64,000 bases of DNA from Nannochloropsis salina CCMP1776 (taxonomy: Eukaryota; Sar; Eustigmatophyceae; Eustigmatales; Monodopsidaceae): contig SDOX01000021.1 of NCBI GenBank assembly GCA_004565275.1, positions 916,230 to 980,229 on the forward strand, read 5' to 3'. Position numbers and translations under genes: made by a program. Of the stretch, positions 1 to 64,000 are shown one piece after another. The notes beneath the pieces are model-generated. The model worked only from the letters and a program-made list of their open reading frames with translations. It was not told where the DNA came from and ran no database searches. The number at the start of each line of letters is the position of its first letter. Within the stretch, counting starts at the first letter, position 1.

Positions 1-664
1 CTACACCCCTGGCATTGATCCGATTTTCTTCCTGCGACTGCATCACCCGTTGCTTTTTCTTGGTTCCGAATGTCTGTACCAGAGACTTACGCCGGTCTGC
101 GTACCCCGTGTACTCGGCTGCCTCCTCTCCCTCATTTAGCCCCCTTTCCACTTCCTTTTCCTTATCAGGACTGGCTAAGGATTCCTCTAACTCGCCTTGG
201 GCGTTGCGGTTGCGGACGTTTTGACTCAATGCTACAAGGGCCTCCACTGGATACAAGACTACTTCTTGTGCACTCTTCTTGTAGACGCCCACCATATAAC
301 GCGCCGCAGTCTTACGTGCCACAGCCGGCTGCTCTGCCGAGTAGGCTATATGCGGAGTTTCCCCCGCGATCCGCAAGCGCCGGCGTCGCTGTCCTCCTTT
401 CGAGTCTGTAGCCCGACAACGGATGGCTAGGCTCTCGGGATGCCGAGGCTCACCATGCGGGAAACTCACCAGCACAGGCGGCACAAGCAATGGATTTGCA
501 TTTACTTGCTCCTCACTGTTGGCTGACACAATCTTTTCGGCCAGTCGGACGTTGACCTTGATACGCTTTGCTTCCTTCCTGCTGCTTTTAACCCGTGCCG
601 CAGACGCGTCCTCGTTGGTGATGCTTTTCTCGTTCTTGCGTTTCTTTTTCCCTGAGCTGCCCAT
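1..664 (-). CDS. RPA49: RNA polymerase I subunit RPA49 (POLR1E), 3' end off window
   Basis: The reverse strand is open from an ATG at 662-664 to the window edge: 221 codons, no stop and no intron needed, so the gene is cut at its 3' end. A Lys/Arg-rich start (MGSSGKKKRKNEK) is followed by a stretch around residues 60-75 (NPLLVPPVLVSFPHGEP) like the N-terminal dimerisation domain of RPA49, then GVYKKSAQEVVLYPVEA. Near the edge comes LVQTFGTKKKQR with EENRIN downstream, matching the conserved EAFGTKKAKK...ERNRID signature of the family. In yeast and animals RPA49 pairs with RPA34 (PAF49) and supports initiation and elongation by nucleolar RNA polymerase I. It is divergent from the RanBP1-domain gene at 1091. 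Identity comes from remembered family motifs; the C-terminal DNA-binding domain is out of view. Confidence 0.82.
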   Translation of the reverse strand, partial: MGSSGKKKRKNEKSITNEDASAARVKSSRKEAKRIKVNVRLAEKIVSANSEEQVNANPLLVPPVLVSFPHGEPRHPESLAIRCRATDSKGGQRRRRLRIAGETPHIAYSAEQPAVARKTAARYMVGVYKKSAQEVVLYPVEALVALSQNVRNRNAQGELEESLASPDKEKEVERGLNEGEEAAEYTGYADRRKSLVQTFGTKKKQRVMQSQEENRINARGV

Positions 665-1090
665 GGGACAATGTCGATTGAACTTTCAAACCTTACTTGA
701 AGTGCTATACTATGCGAAAAGAAATAAAAGTACGTGAACGCTGAGCGTGGTACACTCGGTCGTGGAGGGGTGCGAGGGTCAGGAGGTCACCAGCCGGGGT
801 ACTGTACCAGTTGGAATGCCGACGGCGACACGCCCGCGACGGGGAATGTAGCTTGGCGCGTTGTGGAGCCACAGACAGGGAGGGCGCAAAGAACATGGCA
901 GTGTTGTACACTGTCGACCAAATGCTTTACGTGGGACACTTATTTTACATTCCATGACTTGATTTTACCCTACATCGACAGGCAACTGGCTTCTAGGGCG
1001 CGCACCCACTGGGGAAAAACCTCGAGGAGGAGGTCAAAGCTTCCTTGCGAAAGAAAACAGGGAAGAAATATAAGGCTTTGAAAAGAAAGT
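665..1090. other. Divergent promoter region
   Basis: This 426-bp gap separates the start codons of RPA49 (minus) and the RanBP1-domain protein (plus). It should hold both promoters and 5' leaders. No clear TATA box or other gene was seen; short frames here lack recognisable protein features. Confidence 0.4.
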
Positions 1091-2383
1091 ATGACCGCGA
1101 CAAACAGCCTTTCGACAACAGATCCTGCAACGCCTGCGCTTTCTCACGACACGGAAACGCCGGGGGAGACGGACACGTCGACATCGAAAGAAGGGAAAAG
1201 GCCGTCCCTCCCCACGTCCGCCGCCAAGAAGAAACGCAGTGCAGGGGATGACTGGGCGAAGTGCAAGGACGACGTGAGCGGCAGTGAGGACGGAGAGGCC
1301 GAGGAAGGAGGGTCGGGCACCGCCGATTTCCGTAGGGCAGATGAGGAGGTGCTGAGCAAAAGGCGAATTGTCAAGGCACGTCGGCCCCCCTCAATGGGCA
1401 GTGACGCTCCTTCCTCGCAAGCAGCCACGGACGAGGTGCCCACAGCACCCAATCCTTTCGCGAATGTTTCTTTGACAAATGTCAAGCCCCCAGCCAGCAC
1501 CGGCACAGGCATCTTCGGCAGTGGCTTCCCGACCGTCAGTGCGACTGCCATGCGTCCCTCCGCGGGGGCCTCGGAATTGGGCGATGCTACCGCACTAGGC
1601 AGTATTACGCGTCCAGGGAGCGGTCCTGGCCTGGGGTCGGTACCCGCGGGTTTCGCTGCGTACACGCTGAACCCGTTCAAAGACGCGGCCCCGCCAGTTG
1701 GGGCCGGTAGTTTCGCCACCTCGCCCTCGAAGCGGAAGCCTCCAAGTGAGCTAGGAGGCTCCGAGGGGGGAGCGCAGTCGCAGTTCGGCAAGTCTGTAGC
1801 GAGCGCAGGGGAGGGTGCAGGACACGAGGAGGGCGGGGGCGGTGCCGGGGAGGTCGGAGATGAGGACGTGGAGGCCGAGCCGAACGTTACCTTCGACGTG
1901 CCCCGGGTGCAAGGTCTGAAGGACTCGTCGTACAAGCCTCTGACGGGCGAGGAGGGTGAAACGTGCGTGTTGCAGCTACGCTCGAAGCTGTACCGGCTGA
2001 CGGAGGTGAAAGGGGAGGAAGGGGGCGCGGGGGGCGCGTCCTCCGCCTCGGCTGCCAGGCGCGATTGGGTCGAGACGGGCGTGGGCCAGGCGAAGATCCT
2101 GGTCCCTCTCACGCGCGACGCCGACGCGACTGTGCCCGCGCGAGTCGTGATGCGGCGGGAGCCCGGCACCAGCGTCCTGATCAACACTTTGCTCAAAGAG
2201 CCTGTCGGGGCGGCCAAGCATGCGGAGAAGGCTTTGCGTCTTACGTGCCTGGACGAGGCGGGCGTGCCTTCCACATTTTTATTCCGATTCAAGACAGGGG
2301 ATGAGATGGAACAAATGCTGGAGGAGATCGAGAAGCAGCTCGATGTGGCGCGCGCAGGGGAGAAAGAGCAGGGAGGAAAGTAA
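1091..2383 (+). CDS. Nup50/Yrb2-like protein with RanBP1 domain
   Basis: A single-exon protein of 430 residues. The first 265 residues are low complexity and charged, with a basic KKKR patch and scattered NPF/FG-type pieces (NPFANVS, IFGSGF, NPFKDAAP), as in nucleoporins of the Nup50/Nup2 group. Residues about 267-425 form a RanBP1 (pleckstrin-like) Ran-binding domain: a tyrosine-containing start (SSYKPLTGEEGE), CVLQLRSKLYRLTE, a central RDWVETGVGQAKILV strand equivalent to the WKERGVGxxKIL core, VVMRREP, and the FRFKTGDEMEQMLEEIEKQL end. Such proteins bind Ran-GTP and help load or release importin/exportin cargo at the nuclear pore. The start is the first ATG before the acidic leader. Nup50 and Yrb2/RanBP3 cannot be separated by eye. 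Confidence 0.85.
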   Translation: MTATNSLSTTDPATPALSHDTETPGETDTSTSKEGKRPSLPTSAAKKKRSAGDDWAKCKDDVSGSEDGEAEEGGSGTADFRRADEEVLSKRRIVKARRPPSMGSDAPSSQAATDEVPTAPNPFANVSLTNVKPPASTGTGIFGSGFPTVSATAMRPSAGASELGDATALGSITRPGSGPGLGSVPAGFAAYTLNPFKDAAPPVGAGSFATSPSKRKPPSELGGSEGGAQSQFGKSVASAGEGAGHEEGGGGAGEVGDEDVEAEPNVTFDVPRVQGLKDSSYKPLTGEEGETCVLQLRSKLYRLTEVKGEEGGAGGASSASAARRDWVETGVGQAKILVPLTRDADATVPARVVMRREPGTSVLINTLLKEPVGAAKHAEKALRLTCLDEAGVPSTFLFRFKTGDEMEQMLEEIEKQLDVARAGEKEQGGK

Positions 2384-3071
2384 ATGCTTGGCCACAATGT
2401 GGGAAGTAAGTTTAGCGATTCAGGCGAAAAGAAGACAAAGACGAGAGCAATACGAGGAAGATGTTTGCATCGTATGCCATCCTTGGTTAGGGAGGCTCAA
2501 AATGCGGGCGCTTTTTCCAATCTCTTACTGACCTGATCTCAAGCGAGCGTAGATCCTCGACTATGCCCTAGTGAGGTGCAACGCAGGTATCCACAACGAC
2601 AGCTGTATGGAGACCAGGCTTAACTGCTTCCCGGCTGCTTCCCTTTTTTTAAAATGTCATTGATGCATATTTACCGATTTGGCTGCGGGGCCGCACTTGA
2701 AATCCGGTTCGCAGCCCCTCTCCTCATCCACTTGCGTCGGACGCCGGGACCTATCCCTTCAACATCAGTTACATGGAGAAAATAAGGCATTTCTCATGGC
2801 ATGCATATCTTTGTTTGGATTCTACTTTTATCAAAACAGCGAGCATCACCAACTTTCTCCCGTGGACGGCAACAATTGCTGTGTCTTGGATCATACCGCG
2901 GTACCATACCCGGAAAAAATGTTAGCTGAGCACTCTTAGCAGGTACGCAACACATCGGTTTGTTCTCAAGCAAGGCATCAATTAACTGTAGTTCCATCCT
3001 TTCGTTCCGCTCGACGCCGATTGTGACAGGTGACTTGGGGGTCCAGATTCCCTTTCTAGCGTTTATAACTC
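2384..3071. other. Intergenic, no gene seen
   Basis: This stretch lies between the RanBP1-domain stop and the ArsS start. It holds the 3' end of one gene and the promoter of the next. The short open frames here have no family features. Confidence 0.4.
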
Positions 3072-4412
3072 ATGATTATGAAACGTCATAGCACCATGCT
3101 CCTCTCCTTCCTCCCCGGGCGCCTCGCGCTACAAGCCTCTATCAGAGTCAAACATCTCACCACGCCGGCGACATCAACAAAAGTGGACTCTGAGGCAGAA
3201 TCTTTGATACCTGAGACTTTAGCAGCCATGGAGGAGGAGCGCAAGGCGAAGGCATTGAAGGGAAGGTCCCCTAGTGTCTCCTCTTCAACTTCGAAGAGCA
3301 CTTCAGTGGCGGAACTTAAAGCACTTGGAAGAACACGGCTGTCTTTAGAAGAGCGCAAGCGGCGGCGGCGTGCCCTCGACGGACTAGGCATTGCGCCCTT
3401 CAGTCGCTTTCTTAGAGAGCAAGGGTTGAACTTAGAGCGCACCCTCACAGAAACACTTCAATTAAATATTGGGCTATATTGCAATCAAGCCTGCAACCAC
3501 TGTCACGTGGAAAGCTCCCCAAAACGCACCCATGAGATGATGAGTGAAGAAGTCGCTACCCGGTGCCTGGACTTCCTCCGTCGTTCCCCGTCGATACACA
3601 CACTGGACTTGACCGGGGGGGCACCCGAGCTCAATGCCCAATTCCGGTATTTGGTCAGAGCGGCAGCGCCCTCAGGAGTGTCTATCATCGACCGTTGCAA
3701 CCTCACAGTCTTGGAGGAGCCTGGACAAGAGGATTTACCGGAGTTTCTGGCACATCATCAGGTCCACGTGGTGGCATCCTTGCCCTGCTACGAGGAAGAA
3801 AATGTAAAACGGCAGCGTGGCAGTTCGGTGTACAAACGGTCCATCGCGGGATTGAAAAAGCTCAACGCGCAGGGATACGGTCACGAGGGATCTAGTCTGA
3901 AATTAACACTGGTTTACAACCCCGTCGGCGCCTTTTTGCCGCCCTCGCAGCCCCGTCTGCAAGCGCAGTACAAGGAGGAGCTGGCGGCAAGGTTTGGTGT
4001 GGTATTTAACGATTTAGTGTGCCTCACTAACATGCCGATCAAGCGTTTTGCCGATCACCTTCACCGCACTGGAGAGCTGGAGCAATACATGCAGCTGCTG
4101 GTGCAGAGCTTCAATCCGAAAGCTGTGGAGGGACTTATGTGTCGGACGCACTTGAGCGTCGGGTGGGACGGACGGGTGTACGACTGTGACTTCAATCAAC
4201 AGCTCGGGATGACGATGCGGGGCGTGGGCGCTGTCAGTGCCCCGGGTGGTGGCGGAGAGAATAAAGGGCTGACAGTTTTCGACGTCCAAGACGCGCGGGA
4301 GTTGCTGGAAATGCGGCGGCCCATCTCGGTGGACACGCACTGCTTTGGGTGTACGGCGGGGGAGGGCTCGAGTTGTGGTGGTGCGACCGTAGGAGAAGTC
4401 GCTACGGGATGA
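3072..4412 (+). CDS. arsS: Arsenosugar biosynthesis radical SAM protein ArsS
   Basis: A 446-residue protein in one exon. After a basic leader that looks mitochondrial (residues 1-40) and a charged linker comes a radical SAM core: the iron-sulfur motif CNQACNHC uses C137, C141 and C144, followed by DLTGGAPELN, the GGxP-type SAM-binding strand. The second half is the DUF3641 domain that marks this family (VYNPVGAFLPP, CRTHLSVGWDGRVYDCDFNQQLGM), and the C terminus is the expected cysteine-rich tail HCFGCTAGEGSSCGG. ArsS family members attach the 5'-deoxyadenosyl group of SAM to arsenic in arsenosugar synthesis. Bacterial arsS is often beside the methylase arsM; no arsM lies in this window. Phytochelatin synthase, another metal(loid) gene, sits 43 kb away. 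Function is inferred from family; architecture and cysteines are visible. Confidence 0.88.
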   Translation: MIMKRHSTMLLSFLPGRLALQASIRVKHLTTPATSTKVDSEAESLIPETLAAMEEERKAKALKGRSPSVSSSTSKSTSVAELKALGRTRLSLEERKRRRRALDGLGIAPFSRFLREQGLNLERTLTETLQLNIGLYCNQACNHCHVESSPKRTHEMMSEEVATRCLDFLRRSPSIHTLDLTGGAPELNAQFRYLVRAAAPSGVSIIDRCNLTVLEEPGQEDLPEFLAHHQVHVVASLPCYEEENVKRQRGSSVYKRSIAGLKKLNAQGYGHEGSSLKLTLVYNPVGAFLPPSQPRLQAQYKEELAARFGVVFNDLVCLTNMPIKRFADHLHRTGELEQYMQLLVQSFNPKAVEGLMCRTHLSVGWDGRVYDCDFNQQLGMTMRGVGAVSAPGGGGENKGLTVFDVQDARELLEMRRPISVDTHCFGCTAGEGSSCGGATVGEVATG

Positions 4413-5484
4413 AGATGGCGCGGAATGTGATGAAATGCTGTCTTTCGTACTGGGAAAGAGTGGTTTGAAATGTTGGAGTCACGTAAAATTGTTTGTCGGT
4501 GTAAAAGAAATGGGGAAAATTTGAGCAACAATGCTTAGGGGTCAGGAGCTTACGATGGAGTAGACAGTTTCTTTGGGGGTGGATCGAGTCATTTCGAGCG
4601 AGGAGTTCTCCGTGCAACGCGCTCACAATGGCAAATGCCTCCCAGGACCTTCAACGATTCCTCTTTCTCATGCATACTCGTCCACCTCTCTATCTCTATG
4701 CCATCGAAAGCACGCAAGCAGGCCGCTTCTCCCACTTATATTTCCTATGTGAGAAGGACATGCGCAAGCACACCTCATTTCGACACATATTTCTTGGAGT
4801 TCAGGTGCATGACCGTCTCTCCGCCCCCCCGGTTTGCTCCAGATAGGACTCTCTACCCCTCACCAGCATCTCAAGGAATTGAAGACTGAGAGACGGCAGA
4901 AAAGAGCTCTCTATCGCAATAGAGTGCAAGGGGGGGACTTGCACGCCAGAGATGCAAGCCTACAAGTTCTTCCCCTCGCAGATCCTACCATCTTTCGCGT
5001 CTCAAACTTCACCATCGTGGTTGCCAAAAGAGCAGACTTCAATCATGTACACTGCCCTTTGGGCTTCTTTAGGTGGGATTGATACAATTTGATGGTGTCA
5101 TTGTTGATTGTCGCTGTTTTCTGCCTTTATAAAAATCCTTTGTCCTTCAAGCTCCCTTTACAGACGCGTGCCTAGTGAACGAGGCAGGGCATCCAAGGAG
5201 ACTTAAAGTCCCTTGGCGACCCGTACCTTCATCTCATCGTCTATTCACCTATGTGATGCTGTTAACATTACCCGTTGCTTGTCAGCCTCGAGCCTCCCTT
5301 CCAACGCCTAGTGACCCTCCTCTTGAGTTTCCTGACTCGCGGCCCCTCCTCGCAAACCCTGCTCCTTCTCCGCTCCGGCCCGTACGAGTCGCAAAAGATA
5401 AGTGCGAAGCACTGCTCCCTCACGCTGTTGCCTCTTTTCCACCGACCCAGGCTTCTCTGGGACGCTGCTAGAGGGGACCTCGAG
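4413..5484. other. Convergent intergenic region, no gene seen
   Basis: About 1.07 kb between the 3' ends of ArsS and the U-box gene. Short ATG frames near 4628-4889 are not family-like, and their composition resembles pyrimidine-rich spacer DNA. No RNA gene was recognised. Confidence 0.4.
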
Positions 5485-8425
5485 TCATTTGCTCGAAAAG
5501 GGCGACGACCGGATTAAATGGTCGCGATAGTTCAACGATTCGATCCGCGCTCGGTTCTCAGCATTGTTATTGCTCAAATTTCGCAGGGCAGCCTTGCCCT
5601 CTCTTAAGATCCCCTCGTCCGCCGGAAAAGCCCTCAACGCCGCCACCACCATCTCTCCGGATACGGGCCCGAATTTTCTCTTGTTCTCGTCGCTGTTGTT
5701 GGAGATATTCTTGATGCACCAGCACGCCTGCAGTTGGACGGTGGCGTTGGTGGGAAAGGATTGCATAGATCGGATAATTTCTTGACAGGCTCCAAGACTG
5801 CCCAGCCTTCTTTTGTTCTCGTCGTTTCCGCCGGAGCAGTTCACCGCAGCAGCCAGCGCCTGGATCAGGACCCGAGACTCCTGTTGGAATGTGCGCAAAG
5901 CCGCGACGATCACCTCACAGATGCCCACGTTGCCGAACAAGACGGTGTTCTCAGCATCCACAGCCATATTCTTCGTGGCCCACAGCCCTTGTTCGGTCAC
6001 AGAGGCATCGGTTGGGAAGGCCTTCAGCGCCGCCACCACCGCTTGTACCGCTCCCCCCAAGCCAAGCTTGCGTTTGTTGTCCGAGTTGCCTCCTGCAAGA
6101 TTTACGACAGCGGCGCAGGCCTTGGACTGAAAGGTGGCCTCGCCTGGGTAGGCCCGCATGACCATGACGATCGCGTCGCAGGCTCCCTCGGAGCCGAGCT
6201 TCCGGGTATTCTCCTCCTCGATGGCCAGGTTACGTACAGCCGAGACCGCCTGCTCCACCACAGGTCTATCCGCGTGAAATGTGCGCAAGGTTGCAACAAT
6301 GCACTGGCAGACACCCGCCTCCCCCAACTTTCGGCGGTTTTCGGGCGTGGAGACCCCGAGTGAGGTCACTGCCCAGCAAGCCTGCTCGTTTACACCGCGG
6401 TCCGTGCGGTGGTTGCGCAGCGCCGCGGCCACCAGCTCGCAAGCACCCATGTTCGCTAGTCGTTTTCGGTTCTCCGGATTGTTGCCGCACAAGTTGATAA
6501 TGGAGCCACACGACTGAACCTGGATGCCGGCGATCGAGGGGTGGGCGCGCATGGCGGAGCACACGACCTCGCAGGCCCCCAACTCTCCGAACGACCGGGC
6601 GTTCTCGTCGTCGACCGCCAAGGTCCTCAGAGCACCCAGGGCCTGCTCCGCCACGTCGCGGTCCGCCCCAAAATTGCGCACCGCAAGCACCACTCCGTCC
6701 AATCCAGGCGCGAACCGCTTCCGGTTGGGGTCGTTCGCTCCTGCCAAATTCTTCATGGCCCAGCACACTTGCTTTTGAAGGGGACCATCCCGGGGAAAGG
6801 CTCGCATGGCGCGAATGACCTCATCGCAGGCGCCCATGGCCCCGAAAGAGGTCTTGATGGTTTGGTTGCCGCCGCTCAAGTTCACGATCGCCGCGCAGGC
6901 CTTAGTGAGGACGAGTCGGTCGGTGGGACAGGCTCGCATGGCAGCAACCACTGCTTCGCACGATCCCTCGCTGAAAAGCCGGCGGGCGATCTCGTCATCC
7001 ACGGCCAGGGTCAAAATTGCCCAGCAGCACTGTTTCAGCACGTCGGGGTCCGAGGGCCACTGACGCATGGAGTCCATGATGGCTCGGGTGGCGCCCGCGC
7101 TGGCCAATGCCCGCTTGAGCTCTCGATTGTTCCCGCCCAAATTCACAATGGCGGCAGCGGCCTGTTCTTGCGTTGACTTGTGCCGAGGAAAGGAGGTCAT
7201 GGCCGTCACAACTGCTTGGCATGCATCATAGGCGGCAAGAATCGCCGCTAGGCTGTCGTCGATCGCCATGTTCCGGATCGCCCAACAACCCTCTGCTGCC
7301 ACAGATGGTTCCTGCGGGAAGGCGCGCATCTGGGGCACGACCACCTCGCAAGCGCCCACCTCTCCGAACGCCCTCCGATGTCCCTCATCCCGGCCAAGCG
7401 TCCGCATCACCTCCAGGCCGGCCGTCGCAATCGCGGCGCTCCCTTGCACCATCTTCAGGGCCTTGACCAGGAGCATGAAAGACGTGACCGGCCCATTGTC
7501 CATGCTCAGGCGCAGCCCGCACCGGTTCAAAGCATTTACGAGGGGATGATTGCGATCGACTGTCGCATTGCTTACAACCGTGCGAAGAGCACTGGCTAAA
7601 GCGGTGGCGCCGGCAGCGTCTGGCGTCACAGGTCCCTCCTCCCGCCCCGAAGGCGATCCGCCTATACTCCCCATCTCCCGCCCGCAGTATTCGTCCACGA
7701 TACGATGCAGACTTGCAACATGAGGAACTCGCACTCCCAAGTCAATGAGTTCTCGCCGTGAGTAGTCCGCGTCTTTCAAGAAACTCATGCTCGTGGCGCC
7801 TTCGCCAGCCAGCAGCTCGACGTACTCGACAACCGCTTCGTGAGACAGCATCGTCCGTGTTCGTAGCCAAAAGCATATATCTTCCCGGTCTTCTTCACTT
7901 TCTATCACCATGTCATCCTCTAATTTTTGTGAGACGAGTCGAATCTCGCCCATACGCACCTCCCGAGCGTCCAAGGCCTTCGCCAGAGCCAGACGCTTCT
8001 CCTTACCAGGGCTAGTGATGCGACCCGGTGACTGCAATTTGTCGATACTCGCTCGATACTCCTCGATCGCATTTCGCAGGGTTATGTTCCCAACAAGCGA
8101 CAAATTCAGTAAGGGTGCACCTGTCAGCGGGGACGTGCGATGGTTTCTTCGAAACCATTCCTCGATAGCGTAGCGCTCGTAGGTATGCCCGTCACCTGGG
8201 GGCGCGGATAGAAAAGGTACGGATCGGTGAGATGGGCGGTGAAAAGTACTTGTGAGTACGAGAAGACTCAGGGTAGAACCAAGATTTTAATTCTGACGTA
8301 CCTACTGTCATGACAGGGTCCTCCATTAGAGAGCCCGTGATCGGGCAGGAAAAGCTCTCGAAAGCTGCGTCGTCCTCCATCGCCGAGGGTGGAGTGACTG
8401 GTACGTGTGGTACACTCCGCTGCAT
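5485..8425 (-). CDS. U-box protein with armadillo-type repeats
   Basis: Two exons, minus strand: 8302..8425 and 5485..8195, joined across a 106-bp GT-AG intron (8196..8301), giving 944 residues. The splice falls inside the U-box and restores it: FSCPITGSLMEDPVMTVG in exon 1 joins GDGHTYERYAIEEWFRRNHRTSP in exon 2, close to the plant PUB consensus. A SAM-like or coiled segment follows, then about a dozen helical repeats of some 42 residues with recurring phrases (QACWAI.NLA..., ENRRKLGEAGACE.VV.ALR) that are armadillo-like. U-box/ARM proteins are normally E3 ubiquitin ligases: the U-box binds the E2 and the repeats bind substrate. The first ATG (8423-8425) is chosen; a second lies 15 codons on. 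Substrate is unknown. Confidence 0.9.
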
Positions 8426-9408
8426 GCTTCAATTATTTCTATATAAATTTCTGCGCCCCACTCACACACGACCGGCAAACAACTTGAGCGCCTATTCAAA
8501 TGTCCCTGCGTGAGCAAGTCGGTCCACCGCTTGTGACACCGTGCCCCAGGAGAACTGATTATGTATGATCAATGGAAGATAGGGAGCCTCTTAATATCCG
8601 TGTGAAAATCGTAAGAATTTTGGCATGTATTCGTCTTTTGGACATGGGACGCCATCGACGTCATAGGACAGGGGAGAACGCTGCGGAAAAGGGCATGTAC
8701 GCAACGGCTGATTTTATTTAGAGCAAACATGGGGGCAAAAGTCTGAGTCACGATTTGATTCGTAAAGTACACAAATAAACAGCCATTTGTAATATGCATA
8801 CATAGTCAAACTACATTTTATGGCCTCAACGATGGCAAGAGGAGAATGAGAAGGAAGGCAAAAAGTGAGATACGACGCCAGAGGACAAAGCGAAAGAGCG
8901 TCTCCAGAGCCAACGGCTCGAATGTTTATCCATCGAGCAAGAAGCATTTAAGACTTTATAAACGGCGAAATTGTGGGTGTGCAAACATTGAACCAGAATT
9001 TTGTTCGGTCGGAAGCCACTTAATATAATGTCACCGTCCGGAGCCTTGCAGTGAAATAGGACATTGCGCAATCGATTCTTTTTTGAAATTCAAATTCTTC
9101 GACCGTTTAATCAGGAGTTAAACGGCTGATGATTGAAGCGTCGACTAATGTGAAGGAGGTCAGTTAACTTTTAAGGGCGTACATCCTACAATCGATAACT
9201 GGAGTAAGATACATTGAAGAGCAATGAATGTTTTCATGCCCTTCCACCTGCCACCATTATCGAGAGCAAATATCCTGAGTTTTATGAAATTTGTGCAAGA
9301 CTTTCTTTTGGGGCTTCAATACCTTACACGTTGGAAACCCCAAGCTACCTGATGCTTTTGTGCTACTCGCATTGAGCACCCTTATTTCCCTACCATTTCT
9401 CGAACCAT
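8426..9408. other. Intergenic, AT-richer spacer
   Basis: Nearly 1 kb between the 5' end of the U-box gene and the 3' end of WDR59, both on the minus strand. It must hold the U-box promoter and the WDR59 3' UTR. No supported coding region or RNA was seen. Confidence 0.4.
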
Positions 9409-12400
9409 CTATTTGCATTGGATTTCTACGCTTTGACCAAAGACACACCGACAGCCACAACCACTTGCGCACATATCATTCTCTATGAACCAGTCCCACA
9501 CATGGGGAGTGTGTCCACCATGGGAGCAGTTGAGACAAAACATAGATTGTCCGCGAACCGCTAGCTGACATATAACGCACCGAAAAGCGAACATCTTGCA
9601 CTTCTGACAGACACCTGTACCCGCATCGACTCCTCCATCAAGGCTCCCGCAACCTTCACATCGCAATGCCACCACCATATCCTGCGGGCGCATCGACAAA
9701 CATTTAGATTCTTCTGTAGATGTTGACGCGGAAGACGATACAGACAATCTTTTCAAAACCTCTGCTCTCGTCTCTAAAGCTCCCCAACGGTAAAGGAGCT
9801 CCGCGTAGGCCCGCAAATACCGATCATACTCGGCGCGCTTGCTTTCCTGAAGCAATGAGCCCGGATGCTCTACGTCAAGCACACATACGATCGTGGCTAG
9901 CGTTTGAACGTCTCCTTCCTTCTCGTATACTGTCAAGAGTTTCTCAACCAGCGGCCGTCCCAATGGTCCATCTCTCCAAGGCCGCAAAGCCTCTAAGGAA
10001 AGCGCGATAGACGTGCGGCCGGCGACTGTCGCGGTCACCAAGCGTGTTGCCTCTACACACAAGGCATCCAAACAGGCGGAGGCGGAAATGAAGAGCATTG
10101 ACCAAAGCTTGGCTAACTCCTTCCCACGAGAGGAACCCCACTGCTCCATCGCGTGGGCGTTGGCCTTGCAGAGGTCGGCAATATCGCGGGTCTTGTTGAT
10201 TTGCGCCGTCAAAGGGGCCCAGGGGAACGAAGAAGTCACCGGGGAAGCTTCAGTAGCCCTGTCATTAAGTTGGCACTGAAGGCAGGAGTCGTGGCAAGGC
10301 ACGGTTGATATCGCTTCTCCCATTTCCCTCCCAGGGACACCGCGGCCGAGGCCCGGGCCGGGGGGCCGCGCCGACGTTTGCATGAACGAGATGGTGCTGG
10401 GCGGGGTGCCAGAGCAAGGCGAAGAAACGGACGAAGATGGATCCAAGTGTGGGGATTGACCCGGTGTCTGGTGTTTGCGAATCTGCTCTCCTCCACCCAA
10501 GGCAGCCATATTGAGGGAAGATAGGTGTGTCGTCGAGAGCGAAGGCGGTGAGATTACGCCGATAACACCGAGGGAGGTGGAAGGAGAGGCGAACTGCGTT
10601 TCTTGAATGTTCGCCTCGTTGCTAAGCAGAGACATCGCCGCCAACAAGGAGCCCTCCCGCTTCAAAGCCCCGGCCAGCTTCCGGACCCGGGAGAAAGGGA
10701 GGCTCGAGGTGTCACGGTTTCGCCCGTGTGAGAGCTGCTGGTGAGGCTGCTGCCGCTGCTGCTGCGTCGGCTGTAACTGAGACGTGGTAGCCGCGGAGTG
10801 AAGGCGATGTAGGTGCGATTTCGAGGAGAGCGAGAGGGCTCGTCGTGGCTGGTTCGAGGGTGAGGCCAGGCCGGACGGGGAGGCAGCGGCTCTCCGTGCT
10901 CCGTCCGCCTGTCGGTCGGGTCCCAGACTGTGGTGCCGGCGAAGCGCGCTTTTCCCCAAGGCGTTAAATGCGACCAGGCCCGCCGTCCGTCCTCCCAGGT
11001 CCCCCTCGTCCACCCTGCTGCCTGGCATTGGCTCGCTCAGGTCGTGCAGCGGCTTCTGGGTCCACGTGCGCCTCAGCTCGGCCTCCGACGAGAGGCGTCG
11101 CATGGAGGAAGCAAGGTCATTCGCGCGTCGACCCGCCCCCACGTTTCCCACCGGGTACAACGGATGGGATTGCTGGTCCGAACGGCGGCGCAACAACCGC
11201 GGGGAGGCGCCCGGAGACAGAGAGCCATGGACGCTCGGGCTCCGACCATGCGGGCGGGCGGAGGGACTCGCGGGCAGGGAGGCAATGGCGCGAGAGGCAA
11301 GGTTGAACTCGGAGGCAACACGGCGCTTGCCCGCCCGGTGGGAGGAGAGGGAAGATGCAGGGCTGCGTGTGTCGGGACTGGTGTTCCCGAGGCCTGAGGG
11401 CAGGGAGGGCAGAGGGTCCGTGGCCGGCGTCTGCGAGTGGTGGACGAGCACGCGCGTCGGCCCCACCGCCCCCTCCTCCTTCCCTGCCTTCTCTAGGAGC
11501 AACGTCGCCGCCAACAGCGGGCTTCCTGGGAGTGCGCTAGAGAAATCCAGAGCGACGATGCTCGTCCCGGACAGCCCCGGCAAGGTCTCCCAAGCGCCGC
11601 GCCCGAGTCCTCTCACCCCCCTGCCCGGAACTTTGACAAGCCCGGGCGACTGCAATGGCAGGAAGGAGTACGCGTGGTCGGGGTGGTTGATGGGCAGCCG
11701 ACTCTCAGGGGTCATGAAGTAGGAGGCATACAGGGAGGAAACCGCGCCGTCCCTCTCCTTGGCAAGGCTTTCCTCCACCCCGCCGTCCTGACTGCTCTCG
11801 TCCAACGCCCCCATGCACTGCCCGTTCCCTTCGATTCCGAGAGCCTCCTCCTCTTCCTCCTCTTCCTCCTCCTCCTCCTCCTTCTCCTCCTCCTCCTCCC
11901 CCCCCTCCTCTTCCTCCCCCTCCCTCCATTCCTCCTCCCCATCCTCTTCCTCCCCCTCCCTCCATTCCTCCTCCCCCTCTTCCTCCTCCTTCTCCCCCTC
12001 ACCACTCTCCTTTTCCCCGTCGACTTCCTCCCTTGTCATCTGCTCATACCACGACCCGACAGGGTCCTCAACACCCCCTCTCCCCGGACTGAGGCTGCCC
12101 CGCCCACGCTGCCAATACCCAAGCCGCCCCGACGGCTCTCTCTCCATAGCCAGCCTGACCTTCCGCATTTCCACTTTCTTGTTCTGCTGCAGGAGCGAGG
12201 CATAGTCCCGGGGGGGTGGCTCGGACTCAACAGGCCGAGACATCCCCTGCGCACGCCCAGCCTGCCCCTTCACCCGCTCCCTCGGCCCTCCTTCCGCCCC
12301 TCCCGCCGGGTCCTCGTCGGCTGCCGGCCCCCCGACGAGTGTGCAGTTGAAGCACAGCAGTGATCCCACCCCCGTGAAGACGGCGCCACTGTAGCGGGGA

Positions 12401-15278
12401 CAGGGAAGCTGCTCCTCCAGCCCCTGCTTCGATGCCAGCATCTTCTCCCTCCGGTTAGAGACCGAGGCGCCCCCTCCTCCACCCTTTTCACCCCCCGCGT
12501 CTGCCCCCTCTGCGTCCACGGGCAGTGCCCCTGCCAAGAGGAGCTGACTGGCAGCGGCCTCGCGGAGAGTCTTCTGCAGGTGCCGGATGCAGAGCTCGAG
12601 GCAGGGACGCCCGGCCTCCAGGGCCATGCGGGCCACCTCCTCCGCCTCGTCTGTCAGCATCTTGCGGCCCGCCTCGCTTAAGAGATCCCCCTCCCTGTGC
12701 TTCCTCCCCGGCGCGCCAACCCGGTCCAGGGCCCCATCTTCCCCCTCTCTACCCATTTCTGCCGCCCCGCCCCTCTCGGAGACTGTCCCCTCTCTTCCCT
12801 GGCACTCCGTCGTCTCTTCCTCCACGCCCCGGCCTGCGGCTCGGATCGCGTCCTCTTCCTCCCCCTCTCTTCCCCCCGCAGGCACGCCATCCCCCCTCCC
12901 CTCCTTCTTTATCCCCCCCATACGCTTCACTTTTTCTCCTGTCAATGCTTTAGGGCCCTCGCCCTCGGTGCCTCCCCCTCCCGAGCCTGCCGCTCCATCG
13001 CCCGACTCCCTCGCGATACTGAACGAAAAGCGGGGTAGGCCCCCGTGGGGATACTGGCTGGGGAAGCCTATTGTCACCATCACGCAGACACTCTCTCCTC
13101 CCTCGGCCCCTCCCCGTTCAGCCCCCTCCTTTCCCGTGGTAGCACTGCCCGCGCCGTCTCCGCTGCGTGCCCACGCATCGCCCCTCCCCAGCCCCCCCGA
13201 CACCCTCTCCGCCTCCCCGAGCGCGGCCTGCCCCTCCCCCCCCTCCTTCACCGCGCCTGCTCGCCCCCTGGATCCTCCCGCCTCGCCGTCTCCCCCCCCC
13301 TTGCCGTCCCCGCCCCGAAGCCCCTCAGGCGCCTTCCCCCAGGCCCGACTTCCAGCCCCGTCGGCGACCGGCAGCAGGACCGGCTCGAGCGAGAGCCTCA
13401 TCACGCGCGCCAGAGAGTCGACCGTATCCACCTCCACCGCCTGCAGCTCCCCCCGCCGGACCTTGTCTTCCACTTCGATCATCTCTTGCCACACCGAGGC
13501 CGCCCCATCCGGGCGGATGGTCGGCTCCGGCGGCGGGGAGGGACGGGGGGGAAGCAGCGCGCCCACGTTTCCCCCCTTCCTGGCACGCCTCCTGTCGAGG
13601 CACCCGGCGTCCTGGGAGGGACCACACTGAGCCCTGAGCGCGTCCACCGAGAGCTTCTCGGCCATCCGCTGGCTTAAGCTATCTCGCTGCACGCCCTTGG
13701 CTCTCCCCGGCCGAAGCACCGCCGCCTCCTCCCTCCCTTTGCCGCCCCTCCGAGCCCCGCTCGTCACTGCGGAGGCGTGCCCACAGGCCCGGAGCATCCA
13801 GGGCTCCAGGCGCCAGAGCCGAAGGCTGCCGTGCGTGTCGAGGGAGACAAGCTGGAAGACAAGCCCCTCCACGGCCCGCCAGTCCATGGCGAGGACAGGG
13901 GCCGCGTGGCCCTGGAAAGCCTGGACGAGCTCGGGGGCCTCTGAGGCCTCCGCCGGGAGGCGCGAGGGCGGGGGGCACGCCCACAGGTACAGGGTGTCAG
14001 GCTGCGGGCCCGGAGCCTTGCCGGCAGCGGATTGCCCGGGCACGATTTGGCCTCCTTGGGAGCCGCCTCCCACTGAGACCAGTCCGCGGTCACCGAATGG
14101 GGACCATCGCACCAGCCCAGACGCGTCCTCCAGGGAGAAAGCCAGCATGGTCGCCCCTGTCGGCTCCGGGCCTCGACCGCCTGCAAGCTCCACCAACCGG
14201 TGCGCTGCTGAAAGCGCCGCGGGGTCGGAGGGTGGCCAGGAAGAGGGGAGGCCCAGGTCCCAGAGTCTGACGGCGCCGTCTCGCGCGCAGGTCAGAAGCT
14301 CGTTCGCCCCCCCCGGCCGCCAGCTCAGGCTCGACACCTCGGCGTCTTCCCGAACCCCGCCTCCTCGGGTGCAGAATGACGAAATGGCCGGAGAGGGGGA
14401 CGAGGAGGGGGAGGACGCGCGCCGGGTATCCCATAGCCAGACGTCTTCGCCGTGGGCCGAGGCTAGGACCTCGGGCCGCTCCCTGTTCCAAGCGACTAGC
14501 CGCGCGGCTCGACCCGGACCTGCGCTCAGGCTCTGAGAAGGCGTCCGGTGGGAGCGCACGTCCCATATGTGGATGACACCGTCAGCGCCCGCCGAGGCTA
14601 GCACGTTGGGCAGGTCAGGGCACCAGGCCAGGTCCTTGACATCCCTGCGTCGAAGGAGAAGTCAATATGATTGTTGTATGCGCACGTACAACTTCCCTGC
14701 CACGCATGGGAGCTGACGATTGTACATATTTATTCTATATTCTTGGTAAGTCATGCTCTATTGGCGCCAAAACATACCCTTTGTGCTTCCGTAAGCCTGC
14801 CATCAGAGGCCTGTAGTCGTTGTCGACGCGCCACACCATTATGCTTGCCTCCGATGTGGAGGCCACGTGATCTTGATGGGACAGGTGCGGATTCCATCGC
14901 ACGCATTCTGCTGGATATTGGCTCTCGTGGTGAAATATTTGGGGCCGCTGGAACGGATATTCCAAGTCCTGGGTTGGAAAGGGCAACGAGGTAGACGGCG
15001 AGAAACGAGGACGAATGATGATTTGAAGGGACATCGCCGCAGTGGAGGTATGCCTAGCAATCGAAGCCATATGTGAGTAATATCTATTTTCAAACACTGT
15101 TGAGTATCCTCACCACCAAGAGCAGGCCGCCACTGGTCCCCAGCGCCGCGTAGCGCCCGGATACGTCGCAGGACAAGGACTGAGCATCTACACCGGGCTT
15201 CAAGGTCCTGAGAGGAACGTCCAGAGTTTGGTGGAGTGTCGAATTTGTTTTACGCTGCGTGCCAGCGGATGACGACAT
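9409..15278 (-). CDS. WDR59: WDR59 homologue, GATOR2 subunit (WD40-RWD-zinc finger)
   Basis: Three exons, minus strand: 15114..15278, 14778..14968 and 9409..14644. Joining them gives 1863 residues in one frame. N-terminal WD40 repeats: ALGTSGGLLLV | DLEYPFQRP...ECVRWNP, VASTSEASIMVWRV, LRKHKG|DVKDLAWCPDLPNVLASAGADGVI, matching the WDR59 opening. An RWD domain follows in pieces: SVWQEMIEVEDKV near residue 500, IGFPSQYP near 650 and RPCLELCIRHLQKTL near 800. A glutamate tract lies near 1000-1055. The C terminus (about 1771-1850) has the WDR59 zinc fold: CEGCGSLDGG, CQKCKMFAFRCVICQLAVRG, FCLNCSHGGHTPHVWDWF and CASGCGCRC. In animals and yeast (Sea3) this protein is part of GATOR2/SEACAT, which relays amino-acid supply to TORC1 at the lysosome or vacuole. 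It is about twice the usual length because of low-complexity insertions. Confidence 0.9.
11835..12005 (-). repeat. Glu-rich low-complexity tract in WDR59
   Basis: A GAG/GAA repeat, seen on the plus strand as TCC/TTC runs, encodes a mostly Glu stretch with two near-identical copies of EEEWREGEEE. This duplicated unit of about 35 bp is a recent-looking tandem expansion inside the coding frame. Confidence 0.75.
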
Positions 15279-15807
15279 CCAAAGATATGGCGGAGCCGGC
15301 TCCCTCTGGGATACGCGTGTGTGTACGTGCGCCTACAAGGATCTCTCTGTATGTGCTTTCCTGTGAGGGGGGTCGGGAGGTTGAGATGGTGGACACGGGG
15401 CTAGGGGGGCCGGGTCTCTGGCGACTTAGGTGCCCTTCACATTTCATCTCAGACCAGAGTCGAGAGGTGACACGAACCATAAGCAGAAAGGCCTTGGGTT
15501 CTCAAGGGCGTGATCTTCCTCCATGTCATTGTGGAAGGTCTGCGTGCCCACTGCATCCGCCTCGCCAGCCCCGCTGTTTCCTCTTCAAACAGCCTCGGGT
15601 GGTATTTTGTTTGTACTACATTCAACTCCTCATGACCAAAACCCTTCACACGCCCAGGAAATTTGTCGAAGACGGACCTTGTGATTATCTTTTCGCGCTG
15701 ATTTGGTCCCATCGGCTTCATCGCTTTGTTTTGTGCCGGCTTCAGGGAGTACAACCAACTTTGGCGAGACGGGGTCTCCCCTTGTACCCTTAAATAGGTT
15801 TTTGCCC
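15279..15807. other. Divergent promoter, WDR59 / aspartylglucosaminidase
   Basis: A 529-bp gap between the WDR59 ATG (minus) and the chosen aspartylglucosaminidase ATG (plus). Both products act at or on the lysosome/vacuole, so a shared promoter is reasonable, but no specific motif was identified. The aspartylglucosaminidase frame stays open up to 15703 without an ATG. Confidence 0.4.
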
Positions 15808-16956
15808 ATGAATTTATTTACAATCATCGGTGTCCTTGTCTACTATCCTGCCGTATCATTTGCATCGGCGCTACCTTTGGTGCTTAACACATGGAGCGAG
15901 GACTTTACGGGTGCGACGCGCACAGCTTTTGACGTCATTTCCCAAGCAACCGGGAGAGGAGGTCGCCTCGACGCTCTGGAGCAAGGTCTCAATTTTTGCG
16001 AACTGCACCAGTGTGGCGGCTCGGTAGGGTTCGGGGGCCACTCGGATGCCTCCGGTGAGGTGACCTTGGACGCCATGGTCATGGACGGCGTCACGCATGA
16101 CGTAGGCGGCGTGGGAGGGCTTCGGCGGGTAAAGCGAGCCGTCTCTGTGGCCCGAGGCGTGCTCGAGCACACGAACCACTCTTTGCTAGTGGGCGAGGCG
16201 GCCACGCGCTTCGCCATCGACTTCCTGGGCTTCGAAGAAGAGTCTCTGAGCACGCCGGAAAGCGTCGAGGAGCAGGCCGCATGGGTAGCGGGGGGGTGCC
16301 AGCCCAACTACTACCGGGCCTTCGACCATTGCACGTCCTCGTGCCCGCCCTACGTACTCCAGGCGCCAGGCACTCGGGAAAGTGGAACGGGGCAGCAGAT
16401 GGAGCGGTGGGGCCGGGTCGGGAGGGAGGAGCATCGGCCTCGTTACTCGCCCTATGTGGAGGAGGGCAGTCGCCAACAGCAACAGCCCAGCAACCACGAC
16501 ACGATCGGCATGGTGGTGGTGGACCAAGAAGGGGAGTTGGCGTGCGGCGTCACTACCAACGGCCTCGGTCACAAGGTGCCCGGGCGCGTGGGCGACTCGC
16601 CCGTGCCAGGCGCCGGTTGCTACGTGGAGCGCGGGGTGGGAGGTTGTGCCTGTACTGGGGACGGCGACGTGATGATGCGTTTTTCCCCCTCGGCGCGGGC
16701 GGTGATGGGGATGGAGGCGGGCATGGCGCCCCAAGAGGCGGCCGAGGCGGTGGTCGGGAGCATCGCCAGGTACTACCCTGACTTCCGGGGGGGGGTTGTC
16801 TGCGCGGACGCGGGGGGCGGGGTGGGGGCGGCGGCGTGGAACCTGCGGCTGTCCTTCTCGACCCAGAGTCCGGCGACGGAGGGGGTGCAGGTCTATTCGG
16901 TGACGCCGCTGGGGGGAAAGAGGGGCCGGGCGGGGGATGTAGCGCGCGTGAGCTGA
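15808..16956 (+). CDS. AGA: N4-(beta-N-acetylglucosaminyl)-L-asparaginase (aspartylglucosaminidase)
   Basis: A 382-residue, single-exon Ntn-hydrolase. It starts with a signal peptide (MNLFTIIGVLVYYPAVSFASA), so the product enters the secretory route and probably the lysosome or vacuole. The alpha-subunit part has GSVGFGGHSDASGEVTLDA and DGVTHDVGGVGGLR, and a cysteine-bearing loop NYYRAFDHCTSSC. The precursor is expected to cut itself before T232 in HDTIGMVVVD, which becomes the catalytic N-terminal threonine of the beta subunit; downstream GVTTNGLGHKVPGRVGDSPVPGAG and CTGDGD are the family's substrate-binding and turn motifs. The enzyme cleaves the Asn-GlcNAc link left after glycoprotein breakdown. 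The ATG at 15808 is preferred to the longer open frame because it places the signal peptide at the N terminus. A linker of about 30 residues precedes the cut site. Confidence 0.92.
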   Translation: MNLFTIIGVLVYYPAVSFASALPLVLNTWSEDFTGATRTAFDVISQATGRGGRLDALEQGLNFCELHQCGGSVGFGGHSDASGEVTLDAMVMDGVTHDVGGVGGLRRVKRAVSVARGVLEHTNHSLLVGEAATRFAIDFLGFEEESLSTPESVEEQAAWVAGGCQPNYYRAFDHCTSSCPPYVLQAPGTRESGTGQQMERWGRVGREEHRPRYSPYVEEGSRQQQQPSNHDTIGMVVVDQEGELACGVTTNGLGHKVPGRVGDSPVPGAGCYVERGVGGCACTGDGDVMMRFSPSARAVMGMEAGMAPQEAAEAVVGSIARYYPDFRGGVVCADAGGGVGAAAWNLRLSFSTQSPATEGVQVYSVTPLGGKRGRAGDVARVS

Positions 16957-17023
16957 GGGCTGAGGGTCCGACGGCGGGGGGATGTAGGGGAAGGAAGGAG
17001 GAAGGACACGGAGGTTTCAAGTT

Positions 17024-17038
17024 GGGGGGGGGGGGGGG
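17024..17038. repeat. G homopolymer, about 14 nt
   Basis: An uninterrupted G run just beyond the aspartylglucosaminidase 3' end. A second run of similar length lies at about 17779-17793 inside NBS1. Such runs are prone to length error in sequencing and in replication. Confidence 0.8.
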
Positions 17039-17215
17039 CTGTGGGCCCTGAACGCGAAAGCGCGTCCGCAGCAGTGAAAATGAGGGAACGTGTGGATAAA
17101 AGAAACAAAGACTGGAAAGCGCTCGGGCTCAATTTGGTCCTACGTCCTCTTCCCTTCCTCGCCGCGAGCTCTTGGCTCCCCCCCCCGCGTACACCAGTGC
17201 CTCCCCACCTCGCCC

Positions 17216-19584
17216 CTACCTCCTTCGCCGCGGGCCCCGCTCCTCCTCCTCGAAAAGCCTCTCCCCCTCCTCCCTCCTCGCCATCGCCAGCGCCTCCTCC
17301 TGCCGAAGCTGCATCTCCATCTCGCTCTCCCTCGGCAGCACCGCCACCATGTCCAGCCGCCTCACCCTCGCATCCGGGGCGCACACTCGGATCACATTCT
17401 TCCGAAACCGTTTGAAGTCCACCCGCGGCGCGGCTTTAGATCCTATGACCCCAACTCTTCCCGCCCCCCCCCCTCCAATTGCCCTGGAAACGTCCACAGC
17501 TTGCAGCGGATCAATCTCCTCCCCCTGCCCCCCTTCCCCCCACTCAGACTCGCGACGCCGCCTCCTCAGGTCCCTCTCCTCCACCACCGTCTCCCCTTCC
17601 TCCCCTTCCTCCTCCCGCCCCTCCCTCGCCTGGCCCTGGGACGTCAGCCGCCAGGGCCTCATCCACCCGTCCGGGGGGAGGGAGGGCCCCGACAATTCCC
17701 CACCGGCGCTTGTTCCCCCCCCCTTTTGCTGATGCGTGGAGTTCTCCGAGCCGGCTGGCGGACGCCTGGGACTGGAAAGGGGGGGGGGGGGGGCAAGGGG
17801 ACGGGCGTGGAGCGGGGAGGGTACCTCTTCCCTTGCCCCCAGGGCGCGGGCTCGGGTGTGCATGTGGACCCGGCGCCGCCCCCTGAACCTCCATTCTCGG
17901 ACTCCCGTCTCATCGCGTGCTCCTCTCCCGCGTACCCCTTCCTCGCTCCCCTCCCTCCCTCCCTCACTTCCCCCGATCGTCGCCTCTTCCGGGTATTCGG
18001 ACTCGAGGATCGGGTCATTTCTCCCTCCACTCCCTCCACCAGCGTGCCCGTGCTTCCCCGCCTGCTCTCTCCCTCGCCCCCGCTCAGCACGTCCACCTCC
18101 GTGCCCCCCGTGCGGCAGCTTCGACGGCTTCGCGTGCTGGGTTCAGGAGAGGGCAGCTCTATTGAAACCTTCCCGCCAACCTCCTCCTCAGCCTTCCTGC
18201 TTACCGCGGACAGGGAGGATTGCTCCAGCTGGCTCTGTTCGAGTGCCAGCCCTCCCTCCCTCCTTCCCCCTCTCCCTGTCACTAGCACCCCATCCCCCTT
18301 CTCCTCCTCCCCCCTTTGAGCCTGCTCCCCTTCCTCCTCTTCATCGCCGGCGTCCTCATCACCCTCTCCCGCACGGGCGTCCACATCATTTCTTCTCTCC
18401 ACCCCTCCCTCTCCACCTGTACCCCTGCCTCCTTCCCCTCCTCCTGCTGCCCTCCTCCCTCCCTCCCTCCCCTCTCCCTCCTGGATTACCCCCGACCCGC
18501 TGTCTCGCAGAGGCCGATTCCGGAAGATCGCCTCCGCCACCTGCTGCCGCTGCGTCACATACACGCCGGGCATTGCCTCCAAACGTGCCGCCAGTGCAGG
18601 CACCTCTTCCCTCAGTCCCTTGGGCGGCTCCAAGACCACCACGTGTCGCACCCCCCCTCCCTCCTCCCCTCCCTCTTCTCGGTCCACACCGCCATCGATG
18701 GCCTTCTCCACCGCTGCCTGCACGAGGGCCTCCACCTCCGCATCCCCCGCCCCCTCCTCCAGGGCCCATTCATACACCCGCTCCACCCTTGCCCCCGCAG
18801 CTCGGACAAGCTCCTCCGTCTCCTCTGGTGCGAGGAGGAGGAAAACCAGGCCCGCCAACAACCGCCGGCGGCTCTTCTCCAAGTCCCGGACCAGCAGGAG
18901 GGAGGACCAGTCCGGCCGGTGCTTGCTCGGCTTGGGAAGGGGGAGTCCGAGGGAGGTACGGCCCGCCACGCCCTCCGTGAGCCAGCTCATGGCCACCACC
19001 GGGCGGGAGTGCACTACTGCCAAACAGACCTTGGTCGTTGCAGTCGCCGCCTTCTCCACCACCAGGTGCGTGCAGGTGGGTCGCCACTTTTCGATAATGT
19101 GGGCACCGACCGCGCTGGCAGTTGTCTTCAACACTTGCTTCCCGGCGCTGCTCACCCGAGAGAGGCACAGGACCAGGGGCAAATGCCAGACGCGCGCTTT
19201 CACGACATTGCCAAAAGTCAGCACATCCCCCGACCGGAGCGTGTGGGGCTTCTGCGGGGTCAGAATGAAATCCTCGTTCACCCGAGTATGAAATTTGGCC
19301 CCTAAATCGGTGACATGCACCGGTTGGGTGGTGCCAACCGCCCCCACCTCCTCCGGCTGTAGAGCCCCGACGGTAACGCGAGCGTGCCGCCGAGAAACGC
19401 TAGGGTCTCCCGTCGCCATGATATCGCAATCTCGACGACCCACCAGGAATTCACCCGCGACCAGGTGGTAGGTACCTTTCTTTCTCCGCGACCCCGTCTG
19501 GGTGCTACCCTGTGTCTCCACCTCGGCAATCGAGTGGTTTTGAGTATCCGCGCCGGGCACTGGCAAGAATTCCAGGACCCACAT
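17216..19584 (-). CDS. NBS1: NBS1/nibrin, MRN complex subunit
   Basis: The 5' part (19584 down to about 17825) encodes an FHA domain (YHLVAGEFLVGRRDCDI, DPSVSRRHARVTV, TDLGAKFHTRVN) and then tandem BRCT domains (WRPTCTHLVVEKAA, VAMSWLTEGV, VYVTQRQQVAEAIF). A long disordered Glu/Arg/Ser-rich stretch follows. The end lies in another frame, 17216 to about 17771. It carries LPPDGWM, an Mre11-binding motif VDFKRFRKNVIR near the C terminus and an acidic ATM-type motif (EEGERLFEEEERG) before RRRR. The two parts join either by a 53-59 bp GT-AG intron (17772 or 17766..17824) or by one missing base in the 14-nt G run at about 17779-17793. With the intron the product is 771 residues. NBS1 brings Mre11-Rad50 and ATM to DNA double-strand breaks. 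The gene is divergent from Mis18. Confidence 0.85.
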
Positions 19585-20064
19585 GGCCTGTTTCGAGAAG
19601 AAAGTAACAACATTGTGTCAATCGGTTGTCAAGAAAGAGTTGTCGGGAGCGCGAAAACCTCGCGGCTGCGTGCCTGTCATGGAACAAAGTCCTCGTCGCC
19701 CCGGGTCGCCTTTTGTGGCCCGTGCGGCGCTCTCGAGTACCAGGCACGTCCGCGACAGTGGACTTATGCTGAGATATTGGACGAGTCCCCATCATGTAGG
19801 CTGTCGCATTCAAACGAAGGTATTTCACGCCTGGTGTCTTGTGCTTACGTGCCGGCCCCTGTCTGATCGCTCTTGGCGGCGATACCCACCTGAGAGGGAG
19901 GCATGACATAGTCTGCTCCCAGGCTCGAGAACCTCTGTCAGCGTCCACACCTCACCGGAAATCCAACTTTCAAACCTCAACCCTCACAGACATTCAGGGA
20001 TCAGCATGCATGGGTTTTTCGAACCAAGCTAAGGCAAGAGGTCCGTACAATAACATCGCATATT
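19585..20064. other. Divergent promoter, NBS1 / Mis18
   Basis: A 480-bp gap between the NBS1 and Mis18 start codons. Both genes serve chromosome maintenance, so co-regulation through a shared promoter is possible. No specific motif or other gene was recognised. Confidence 0.4.
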
Positions 20065-20721
20065 ATGCAGCCGCCACAACAGGACTCCCTCCCTCCTGCC
20101 CCAGATGCGAGCAGTGCAAACGATGCCACCGTCACTGCCTACGTGGTCTTTCAGTGTGCTGAATGTCGCCGCATTGTCGGAGATTCTCTAGGGCTTTCGA
20201 GCGCGGACGAAGATTTAAGGCATATTACGCTCCGCGGTGCCTGTGGTATAGTCAGGGGCCCTTGTACACGAACATCAGAGGAAGGCAACGACCGGGGCTC
20301 CACGTTTCACGAACTTTTTTGTGAAGGCTGTAGCACTCTACTGGGAAAGGTTTATTTGACCACTCCCCCGAGGTTAGACGGGGCGCGAAATCTTTTCACC
20401 TTGTCGACGGACGCGCTGGAGAGCTTCGAGCTGGGCACTTACGATCATGTGTGCGAGGTCCCTCAGCCGGTAATGGCTGCTCCAATACCGTCAAGCGAGA
20501 GTGGCGAAAGCAGCATCTCGATCAAGGCTATGCAGATGGAGCTCGTCAAAGTCCAGAACATGATGTTGGTCTTCCACGACCGCATATCGGGCCTGGAGCG
20601 TGCACTGAAGACAGGCACGGTGGGAGCACGGACTGGGGGCGGGACCAGACGAGGAGCGTGGGGAGTTGATGGGACAGAAACTACCGCTGCGGGAGGGCCT
20701 ACGTTCAAGCGGAAAAAATAG
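20065..20721 (+). CDS. Mis18-family centromere protein
   Basis: A single-exon 218-residue protein with a Mis18/Yippee-type zinc domain at residues about 28-130. The first knuckle is FQCAECRRIVGDSLGL (CxxC), the second LFCEGCSTLLGKVYLTTP (CxxC), followed by RNLFTLSTDALESFELG, all closely matching Mis18. A C-terminal helix (AMQMELVKVQNMMLVFHDRI) fits the coiled coil through which Mis18 proteins oligomerise, and the tail ends in KRKK. Mis18 proteins prime centromeres for loading of the centromeric histone H3 variant. The start is the ATG after in-frame stops; it is divergent from NBS1. Only one Mis18 paralogue is visible, so whether the complex is a homo- or hetero-oligomer cannot be told. Confidence 0.87.
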   Translation: MQPPQQDSLPPAPDASSANDATVTAYVVFQCAECRRIVGDSLGLSSADEDLRHITLRGACGIVRGPCTRTSEEGNDRGSTFHELFCEGCSTLLGKVYLTTPPRLDGARNLFTLSTDALESFELGTYDHVCEVPQPVMAAPIPSSESGESSISIKAMQMELVKVQNMMLVFHDRISGLERALKTGTVGARTGGGTRRGAWGVDGTETTAAGGPTFKRKK

Positions 20722-21236
20722 TAGAGAGGACGTGGAGAGGTGAAGGGGGAGCGGAAACCGGACAATCGGCATGACGAGGGGGAGGGAGGGGCAAGTTGGA
20801 GGGGGAAATGGGGGCAAAGTACAAACTGCGAAGAAAATCAATGAGCGGATAGAGCCTGTGTAGAGGTGTTGAGGACGCCGACAAGCGAGAAGGAGCAAGG
20901 CTCCACGGCTGTCACTTTCTTATGTCTACTTTTCTTTCCATTTTCTGTCTCAAACCGCAAACGCCCCCTGGCGAGGTTCGAACGCTCAGTCTGCAGCTTT
21001 TGGGCTGTGTTAGGACCTGGCATGTATGTATAGAAAGGTAAATTGCGTCGCCTGGGGCGCAAGCCTCCTCGGACGTCGTGCTGCTCCTGCCGGGAGATCA
21101 CGTCGGCTGGTGGGATGGATGACCCCTTCCAGCAGCAGGGCGCTGCATTGCCCCCCCTCCATGTCCCCCTTTCCTTCCTCCCTTGCCTGCCACCCTCTCC
21201 CTCTTTGCCAATCCCTCCTCTCGGCTTTCCCTTTCC
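20722..21236. other. Convergent intergenic region
   Basis: A 515-bp gap between the 3' ends of Mis18 and the TspO-domain gene. A tRNA-like GGTTCGAAC string near 20973 was examined and does not fold into a tRNA arm. No gene was seen. Confidence 0.4.
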
Positions 21237-22910
21237 CTAACCCTTCTTGGTCGGGAAGCGCGTGGGCGTGCCGTTCAAGAGCCAGATCGAGTAGTTCAGA
21301 GAGGTGGCGATGAACACCCACACTGCGGTCGGCACCAGAAGATAGGCGGCCCGAGGCAGCACGCTGTAGAAGGCGTAACAGGAGGCAGCCAGGGAGGCAT
21401 AGAAAGCGTACATGACGCTGAGTCCGAAGCCTATTCTCTTCTCCCCGAAGAAGACCAGGTTCCAGAGGTCTCCCAGGGTCAGGTGCAGCAAGTAGAGCAC
21501 GACGGGCACATTCAGGGCGTCGCGATCGAGCAGGCGCCAGACCAGGACCAAGGCGGCGGTCTGCAGGAGCTTCAAGGGGACCCAAACGAGAGGGAAGACG
21601 ATGGGACGGGGGGTCCACGTGGGCTTCTTCAGGACCCGGTGGTACCAGCCCATGTCCATCTGGGTGCAGAGGAAGCCGACCTTCTCGCTGAGGAAGACGG
21701 CGGAGAAGGCCGTGAGGACGTCCAGGGAGAGGAGAAGCCGGGGAGTCAGCTTTCGGCTGGCGCCCGCCGCTTCCACCCCACGCCCCACCGCAGTAGCCAC
21801 CGCCACCAGCAGAGCCCACTGGCACGTTGCACGGAGCGAGAGGACCGTGAAGGCATTCCAGTCCAGGATTTCGCCGTCTTTGCTCTTGCTCGTGGACGGC
21901 CCGCCGGTGTTCCAGCCCAGGAGAGCTCCCCCCTTGGTCCTGGTGACGAAAGCCAGCTTGTTCTCCTTGCTCCTCCCCGGGGAGATCGAGGAGAAGGCCC
22001 GTTTCAGATAGCCCCAAATCGACGTGGAAGATGCGTGAGGCTTTTTCGCTTTGGCTAGCATCTTGCCTTTGGCTTCTTGCCGCTGCCGCTGGTCTTGCTC
22101 TTTTGACTGTCGTCGCTTTTCCTCCTTCTCAAGTCGGTCTTGCCGTTTCTTAGCGTCCCGCCGGGCCTGCTCCTCCTTGACGGCGGACTTCTTCGAGTCC
22201 CTCGTCCCTGAAGCCTTGCCCTGCTTGTTGCTCTTCTTGTCGGCCTGCGTTTTCGTATACCGGGAGCACGTAATGCCCGCTATTTGAGTCAGGAGGCCGG
22301 CCAGGGCAAGAACTGGCGCCGTGTAGAAGATCGTCGACTGAATGGCGCGGGCCACGGCAACCAATGGCTTTGCTGCGGGTCCCAAGTGGCTTGTTAGCTC
22401 ATTCACGTCCAAGTCTACATCCATCCTCAAACCCTTTTGGCCATCGCTACCATAGCTCACGCGAGCAGCCCCTACCAGGTCCTCGTCTTCCTCCATCCGC
22501 TGGTTTCCACCCCCACTTTTTGTGGCCCCACCTTTTGAATCTGAATCGCTACTTTCACGTGTCTGTTCGTATGTGCAACAAAATGTTAAGGTTCCTTGAA
22601 AACGGGGTCATCGCCTCACTGTTCCCGATCATTTCTCTAGTAGATGGTCCGTTCCGCCCTTTCCCGCGTCCAACAAGGAACTCACCCGTATTCTGGAGGC
22701 CTCCGATTCAATCACAGGCTCTGCTCGGATCTTAATGCCACCCCGCCTTGCCAATAATCGAGATATCGAGGCGGGATCCATGGTGGAGGCGGCGTAGGAG
22801 GAGGGAGGGTGGGAGGCGGCGGGAAGAGGGGGAAGATCACTGATTCCACATGCCCTTCCCGCGAGAACACCTGCCAAGAGAAAGGCCACGGCCACACGGC
22901 CGGTCCCCAT
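21237..22910 (-). CDS. TspO/MBR-domain membrane protein with long charged N-terminal half
   Basis: Two exons, minus strand: 22686..22910 and 21237..22562 (123-bp intron, CGG|GTGAGT to AACAG|ACA, phase 0), about 516 residues. The start is a signal-peptide-like MGTGRVAVAFLLAGVLAG. A hydrophobic segment (IFYTAPVLALAGLLTQIAGI) is followed by about 70 very charged residues predicted to be coiled (QARRDAKKRQDRLEKEEKRR). Two further membrane segments precede a C-terminal TspO domain: WYHRVLKKPTWTPRPIVFPLVW, LHLTLGDLWNLVFFGEKR, and the closing SLNYSIWLLNG with family Trp, Pro and Asn residues. TspO proteins bind tetrapyrroles and sterol-like ligands in mitochondrial or plastid membranes. Typical TspO is about 160-190 residues, so the first 350 residues are extra. 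It is divergent from the plastid-targeted DHQS-II gene. The acceptor site is the least certain part. Confidence 0.8.
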
Positions 22911-23262
22911 GATGCGTCTCTGCAGCCACCTGACTACAGAGAGTACCTGCACGTGCGTGGGATGCGATGAGTGGGGCAACACGTCGCGGCGCGTAGCAAC
23001 AGAAGCGAAGGTCCGGTCTCAAGGCGGGCAAATCGCTGGCATCGTGTTTCCCTTTCTGGAGAGAGACGGCGGTGCCGCCTCTTTTTGGAAGGCCGAAATG
23101 CCAGAGCACATTTCTGACCAAGTTTCATTCATCAACACTGCAGCACGCTTCATGCTGGAGGGTTTGACCGCATGCCGCCCCTCTTGAATGGCTCGGAGGA
23201 ACTCTTCGTGCAAAGGCACCGGACGTGACAAATTGCGCTAGCGGAGGGGAGGTTGCTGCGAT
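22911..23262. other. Divergent promoter, TspO / DHQS-II
   Basis: A 352-bp gap between two start codons whose products both carry hydrophobic targeting leaders. It must contain both promoters. No individual element was recognised. Confidence 0.4.
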
Positions 23263-24531
23263 ATGCCCCTTTTCTGCTGGAGGCTCCTTCTCGTCTTTCA
23301 GCTGTTGCCGTACTCTGCTTTCTCGTGGAGTCACTCTACCTCCTCAAAGGTCACGCACCCGCCACCGGTGCACAGTTGCGGCCGTGGCTCGCGCCCGCGC
23401 AACCAGGTTCAGATGACATCTTTCGAGCTGTGGGTGGACGTGAGAAATACCAAGGCATTCATTCCTCAGGGAGCGAGCCGCTGTTTGACCCGTCACGCTC
23501 CCTCTGAACCTTTAGACGTTCCTTACCTTGTAGAGGAGGAGGCGACAAGTCGCCTCCAGGACGATCATGAGAGGTTGGTGGGAGCAGTCTTGGCCATCAC
23601 AAAGCCGGAGGACGTGACGAAGGCTATCAACCTTATTGGCAGCGTTGACTGGGTGGTGCTCGATGCATTCATCGACTGGATTCAAATACCATGCGAAAAC
23701 GTCATCGCTGCAGCCCAAGGCGGGCCGACCCGAGTATGCGTGGCGGTAGAAGACGTGGAGCAGCTTTCCGGCGTGGCGTTCGCGTTGGAGACAGGAGTAG
23801 ATGCCGTGTTGCTGAAGCCTGGCCCCGACCAACTCTGGTCTCACGCGCGACGAATACAGGCCGAGAAGAATGAAAAAATGCTGCCGGCCTCGGAGGGCTC
23901 AGGTGCCCAAACCGTCTTCCCTAGCGCGGTAGGAAAGGAGCAAGAGCACGTGCAGCTCGTGCCTGCCAAAGTGGCGGAGGTCGTGCCGGGGGGCGTGGGC
24001 GATAGGGTCTGCTTGGACCTGGTGCAGCTCCTCAAGGTCGGGGAAGGCTGTCTCGTAGGTTCGTCGGCCAAGGGACTGATCCTGGTGCAGGCCGAGGTCC
24101 TGGCGACCACCTACATAAACCCTCGCCCCTTCCGGATCAACGCCGGGCCCGTGCACTCCTACGTGTTGATGGAGGATGGGAGCGCCAAGTACCTGTCCGA
24201 GATCCAAGCGGGAGACCGAGTCAGAGTGGTCAGTGCGGACGGGCACTCACGGGGAGTGACGGTGGGCCGCTGCAAGATTGAAAGCCGACCGCTCTTGAAG
24301 GTGTCGTTTCAATGGCCGGCTGGGGGCGAGGGCAGGAACGAGGGAGGGACGCGAACGGCACAGATCTTTTTGCAGCAGGCAGAGACAGTCTGTCTGGTGC
24401 GCGGGACGGCGGAGGGGGGCGGTTGCACCAGCGTGACGAGGCTGCAGGCAGGAGACATGGTGGTGGTGAGGGCGCGGAGCCAGGGGACTCACCTGGGAAA
24501 CGCCATAAAGGCACATGTGGAGGAGAAATGA
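23263..24531 (+). CDS. 3-dehydroquinate synthase II (archaeal AroB' type), plastid-targeted
   Basis: A single-exon 422-residue protein. Residues 1-23 form a signal peptide ending YSA|F, a typical entry site for heterokont plastids, followed by a basic Ser/Thr-rich transit stretch. The mature part matches COG1465/DHQS-II: ELWVDVRN at the start, GVDAVLLKPGP, GDRVCLDLVQLL, EGCLVGSSAKGLILVQAEVL, RPFRINAGPVHSYVLMEDGSAKYLSEI and AGDRVRVV. In archaea this enzyme makes 3-dehydroquinate from 2-amino-3,7-dideoxy-threo-hept-6-ulosonate with NAD, a route to aromatic amino acids unlike the bacterial AroB reaction. Whether the algal enzyme uses that substrate cannot be read from sequence. A second half rich in Gly/Glu linkers (GEGRNEGG, EGGG) differs from archaeal forms. 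Identity is strong; pathway is inferred. Confidence 0.85.
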   Translation: MPLFCWRLLLVFQLLPYSAFSWSHSTSSKVTHPPPVHSCGRGSRPRNQVQMTSFELWVDVRNTKAFIPQGASRCLTRHAPSEPLDVPYLVEEEATSRLQDDHERLVGAVLAITKPEDVTKAINLIGSVDWVVLDAFIDWIQIPCENVIAAAQGGPTRVCVAVEDVEQLSGVAFALETGVDAVLLKPGPDQLWSHARRIQAEKNEKMLPASEGSGAQTVFPSAVGKEQEHVQLVPAKVAEVVPGGVGDRVCLDLVQLLKVGEGCLVGSSAKGLILVQAEVLATTYINPRPFRINAGPVHSYVLMEDGSAKYLSEIQAGDRVRVVSADGHSRGVTVGRCKIESRPLLKVSFQWPAGGEGRNEGGTRTAQIFLQQAETVCLVRGTAEGGGCTSVTRLQAGDMVVVRARSQGTHLGNAIKAHVEEK

Positions 24532-25253
24532 CATATTTAGGATATCTGAACGAAAAGAAGGGAGGGGGGCAGCGATAGTACATAATGAGATAGTTCTACA
24601 GTAATGAGACGCGACGTGTGAGGCGGCTTCCAGCCCCTTTACCTGGGTCTTTGTTTCCTTCCGCCTATTTATTGCACGCCCACCACTCCGTCTTGTCTAT
24701 ATCCTCCGTCACACTCTACATCCCTCACCCCTCTCTTCCCTCACAAGGATCCTCTACATCCCACATGCCCCTCCTCTCTCACGAGGGAGCAGGTCTTTTC
24801 TCACCTTTGTGGACCGTTTGAAATTGCCCCTCTCTCTGCCTCCCGATCCGTCCCTCCCAAGCGCTGGCTGCAGGCTCCTCCTTCCCTTTCCCATCCTCAG
24901 AGTCCGAGGCGGCTCCATTTGGCATCCTTGGAACCGCTCGCTTTCTCTCTCGGGCCGCTCGGACCCGGGGGCTGCCCGCGAAGACAGGGGCACCCACCGT
25001 GTGCCCCCTCAGTCCTTTTCTATGCTTTACATGCCTGTATAAGAGCCCTATTGTTCCAACCCCGCAGGCACTCGCTCTGTCGACCCCCCGCCAACATCCC
25101 ACGACGGCCTCCAGACCCCCCTGGCCGATAAGCCGGAGTCTGGCTCTGAGCCTCCCGGCCTGTCACGGGGTGCATTGTATTTACTCTTGTCAAGATTACA
25201 CGTCTTCATGAAATTTATGCCGCATTCGTTTTATCCAACTCTTGAATTCACAC
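24532..25253. other. Convergent intergenic region, pyrimidine-rich
   Basis: A gap of about 720 bp between the 3' ends of DHQS-II and the acetyltransferase gene. It is rich in C/T runs. The short frames here show no family features. Confidence 0.4.
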
Positions 25254-26633
25254 TCAGCGAGAAGCACCACCCACCATCGCCGCCGCTCCTCCCTCTACCC
25301 CGCCCCTCCTAGACGGGCCCGGGCTGAGATGAAAGTACCCTCGGCTGTCCTGAGTCAAGGGAGCTGTCTCTTCCTCCCGCACGCTAAAACCGCTGCCGAT
25401 GACACCACTGCCGCCACTGCCTGGGCCCTTGACACGGCCCCGCCGACCGCTCGACCCCACCAACGCCTCCTGCACCTCCCTCCCTTCCTCACCCTCCTCC
25501 TGCCACCGCTCATCTGGATGCCGGTCCCCGGACGGGCGGAAATTCAGCTTCATGTAGTAGGCGTCCGCGCCGTCTTGGTAGTATTTCTGAACCGTCTCCA
25601 CCACGCGGTAGCCCAGCGAGTTCAAGTAGAGCTTCTGCGCCCCCCGGTTGCTGCACCGGACGTGGAGGGTGCTACAGTCCACCCCATACCGGAACTTCAT
25701 CTGCACGTGCAAGATTTCCATCAGCTCCCGCGCAATGCCCAGACGGCGAAAGTCATCCAGTACAGCCAGGGACGAGACGTGGCCCGTTTTCCGTCCCGGG
25801 TAGGCGCCAGCTGCGGCCGCGGCCCCTCCAAGGGGGGTGGAGGCCGGGGCGGGAGCGCCAGGTGAGGAGGAGGGGGGGAACGGGGGGGGGCTTGGGGGTC
25901 CTACGCCTGGAAAATAGTCCCCCTGCAGCTGCGAGGCTGTGCTGACACCCTCCGGAGGGCTCCGCTTCGATACCTCCACGCGGCCCAGCACGTACCCCAC
26001 AATCTTCTTCCCCTCCCCCCCCGTCTCGCCCGCATCGGTCGCAGCCCCGGCCCCGCGCTCTCCCTCAACGCGAGCAGAAGATTGCCTCTCCGCCACCAGA
26101 GCCAAGTACGGCCACTGCAGCAAGTGGTTGTAATAAAAGGCGTTCGGGTAGTTCTCGGGCAGTGTCTTCAGGTTGCAGGCTTCGATAGCGGGGATATCCT
26201 CCCGCCTCGCCGTCCGGATGCAGACTTGGGGCGGGGCGACTTCCAAGGTGTTTCCAGCGTACAATGAGGCCTTGGCTGACGCCGATGTCCTGATGCTATG
26301 GCTCGTCTTGCTCAGACTGCTCACATGATTCCCAGCGTTGCTTCCACAAGGATCCCTTTTGGAGGGCGAGCTATGGCCGGCTGAAGACCCGTCGACCCGA
26401 CCGAAAGGACTGGAACGTGTAAAAAAATGTCCCTGATCGTGTGCCGCGTTGCCAGCTGCGGCGCTAGCTGTGGCAGAGGCCTTCATTCCCGACCTGTCTT
26501 TATGGAAGGCCACATAGCCCCGCGCCCAGGCTGGGCGTTCTGGCGGCGTCACTACGGCAGCCGAGGTCCGAAGCAAGTACAAAAATAAGAGATTGGCCGA
26601 TAGCTCTCGGCGCATTAAAGAGGGGCCCAACAT
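25254..26633 (-). CDS. NAA10/ARD1-like N-terminal acetyltransferase with long leader
   Basis: A 459-residue frame from the ATG at 26631-26633; the frame is open further upstream but without another ATG. The GNAT domain lies in the middle: VCIRTARREDIPAIEACNLKTLPENY, LLQWPYLALVAE, KIVGYVLGRVE, HVSSLAVLDDFRRLGIARELM (the acetyl-CoA loop, RRLGIA), LHVRCSNRGAQKLYLNSLGY and KYYQDGADAYYMKL. These are NAA10 signatures rather than NAA20, NAA50 or RimI ones. Two disordered inserts interrupt it, one before IVGYVL and one Gly/Pro/Ala-rich before GHVSSL. The N terminus carries a hydrophobic run (LLFLYLLRTSAAVV), unlike cytosolic NAA10. The C-terminal tail is acidic, then basic, as in NAA10. The enzyme should acetylate protein N termini. 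The true start, and so cytosol or organelle, is unresolved. Confidence 0.75.
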   Translation of the reverse strand: MLGPSLMRRELSANLLFLYLLRTSAAVVTPPERPAWARGYVAFHKDRSGMKASATASAAAGNAAHDQGHFFTRSSPFGRVDGSSAGHSSPSKRDPCGSNAGNHVSSLSKTSHSIRTSASAKASLYAGNTLEVAPPQVCIRTARREDIPAIEACNLKTLPENYPNAFYYNHLLQWPYLALVAERQSSARVEGERGAGAATDAGETGGEGKKIVGYVLGRVEVSKRSPPEGVSTASQLQGDYFPGVGPPSPPPFPPSSSPGAPAPASTPLGGAAAAAGAYPGRKTGHVSSLAVLDDFRRLGIARELMEILHVQMKFRYGVDCSTLHVRCSNRGAQKLYLNSLGYRVVETVQKYYQDGADAYYMKLNFRPSGDRHPDERWQEEGEEGREVQEALVGSSGRRGRVKGPGSGGSGVIGSGFSVREEETAPLTQDSRGYFHLSPGPSRRGGVEGGAAAMVGGASR

Positions 26634-27343
26634 TTGCGGCAACGCGACTAATATGGATTTGGCAGAAGCTAGGACGAGTGCGAAGAGCAGAAGCCTGAGT
26701 CGACGCCCGAGGCTGCCGTACCGCACTTCTCACAAGCTTGGCTCCACACACCGCGCGTAAGGCCGGCCGCGCAGACGTGCCGTCTTTAAGAAGTGAAAGC
26801 AAATAATGAAGAAGAAGGGACTGTGAGAACTCCTAGACACCCACGCTCACTTAGTGGTGATCGGCCTTGACGGGCTCGGTCAGAAAAGTTTTTTGCAGGA
26901 AGAGGCGATTTCATCCATGTACACAAAGCATGCGTGTAAAGAACCGTTGATCACAACATGTATTTGACAAAGAGGAGACGATGCTGCTGCCTTTAAGCCG
27001 AGCATGTGCAACGCCGTCAGGCATTTGGCACTTGTTGGTGGTTATATCCTCTGGCACGCCGAGGGGACGCCGAGGGGCTCGAGACCAGCATCGCTGTGCT
27101 TCACCACTCGCCCCTTTCACTGACTTCCTGCGCAATTCGAGGTTCAAGGCCTACCTGCAAGCACACAAGTGGCCTTCACACTTCCTTTTACACTAGATTC
27201 TTGTGACAGACAGGTTTTTGGTTGGAACGAATGACTGGTCGCCTGCGCCTAGGATATTTTCTTACCTCCCCCAGTCGTAGCGCGCATGCAATCGCATAAT
27301 GTCGTCTCTTTACCTACAGTTGTTGCAGGCACCTTTATCAAAC
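26634..27343. other. Divergent promoter region
   Basis: A gap of about 700 bp between the acetyltransferase ATG (minus) and the lumen-protein ATG (plus). The acetyltransferase frame runs open to 26726 from a GTG, so a missing upstream exon is possible. No other gene was recognised. Confidence 0.4.
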
Positions 27344-28102
27344 ATGCGAGTGGTCACGTTTGCGTCATTTGCACTGGCTGTGTTTCCCTTCGTGACGAAT
27401 GCTTGGACAATGAAGGCCGGCATGTCTGGCTCGCAAGGTCGCTGCCGCATTCCCCCGTCAGCCAGTGCACCCCGGAGTCGAAGGGACGCCCTGTATATTG
27501 GATCCATCCCAGCCGTGACCTTGGGTTTCGCGGCGAGCGGCTTGATTCTACCATACACTAGACGAACAGAAGCCGCGTTTCCTTTCGGAGGAGATGGGGA
27601 CGTGGCAGGTCAGCTCGACGACGTTGCGCGGGCTCGTCAGAAGGTGGAAGAGGTCTTAAGTGGTCTTAAATCGAAGCAGCTGAAGGGCGGAAAGGATGAC
27701 TCCGCGACCGTCGTGCGATATATGGACGCACACTACAAGCCATTGCAGGAGAAAATGGTCACGTTAGCGCCCAAGATGAAGGTGGGCGACGAAGAAAAGC
27801 AGAAGCGTCTCGAGACTTTGCCGCTGCTCTTAAAGGGGCATCTATTCGAGCTGGCCGCCGCGGCGCGCACTGGAGTCGCTGCAGAGCAACTGCAAGAGAT
27901 GGAGGAAGTGGCTGAATCGGTGGATGAATTTTTGGCCCTGGCGCGAGAGTCTGGGAGGTATCAGGTGAGGGATTATCTTGGGCCCGCCCCGGAGTTCGAC
28001 GTCAAACGAGAATACGGACCTTTCGCCTGCGAGTTTTGGGGCAAAGTCCGCCTGCCCGAGAGTAACGTGTGCGTGTGGCCGGACGAGGTGGAGAAGAAAT
28101 AG
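27344..28102 (+). CDS. Thylakoid-lumen PsbQ/Psb31-like four-helix protein
   Basis: 252 residues from ATG 27344; an in-frame ATG at 27299 would add 15. The leader has three parts: a signal peptide (VVTFASFALAVFPFVTNA) cut before W, a basic stretch, and a twin-Arg second signal (RRDALYIGSIPAVTLGFAASG) ending TEAAF, as expected for passage across plastid envelopes and then the thylakoid membrane by the Tat route. The mature part is mostly helical and Lys/Glu-rich, with helices around QLDDVARARQKVEEVL, YMDAHYKPLQEKM, LPLLLKGHLFELAAAAR and EEVAESVDEFLALARE. This pattern fits PsbQ-fold extrinsic proteins such as Psb31 of photosystem II. The C-terminal block with CEFWGKV and a second Cys could form a disulfide. 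The family call is by leader and fold pattern only. Confidence 0.55.
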   Translation: MRVVTFASFALAVFPFVTNAWTMKAGMSGSQGRCRIPPSASAPRSRRDALYIGSIPAVTLGFAASGLILPYTRRTEAAFPFGGDGDVAGQLDDVARARQKVEEVLSGLKSKQLKGGKDDSATVVRYMDAHYKPLQEKMVTLAPKMKVGDEEKQKRLETLPLLLKGHLFELAAAARTGVAAEQLQEMEEVAESVDEFLALARESGRYQVRDYLGPAPEFDVKREYGPFACEFWGKVRLPESNVCVWPDEVEKK

Positions 28103-28331
28103 GGAGGCTCGGGTTAATGTTCTCACAAAGCGAGCTTGAGGGTGGGGGGAAGGGGCACGGTGGGTGAAAGCGAGGCGTCGGGACGTGAGTGTCGACCCGC
28201 CGTTTCTTCGGAAAGGAGAGGCATGCGTATCATGAGAAGAGTACACCCTGACAGTGTGAAGAATGGCATCGGCTCCACGCCCGTTCGAGACCCGGTCTCT
28301 TTCATTTGCAGGTCATGTACTTCTTGCAGCT

Positions 28332-29291
28332 TTAAACCCCGCTTCCTTCTGAGACTCCGTATTCCTTCCCCCCATTATATCGCTCTACTTCTTTCTCCGA
28401 CAAGGTGAATCTCCTTCGCACCTCCTCGATCCCGATCGCAGCCAATGCCGCTTCGTTCCGATCCGCTATCTTCTCGGTCAATCCTTCGTTCGCGTAGGCC
28501 CACACCCTCTCCGCTCGTAGCAAATTGAACACCGGGAAAGGCGAGCGCTTTTCAAAATGTATGGGATCCAGCTCCGACAGTCCACCCCCGAACGTGTACT
28601 GCGGATGGAATGCTGCCAAAAGGACGGGATGCTGAAGCTCCGACGCTTCCAAGGATGCCTCCAGGAAGCGCTCTGTCTCGTAGAACGCGGGAAAATCTTC
28701 GACAAAGGCGTCGGGGGCGAGGACGATGGTTGTGGCGGTCACGTCCTCGGGCGTCTCCACCAAGGCTCTAGCCTCTTCTAGGATATGTGCAATTATGTCA
28801 CTCCTTCTCCGGGCTCGAACAACGACGTAACGAACGGTGTTGTCTTGCACTACTTTCTCCGCAAAGGGGCAGAGTGGGATGCGAATGACCATATTATGTA
28901 TCCAAGCTTGGGTACGCGCTATGACAGCCGCATCGTCCATTGCAGACGGGGATGACGAGGGATTAGACGAAGAGGAACTGGTGGAAGAAGAGGCAGGCAG
29001 GGCTACGATTTTAGAAGGTAGAGGTGAGAGGCCAATTGGAGACACCGCGATTGTATGTGTGAAACCACGTGGACGAGTGGTGCTGCAAAAACGACGTCCT
29101 GGAAGCCTGTTTATTTCGTTTGTCCGTGCATGTGGTGATCTTCTGGTTGAAAAACCGGATGGTCCCCTGAGAAGGACGAGGGACAAACCAATCCGAAGGA
29201 CAGTGGATGTGGGACTTCTTCGATTTGACCAAGGCATGCAGGCACCTGTACGAGGGGTATCTACCGAACGTGAACAGTGTATGTGAATCAT
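28332..29291 (-). CDS. DUF1415-family protein, organelle-targeted
   Basis: 319 residues from the ATG at 29289-29291. The first 115 residues are basic, Ser/Arg-rich and end in a serine run, resembling a mitochondrial or plastid presequence. The body from MDDAAVIARTQAWI matches DUF1415: a helical start, VIRIPLCPFAEKVV (a conserved CPFA site), VRYVVV, TTIVLAPDAFVEDFPAFYETERFL, HPVLLAAFHPQYTFGG and RSPFPVFNLLRAERVWAYANEG, ending in ERYNGGKEYG. The family occurs in bacteria and algae and has no known reaction; the invariant Cys and His residues suggest a small-molecule or metal site, which is inference. It is convergent with the lumen protein and divergent from the HAD gene. Confidence 0.75.
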   Translation of the reverse strand: MIHIHCSRSVDTPRTGACMPWSNRRSPTSTVLRIGLSLVLLRGPSGFSTRRSPHARTNEINRLPGRRFCSTTRPRGFTHTIAVSPIGLSPLPSKIVALPASSSTSSSSSNPSSSPSAMDDAAVIARTQAWIHNMVIRIPLCPFAEKVVQDNTVRYVVVRARRRSDIIAHILEEARALVETPEDVTATTIVLAPDAFVEDFPAFYETERFLEASLEASELQHPVLLAAFHPQYTFGGGLSELDPIHFEKRSPFPVFNLLRAERVWAYANEGLTEKIADRNEAALAAIGIEEVRRRFTLSEKEVERYNGGKEYGVSEGSGV

Positions 29292-30076
29292 ACTCCGCCA
29301 CTCATTATATTTGATTATGGACCATATTCGACCACAATACCCTGTCACATAGTCACCGGCTAGAAGGCAACACACCAGCGCAGTGACCAGAGGTTGCTTG
29401 CCATATTGAGCACTTCCTCACAACACGACTTTATGCGCACACCATTATGGTCTTCCATCATCTTCGAAAAGCTAGCTTCGAATATAAAATTTGTTTTGAA
29501 GAGACCGGGCTTCATGCAGAACATTGTGGCTGCAAAGCATATGTTGGTCAGCGCAGCGTCTGAATGCTTCAGCAGGGAGGAGGTTGGTTGGAGCATTTAA
29601 GCTTCCATCAAATTTTTAATTAAGCCATGACATACCAGGACTTTCCCATTACCATCAGGCTCGGAGAAAGATGTCATTTTAATCCAAACGATTGGCAGAA
29701 CCTGTGAGACTCTTCGAAAGACCCTCGAGAGGAAACTGCCAGTGAAAGCAAGCGATTTTAGCGACTGGGCTCTCACTTGCCCCGCATCTACTCTCATAAC
29801 CTTTCCCCAATTCATTCACAGTGTCTTGTCCCCGGAGAACGAAATTACAGATTTTTTTGGCAGCGTTGTTACGCCTATTGGAAGTCAAAGTCGTCCGAAA
29901 TGGTATTGTGGGCTGTCAAAAATAGGCTGGGGCTGATATATACCAAGTAATCAAATTAAAACTTTTTTTGGTAAATACATTATTCATACGTAGAATAGTA
30001 TGAAGTCCAGTTATATCCATTTTGTATCTCTTTCACGCCTACAAAATATGCAAAGGCGAGTGTCGCCGCGAAACAG
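29292..30076. other. Divergent region, may hide first exon of HAD gene
   Basis: Between the DUF1415 ATG and the first clear HAD exon. The HAD gene still needs a start codon, and an upstream exon with a donor site probably lies here, but I cannot place it with confidence. No other gene was recognised. Confidence 0.35.
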
Positions 30077-30845
30077 GGTAGCCGTCCTCGTTGGCTGTAC
30101 TTGTTCGACCTGGACGGCACTCTTTACTCCAACGAAAATGGTTACCGCGACAACATCCTCAAAAACCTATGGGAATACATGCACGAGCATATGGGAATTC
30201 CACGCTCGACTCCTGCGAAGCACATATGGTAAAAATTCCTTTTCCCTTCCGGGGTCATCCGCACATTCCGTCCGTCTCATGCCCTCCGTGCCACTCCTCC
30301 AACCCCTTTTGTCTCTGCTCCCAATCTTTTGTGGTAATTATTGCGACAGGCGACCGTTGTTTGACAAATATCATCAATCTTTTCGGGCATTCAAGGCTCA
30401 AGGGTGGATAGATGACTCTAAATCTGGGCATTACTGGAGTTATATCCGAAAAGACGTCGACAAATTTCTCGTCGCTGATCCTGACCTGGATACTTTCCTG
30501 GAGTCATTGCCAAAGCATTGTCCCAAGTATATTTTCACAAATGCAAGAGAAGAACAGGCGCGCGAAGCCCTAGCCTGCTTGGGTGTAGAAAGGCATTTCG
30601 AGGGGATTTTCGGGAGCGAGCACATGGGGGACCATTGCAAGCCCGAGCTAGAAGCCTTTGAGAAGGTGCTCAAGGCAATACCATTGACTCTAGCGGAAGG
30701 CAGAGATGGAAGAGAAGGAAACGCGGCAGAGGAAACGAGGCAGGATGGATGGGCGGGTGAGAGCATCGTCTTATTTGAAGACAGCTTCAAAAATTTAATG
30801 GCGGCCAAGCAGCTCGGAATGAAAACGGTGTTGATCTGTGAGTAG
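30077..30845 (+). CDS. HAD-superfamily pyrimidine 5'-nucleotidase-like protein, 5' end unresolved
   Basis: Two exons are clear: 30077..30228 and 30350..30845, with a 121-bp intron (TG|GTAAAA to CAG|G) that gives IWRPLFDKYHQSF across the join. Exon 1 holds the HAD nucleophile motif LFDLDGTLYSNENGYRD, exon 2 motif II IFTNAREEQA (Thr), the Lys of HCKPELEAF, and motif IV VLFEDSFKNLMAAK. This is the SDT1/P5N group, which dephosphorylates pyrimidine nucleotides and related phosphates. The catalytic residues look intact. The coding frame of exon 1 is open back to about 29999 but has no ATG before an in-frame stop. The start is therefore either in an upstream exon spliced at the CAG before 30077 or lost through sequence error. 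Confidence 0.78.
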
Positions 30846-31498
30846 GCGAGGTGGCAGTGGTGGTCATGGTGGTAAAGAAGTGTGCAGTATTCCATGGCAC
30901 GAATGGTACACAAAGCTTGCGGTGTGACAAGACCGTATTCAAGCAACTCACGAATCTCACGCGCATGTTTATCCACCCGACAGACAGTCAGACATCTGTG
31001 ACAGAGGAAGGACGGAGCGAGCAGGACTTTCATCAAGTAGATGCCGTTCTGCCCCGGTTGACGTTGCCCCATGCGCGTGAGCATGCTTCCTTCTTGTGGG
31101 ATGGATGAAAGGCGTGTGGAATGGGAGTCACTAGAGGGGAACACTAATATCCTTGAAGGTATCAGGAGAATGATTGCTCCGAAGGGTAAAGATAAAAATG
31201 AAGATTACAAAATAGTCGAAACGCTGCTATGTCAAGTGAATGTAAAAGGCGCTCCACTGGTCTCAGAATTTCCCCATCAACGTAAGGACGTTTCCATTCA
31301 AAGTATTCGCTCTCGACGAAAAGACAGACCACGTCGTAAGGATCCTGTATGCAAATGATTTTTCCAGTTTTTTTCATTTATGGTACAGCTTTTATTTCTG
31401 TGTGGCCACTCCCGTTTACGGACAATACGAGGTCGCCCGCCGTGCTTTCTCTTCCTCCTTCTTTTCACCCCTTCTCTACTTCAAGGATGAATGGTCGA
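30846..31498. other. Convergent intergenic region
   Basis: Roughly 650 bp between the 3' ends of the HAD and RraA-like genes. Short frames only; nothing supported. Confidence 0.4.
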
Positions 31499-32173
31499 TC
31501 ACGTGTGGTGAAGTGGGGTCTCGGACACGATTATCCCGTCAGAGTCGGAGTACACGTAGTGTCCAGGCTTGAAGGTGACTCCTGCAAAAGTGACCACAAC
31601 GTTTTTGTCGCCTGGATGCTGCTTGGCACTTTTCACAGGATTTGTACCCAGAGCTTTGACTCCCAAGGGCATGGTGTTTATAATAGCAGAGTCTCGGATA
31701 GCGCCGTAAATGACGACGCCCGCCCATCCGTTCTTCACCGCCAACGCTGCAATGTTATCACCAAACAAAGCTCGGCGTAGGGACCCCCCTCCGTCAACCA
31801 CCAGCACCCGTGCCTCTCCGGGCTCACTCAGGGTGGCTCGCACCAATGGATTGTTCTCAAAGCATTTGATGGTGACTATCTCGCCACAAAACGAAGAATG
31901 CTGTCCAAAAGAGTGAAAAGCATTGCCGTCGGCAACCTGCAGGCGTTGCTCGTGGTCGTCACACAAGTCAGCCGTTGCGGGCGGCCTGGATGCACAAGTG
32001 CTCATCATGTGAGCTATTGCTATTGGTTGGCATAATGTGAAGGTAGTCGCGGCCATTAATAGCGCGGCATTGGAGTTACGACTCGCGGAGAGTGCATGAG
32101 ACGATGAAGTGAGGTGCCGGCTCAATTTGGGACCAGCCCGTCCGAAGGCATTAGATACGACGCGCGGCAGCAT
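31499..32173 (-). CDS. RraA-like protein (HMG/CHA aldolase type), organelle leader
   Basis: 224 residues from ATG 32171-32173. An N-terminal leader of about 65 residues rich in Ser, Arg and Ala (MLPRVVSNAFGRAGPKLSRH) suggests mitochondrial import. The body is the RraA fold: TADLCDDHE, GEIVTIKCFENNPLVRATLSEPG, VLVVDGGGSLRRALFGDNIAALAVKNGWAGVVIYGAIRD, LGVKALGTNP and ADSDG-like YVYSDSDGIIV. The GD..A loop and the Arg of IRD match residues that hold Mg and pyruvate in class II 4-hydroxy-4-methyl-2-oxoglutarate aldolases, and most plant RraA-like proteins show that activity rather than RNase E control. No intron is needed and the length is normal apart from the leader. RraA regulator and aldolase cannot be separated by sequence alone. 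Confidence 0.85.
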   Translation of the reverse strand: MLPRVVSNAFGRAGPKLSRHLTSSSHALSASRNSNAALLMAATTFTLCQPIAIAHMMSTCASRPPATADLCDDHEQRLQVADGNAFHSFGQHSSFCGEIVTIKCFENNPLVRATLSEPGEARVLVVDGGGSLRRALFGDNIAALAVKNGWAGVVIYGAIRDSAIINTMPLGVKALGTNPVKSAKQHPGDKNVVVTFAGVTFKPGHYVYSDSDGIIVSETPLHHT

Positions 32174-32710
32174 CTGGATTACTGTCGCGATAAAATGGAG
32201 AGGAAGTTAATATGTGTCTGATTGCGCTTATGTGGGTATGTTTCTGTATGCTCATGCGGTTGTAGGTGTCCGTGCATAATCCGAGACGGAACAGCTGTGA
32301 TGACGCCAGTTTAGTGAGAGGGTAAAAGATACAGCGTGGGGGGTATTTTGCCTCAAGCAGGATACCGTCAAAGTGTGCTACATCTTCACTATACACATGT
32401 AGATTAAAAACCTAAACATGCCGTTTGTCGCGATGGGCCGACAGTCGCCTTTCAGTGCACTGAGATGAAGGGGTGGGGAGGTTGACTCCTGGGTGTCTCG
32501 GCAACGATATGAGCAGATCCATTTTAAAAGACAATCCGTGCAGACCAGGTACTTTCTCGTGTAGGCCGGGTCTAATCGAGGAACGAAAAGGTTTAAAAGG
32601 CACGAAATGACACATCATGTCGCTAACTTATGGATCGAACAAGTACAGGCAACAAGCGTCAAACGAAAAGCAACGAAACAAGAGCAGGTGATCGGTATGT
32701 TTAACATAGT
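32174..32710. other. Intergenic, RraA promoter and H2A downstream flank
   Basis: Both neighbours are on the minus strand. The RraA promoter lies at the left and the region beyond the H2A 3' hairpin at the right. No gene was seen. Confidence 0.4.
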
Positions 32711-32728
32711 GAGGCCTGAAAAGGCCTC
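32711..32728 (-). promoter_or_regulatory. Histone 3' mRNA stem-loop, H2A
   Basis: On the minus strand GAGGCCT-TTTC-AGGCCTC forms a perfect 7-bp stem with a four-base TTTC loop, 33 nt after the H2A stop codon. The animal histone hairpin is GGCTCT-TTTC-AGAGCC: same loop, same closing T-A pair, same stem length and same position. The sequence before it is A-rich, as is usual. It is probably the site bound by stem-loop binding protein for 3' end cleavage. Confidence 0.75.
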
Positions 32729-32760
32729 TGATGGTTGTCTTTTTAAGGGTTGTAGGTGAT

Positions 32761-33221
32761 TTACGCCGACTTCTTCGCCTTGGTCTTGGGGAGAAGGACT
32801 GTGTAGGGTGAATGGCAAGAAGGGAACACAATGAGACAGGATGTTATATTTACAAGTGAGGAACACCTGACAACCTACCAGAGTGGATGTTAGGGAGGAC
32901 ACCACCGGAAGCGATGGTCACACCGCCCAGAAGCTTGTTGAGCTCCTCGTCGTTGCGGACAGCAAGCTGGACGTGGCGGGGGATGATGCGGGTCTTCTTG
33001 TTGTCGCGAGCGGCGTTCCCAGCCAGCTCGAGAATTTCAGCCGTCAGATACTCGAGGACAGCGGCCAGGTACACGGGGGCACCAGAGCCGACGCGGGCCG
33101 CGTAACGTCCCTTCTTGAGGAAGCGGGAGATACGGCCTACGGGGAACTGGAGACCAGCCTTGGAGGAACGGGACACACCCTTCTTGCCGGAGCCACGGCC
33201 ACCTTTGCCTTTGCCAGCCAT
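32761..33221 (-). CDS. H2A: Histone H2A
   Basis: Two exons, minus strand: 32879..33221 and 32761..32798, with an 80-bp intron (TCTG|GTAGGT to ACACAG|TCC), 126 residues. The core is canonical: [54 protein letters not shown], with the acidic-patch residues in place, then [18 protein letters not shown]. The intron splits the codon for Val in NIHSVLLPKTK, just before the C-terminal docking tail. The tail KTKAKKSA lacks an SQE(F/L) motif, so this is not H2A.X, and the body is not H2A.Z-like. A hairpin of the histone 3'-processing type lies 33 nt beyond the stop, pointing to cell-cycle control even though the gene has an intron. Confidence 0.97.
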
Positions 33222-36148
<2,927 letters not shown>

Positions 36149-36206
36149 GCTGATCCTACCTCCAGCAATCTTTGTATAAATTGAAACATACAAAGCAAAA
36201 CTCCCA

Positions 36207-36222
36207 GGGTTCTATTGAACCC
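36207..36222 (+). promoter_or_regulatory. Candidate histone 3' stem-loop, H3
   Basis: GGGTTC-TATT-GAACCC is a perfect 6-bp stem with a four-base loop 58 nt beyond the H3 stop, after an A-rich stretch. Its size and distance match the hairpin after H4, but the loop is TATT and the closing pair is C-G, so it is a weaker match to the consensus. Confidence 0.55.
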
Positions 36223-37403
36223 CTCATGTACATGGACGACGCCGCGCCTTCCCTTTTATCTGACTTTACTTTGTGGTTGTGTCCGAGTTATATCATTCCC
36301 ACAAATATGGTCCTTGACCACCTACGTACTGTTTTTATTCCAAGGTTGACAAAAACTGCTTGACAGACACGGCCCATCTGGTTGTCAATGGTGAGGTTTT
36401 CCACTACTTCCTGTTTCCGACTCATCTACGTGGCTACATGGTTTCATGCGATGGACAAATAATTTTATCCACAGGGTGTTTTAGTACGTTATCGACAGCA
36501 TGTACATGAGATCATCCGGAGCCTCCAGGTACTTCTCGACCATCATCTTCTGAGGTGCATTGTAATTTTCAGGCCGAGCGAAAGGAGCAAGTGGAGTCAC
36601 TCTGCGGTGTAAACTGCTTATTTATCTTCAAAGAAGGGCCACACTAAGAAAAAATCACGCGAAAAAAAAGACCCAACGGCTTTCAGATTGACCAAATTTC
36701 GATTGAGAGGAATATATTATGGTGGAAAGATGTATATGGGAGGTATTGTTGGTTTTTAATCTGTATAAGTTTAATTTGTCTTTTTAGTATGAAAGCGCTG
36801 TTGTGTAAACATCCCTGTTCACGTTGTTCTCTAGGAAGTCTTTCCTGACTTCAAAAGTCCTTTCCCGGAAGTATGATGGAAAACCGGAGTCTCGCACGCA
36901 AGAAACGAAGTGAAGATACTTTATGGCAGACCGTACTACCCCTTTAAATCAAGAAAATGAATAAACGTTGTGGTCAAATACATGAATATCTGCGTGTCTT
37001 AATCTCTACCAACGAGTTGATCGTTCGCTTCGTGTCCTATAATCTTGACAAAATCCCTTTGTTTTGAGTGGTACATGATTCTCGCCCATCCTCCACTCAC
37101 TGGCACTCGTTTCTCCACCGTCGAGTATCCCGCCCTTGGTTCATGCTCGCGGGATCATAAAACCAAAAGCTTAAACATTACCTTCTTAATTAAGTTCTTG
37201 CCGTGTGGCTGGCGTTTTGGTCCGATTGAGGTCCTTGTCGACATGTTTCTCGTCTCTGGCGGCCCTATTATTTCAGTGACTTGATCACTTCCGCATGCCG
37301 GGTGTTGAGCTGTATTCGTCATCTTATCACACTTATGTTTATTTAAACGATACACCGTCCTTCTCCTGCCTCAGGTTCTTCACCGCATTCACGAAGTACG
37401 ACC
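36223..37403. other. Intergenic between H3 and pescadillo
   Basis: About 1.2 kb, AT-rich, including the pescadillo promoter. No coding or RNA gene was recognised. Confidence 0.4.
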
Positions 37404-40400
37404 ATGGGAGGGACACGGGGCAAGCGGGTTCCTGGCAAAAAGAAGCCCAAGTCTGTCAAAGCGAAGGTCACATCAAAGATGAGCAGCAAGCGCCGTCTTT
37501 CTCGCATGGGAAAGGAACTAAAGAAGGGTCAGAAGGGCATTGTTGCCAACTACATGACAAGGAGTCAAGTTCTGCGCCGATTGCAAATCACTTTGCGAGA
37601 CTTTCGGTATGTGTCGATTGTCTTTCTCACTCGCATGAAGAACCTATTCATAGATCGAACACCGTTTCACCCGCATACGTTTGTGCGAAAGCTGTAATAT
37701 TGTCGGTCGCAACAACCTCGTCATTCTTCCCCCTTCTTTTGTACTCGATTGCCTCGAACCATTCCTGCAGTCGCCTCTGTATCTTGAAGGGGATCTACCC
37801 CCGGGACCCGAAGAAGAAGGCCTCCGGGAAGGACAAGGCATATTACCACATCAAAGACGTGGGATTCTTGTCCCATGAGCCTCTTCTTAACAAATTTCGC
37901 GAATTTAAGGTACGGTCACTTTCCAGTGTTTAGAGCTTTGATTTTCCATCGTGCTGGTACCTGGGCGGCGAGCGCATCCCCTATATGTCCCCAGAATCAT
38001 GCCTTGACGTGGACCCTACGGATATTATTATCACCGGATATTATCACCAGGCCTTCATGAAGAAGGTGCGCAAGGCAGTGTCGCGCGGCGACAAAACCTT
38101 GGCCGAGAAGCGGGAGGCGACGGCCCCGCAATACACCCTCGACCACTTGGTCCGGGAGCGGTACCCCCGCTTCGACGACGCGCTGGGAGACCTCGATGAC
38201 GCCCTCTCCCTCGTCCACCTCTTCGCGACTCTGCCGGCGGACGGGCCCGTGCAAGCGGCGAGAACGGAGCGATGTCGGCAGCTGGCCTTGGAGTGGCAGT
38301 ACTACGTGGCCCGCGCGCACGCTCTGACCAAGGTCTTCGTCTCGGTCAAAGGCGTGTATTTCCAGGCCGAGGTGGGCAGGCAGCCCGTCACCTGGATCGT
38401 CCCGCACGCGTTCACGCAGGTGACGCCCCCGGACGTGGACTTTCGGATCATGCTCACCTTCCTCGAGTTCTACGAGACGCTCCTCAAGTTCACCCTCTTC
38501 AAACTCTACCACCGGCTCGACGTGGCCTACCCTCCGGTACGTGCCCACGCGCTCTCAACGCGCTCCTGCCTACTTCGGGAGCGCAATGACTGCATTTATC
38601 GCCTGCATGCTTGCTTTGATGCCACTCGCTCGTCCCGCCAACACACGGTATGCTCAGAACCCTCATCTCCCTCCCCCACAAGGCCTTCGACGGGCGCTTG
38701 GAGGAGTGTGGCGTCTACATGGCCGCCGTGCGTGGGCTGCCCTTGAAGGGAGCCAGGGGCCTCCTCACATCATCCACCTCGGAGGGGCAAAGTGCACGGA
38801 CAGGGTCGCCGGAAGCGGCTGCCGCTACTCCGAACCGGAAGGTGAAGGGGTTGGAGGCGAAGCTAGCGCGACTCGCGGCGGGGAAGGGGGAAGCAGGGGG
38901 TGATGCGGAGGGAAAGGGGGGGGAGGGGAGGAGGAAGAGGAAGAATACCTGCCAGAAGGGGCGTTGGCGGGGGCATTGGGCCCCGTGATGGAAGACGTGG
39001 TGCGGGGCGGGGGTACGAAGAAGCAGGGGCAGCGCGAGGAGACAGAGGGGGGGGGCGGGGTGAGGGAGAGGAGATGGAGGAGGACGGGGAGAACCCGGAT
39101 CCGGAGGTGCTGCGACGGGCGAAGGAGGAGGCTGCCAAGGCCACGCTCTTCAAGGGCCTCCGGTTCTTTCTAGGGCGGGAGGTGCCCCTGTCATGGGTCC
39201 ACCTGGTGCTGGCGAGCTTCGGCGGGCAGGTGGGCTGGGAGGGGGAAGGCTCGCCCTTTGCGGAGGCAGACGTGGGGGTCACGCACCAGGTGGTAGACAG
39301 GCCGGTGGCCGCGGGTTCTCGGCGGGCAGGGCGCGAGTACGTGCAGCCCCAGTGGATCTTTGACTCGGTGAATGCCCGCGTGCGGTTGCCTGTTGACTTG
39401 TACGGGCCGGGGAAGGCGCTGCCGGTAAGCACAAAGAGAGGGTTGGCGGGGGGGGGGGGCGGGAGAGCTAGGATACAATGTGCGGGCTGACATGTTGTGA
39501 ACACAGCGCCCGGTCCCCATACTCATGCCCTGCGGCGTCCCTGCCATGTGTTATCTCAGCCGCATTTGTCCCCCTTTGTGGACGACGAGAAGGAGGGTTA
39601 CATCCCTGCCTATCGAGAGCAGCTGGAGCTCCTTCAGGGGAAAGCTGCCGCCACTGTTAATGCCGCAAACTCGAAAGAGGAGGACGAGGACGCCGACGAG
39701 GAGGGAGAAGTGGAGGAGGAGGAGGAGGGCGAGGAGGAGGAGGAGGACGACGCAGAGGATGAAGAGGAAGAAGAGGAAGAAGGAGCGCAATCGTCCGAGG
39801 ATAGAAAGGTGCGTCTTGCGTTTGAGCTGAGGATCCATTCATCTGGGAGGGGGGGGGAAGGGCACCACTCCAAAGGGGGAAGGCATGTCAGGCACGTTCC
39901 CTCACCCGCCCCGTCGGCGCCGCGAGGCGTCAGGGGGACCCCCGGGGGTGGGTTCGGTCGATGCGTGCATTCTGTTGACAGTTGGGTGGGAGAGAAATAG
40001 GTCCCTTGAAGGGGCTCGGGACGGGTGCCTACGGTTCGCTCGCCTCGGCGATCGCGGGCACGGCGAGTGATTAACAAGCGCCGTCCACATGTTGAGATTG
40101 TCGACCTTACCCGTAGGCGAGGCAGCCACGGATTGGCCGCGGGGAGGGAGGAGGAGAAGGGATGGGGAGCTGCAGCGGTGTGCGCGCGTCAGCTGAGCAT
40201 GTCTGGTGCAAGTCCCCTTTTCCCCTCCCGACTGACATGAGACTATCCTTCTTGTTCTCTACGTCCTCCCACAGCCGCAAGTCTCGGGCATGCGCAAGAA
40301 AGGTCAGAGAAGTAGCGAGGACGCGTCGGAGAAGGACGAGGCGCAGGCGCTGGCCGAGATCATGATGCCGCGAAAGCACCGGCGGGCCTACCAAGTCGCC

Positions 40401-40592
40401 CGCCGGGGGGAGGCGAAGCAGAAGGAGAAGGTGGAGGCACTGGTGACCAAGCGACGCAAGCTGGAAGAGGCCGCGGGTGTGGCTGCTCCCCGTCATGCGA
40501 CGAGCAAGCGAAGGGCTGGGGCGAGGGGGACGAATGCGGTAGGAAAGGGTGGCAGGGGGGCGAAGACGGGGGCGCGGGTCTCCACAAGGTAG
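37404..40592 (+). CDS. PES1: Pescadillo homologue (PES1/Nop7)
   Basis: Six exons: 37404..37606, 37771..37909, 38051..38536, 38683..39424, 39560..39808 and 40275..40592, all GT-AG. Joins restore family sequence: [61 protein letters not shown] and [15 protein letters not shown]. Domains: the pescadillo N-terminal domain (to about residue 280), a BRCT domain in exon 4 ([39 protein letters not shown]), an acidic run in exon 5 and a basic helical tail. Exon 4 needs two changes of frame, at G runs near 38919-38926 and near 39048-39056; each would be cured by one extra base, so homopolymer undercalls are the simplest reason. With Bop1 and WDR12, pescadillo forms the PeBoW complex needed for 27S/32S pre-rRNA processing and 60S subunit assembly in the nucleolus. 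Confidence 0.93.
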
Positions 40593-41007
40593 ACGCGGAG
40601 CGACCCGACGCCGAGAGCCTCTTCCTCATGTAGATGGGGAGTGGGGCGTGTTATGCGAGAGTCCTTCGACCGGGACGTTGTGAGAGAGGGGCTAGCAAAA
40701 GCTTGACGAAGCTCCAAAAAAAATGAAAGTAAAGTATTACCCTAAGAGCGCGGAAACCAGCTTGAACAGTACTCAAGATCTTTGTTTTGACTTCGGTTAC
40801 CTAGTGAGGCGTGAAGCAGGGTCGTGTTATGTTCGCTGCGAAGACAACGATCTGACAAGGTGCCCATCTCTGCAGTAAATAGTATTGCTCGTGCTTACGC
40901 GGAAGGCGGAATGGCACGGACATACGAAATTTATGTACGCATTGGCACTCAGCGCAAGAAAATCAAAAAATGAAAAGAGCGCGTGTGCGAGGCTTCACAT
41001 GAAAGGG
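40593..41007. other. Convergent intergenic region, pescadillo / H4
   Basis: Gap between the pescadillo stop and the H4 3' hairpin. No gene was seen. Confidence 0.4.
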
Positions 41008-41023
41008 GGGACTGAAAAGTCCC
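41008..41023 (-). promoter_or_regulatory. Histone 3' mRNA stem-loop, H4
   Basis: On the minus strand GGGACT-TTTC-AGTCCC is a perfect 6-bp stem and TTTC loop, 58 nt after the H4 stop and preceded by an A-rich stretch (CAAATTCAA). Loop and closing pair are identical to the H2A hairpin and to the animal element, while the stem bases differ in compensating pairs. That supports selection on the structure. Confidence 0.78.
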
Positions 41024-41080
41024 TTGAATTTGATTGGATGTGACTCGAGCATGTCAGCGCTCGTGAACTTAAGCTGATGC

Positions 41081-42649
<1,569 letters not shown>

Positions 42650-43468
42650 ATGTCGAAACCATCCAATTTCGACCTCATCAGGGAGGCCATCCTTGCTTTG
42701 AAAGATCGCACAGGCTCCTCTCCCGCGGCTATTAGGGCGTACTTGACAAAAAATAGTCCCTCATTTCAGGACGACCATCACTTCAAAGCGGCTCTCAGGT
42801 CGGGCGAAAAAACTGGAAAGTTGATCAAGGTACGTATGAATAACATGTTCCACAGTATCCTGACTTTCTGAAAGATATTCTGGTAGAGTTTTTTCACAGC
42901 CATCGTGGGTGGGACCCTTCGCCCTTGCTTGTGAAAAGGATTTTTTTTCCATGCACGCTTTTTTGGAAGGTGGAGTTTTGGGTAAGATCATGTACTAAGG
43001 TTGCTCAAAATTTCGGGTCAGGTCAAAGCGTCGTACAAGCTGAGTGAGGCCGCCAAAAAAATCGCGAAAGCTGTTAAGGCAGTCAAGAAGGTGGCGAAGA
43101 AAGCAAGCGCTGCGGCCAGGAAGAGCGCCCCCAAAGAGAAGGTAGCATCCCTAAAAAGAGCTGCGGCTGGTCCCGCGCCGGCGAAGAAAGTTGTCGCAAA
43201 GAAAAAGTATGCCCCTGGAAACAAGTCTTCAACAAAGAAAGCGGTGCCTGCCAAGAAGAGAACTGCCGCAAAGAAATCCGCACCCGCCAAGAGACCTGTC
43301 GCGAAAAAAACTGTAGCAAAGAAATCTGCCCCCACGAAGAAAGCTACTTCTTCAAAGAAATCTGCGTCTTCAAAGAAAATTACTCCTGCAACGAAAGCTG
43401 TCGCTTCCAAAAAGACAGCTCCCAAAAGGGCCGCTCTCAAAAAGAAGAGCACCCTGAAGAAGAAGTAA
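42650..43468 (+). CDS. H1: Histone H1
   Basis: Two exons: 42650..42829 and 43022..43468, with an intron of 192 bp (ATCAAG|GTACGT to GTCAG|GTCAAA), 208 residues. Exon 1 is an H15 winged helix: SNFDLIREAILALKDRTGSSPAAIRAYLTKNSP, HHFKAALRSGEKTGKLIK. Exon 2 completes it (VKASYKLSEAAKK) and continues as a Lys/Ala/Ser-rich tail with repeated AKK, SAPAKK and TKKA units. Linker histone H1 binds the nucleosome dyad and compacts chromatin. The start is the ATG giving MSKPSNF, since the longer open frame upstream is not family-like. No hairpin like that of H2A and H4 follows the stop, which suggests ordinary polyadenylation. Confidence 0.92.
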
Positions 43469-43917
43469 AGGATCGCACCCATGGCCAAGCTGTCATCGAT
43501 CACACGGTATCTAGGTTTCTTCTCGTCACAGCACCCATGTCATTTCATCGTTATCACTGCAACTTAAATCCCCTCGTGTATTTCACGACTCCATTCGTTA
43601 TCAGCTCTCACCGCACGGTACGACTGGCTTTGTGAGGGGATGGAAAGGGAATCATTTACTCATTGACGCGTTGTCTGCTTGGGGGGTTTCTTTCCCGCGT
43701 CGCGTCTCTGGATAGCACTTCTCATCCAGCTGATCAAGGATTTCTTCGGCACGCGTCCTTCTAGATACATCATGGGGGGAAAAAGACTTCACTCAACAAA
43801 TGAAAACATCATTCACACAATTATGGCGGTTTTGTATCGCGCGCAAGTCTCATCATACACTGCTCGCATGTGTGCCTGAGGCTGGCCTCTCTCACGCGCA
43901 TCTACATTCTAACAATC
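43469..43917. other. Convergent intergenic region, H1 / NOM1
   Basis: About 450 bp between two 3' ends. A weak TCGTG-TATTT-CACGA inverted repeat near 43575 was seen. No gene was recognised. Confidence 0.4.
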
Positions 43918-46027
43918 CTACACGGTCCCCCACCCACCTTCCCCCTCCCGTCGCCCCCCTTCCACGTCCCCTTCTCCCATGAACTGGCTCACTGAGAGCT
44001 TCTCCAGCAGCCTCACCAAAGACTTGGCCCGCTTCTTGTGCCTCTTCCTCTCCTCCGTGTCCCCGATCCAGTTCTCACCCAGGGCGAACCGGTGCAGACA
44101 GGCCGTCAGTGTCTCGGTCAGGCTGAAAGGCTCCTTCGACACTGCCACCCGCCGCACCGCCCTCAGGACCTCTTGGTCCGGCTGCTTTCTCTCGTCCAGA
44201 AAATCGGCCCAAAAGACGCGAAAAAAGGACGCAGCCACAGCCCCGACACTCGCCACGTCCACCACCTTCAACACCGCTAGAGACAGCCAGCCCTTCGCTA
44301 TCAGGTGGCTGAGAGCCCTGGCAAGGTTCACGGCCTTGTGGCCCCCTGCCGCCCTTCTCTCTACCTTTCCCCCGCCCGGAGTGCTCCGACCCTCCGCGTC
44401 GTCCGCTCCAAAGCCAGCATTCTCCTGGTCCAATACCTTGAAAGCGTCCCAATAGGTGAGCTGAATGGTGAATTTGTATTTATCGTGGTACTCGCACAGT
44501 CGTCCTAGCAAGTACGCGTAGTACGGATTGTAGGCCCGCTCCTGCCCCAGGCAATCCACGATGACCCGCACCACCTCCCGTTCCTGCTTGTCGCTCAAGT
44601 TCAGGCGCATCAGGCGTTCGAAGGCGTCCTGGTAGTCGCAGGCGGTCATGACGCTCGCGAAAATCGCCCGTCTCACGTCCGTGTTCATGCGCTGCCTCGA
44701 CGCCAAGGAGTTGATCTTCTCCTGCAGGCTCGAGCTCACGGGACTCGCGGCGGCCATCGGAAACCCTTGCCCCAGGCCTGCGACACCCAGCTGCCCCCCC
44801 TCGCCCCTCCCCGCCTCCTTCCCCGCCCAGGCGGCTCCCACGCGCCACCACCGGCCGCGGGAAGCCGAGTCGCGCATGTCCTCCCAAGAGACGTGCAGGG
44901 TCTCCCCGCTCTCTCCCCCGCCCTGGCCTTTGCCGACCCCCCCGCCGCCCCTCGCCCGGAGCACCAGCTTGCGAAGACGCTGCGTGCGTTCTCCTTCCTG
45001 GAGCTGGGCCTGTCGGCGCTTGTTGTTCTTCAAGTCGTTCAGGGTCTCGAGCATGTGCCGGACCCGGGCATTGACGTCCCCCTCTCCGGCCCCCACCGAG
45101 GCCGCGCGCTCCTGCACCGCCAGCACGATGTCCTTGAGCGCCCGTGGGTCGTCCGCCCTCAGCTGAGGCCCGGCCGTGCGCAGGAGCAGGAGGAGGAGCT
45201 CCACGTCCCTCTCTCCCAGGGGGCCCACCAGCTCGCGGATCAAGCCGTAGACGAGGGTGCAAGCCACCACCCCGAAGGAGTATAGGTAGGCAAGAATGAG
45301 GACCAGGTTGTCCAGGCGACGGGCCAGGCCCGCCTCGACAGCCTCCCTCTCCTCCTCGTCCTCCCCTCCGTCCCCATCCCCTAACGCCAGCAGCCGCTTC
45401 CGCGCCGTGTGGTACTCCTGACAGACTCGCTCCAGCACATGCGCCCCCAACTCCCCTCCCCCGCCCCCCCCGGCCATGTGCACGCCCCCCACCAGGGCCG
45501 TGTGCGTGGGCACCAAGCCCTTCATCACCTGGGCTTCGCTCACGCACGTCTGCAGCAGCCTCTCGGTCAGGAGCGCGTGCATGCGCCTCCGCGGGTGCCG
45601 TGCATAGAGGGCGCTGACGTCTCGGATGCTCGTCTCCAGGTTCGCCTCCGAAACCCGGTTCGCGAGCCCGTTCAAGGTGCGACGAAGGAGCAAAAACTCG
45701 GCGCTCGTGGTGTCCTCGGGATCCTCCCCTCCTTGTCCCTCCCCCGTCCTCCGCCCGGACCGCAAGTGCGGGGGGAGGTACTTGCCCGGGGCGTCGGTCC
45801 CTGCCGGAGCCTCGAGGGGCCGCCCGTAGATGTCCTCCCCCCGCACCGGGCGATAGGCGTGGGCGACCACTTCCCGGGTCTCAGGCGGGGGCTCGAGGGC
45901 GGCGGCGGCGGCGGAGGAGGAGCCGGCGGCATGCTCATCATCTTCTTCTTCACCTCCCTCCTCCTCTTCTTCCTCCTCTTCTTCCTCCTCTTCTTCATCC
46001 TCTTCTTCCTTCTCTTCTTCCTCCTCT

Positions 46028-46062
<35 letters not shown>

Positions 46063-47076
46063 TTCTTCCTCCTCTTCTTCCTCCTCCACCTCCTCGTCGT
46101 CGTCCTCCTCCTCCTCGCTGCTCCAGAAATCTGGTATCTCGCCATCCTTTTCCGCAAGTTTCGCTTGCCCATTCTCCTCCTCCCCTTCCCCCCCTTTTCC
46201 TTCCCACGACAGACCACCCTCTCCCTCAAAGTCCTCCTCGGCATCACCCAAATCCACTTCGTAATCCCAGCCCCCTTCCTCCTCTTCCTCTTTCTCGCCC
46301 CCTCTACCTCCTTCAGCGCCCCTTTCTTTTCCTTGCTGTGCCAAGAGCAGTCTCTCTAGCCCACTTCCGCCCCTGCCTCTTCCCGCTGACTCCGCTCTCC
46401 TCCCCCCCTCCCCCGTGTCCGAGGAACCCGTCGCTCCACCCACCAAGGAGGAGATCCGATCCGTTGCCTCCAGGAGGTCCCCAATACTCTCGTCGAAGCC
46501 CTCGTACTTCATCAGGTCCTTCATTAGCTTCTTCTCCTTCTTCCCTCTGTCTTTTCCTGAGAGACCCAGCTTTCGCTCCAGGTAGCGTATCTCCTCATCC
46601 TCCGCCAGGATGAAAGGATCCCTCCGGTCAGATGCGGGCACGCGACTTTTTCCCTCTTCAGCTTTGCTCTTTTTGCTATTTTTGTTTTGACTGACTTCAA
46701 GACCTGAAGCAGCTCCACCGCTGGGTGTAGAATGGGAAGATATTCCAGCCCGAGCCCGCTGCACGAGTCCTAACGTTTTGCGAAGTGACAAGCCATTACT
46801 GTCTGCTTGACGGGAGGCCATCTCCTGAGAAGGACGGGCGCGCTTCACACCCGCCTCGAGAGCAACCACGTTTGATTGCTGCCGCTTAGTCCCCGAGCTT
46901 ATCGCGACTTTTCGTTGCTTTTTTGCCGCACGTTCTTGTTTGCGAAGCTCTTTGCGAGATGGAGGCCTCCCTTTTTTTTTAACTTTCAATTTGCCGCCCG
47001 GGCTGAAACCAGTATCGCCCAGCATAAGCTCATGTTGAAGGACTGATGGCAGCCGCAAAGGGTCTTTCTTCCTCAT
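43918..47076 (-). CDS. NOM1: NOM1/Sgd1-like nucleolar MIF4G and MA3 protein
   Basis: 1052 residues in one exon from the ATG at 47074-47076 (MRKKDPLRLPSVL); the frame runs open further upstream but with no homologous sequence. The N-terminal third is basic and lysine-rich (KVKKKGRPPSRKELRKQERAAKKQRK), typical of nucleolar proteins, then comes a long acidic region with a poly-Glu tract at about residues 315-372 and KYLPPHLR. The MIF4G domain spans about 450-690 (LRRTLNGLANRVSEANLE, LYSFGVVACTLVYGLIREL), and the MA3 domain about 785-900 (RAIFASVMTACDYQDAFERLMRLNLSDKQEREVVRVIVDCL, YNPYYAYLLGRLCEYHDKYKFTIQ). Family members work with the DEAH/DEAD helicase eIF4A3-type factors in 18S rRNA production. 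It is divergent from phytochelatin synthase. Confidence 0.9.
45940..46110 (-). repeat. Poly-Glu coding microsatellite in NOM1
   Basis: A long TTC/TCC run on the plus strand encodes an almost pure Glu tract within the NOM1 reading frame. The frame stays open through it, so the repeat length is kept in multiples of three. Confidence 0.8.
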
Positions 47077-47598
47077 GCTGTACGTACGATTCGAACAGGC
47101 ACGAAACCAAAAAGAATCACAGCGCTTAGAATATCGGAAGTGAGAGTCTGGGCTGCGCAGCGAGTTCCAAATGGTCGGGAAGGTGCTTGTCACAATCCCT
47201 ATCAACAGATGACAAATTACCAAGAGATTAGGTATCAAACGAGCGAAAGCATGCACCGCATATTCCGTGATGCACAATGTCACAAAATGCCATTGAGTCC
47301 TTCGACCTCAAGGGGGGGCTGAGGAACAATCTGTGGATACGAAAGCAGGGCGGCGCCTATGTCTCATGGCACACGACAGCACTCGCACACGCCATGGCAC
47401 GCGCTCCCCCCTGCATCCCTTTTTTTGTCTTTTATGCTTCCTCTGCTTGCGCGCAACGGCGCATAAGCTGTACGCGATCCTGATATGTATTCCACTCTCT
47501 TGTCCATCTCTCAGGGGCGCTTTTAAAACCTCCCTTCGGCCCCTTCGCCTTTTCCACGCACAGGCCCTTCCTCTTGCGACCTTATCGCGCCAGGTTTC
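47077..47598. other. Divergent promoter, NOM1 / phytochelatin synthase
   Basis: A 522-bp gap between two start codons. A metal-response element was not recognised by eye. No gene was seen. Confidence 0.4.
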
Positions 47599-49359
47599 AT
47601 GAATCCCTTGCATGGTTTTCGGAGAGTCGTAGCCCTTGGCTCAACAAAGCATCCAGCTTTGAGATGCTTGCGCTGCTTGGCTAGCATGTCGGCCCACCAA
47701 CACAGTTCCCCCGACACAGCCGCCACTACGAGCCCTTCCGTCAGCTTCTACGAGCAAAGCTCAACCCCCTCATCCACGCCATTTTCAAGGGGGGTGTCTC
47801 CACCAGTATCGAGAAAGAATGACATGGGTGTCACTGAAGCGCTACCATCGGACTTTCGACAGCACGTCGAACCTGAAACCTCCTCAGCCCAGGTGTCTCG
47901 CCCCCACAGTGCTAGTGAGGGGGACAAGGCGGTCGTGATTCATAACAGCGCCAAATCCATCGTACAAAGCTTTTACAGACGGCAACTTCCTACGTCACAT
48001 TGCGTCCCATTCAATTCCTCGGAGGGTCGGCGCCTGTTTCAGGAGGCATTGATGCAGGGCGGGTTGGAGAGCTACTTTCCCTTGTCCGAGCAGTTCAAAA
48101 CTCAGGACGATCCCGCTTTTTGTGGCCTGGGGGCATTAACGATGGTGTTGAACGCTTTGGCGATCGATCCAGGCAGGACATGGAAAGGCCCGTGGCGCTG
48201 GTTCGACGAAAGCATGCTTGAGTGCTGCGAACCCCTGGAAGTGGTCCGAGAGCGCGGGATCTGCCTAGGGAAGCTCGACTGTCTGGCGCGCTGCAATGGG
48301 GCTACCACCGTCCTTAAGTACGGAGACAGCACGGGGCTCGATGAGTTCCGGAGGGACATCATTCGAACGACGGGAGGGGGAAGGGAAGCTTGCCATGGAG
48401 GAGGAAAAGAGGGAGCGACGGACTTTTCTCGTGTCCCCGGCACATTGGCCCGCGCTGAACATACTAGTGGTTCCGAACAAACGCACGTGCAGTACGAACA
48501 GCAGGACTTGCTCGTCGTTGGCTACAACAGGCAGGTGCTGGGGCAGACAGGGTCGGGCCACTTTTCGCCCGTTGGGGGTTACCACGCAGGGAGGGACATG
48601 GCGCTGATCATGGACGTTGCCCGCTTCAAGTACCCGCCGCACTGGGTTCCGGTCCCTTTGCTCTGGGAGGCCATGCAGACTGTGGACCCGGAGACGCAGC
48701 GCTCGCGCGGCTACATGGTGGTGGCGAAAGGGATGGTCTCGGAGAGCTTGCTCTTTACCATCGACAAGTCGCGGTACGAGGAATTCAAGGACCTAGCCTC
48801 TTGGATTCGAAAGGCGGCCGAAAGGCTACCCCTTTTGATGGAGGCTGAGATGACTAGAAATGCGGGGATGCCGGGAGGAGAAAGCGGGGGAACCGTGGGA
48901 GCAGCCCGACTCGATCATGACAGGCTGTTGCCTTTGTTCTTAGAGTCATTGCCCGCGAGCATTGCCAGCATGTTTGTCACCATACATGAGTCATTTTGCC
49001 TTCGATATTCGGAGAAGCATCTCAAGTCCATAGGTGACCTGCTGGGGGCAATAGAGGCGCATCCCATCTACGAGACCATGGGGGCACAGCACGAAGCTCG
49101 CTTGGATCGCTTTCGCACCCCTTGTAGTCGTCGACACGTTGCTGCAGAGGAGGCATGTTGCGCGGGAAAGGTAGTAAACGAGCGCCACGTCCTCACCATT
49201 CTTTATATTTCGATGCTTGAGTGGGTGTGCCAGCGTCAAAAGTGGTCAATATTTGGCCTCTTTCCGGCTCAAACGTTACACAGTCCACCTTTGCAGCTGG
49301 AAGTAGCTCAATTGAAGCGGAAAATTGCTGCCATGGCAGATGAAATGGGACCAAGGTGA
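47599..49359 (+). CDS. PCS: Phytochelatin synthase
   Basis: A 586-residue, single-exon protein. The catalytic papain-like domain is at about residues 110-410 and keeps the triad: C175 in DPAFCGLGALTMVLNAL, H321 in SGHFSPVGGYH and D339 in LIMDVARFKYPPHW. The His-Asp spacing (18) equals that of plant PCS1, while Cys-His spacing is about 40 residues longer because of an insert (TTGGGREACHGGG...). GRTWKGPWRWFDESML is the usual structural block. The enzyme joins gamma-Glu-Cys units of glutathione into phytochelatins in a metal-activated transpeptidation. The first 100 residues are a Ser/Thr-rich extension that may be a presequence. The C-terminal half carries few cysteines compared with the plant metal-sensing domain, including CC pairs near residues 213 and 527. 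Confidence 0.93.
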   Translation: MNPLHGFRRVVALGSTKHPALRCLRCLASMSAHQHSSPDTAATTSPSVSFYEQSSTPSSTPFSRGVSPPVSRKNDMGVTEALPSDFRQHVEPETSSAQVSRPHSASEGDKAVVIHNSAKSIVQSFYRRQLPTSHCVPFNSSEGRRLFQEALMQGGLESYFPLSEQFKTQDDPAFCGLGALTMVLNALAIDPGRTWKGPWRWFDESMLECCEPLEVVRERGICLGKLDCLARCNGATTVLKYGDSTGLDEFRRDIIRTTGGGREACHGGGKEGATDFSRVPGTLARAEHTSGSEQTHVQYEQQDLLVVGYNRQVLGQTGSGHFSPVGGYHAGRDMALIMDVARFKYPPHWVPVPLLWEAMQTVDPETQRSRGYMVVAKGMVSESLLFTIDKSRYEEFKDLASWIRKAAERLPLLMEAEMTRNAGMPGGESGGTVGAARLDHDRLLPLFLESLPASIASMFVTIHESFCLRYSEKHLKSIGDLLGAIEAHPIYETMGAQHEARLDRFRTPCSRRHVAAEEACCAGKVVNERHVLTILYISMLEWVCQRQKWSIFGLFPAQTLHSPPLQLEVAQLKRKIAAMADEMGPR

Positions 49360-49914
49360 TGAAGTGTACCGATAATAAAACAGTGAGATAGGTAATAGAA
49401 ACGCAGTATCGATATGGGTCAAGTAAAGAAGCTCGACTGTGATGCAATGTGTGGAACGTATCCTGTCCCTCTTTCCTGCGTTTCCACACACAGAACAGGA
49501 AAAACTATGAAATTGTGCTCTTCGTCCGAGTTTTTTAACCACACCCACTCGCACCAACACCACCACCCTAATATCTGAGTATCTACCCTTGCTTCCCAGG
49601 AAGTAGCTAGAATAACCTCCTCACCCCCCTCTCCTAATCTCGAAAGCCGCAAGCCCTCCGCCTACCAAATCTGTAGAAAGCAAATGTATTGAAATGTGCA
49701 CGAGCCAAGCTACATCTTTCTGTTTCACTCGAAAACGTATATCTGCACAATTTAAATAGGCTATCGCCGGCCCTTTACGATTGCTTCGAGCACTGCCTTG
49801 TAGTGGACTGCACAGGGCAACGCATCTCCTACGAAGCATCGCACCCTTATACATTCGTAGCTCCTTCCTCTCCTGTCCCCCAGAAAAGTCAAACTTTACG
49901 TGTTACTTTCTTAA
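49360..49914. other. Intergenic, PCS / phosphoglycerate mutase
   Basis: A gap of 555 bp between two plus-strand genes: the PCS 3' UTR, then the mutase promoter. No gene was recognised. Confidence 0.4.
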
Positions 49915-52530
49915 ATGCTTACGATGTGCCGGCTATTGCACACTCAACCTCGCAAGACACTCTTGCACAAGCTATTTTTTAGGGTTGCGATCTTGGGGGC
50001 CATCATTTCACTTAGGCCCGCAAGCGCTTTCTTGTCCCCATTGGTCCCGAGATGTAGCTTTACATCCCGCCATGAAGTCTCATCCACTATAGTGTGCATG
50101 ATGGCACCTCACCGAGTACATGGTGTCGACAGTATGTGGAATTCGCTCCATCACGGAATCAACACGACTTTCGTTTCCGAGATCGAGGACGACGTGTTTG
50201 CGGGATCAAACTCCTGGGCTAAGAAGGTTTACAGAGCACTTAACGCCGCCACAAAGCGCAAGGAACCCGGCACATTGATCATGATCCGCCACGGAGAGTC
50301 CATGCTGAATTACAACAAGACATTCACGGGTTGGATCGACGCGGACCTGAACGAAAGGGGCATTCGGGAGACGGAGCACTCGGCACGCTTGCTGATGGAG
50401 CGTGGCTACGAAATTGACGTCACCTACACCTCACGCCTAAAGCGCGCTATTCGATCGAGTTGGATCCTCATGACGGAGCTGGGGCAGATCTATCGGCCCG
50501 TGTACAAATCCTGGCGCCTGAACGAGAGGATGTACGGAGCCCTCGAAGGCATGAGCAAGCCCGGGCTGGCCGAGGAGCTGGGGGAGGAAGTGGTCCAGGC
50601 ATTCCGCACGGGACTAACCACGACGCCTCCCCCGATGACGCCCGACCACCCCCACTGGCACATGCACGAGAAGAAGTACGCGGACGTGAAGCCGGAGGAG
50701 ATCCCCGTCACCGAGTCCCTGCAGGACACCATGGAGCGGACCTTGCCCCTGTGGGAATCGCGCATCCTCCCAGACCTGCGCTCGGGCCGCACCGTCATGA
50801 TCGTGGCGCACGCGAACTCGCTCCGGGGCATCGTCAAGCACATCGACAACCTGAACCAGACGGAGATCCAGTCGGTGGCCATTCCCAACGGAATCCCCCT
50901 CGTCTACAAGTTCGACAAGAACATGGTGCCCATCGAGCAAGAGGGAGCGGTCTCGCCCCTGACGGGAGAGTTCCTCGAGAAGAAAGGACTTCTGCGCGCA
51001 GCCCTTGCGAAAGAGGCAGAGCTGGCCGCCTCCGTGCCTGGGTACTCCACCGACGGGGGTGGGTTCCGAGGCAACGCCAACTTGCCCGTGATGGACGCGC
51101 GCTTGCGGGGCCTGGCCAAGCTCTCAGAAGCCCGGCAACTCATCGCAGCCACCAGTTTGGGAGTCACCCCCCCGCTTGCTCCCCTTCCCCAGGCAGTGCC
51201 AGCGACTCGCGTGGCTTACCCTCGCCTGGTGGTCCCCAAAGCCGCGTCTTCGCCGCCGAGTGCTGGGGCACCGGGTGCGAAGGACCCGCAAGAGCATGAC
51301 CAAATCATCGTCATCATGCGCCACGGGAAGACCGAGTACAACAAGCTCGGCGTATTCACGGGCTGGGAAGACGCCCCCTTGGCCAACGAGGGTCGGATCG
51401 AGGCGCGGAACGCGGGGAAGCTCCTGAAGCGGCACGGCATCGAGCTCGACGTCGTCTACACCTCCTGGCTCTCCCGGGCTATTGAGACGGCCTGGTTGAT
51501 TGTGGACGAGCTGGACTGCCTCTGGGTGCCGATTGTCAAGTCCTGGCGGCTGAACGAGGTGGGACGGGAGGGTTGCCAGGGAGGGTCGATGAGGGGGTGG
51601 GGTTCTTACATGTGCGACTTGTCAGATTGAAGCGTTTGCATGCATGGCCGGAATCTGTTATTCTCGCCTGCACGCCTGCTCTGACCCTCCTTCTTTCCTC
51701 TCTCTGGCTGCCAGCGACATTACGGCGCCCTGACAGGCCTCTCCAAGAAAATGATTGCCCAGCGCCACGGAGAGGCCAAATTTAAACGCTGGCGACGCTC
51801 CTATGCCACACGGCCACCCGAGGTGTCTTCCTTCTCGTCCCACTACCCCGGCAACGACGACCGATACGTGAAATATGCGGAAGACATGCGGGTCTCGGTC
51901 CGGGAGACGCTGATTCGGTCACTCTCCGACATGCGCGTGAAGATCCACCGGAAGTTTCCCAAGGCGGAGAGCTTGAAAGACTGCATGAGCAGGACGATTC
52001 CTTTTTACACCGACCACATCGTACCGCAATCCGTCGCGAAGGGCAAGACGGTCCTGATAGCCTCCTCAGAGAACGCGATCCGAGGCTTGTTCATGCACCT
52101 GTGTGACATCCCCGCCGACCGCATCGCCGAGGTCGAGATTCCCACGGGCCTGCCGCTCGTCTACAACATTCGCAAGAGGTGCATCCAACTCCTAGAGACG
52201 GGCTTTGAGAACCCACAAGATCCATTGGGGCACTTAAATTTCGGCTCCTCGCCTGAGCTATTGTTCCAGCCTTGCAATGCCGAGCGGGACACGGAGTGCT
52301 TTTTGGGCGCCGACGGGAAGTCCTACAGGTACGATCCCCTGATCCGACTGGGGGAGGCAGAGAGGAGGAATTTGGAGGAGGAGATGATGGCGGAAGCGGA
52401 GGAAAAGGCCTCGTCTAAGCCTTCCAGCGGCCTTCCCTCTCCTTCATCCACTTCGTCTGCTCCTGCCGCTGCTGCGTCCGCCAAGGCGGCTGCTGCTGCC
52501 CCTCGGCCAACGGCGCCTGCTTCTGTGTAG
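49915..52530 (+). CDS. Plastid double-domain phosphoglycerate mutase
   Basis: Two exons, 49915..51558 and 51715..52530, with a 156-bp intron (AACGAG|GTGGGA to CCAG|CGACAT), 819 residues. The leader ends RPASA|FLSP, a heterokont plastid signal. Two dPGM-type domains follow. The first (about 120-350) is complete: IRHGESMLNYNKTFTGWIDADLNERG with H126, WRLNERMYGALEG and VAHANSLRG with H299. The second (about 465-700) has MRHGKTEYNKLGVFTGWEDAPLANEGR with H470 and WRLNE|RHYGALTGLSK, but at the second catalytic histidine it reads IASSENAIRG, placing Ser at 666. The reaction is 3-phosphoglycerate to 2-phosphoglycerate. The first domain should be active; the second probably is not, or works differently. 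The linker between domains is Pro/Ala-rich. Confidence 0.93.
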
Positions 52531-53226
52531 AGGCTATGTTTGTGTGAAGATGTAATGTATACACATTGACAGTATAGTGCGATAAATGGCAAAGAATCTC
52601 ATCATTTTTAGCAAGACTTCCCTTCTCAGCGAGCGCGGAAAAGGTTGCTTTCGCTTTAATTGCTTGTAATCTTAAGGCTTTTCGTATACGCTGCACACTA
52701 GAAATGAAAAAAAGGAAAAGAAGATATCCAAGACAAACAGAGATACTCCCCGCCAGTGTCGTGCATCGCATCGTGTGTGTATCTTTAACCGATGTCTGCC
52801 ACAGACAGAAGTGGGCGATGCTCATGAGCTTATCGAACGTCGTACGCCAAACGTCCATGGAGAAGTCAACCAGCCCTGCTTTGTCCTTGCAAAAATTACT
52901 AAAAAATCGTGAGCTAATGTCACATTGCGTATCAGGTCCGCCGGCCGGAGGATCGTGTGCCCTGCACTACGTACGGGATAAAAAAAATTGTACACGTGTA
53001 TCTGTCCCACCACTTTGATGGCCTCAACTTCTCTGCGCTGCACACTCATTAGAAGATAAAAACGACTGTTGGGCTCTACATTAGCTTGTACATGGTTGAA
53101 GCGCAGCGATGCCGGAGAGGATGGATCACTCGATAATTTGCCTGGACATCGCTTGCTTCAAACCTGGAACTTCCTATTTTGCGACGCCTTTCGGGAATCT
53201 TTGCCTTCCACCTCTTTCTGTTAGGG
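52531..53226. other. Convergent intergenic region
   Basis: Roughly 700 bp between the mutase and carotenoid oxygenase 3' ends. No gene was recognised. Confidence 0.4.
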
Positions 53227-55356
53227 TTACTGACCGTCCTTATTGCGTATCACATTTCCTGTCTGCTCACGCTCCGCCGGCACTGCTACCAGCAAGCCCG
53301 GAGCCCACTCACTGTGAATTCCCCAAGGCAGGGAATGCTGCAAATGGAGCTTGCATAGCGGCCCTGCAGCAATGTCCGCCGCGTTGAAGATACACAGAGA
53401 GCGTCGGCCCGTCAGAGCATTGAACTCGACCCCCATCCAATAGGAGTCGAGCTCTTCCTGCTCGCCACCCTTCCCTGGCTCGCATGATGCCCGCGGCGCC
53501 AGTACTCCCTCGCCCACCACAATGTGCTTCGTCCTGTCCTCAACGCTCAACTCACCACGAGTGTCGTCCCATTTCATGTCCACCGCGCTCAAAGAAAGAG
53601 GGGGCGACACGAACATCGAGGGCAGGGAGGAAGAAGATGCTTGTCGCGCTGCTGCCAATGCCGCTGCAGAGGAAGGCGCGTGCCAGCTTTCCACCAAGCC
53701 CGTGCCCAGATCCAGGTGGACGTATCCTTGCGGCGGCGACGAGACTCCTCGGTCATTGCACGCCATAGCCCACACGTGTCGCGGAGCCCCTTCCGCCTCG
53801 AACCGGGGGTGCACTTTGGGGAAGTCAAGGAAAGTCTTGGCCAAGGGTGGCACCGCCACGAATGAGGCTCTCTTTTGCTCCAAGTCCACGTCCAGGCGGT
53901 AGTAGCGGATGATAGGTAGACGGGAGAAGTCAGGGGCGCCGCGGTAGGTGTGCCCAAACATGTGGCCGTCGTCGTTGGCAGGCGAGAACAAAGACTTGTC
54001 CCAGCCCGCTGCGAAACCCACCAATTTGTTTCCTTCTTCCCCATCCCCTTCCACATCGAAGGCGTGACTCCAGTGAGTCATAAAGTAGGGTTCCATTTCG
54101 ATGGCCACAGGCGGCTTTCCAGCGTGCCTTCCCCCCGGACGAGGCACCAAATGGACCACGGCCCGCGCCTCTTCTTCCTTGACGGGGACCATGCACTCGC
54201 CGGGCCCTTTCAAACCCAAGACGCAGGGCAGCAAGTTCAAGCGAAAGGCGGACTGCATCCACACGTAGTAATTAGGTGTGACCACCCAGTCGTGTGGTGG
54301 AGATGGACAATCGGAAACGCGTATGGTCACGGGGGGAAAGGGCAGGTCAAAGGCCTCATCCCACTCGTAGAATGTCACTTCCAGACCGGCACCACGGCTT
54401 TCCGTCCTGTTTTTTTTCCCTTTGGCGCTCCGCCACAGACGAGGATCAGGTACACCAAAATGCTTTGGGAGTAAGGTCTTCCAGCTCCACCCGAGTAGGC
54501 GCTTCGTGGCCTTGTCGATACGAGGATGGGCCGTAAAAGCATGTCCACTTTTCTTCTGCAGTATGGCGTCCAGCACGGGATCCGCGGAGGTGATGGCCTC
54601 CCCTGGCCTCATTAGTCCACCAAAATCAAATTCACCCTTTGTCTCCAATGTCTGGGTGTCCAATTCGTGAGGCAGGGCAGTCTCGAAAGTGGACAAGAGC
54701 CTACCACCCCAGTAGAGAGGCTTGGTGTTACTCGGATTTTTGAACTTCATGTCGAATGCATTTAACGGGGGAAGTCGAATTTTAAAAAAACTGTCTTTGA
54801 ATGCGCTCCAGCCATGTCGACCTGTTTTCATTGTCCCGAATTGTCCTCGATAAAGGAACCGGTCTTCAACTTTCTCTTCCAAGTAGGCTTTCGTCTCAAT
54901 GAATCGTGCCTTCACATGCACCCTCCCCTTGTCGAAGGAGATAGCCGTCATGGCTCCGTCACCCTCCAACCAGCATTTTATTGGAACGCCGCCACGCTCA
55001 TATTTGCTGGGCCCGACTGTCAAGAAAGTTCCATGTAGATCTTCGGGAATAACCCCCTCCCAATCTTCTATCCAATAGTCCACGGCCTCATCCTCGTCCA
55101 AAGATGCAAAAAGCGATGCCCACGTGTCCAAATCAAAGTTGCCTGGCAGCTTTGAAGTCAGCGACAGGTCGCTCTTAAAAATGCTTTCGTGAGGAGGAAG
55201 AGGTGCGCAGGTTGGTTTGGTGGGAGCGAAAGGGGAGGTCGGGATGGAGGTTGTGGAGCGCGGCGGCTGTGGCTGCGACCCAGGAAACGATCGGACGACG
55301 TAGGGACAAAGAAAAGTAAGTAAAATGATGCATGCATTGGTTTTGACCGTTGCCAT
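53227..55356 (-). CDS. Carotenoid cleavage oxygenase (RPE65/CCD family), plastid-targeted
   Basis: A 709-residue, single-exon enzyme. The leader is a signal peptide ending VVRS|FPGSQ, a probable heterokont plastid entry signal, followed by a Pro/Ser/Thr-rich transit stretch. The seven-bladed propeller domain starts at about residue 90 (DYWIEDWEGVIPEDLHGTFLTVGPS). All four iron-binding histidines can be placed: H277 (FTAHPRID), H355 (SPPHDWVVTPNYYV), H428 (MTHWSHAFD) and H681 (GIHSEWA). Enzymes of this family use Fe(II) and O2 to cut carotenoid double bonds into apocarotenoids. The length exceeds the usual 500-600 because of the leader and insertions, one in blade 4 with GKKNRTE. The substrate and the cut position cannot be told. 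It is divergent from SPEF1. Confidence 0.9.
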   Translation of the reverse strand: MATVKTNACIILLTFLCPYVVRSFPGSQPQPPRSTTSIPTSPFAPTKPTCAPLPPHESIFKSDLSLTSKLPGNFDLDTWASLFASLDEDEAVDYWIEDWEGVIPEDLHGTFLTVGPSKYERGGVPIKCWLEGDGAMTAISFDKGRVHVKARFIETKAYLEEKVEDRFLYRGQFGTMKTGRHGWSAFKDSFFKIRLPPLNAFDMKFKNPSNTKPLYWGGRLLSTFETALPHELDTQTLETKGEFDFGGLMRPGEAITSADPVLDAILQKKSGHAFTAHPRIDKATKRLLGWSWKTLLPKHFGVPDPRLWRSAKGKKNRTESRGAGLEVTFYEWDEAFDLPFPPVTIRVSDCPSPPHDWVVTPNYYVWMQSAFRLNLLPCVLGLKGPGECMVPVKEEEARAVVHLVPRPGGRHAGKPPVAIEMEPYFMTHWSHAFDVEGDGEEGNKLVGFAAGWDKSLFSPANDDGHMFGHTYRGAPDFSRLPIIRYYRLDVDLEQKRASFVAVPPLAKTFLDFPKVHPRFEAEGAPRHVWAMACNDRGVSSPPQGYVHLDLGTGLVESWHAPSSAAALAAARQASSSSLPSMFVSPPLSLSAVDMKWDDTRGELSVEDRTKHIVVGEGVLAPRASCEPGKGGEQEELDSYWMGVEFNALTGRRSLCIFNAADIAAGPLCKLHLQHSLPWGIHSEWAPGLLVAVPAEREQTGNVIRNKDGQ

Positions 55357-55894
55357 GCTCCTGTGGCGGTGTGTAGGAGTGAGACATGGTCTGAGGGGCG
55401 GTCTTTGCCGGCGAAAAACCAGGTCACGAGACGTATGTGCCGGGGCTGTCCTAACCCTCCCTCCCCATCACCCTGCGTCCTCCCCGTGTAAACCCTGTGC
55501 ATGCCTGACACTACGCGCTTCTCGCCGCTTACGACCCCCTTAACGCTATGCACCGAGTGTTTGAATGGGCCTGCGCACTGTCGTGTCCCAGAGGGCAAGG
55601 AAATGGCATTGACGCTGTCAGGCACGTGAAAGGCCGCCATGGGGGCTTCTTTTTCCGCCCCCCGCCCCCTCGCTCCCCGGGACCTCGCTAGCCCAACGGA
55701 ATGCAACCGAGCCCTTTCCACCCACCCTCATTCGTTCCTTGCCCCGTTCCATGCTTTGACACAGCTGTACGACCATTTTCTATCGACATCGCCAAGAAAG
55801 ATCCTACTCCTTCGCACCGCGTGGTTGACACCAGCAATTTGCCACCCAAACCTGTGAATCAATATCAAAATTGCTCTCCCCCCCCCAAAGTACG
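55357..55894. other. Divergent promoter, carotenoid oxygenase / SPEF1
   Basis: A 538-bp gap between start codons. The SPEF1 frame is open upstream to 55871 but only from a TTG. No other gene was seen. Confidence 0.4.
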
Positions 55895-57079
55895 ATGAGT
55901 AACATGAACGATGAAGAGCTACAAAAACTCTTCATGTGGGTAGATACGATTCCTCTGAGTCGGTCTAAAAAGAATATCAACCGGGATTTTAGTGACGCGG
56001 TGCTGGCCGCGGAGGTGATCGCCCACTACTTTCCCCGCCTCGTTGACATGCACAACTATCCTGCAACTTCTAACTCTGGACAAAAGCTGGCCAATTGGCG
56101 AGCCCTGAACGTAAAGGTTTTAAAAAAACTAAAGTATCAGCAGGCGCCTCCTATGTTGGAAGACTTGGCACACGCAAAGACTGGAGCTGTCGAGGTCTTC
56201 TTGCACGCGCTGCAATACAAGCTCGCAAAGTACAAGGCCGACAAGAGCGGACATACCACGTCTCACACGACAGAGGGTGAAGCTCAATCGGTGTCAATCG
56301 AGCTTCTCTCTATTCATGGGGGGCGCTCACCCACAGCTCCTGCTCTGACAGGGGCTGGTCAAGCATGCAAAAGCTTCGCTGCAATACCTGTCTCCTCATC
56401 GTCTTCTCCAAGCCCCGCGACCTCTCCTGCCCGCCAGCACGTCCTCTCAGAGCCATCGCATTCCCCCTCTGTTTTCTCGAGTGCCTCGCTGTCCCTTCCC
56501 GGTGAGGCAGGAGCAGCAAATAGCTTGATAAGTCGGGGCGAGAACAGCCGCAAAAGGCATCCACGGGCGGAGGAGCAGCCGTCAGTGGACGAAGAGATCA
56601 TGATGGAGAAGGAGGAGACCCTGGAGGAGCTTCGGCAGGTACGCCTCTTCTGTTTCACTCCGGAGTACATGTTCGCAGTCAATCCAGTTTTCAATGTCTG
56701 GGTATACGGAGCATCCTCGGATGCTCCCTCGTGATCCTCAGCTGACGCAATATTAACAAATTCCTTTCAATGTTCCCCACTTTCTTCATTCCTACAGACC
56801 GTGGACATGCTCCAACTAAAAGTGGCCAAACTCGAGCAGCTCCTACGGGTGAAGGAGATGAAGATCGACACGTTGGGCCGCGAAGTCGCTCGTCTCAGTC
56901 TCACCGGAAAACCAGATCCAGATGGTGCCACGGGCGGAGGGTTCATTGGAGATGGTTCATTCAGCCCCGCCAGGAGCACTTACAGCGTCGATGATGCTGG
57001 AGAGAGGAGCGGAAAGGCGGCCGAGAAGCCCCTCACGCTTCCCTCGTATGCACGCGTGGGTGTTTCGAGCGGAAGATGA
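55895..57079 (+). CDS. SPEF1/CLAMP-like calponin-homology protein
   Basis: Two exons, 55895..56638 and 56798..57079, with a 159-bp intron (CGGCAG|GTACGC to CCTACAG|ACC), 341 residues. The N terminus is the CH domain special to SPEF1: ELQKLFMWVDTIPLSRSKKNINRDFSDAVLAAEVI, FPRLVDMHNYPATSNSGQKLANWRALNVKVLKKLKY. A Ser/Pro-rich linker follows, then a short coiled coil split by the intron (EETLEELRQ|TVDMLQLKVAKLEQLLRVKEMKIDTL), as at the SPEF1 C terminus. SPEF1 binds and stabilises microtubules in cilia, flagella and pillar cells. The ATG at 55895 gives MSNMNDEELQ; the longer frame upstream lacks one. Its presence is worth noting if this alga has no flagella. Confidence 0.88.
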
Positions 57080-57492
57080 CGCCTTTGAAATGGTGAATGA
57101 CGGAGCAGTAGGAGCAATAGCTGAGTTTGTATATGTAAACACTTCACAAAACTCAAGAGGAAGCATGCGCGAGGATGATCTGCTTCATGTATGGTTAAGG
57201 CGCAAAAGTAATTAAGAGCAAGCGGTTAATCTCCGCGCTAGCAAGGCTACGCCATTCAGTGAGAACTATCGCTTTGAGGTTTCGCGTTGATTTCCTTCCA
57301 GTTTCTTCATCTAGTCGCGATCCACGGCTCCCCAGCACTGTCAGCATCCTTCAACATCGGAGGTTTCCCGGGAAAGAAAACGTAGAGGACAAAGCCCATT
57401 CCACGGCCTCAAGAGCGTCCTACATCTGACAACGCCTCTACCTTCGGACCAGCTCCTGCACACCCCGTCCCTCGACCGCCCCCGGGAGCGGC
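57080..57492. other. Convergent intergenic region
   Basis: About 410 bp between the SPEF1 and eL33 3' ends. No gene was seen. Confidence 0.4.
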
Positions 57493-57807
57493 TTAGATGG
57501 TAGATGGATACAGCATCACGCGGACAGGTCCCCCGATCGCCTTAGGAGGCAGATTCCGTCGAAACTTGGCGCGTACGACTCCGTTGGTACCATGCGCCCG
57601 GGTCACCTTTCCCCAGATGGCACGGTACTTGGTGTTGTTCTTAAGGGTCTTGGCCTTGTAAATGTAGGCGATGCGCTTGCCCAGGTAGAAATCCACGCTC
57701 TTCTTCTCATCCAGCCCGTCGATCTTGATCAAGGACGTGTGATTCGTCTGTTGCCGCAGGCCGCGCTTGTAACCCAGCACGACTCCTTTGACGTACAGCC
57801 TTACTGG
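57493..57807 (-). CDS. RPL35A: Ribosomal protein eL33 (RPL35A), main exon; start unresolved
   Basis: The exon gives 104 residues from an acceptor CTGTTACAG|CCA to the stop: [88 protein letters not shown]. This is eL33 of the 60S subunit, plant-like at VRLYVKG and animal-like at RAHG and VMLYPS. Only the first few residues are missing and must come from a tiny upstream exon. Candidates on the minus strand are an ATG at 57872 region joined directly, or MSGETRG from the ATG at about 58010 with donor GTGATA. Neither is convincing. An intron just behind the first codons is common for ribosomal protein genes. Confidence 0.93.
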
Positions 57808-59458
57808 CTGTAACAGTAAGACCAAGAAGGAGATTGGGAAATAAAAGAAGTTGAACACACGCGACCATCATAGACAGTTCAGGCGACACATCCCCTGTAA
57901 GCTCTGACTCTCTCCGCATCTGCACGAGGCTTGCTCGCAAGTTAGCCAGACCTGGTTCGTTTGCAAGCGTCACGTTCGAAGGTTATCACTCCCCTAGTCT
58001 CTCCGCTCATGGAAGACAGTGAGACATCCTAGACCACGCACAATGCGTTCCTACAAACAGGCATACATACGCTATGGAAAGCAGGTTTGGTTTACCAGAC
58101 CATGCCAGCAACCTGACTCCAAGCTCACTTTCCTGCTTGTCCGTTCTGACAACAAAACACCGCGACGCCTCGAAAGAACCACATCGCGGCAAACATTACT
58201 AGCAACATCCAAGATAAAAATAATAAACTCATTCATTCATGGCATCCATATCAAACAAGACGTGGATAGCTCTTCATTGAAAACAAGCACGACGCTCTGT
58301 TGCCCTCCAAATTTACCTCAGACGACATGTTCTTCACCATCTTCCTGTAACAACTGAGGCTCCTCGGCTGATGCTGAAAAGTATCTGTCACAGTATAATA
58401 AAGGTACAATTCAAATGTGCATGAGTGTTCGTGGACGACAGGAGGCCCCAGATTGATGCGTTGTGAAGCACATGGTGGAAACCGAAGCAAAGAAAGGCAG
58501 CGTTTATGTGAGTGGGTGGAAGCGTCGCGGCCATGAAGCTATCACCACATTGAATCAACGACGAGCAGAAGGGGCGATGAGCGCACGCAAAGAGTGCTCG
58601 ACCCTCGTTACGGACAAGGAAGCATAAAAGAGGGAGTAGTCATGTTGCCACAAGGAGAGGGGACGGGCAAGAGGAATGCATGGTGTGTGGCGGTCGAGCG
58701 AAGGGGAGGGTTGAGACAGGTTGCGTGGAGAAGAGGAAAGGGGTGCCTGGGAGACGCCTTTCGGAATTTATGGCGCGAATGACGGGAGGTTGTTCCACGT
58801 CTCGATCATGGACATGAAGGGATTTTAAAAGCATATGTTGGTATTTTGTGCCCTGCTTAAACAAAATATCATTCGATTTGGTTGTCAAATCATATTTTTT
58901 CTCGAATTGAAAGCTTCTTGCTGCGTGAATTACAATGTACTTAGCCAGCTTCTTTGATCTTTCCTATTGTTAGATTTACTGCTTGCAATCTGAAGACAAG
59001 TACTGTTTGGAAGCAACGCGAAGCGCTGGAGGCGTTTCAAAACGAAGAGTGTACACCCTGTCTATGAAAGGGCGGCGAGGTAGCACATCCACATTGCCAA
59101 CAGAGCTAGGTCGCTCAGACGGACAGAACTTAAAAAATAAGTGAAAGCACAGCACAGGATGTAACTTTCGTAGTACCTAGAATCGAAGCAAAGTACTTAG
59201 CGGCTTTCCTTCCTCGCCTTTTGCCTGATACTGTTGTCTTCCTTGCCGAATAGGATTATTTAATTGTCACATAACACCATAAATTACAAGCTAACGCGCT
59301 ATCGAAAAACAAAACAAGAAAGACTAACGTTTAGGAACACATACGCACACTGAAAAATAAAATACTCAAGCCGTCGCATCAATCACCAAATCGAAACCGA
59401 AAGACACTCGTGTAGAAGAATGTACGTACGTTGAGCAACACGATGTTTTCCGTACCCT
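57808..59458. other. Long intergenic region with eL33 promoter and first exon
   Basis: A 1.65-kb spacer between eL33 and the NADH dehydrogenase 3' end, both on the minus strand. The hidden eL33 exon 1 should lie in the first few hundred bases. The rest is AT-rich and no gene was recognised. Confidence 0.4.
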
Positions 59459-61288
59459 CTACGTCTCATTGAACCTGGTGAGATCGCGGCCCCACAATCG
59501 GCTCTTGACCCAATCGAAGAAGACTAGGGCCCGATTGCGCAGGCTCACTTGCTTGGACAAGTAGACCGACCGCCATAACAAAAATCCGGCTTCTCCGCTT
59601 GACTTGATCGCTCTCTTGTCGACCGCAATCTGAGCCAAGGCGCTATCTCCACCTGTATACGCTAGGGTACCCAGATTTAAGAATTGAAAGCCCTTCGCAT
59701 AAATTTTCCCGTTCTCCCTCTTCTCTCCCACGGAAAGAAGCTCGCCAGGCGTCGTGATCGGGCCTGTTCGCTCTGGAATGGATCGCGTGAAATCAATATT
59801 CTTGCTTAGGAGGCGACCAAGGAAGAAGCCCTGCTGCGAAGCCGCCTGGGCATTGGCCGGCAGGGGCTTGTCGTCGATCACACAGCAATCCCCGATCGCC
59901 AGCACCCCCTCTGTGCCTTTGACTCGCAACCACTCATCCGTCACCAGTCGACCGCGCCCAAAAGCTTGCTTTTCCTCCTGCTCCGGCAATTCCTTGATCA
60001 GGTTCGAGACCAGCGGCAGGGGCCCGTTCCCCGCCGCCCACACGGCCAGGCCGTAGGGGAGACTCCTCCCGTCCGACAGGACGATGTCGCGGTTTTTGAC
60101 TTCCTTGACGCCCACTTTCAGCAATACTTCCGTCATATCCTCGCCGATCAGCCCTTGCTCCACCAGTTTTTGGGGCGCCTCGGTCAGCCTCTTGACGGCC
60201 TCGGCCTGGAGAGCCTCGTCGAACATGGTCAGGACCCGGTCACTCGCCTCCACAAGCTTGATCCGGACGAAGGGTAAGAGGTGGGGGTAGAACTTGGGCA
60301 CGTCCTCCTCCACGAAGTCCCGTAGCTCGGCGGTGAATTCCACACCCGTGGGCCCCGCGCCCACTATGACGAAGGTCAAGGCCTGCGTCCGTTGGGCGTC
60401 TGACAGTCCCGGGAGGTTGGCGCGTTCGAAAGCATTGCCGATGGAAGTGCGCAGCTTGACAGCGTCGTTGATTTGTTTGAGGAAATGGCAGTATTCCTTG
60501 ACACCGGGAATCCCGTAGGTGTTGGTGGTTGCACCGACGGCCACCAGCAACACGTCGTAGGGAAGCTCGAACTCCTCGATGTCACAGCTGTTCCCCTCGC
60601 AGATGACGGACTGGCAGGTAATGCTTTTTTGTGCAGCATTCACGTGCGTGCACGTCGCTTCAAGGTAGTCAGCGTAGGGATTGACGCGTCGGATGGGCTC
60701 AGTGATGCTAAGAAACTCCACGGTTCCCACTGCCGAGCCGGCCAGCATGGGTGTGAATAGCATAAAGTTCCTGGGCGACACCACAACTACCTCATACTTC
60801 ACCGCGTCCACGGACTGTAAGAATGCGTGCGCTCCCCATCCCGTACCCAGCACAACAATACGTTGCCGTGTGTCCTTTGACTCCTTGCCCTCTTTGACTC
60901 GTCGCCTGAATTCAGAGGGGTCAGGAGCCGTAATGGACTCCTTTAAGCTCAAAAAAGTATCATCCAACACCGTTACAGCCTTTTCGGAGAGAAACTGGAT
61001 GTATGGTCGCTCTTTCGTGAGCTCTTGGATGATTTTGCTGTCCTCTTCCATCATGCTATTGCCTGTCGAGGGACTGGGGGGTTCAGATTGCGGCCCTGTG
61101 TTTTTCTCACGTAACTTCGAGCGCACTGCTTCCTCCGTCTGCTGCGGTGGAGGTACCGCAGACCGCTTAAGCAAGGCAAGTGGTGAAGAGGACGAGGGGG
61201 CTACAAGAAAGGCATGCAAGCACGTGAGGAAGGGTAGTAGGCAGCAGCAGGCGAGGAAGAACACTTTTGGTGCGACCCGTACCGACAT
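59459..61288 (-). CDS. Type II NAD(P)H dehydrogenase, plastid-targeted
   Basis: 609 residues from ATG 61286-61288 (MSVRVAPKV); the frame is open further upstream, but this start places a signal peptide (VFFLACCCLLPFLTCLHA) directly before FLVAP, a plastid motif. FAD binding: VVLGTGWGAHAF near residue 145, then VSPRNFMLFTPMLAGSAVGTVE. NAD binding: TFVIVGAGPTGVEFTAELRDF near 303. AVWAAGNGPLPLVSNL and VLAIGDCC complete the FAD/quinone site, and a C-terminal amphipathic segment (FQFLNLGTLAYTGGDSALAQI, RNRALVFFDWVKSRLWGRD) anchors it to a membrane. Such NDH-2 (NDC1/NDA2 type) enzymes pass electrons from NAD(P)H to quinone without pumping protons. In a plastid this feeds the plastoquinone pool. There is no EF-hand insert. 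Confidence 0.9.
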   Translation of the reverse strand: MSVRVAPKVFFLACCCLLPFLTCLHAFLVAPSSSSPLALLKRSAVPPPQQTEEAVRSKLREKNTGPQSEPPSPSTGNSMMEEDSKIIQELTKERPYIQFLSEKAVTVLDDTFLSLKESITAPDPSEFRRRVKEGKESKDTRQRIVVLGTGWGAHAFLQSVDAVKYEVVVVSPRNFMLFTPMLAGSAVGTVEFLSITEPIRRVNPYADYLEATCTHVNAAQKSITCQSVICEGNSCDIEEFELPYDVLLVAVGATTNTYGIPGVKEYCHFLKQINDAVKLRTSIGNAFERANLPGLSDAQRTQALTFVIVGAGPTGVEFTAELRDFVEEDVPKFYPHLLPFVRIKLVEASDRVLTMFDEALQAEAVKRLTEAPQKLVEQGLIGEDMTEVLLKVGVKEVKNRDIVLSDGRSLPYGLAVWAAGNGPLPLVSNLIKELPEQEEKQAFGRGRLVTDEWLRVKGTEGVLAIGDCCVIDDKPLPANAQAASQQGFFLGRLLSKNIDFTRSIPERTGPITTPGELLSVGEKRENGKIYAKGFQFLNLGTLAYTGGDSALAQIAVDKRAIKSSGEAGFLLWRSVYLSKQVSLRNRALVFFDWVKSRLWGRDLTRFNET

Positions 61289-62352
61289 CGTCAGGGACTT
61301 TCGAGACTGAGAAGAGCTGGCGGAGTGTCTACTTTTGCCCAGTCTTTCCAGCAGCACCTGTACAATCACGTGTATAAGGACAGTGAAAAAGATAAGCTTA
61401 CAAATGCAGAGGAAGCGGGGAAATAACCGAAGTTTGATCAACTTTGGCTGATCTTCTCTGCTCGAGGCGTTGTGAGCAAGGAGAACACTCGCTGAGGCGG
61501 AGGGCTGTCCGCGATGGCCGCGTCTGCCGGGAGGAAGCATTGGTACATGCCGCCGTGCAAGCTTTTTTTTTCAAAGAATCATCTAAAAACTTTAAGAATG
61601 GTATCAAACAGAAAAAAACAACAAACATCTCGCGAACTCGAAGAGCCTGATTATTTTTTTTGATTTGAAGCCTTTGGGCCACAAGCACTCATAACCTCCT
61701 CCACCAGGCCCCTGGACGTGCGTAGGCAGCGTTGATGATGGATGTGTGGACATGCAGGCTTTTCGGTCTTGAAGGGTCAGATAGGATTTATTTAAAGTGA
61801 CCATCGTAATACATCACTGGCGAGAAACCATCCCGGCAATCAATTTTGCTCGTAAATATAGAGACCAGGGCTCTGCGAAGCCTTGTTTTTGGTAATGTGT
61901 TTCAATAACTGACAAAGCAATAAGCCTCATTTTCATTGACCACAAAGGCTTACAGAGTTTAATTTTATTCACTTTGAAAAGTGGAAAGAAGGTCAATAAG
62001 GGTCGTCAACTTTGTCGTTCTAACTCTTTCCATTTGGCACGTACGGGCCGAGAAGAGTTTTTGCCCCACTACTACCTTATGAGGTCTTTCGTTGGTTATG
62101 AAAGGAATTTAAAGGGGGAGAGCCGATAGTAGGCTTGCATGACGGAAGCATCGCGGTAGCCGTGTCATAATTTTGCAATTTACATTCCATCAACCCGGAG
62201 CATTGTAGCAAATCAGTGAACCAACATCATCTCGTACACGGTACCTTGGGCGACGCGTTTCCACGTTGAAGTCCCCGCACATTCCAGCCAGTAGTGCCTT
62301 CATATTGTTGTTTCTGCAACAATTCCCTTCTTCAAGCATTTCGCCACATGTT
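61289..62352. other. Intergenic, NADH dehydrogenase promoter
   Basis: 1.06 kb between two minus-strand genes. It contains a frame continuing from the dehydrogenase with no homologous sequence, then AT-rich DNA. No gene was recognised. Confidence 0.4.
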
Positions 62353-63598
62353 TCAATCGATAAGCTTGCCCACTACAGGATATTTGCGGCCATTTGTAAA
62401 TTTCTCAACCCATTCCTCCAAGGTCTGTCGTTGCCGATCGGTCAGATCGGACAGGTTCCTACTCTCCGCGTCTGCTTTCTCGAACGACATCTGCGTGAGA
62501 CAAAGGAAGGGAATACAAGCATGAGACAATTTGAATGCGATCATAGGATTTGAAAATTTCCCCCACTGCAAGCTTCTGAGGACACGCTAGCAAATACGTC
62601 TTTCAGGGTCAGCAAGGGGTTGTCTCAAGGCAGCACCTCATCACTCGCGCCGTAGGACCATAAATCGGCATGTTTCTTTTCTCAAGCGGCTGTCACATTT
62701 CTCACGCCCCCTTCTCTTTACGAGCTCGTACCTTTGCCAGCGGTCGGGAGCCATCCTTGCCCGCTAAGAAATGGTAAGGCCCCCCCGGGCCGTAGAACAT
62801 GCGGCCACCAAATGACATGTCAAAGACCTTCCCTGCGGCCGCTACATAGATGGGGGCCGCCGCCCAGCCCTCCGGAATCGTTTGTGCGTCTCCTCCTTTC
62901 GGCTCTTCCCCCTTGTATTGCGCGATTTCTGCGAGGGTCAGGCTTAGGCCTGAGGGAGGCGTGACTAGGCGGCCGACCACGGGGTAGCACTTGTAGTATT
63001 TGTACTTCTCTACCCATCCATGCAAGGACTCCTTTTGCGTGTAGGTCAAATCTTCCAAGCTTGGACGATGGGTGAGTATAGAATGGAAGAATGGACGGGA
63101 AATAGTGGCAGAAGTGAGAGGATTGTTTGAATGAGTCTTCGCTTAGAAAAAGAATTGTGTGTGCTGCATCGTCGATCAAGATGTGCAACAGCGAAATAGG
63201 GTACCCCCTACTTACTTCGGGTCGTCCAGATCCTTCTCTTCCAGTGAATTTAGCGCGAAGGCCCTGGTCACGTCATGACCGGCGAAGCCGCCGTACACCC
63301 CATCGGGGCCGTAAAAATCTCGCGCTGATGAGACATCGTACACGTCTCCTTGCAATGCCACATAGATTGGATCGTCTTCTTTTGTTCCTGTAAATTCTCG
63401 AAGTTGCGCGGCCGTAAAATTGCGCGGGGGCTCAGGCTCCTCGTCGGGAGCCTTTCCCCCGGGCCCTTTTGGTAAGGGGGGGTCTTTTGTCACCCAGTAG
63501 AAAACAGTGACCGTCACAGCCACCGTCGCTGCTAGCATAGCCGCTGCTGTCCTATCTTGACGAAAGGCCTCCAGAGTTTGTAAAAAGCTCTCGAACAT
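62353..63598 (-). CDS. Tandem MAPR (cytochrome b5-like) membrane protein
   Basis: Three exons, minus strand: 63216..63598, 62732..63059 and 62353..62490, with introns of 156 and 241 bp, 282 residues. An N-terminal membrane segment (AAAMLAATVAVTVTVFYWV) is followed by two MAPR heme/steroid-binding domains in a row. The first has NFTAAQLREFTG, IYVALQGDVYDVSSARDFYGPDGVYGGFAGHDVTRAFA and the LEDLTYTQKESLHGWVEKY end. The second has LTLAEIAQYKGEE, IYVAAAGKVFDMSFGGRMFYGPGGPYHFLAGKDGSRPLAK|MSFEKADAESRNLSDLT and WVEKFTNGRKYPVVGKL. Joins restore both. MAPR proteins (PGRMC, Dap1) bind heme through tyrosines and support sterol and P450 enzymes in the ER. Each domain keeps its FYGP tyrosine. Two domains in one chain are less usual than one. 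Confidence 0.88.
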
Positions 63599-64000
63599 TT
63601 TTTATAGGGTACTAACCCAGATTATAACCTGCATGAAAAGTGAGAGGGGGAGTTTTCCTGACTTTTTGTCGATTGTGGAGTCCTTCAGCCTTCTCTATAA
63701 GAACCCTCCATGTTAGGTATCCGTGCTCAGTAGTAGCTGCTTCAGGTACACATGCTCCGGTACCAATGACACCGCTTGGCCCCTTGTCACCACAATCACA
63801 TGATGCGCTCGCTTGCTCCTAGTTTCTCACACCGGTGCCCCTTCGCCTCCGTCCTTTCCAAGAGCTTTTGGCGAGGCACCGGATCGAGCAAACTGAAGGA
63901 AGTGATCTATCCTAAAAGGAATTATTATGACTTTCTTTGGGCACATAGGAACACTGAAAATGGCCACCACTACCCCTCCCATCGGGTCTCCTGCCCGGTG
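63599..64000. other. Upstream flank of MAPR gene
   Basis: The MAPR promoter and window end. Short frames only; no gene supported. Confidence 0.4.

Follow-up and report, generated by a model that had tools for sequence, protein, structure and literature searches.

A loosened form of the animal histone stem-loop is probably present in the histone messages of the alga Nannochloropsis salina. As a hairpin is located 32-98 bases past the stop in each of the seven canonical core histone genes detected in the 26.5-Mb genome, the stems show paired changes and an SLBP domain is encoded, stem-loop-directed histone mRNA metabolism is likely in this alga, and the hairpins would most likely be read by the SLBP of the same genome. 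These observations support the proposal of the first-pass annotation that a histone 3' element follows the H4 gene of the window, the window being the whole stretch of 64,000 nucleotides that was analysed. Three of the seven hairpins lie in the window, those of H3 and H2A being absent from the first-pass annotation, together with the following genes:

41008..41023, minus strand: H4 3' hairpin GGGACT-TTTC-AGTCCC (H4_C57), by direct reading and a held-out model (23.3 bits)
41081..41392, minus strand: histone H4 coding sequence, 103 aa, intronless, by open reading frame and H4 protein match
36207..36222, plus strand: H3 3' hairpin GGGTTC-TATT-GAACCC (H3_C57), 58 bases past the stop
35738..36148, plus strand: histone H3 coding sequence, 136 aa, intronless, by open reading frame and PF00125
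32711..32728, minus strand: H2A 3' hairpin GAGGCCT-TTTC-AGGCCTC (H2A_C57), 32 bases past the exon 2 stop
32761..33221, minus strand: canonical H2A gene in two exons, by PF00125, with exon ends set by eye
42380-43468, plus strand: two-exon gene for linker histone H1 (PF00538, E 5.1e-12)
37295-38746, plus strand: Pescadillo_N in two pieces (PF06732), a gene between or beside the histone genes
43918-47283, minus strand: MIF4G plus MA3 protein (PF02854, PF02847), between or beside the histone genes and presumably NOM1-like

Read on the minus strand from 41023 to 41008, the H4 hairpin consists of six Watson-Crick pairs with a T-A closing pair and a TTTC loop, and a gap of 57 bases separates it from the stop, so that the stem begins at base 58, as had been described before. 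The exact 16-mer has a single occurrence in the 26.5-Mb genome. Six Watson-Crick pairs around a TTTC loop were encountered once in 162,720 background bases on both strands (approximately 0.0005 per 150 nt), a rate which is if anything too high because the background was partly fetched for near matches to the same pattern. Near matches to the 16-mer in the genome (at most three mismatches) amounted to 97 and 90 versus 105 and 100 in the reversed control, and sequence similarity alone is therefore uninformative.

Histone-fold genes were gathered by PF00125 (12 matches) and H4 genes by protein search (two matches), after which the 3' flanks were read. The search was exon-wise and intron-broken genes may have escaped, while L010-L013, which by their appearance we take to be NF-Y or TAF-type histone folds, were excluded from the canonical count of two H4, two H3, two H2B and one H2A gene. 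Beyond the window, the hairpins are:

H3_C78: GGGTTC-TCTT-GAACCC
H4_C78: GGGTTC-CTTA-GAACCC
H2B_C12: GGGTTC-CTTTA-GAACCC, with a five-base loop
H2B_C93: GGGCCT-TTTC-AGGCCT, with a G-U outer pair and one further G-C outside

A 6-bp stem thus stands behind the stop of all seven genes, with a loop of four bases in six and of five bases in H2B_C12, and the second stem base, position G7 of the human element, is G throughout. The UUUC loop with a U-A closing pair is restricted to three hairpins (H4_C57, H2B_C93 and H2A_C57); the other four loops are UAUU, UCUU, CUUA and CUUUA. Accordingly, the hairpins fall into two sharply different classes, TTTC-loop hairpins on the one hand and GGGTTC-N4/5-GAACCC on the other. 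The first-pass annotation had named H4 copies devoid of a hairpin as evidence against the element, and the second H4 gene, H4_C78, does possess one, of the other class, so that the two classes are divided between two H4 genes for the same protein. In the canonical H2A gene, a 3' hairpin is present despite an intron near the coding end.

The search for an SLBP RNA-binding domain, suggested earlier as a check, gave one PF15247 match in the genome, well over the curated cut-off (E 3.6e-27, 99.1 bits versus 27; a second value is 96 bits). Like the solved SLBPs 4TUX, 4TV0, 4TUW and 4L8R, all of which it matches (best 4TUX, E 2.2e-21), the alga protein has all 70 positions of the RNA-binding domain. 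Unlike animal SLBP, it possesses a lysine at the Arg181 column (STKRF versus SRRAF of 4TUX), a column placed from the 4TUX match and by pattern and not by a structure, and has TPDI in place of TPNK. Among 94 database relatives, P0001-P0007 are closest, and the organisms named after them include many oomycetes, Chrysoparadoxa and Chrysophaeum, and also conifers, green algae and animals, a spread in keeping with a stramenopile alga. The column could be read in 82 of the 94, with lysine in 36 and arginine in 46; lysine is found in the nearest relatives P0001-P0007 and in those SLBPs with oomycete names that could be read, and arginine in Chrysoparadoxa (P0026) and Chrysophaeum (P0034). The G of the second stem pair (G7) is the sole base read by human SLBP through hydrogen bonds (PMC10388802). 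All seven hairpins retain the G-C pair that animal SLBP reads, although the G-reading arginine is a lysine in the alga SLBP.

In the reading that we favour with fair confidence, the hairpin is the histone 3' stem-loop of the alga, of a loosened kind, bound by its SLBP and setting the mRNA 3' end. Transcripts from every canonical core histone gene would form a short stem with G-C as the second and third pair 32-98 bases past the stop, SLBP would mainly recognize the second-pair G together with the form of the short U-containing loop, and the SLBP-bound hairpin would set the 3' end few bases downstream and may couple histone mRNA to S phase, an animal-type U7 directed to a purine-rich element being unlikely as the cleavage guide. 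The location of the hairpins, their occurrence on canonical histones alone and the presence of SLBP lead us to infer that they end the mRNA, which would involve recognition by SLBP, cleavage and an end devoid of poly(A).

The animal histone stem-loop has a UUUC-type loop closed by a U-A pair, and its 5' flank is A/C-rich. The alga hairpins resemble the animal element (RF00032) in the 6-bp stem, the four-base loop, the G-C second pair and the location just behind canonical histone stops, and at H4, H2B_C93 and H2A_C57 also in the UUUC loop closed by U-A. The 15 nt 5' of the stems are likewise rich in A and C (A+C 0.73-0.93 versus a background mean of 0.51, sd 0.14). They are unlike the animal element in that four of the seven loops differ, one of them having five bases, in that the stems are GGGUUC or GGGACU, and in that they stand below the reach of Rfam; an ACCCA flank was not seen, nor was a purine-rich element by eye, and no 5-mer was shared above shuffles. 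With the Rfam Histone3 model RF00032, a genome scan in which 75 of 3471 first-look candidates were scored recognized none of the seven sites (best 17.9 bits elsewhere, cut-off 34), and there was no match in the window at E<=1 and none for H4 and H2A at E<=10 in 91-base stretches. Nothing credible emerged when a known RNA was sought at the H4 site with Rfam. The designation 'metazoan-style' chosen earlier is not supported, with Rfam Histone3 giving nothing credible and four of seven loops not UUUC, and neither is the U7 part of the 'SLBP/U7' processing element, with no purine-rich element seen and a U7 search whose best score was 19.4 bits, below the cut-off of 34, among the 65 candidates scored out of 2922, and in which 12 of the 14 controls from prokaryotes matched too. 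LSM genes gave 20 matches, 17 over the cut-off, among which Lsm10 and Lsm11 were not told apart.

In an alternative that we consider rather unlikely, the stem-loop is an SLBP-bound internal element for stability or translation, and the mRNA ends arise by cleavage and polyadenylation at a point beyond it. Besides the failure to find U7 and the purine-rich downstream element, it is favoured by the T-rich 70 nt downstream of the hairpins, which could serve ordinary 3' processing; the commonest 5-mer, CTTTT, is present in six of seven flanks, but is within the range of composition-matched shuffles, and that T-richness as a motif does not exceed these shuffles counts against the alternative. The intron of H2A also agrees with this alternative, as animal replication-dependent histone genes are described as intronless (PMC8178370). 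On the other hand, the hairpins are near the stop and on canonical core histones only, as in animals, which speaks against it.

Among the hairpins, the stems vary by paired changes, which are two-sided in four of the six pairs. As MAFFT misplaced the additional loop base of H2B_C12, this row was left out, and the pair count rests on six of the seven hairpins. All 36 pair cells pair, whereby pairs 1, 4, 5 and 6 change on both sides and G-C is constant at pairs 2 and 3 of the six aligned hairpins; independent events are fewer than cells because the sequences are few and split into two classes. The covariation score of the six hairpins was 0.79 versus 0.35 for shuffles, none of the 500 being as high, and the number of pairs with two-sided change 4 versus 2.0 (21 of 500 as high), while further pair types were not above shuffles (6 versus 6.4; 409 of 500 as high). 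A model, R1, built from five of the seven hairpins (without H2B_C12 and H4_C57) ranked H4_C57 third on the window at 23.3 bits, after two training members and with the next place at 15.6 bits. Elsewhere it gave 17.8 bits to the held-out H2B_C12, 17.3 bits to the non-histone L057 and 23.0 bits to L052, which lies in a long open frame. With approximately 60 nt of context, the hairpin is present in six of seven minimum-energy folds, H3_C78 favouring another fold, and fold z-scores range from -0.58 to -4.01, below -2 in two of seven.

The loop and closing pair differ together between the hairpin classes, and these two sharply different classes might reflect two systems, with the TTTC-loop hairpins as SLBP sites and the GGGTTC-N4/5-GAACCC hairpins read by another factor or involved in termination. 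We consider this improbable, as place, gene set and the G-C second and third pair are common to both classes, the protein-identical H4 genes carry one class each and the genome has a single SLBP domain match; moreover, loci L059 and L060, which the animal model of Rfam partly recognizes, have TTTA loops, with a C-G closing pair at the L059 H3 hairpin. As a more tentative extension of the reading with a single SLBP-bound stem-loop, one lysine-bearing SLBP may serve both classes, with the loop and upper stem released, the two basal G-C pairs fixed and no animal-type U7 guide.

Counted with a G-U permitted as outer pair, G as the second base and four or more G or C in the arm, hairpins of this type occur in the background at 0.021 per 150 nt, and their occurrence at seven of seven genes would have a probability of approximately 2e-12 if independent, a figure qualified by a criterion fixed after the hairpins were seen and by paralogues that are not fully independent. 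Likeness between the two H3 genes amounts to 98% in coding DNA and falls to approximately 49% over the 150 nt that follow the stop, with all 12 stem bases kept, while the two H4 genes are 95% and 60% alike, respectively, and differ in hairpin class. GGGTTCN{3,6}GAACCC is found at five places genome-wide, four of them behind histone stops and the fifth in an open frame of L045; as the reversed control also gave five places, it is the location of these places that counts and not their number. The pattern GGNCTTTTCAGNCC has 10 places genome-wide, in four of which the letters at N match; three of these are behind histone stops and the fourth is L052, inside an open frame of approximately 970 codons. 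That the hairpins are chance palindromes has thus a negligible probability, since, even with GGGTTCN{3,6}GAACCC neither rarer nor commoner than in its reversed control, four of its five places are just behind histone stops, the 0.021 expected per 150 nt contrasts with seven of seven genes and the stems change in pairs.

Histone genes of Volvox and Chlamydomonas possess a 3' palindrome, and a 2008 survey reportedly covered the histone stem-loops of early eukaryotes. According to a review (PMC6723414), such histone mRNA ends occur in some protozoa and all metazoans, with a stem-loop in Perkinsus marinus, so that the kind is known outside animals. The likeness of the alga hairpins to those of Perkinsus, Volvox and Chlamydomonas is one of description. 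Among the open-literature papers listed in the searches, none reports this element in a stramenopile alga; the freedom of the loop, two classes in one genome and lysine for the G-reading arginine look new, although part may be in print. The alga has a small genome and combines a naturally occurring range of loop and stem variants with an Arg-to-Lys SLBP, which makes the minimal hairpin need of SLBP testable, as well as how histone mRNA ends arise where no animal-type U7 is evident. As the Rfam model misses these hairpins, such systems may be under-counted outside animals.

Among viral contigs, no H2B, H4 or SLBP relative was detected, and one distant H3 was (43% identity, L070). A scan of genome contigs showed six H2B loci (L059-L064) in prokaryote MAGs, the histone genes of which we infer to be eukaryote contamination. 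Histone-like hairpins are present at L059, L060, L061 and L064, while L062 and L063 have none within 300 nt or to the locus end. Rfam Histone3 recognizes 12 places on L059-L061 with 27-39 bits, six over the cut-off, and gives 17.7 bits to the L064 H2B hairpin; the MAG of L064 also holds an H3 gene, seemingly with an intron, without such a hairpin.

With respect to histone variants of the alga, no perfect 6-bp hairpin was present within 320 nt of any of four genes, namely the gene ending in SQDY (C12) and the gene of C56, taken by their motifs to be H2A.X and H2A.Z-like, respectively, a divergent 276-codon frame resembling H2B (C72), and the H1 gene. This strict test, which for H2A.X is the only one that begins at the true stop, would also miss H2B_C93 with its G-U outer pair. 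When G-U pairs are admitted, only weak stems appear at these genes; the most stable of them, a TTTC hairpin rich in G-U, follows the H1 stop at a distance of 211 bases. At G000:C12:248966-250605 (L004, L009), an SQDY-ending H2A.X-type gene without a hairpin forms a divergent pair with an H2B gene that carries one.
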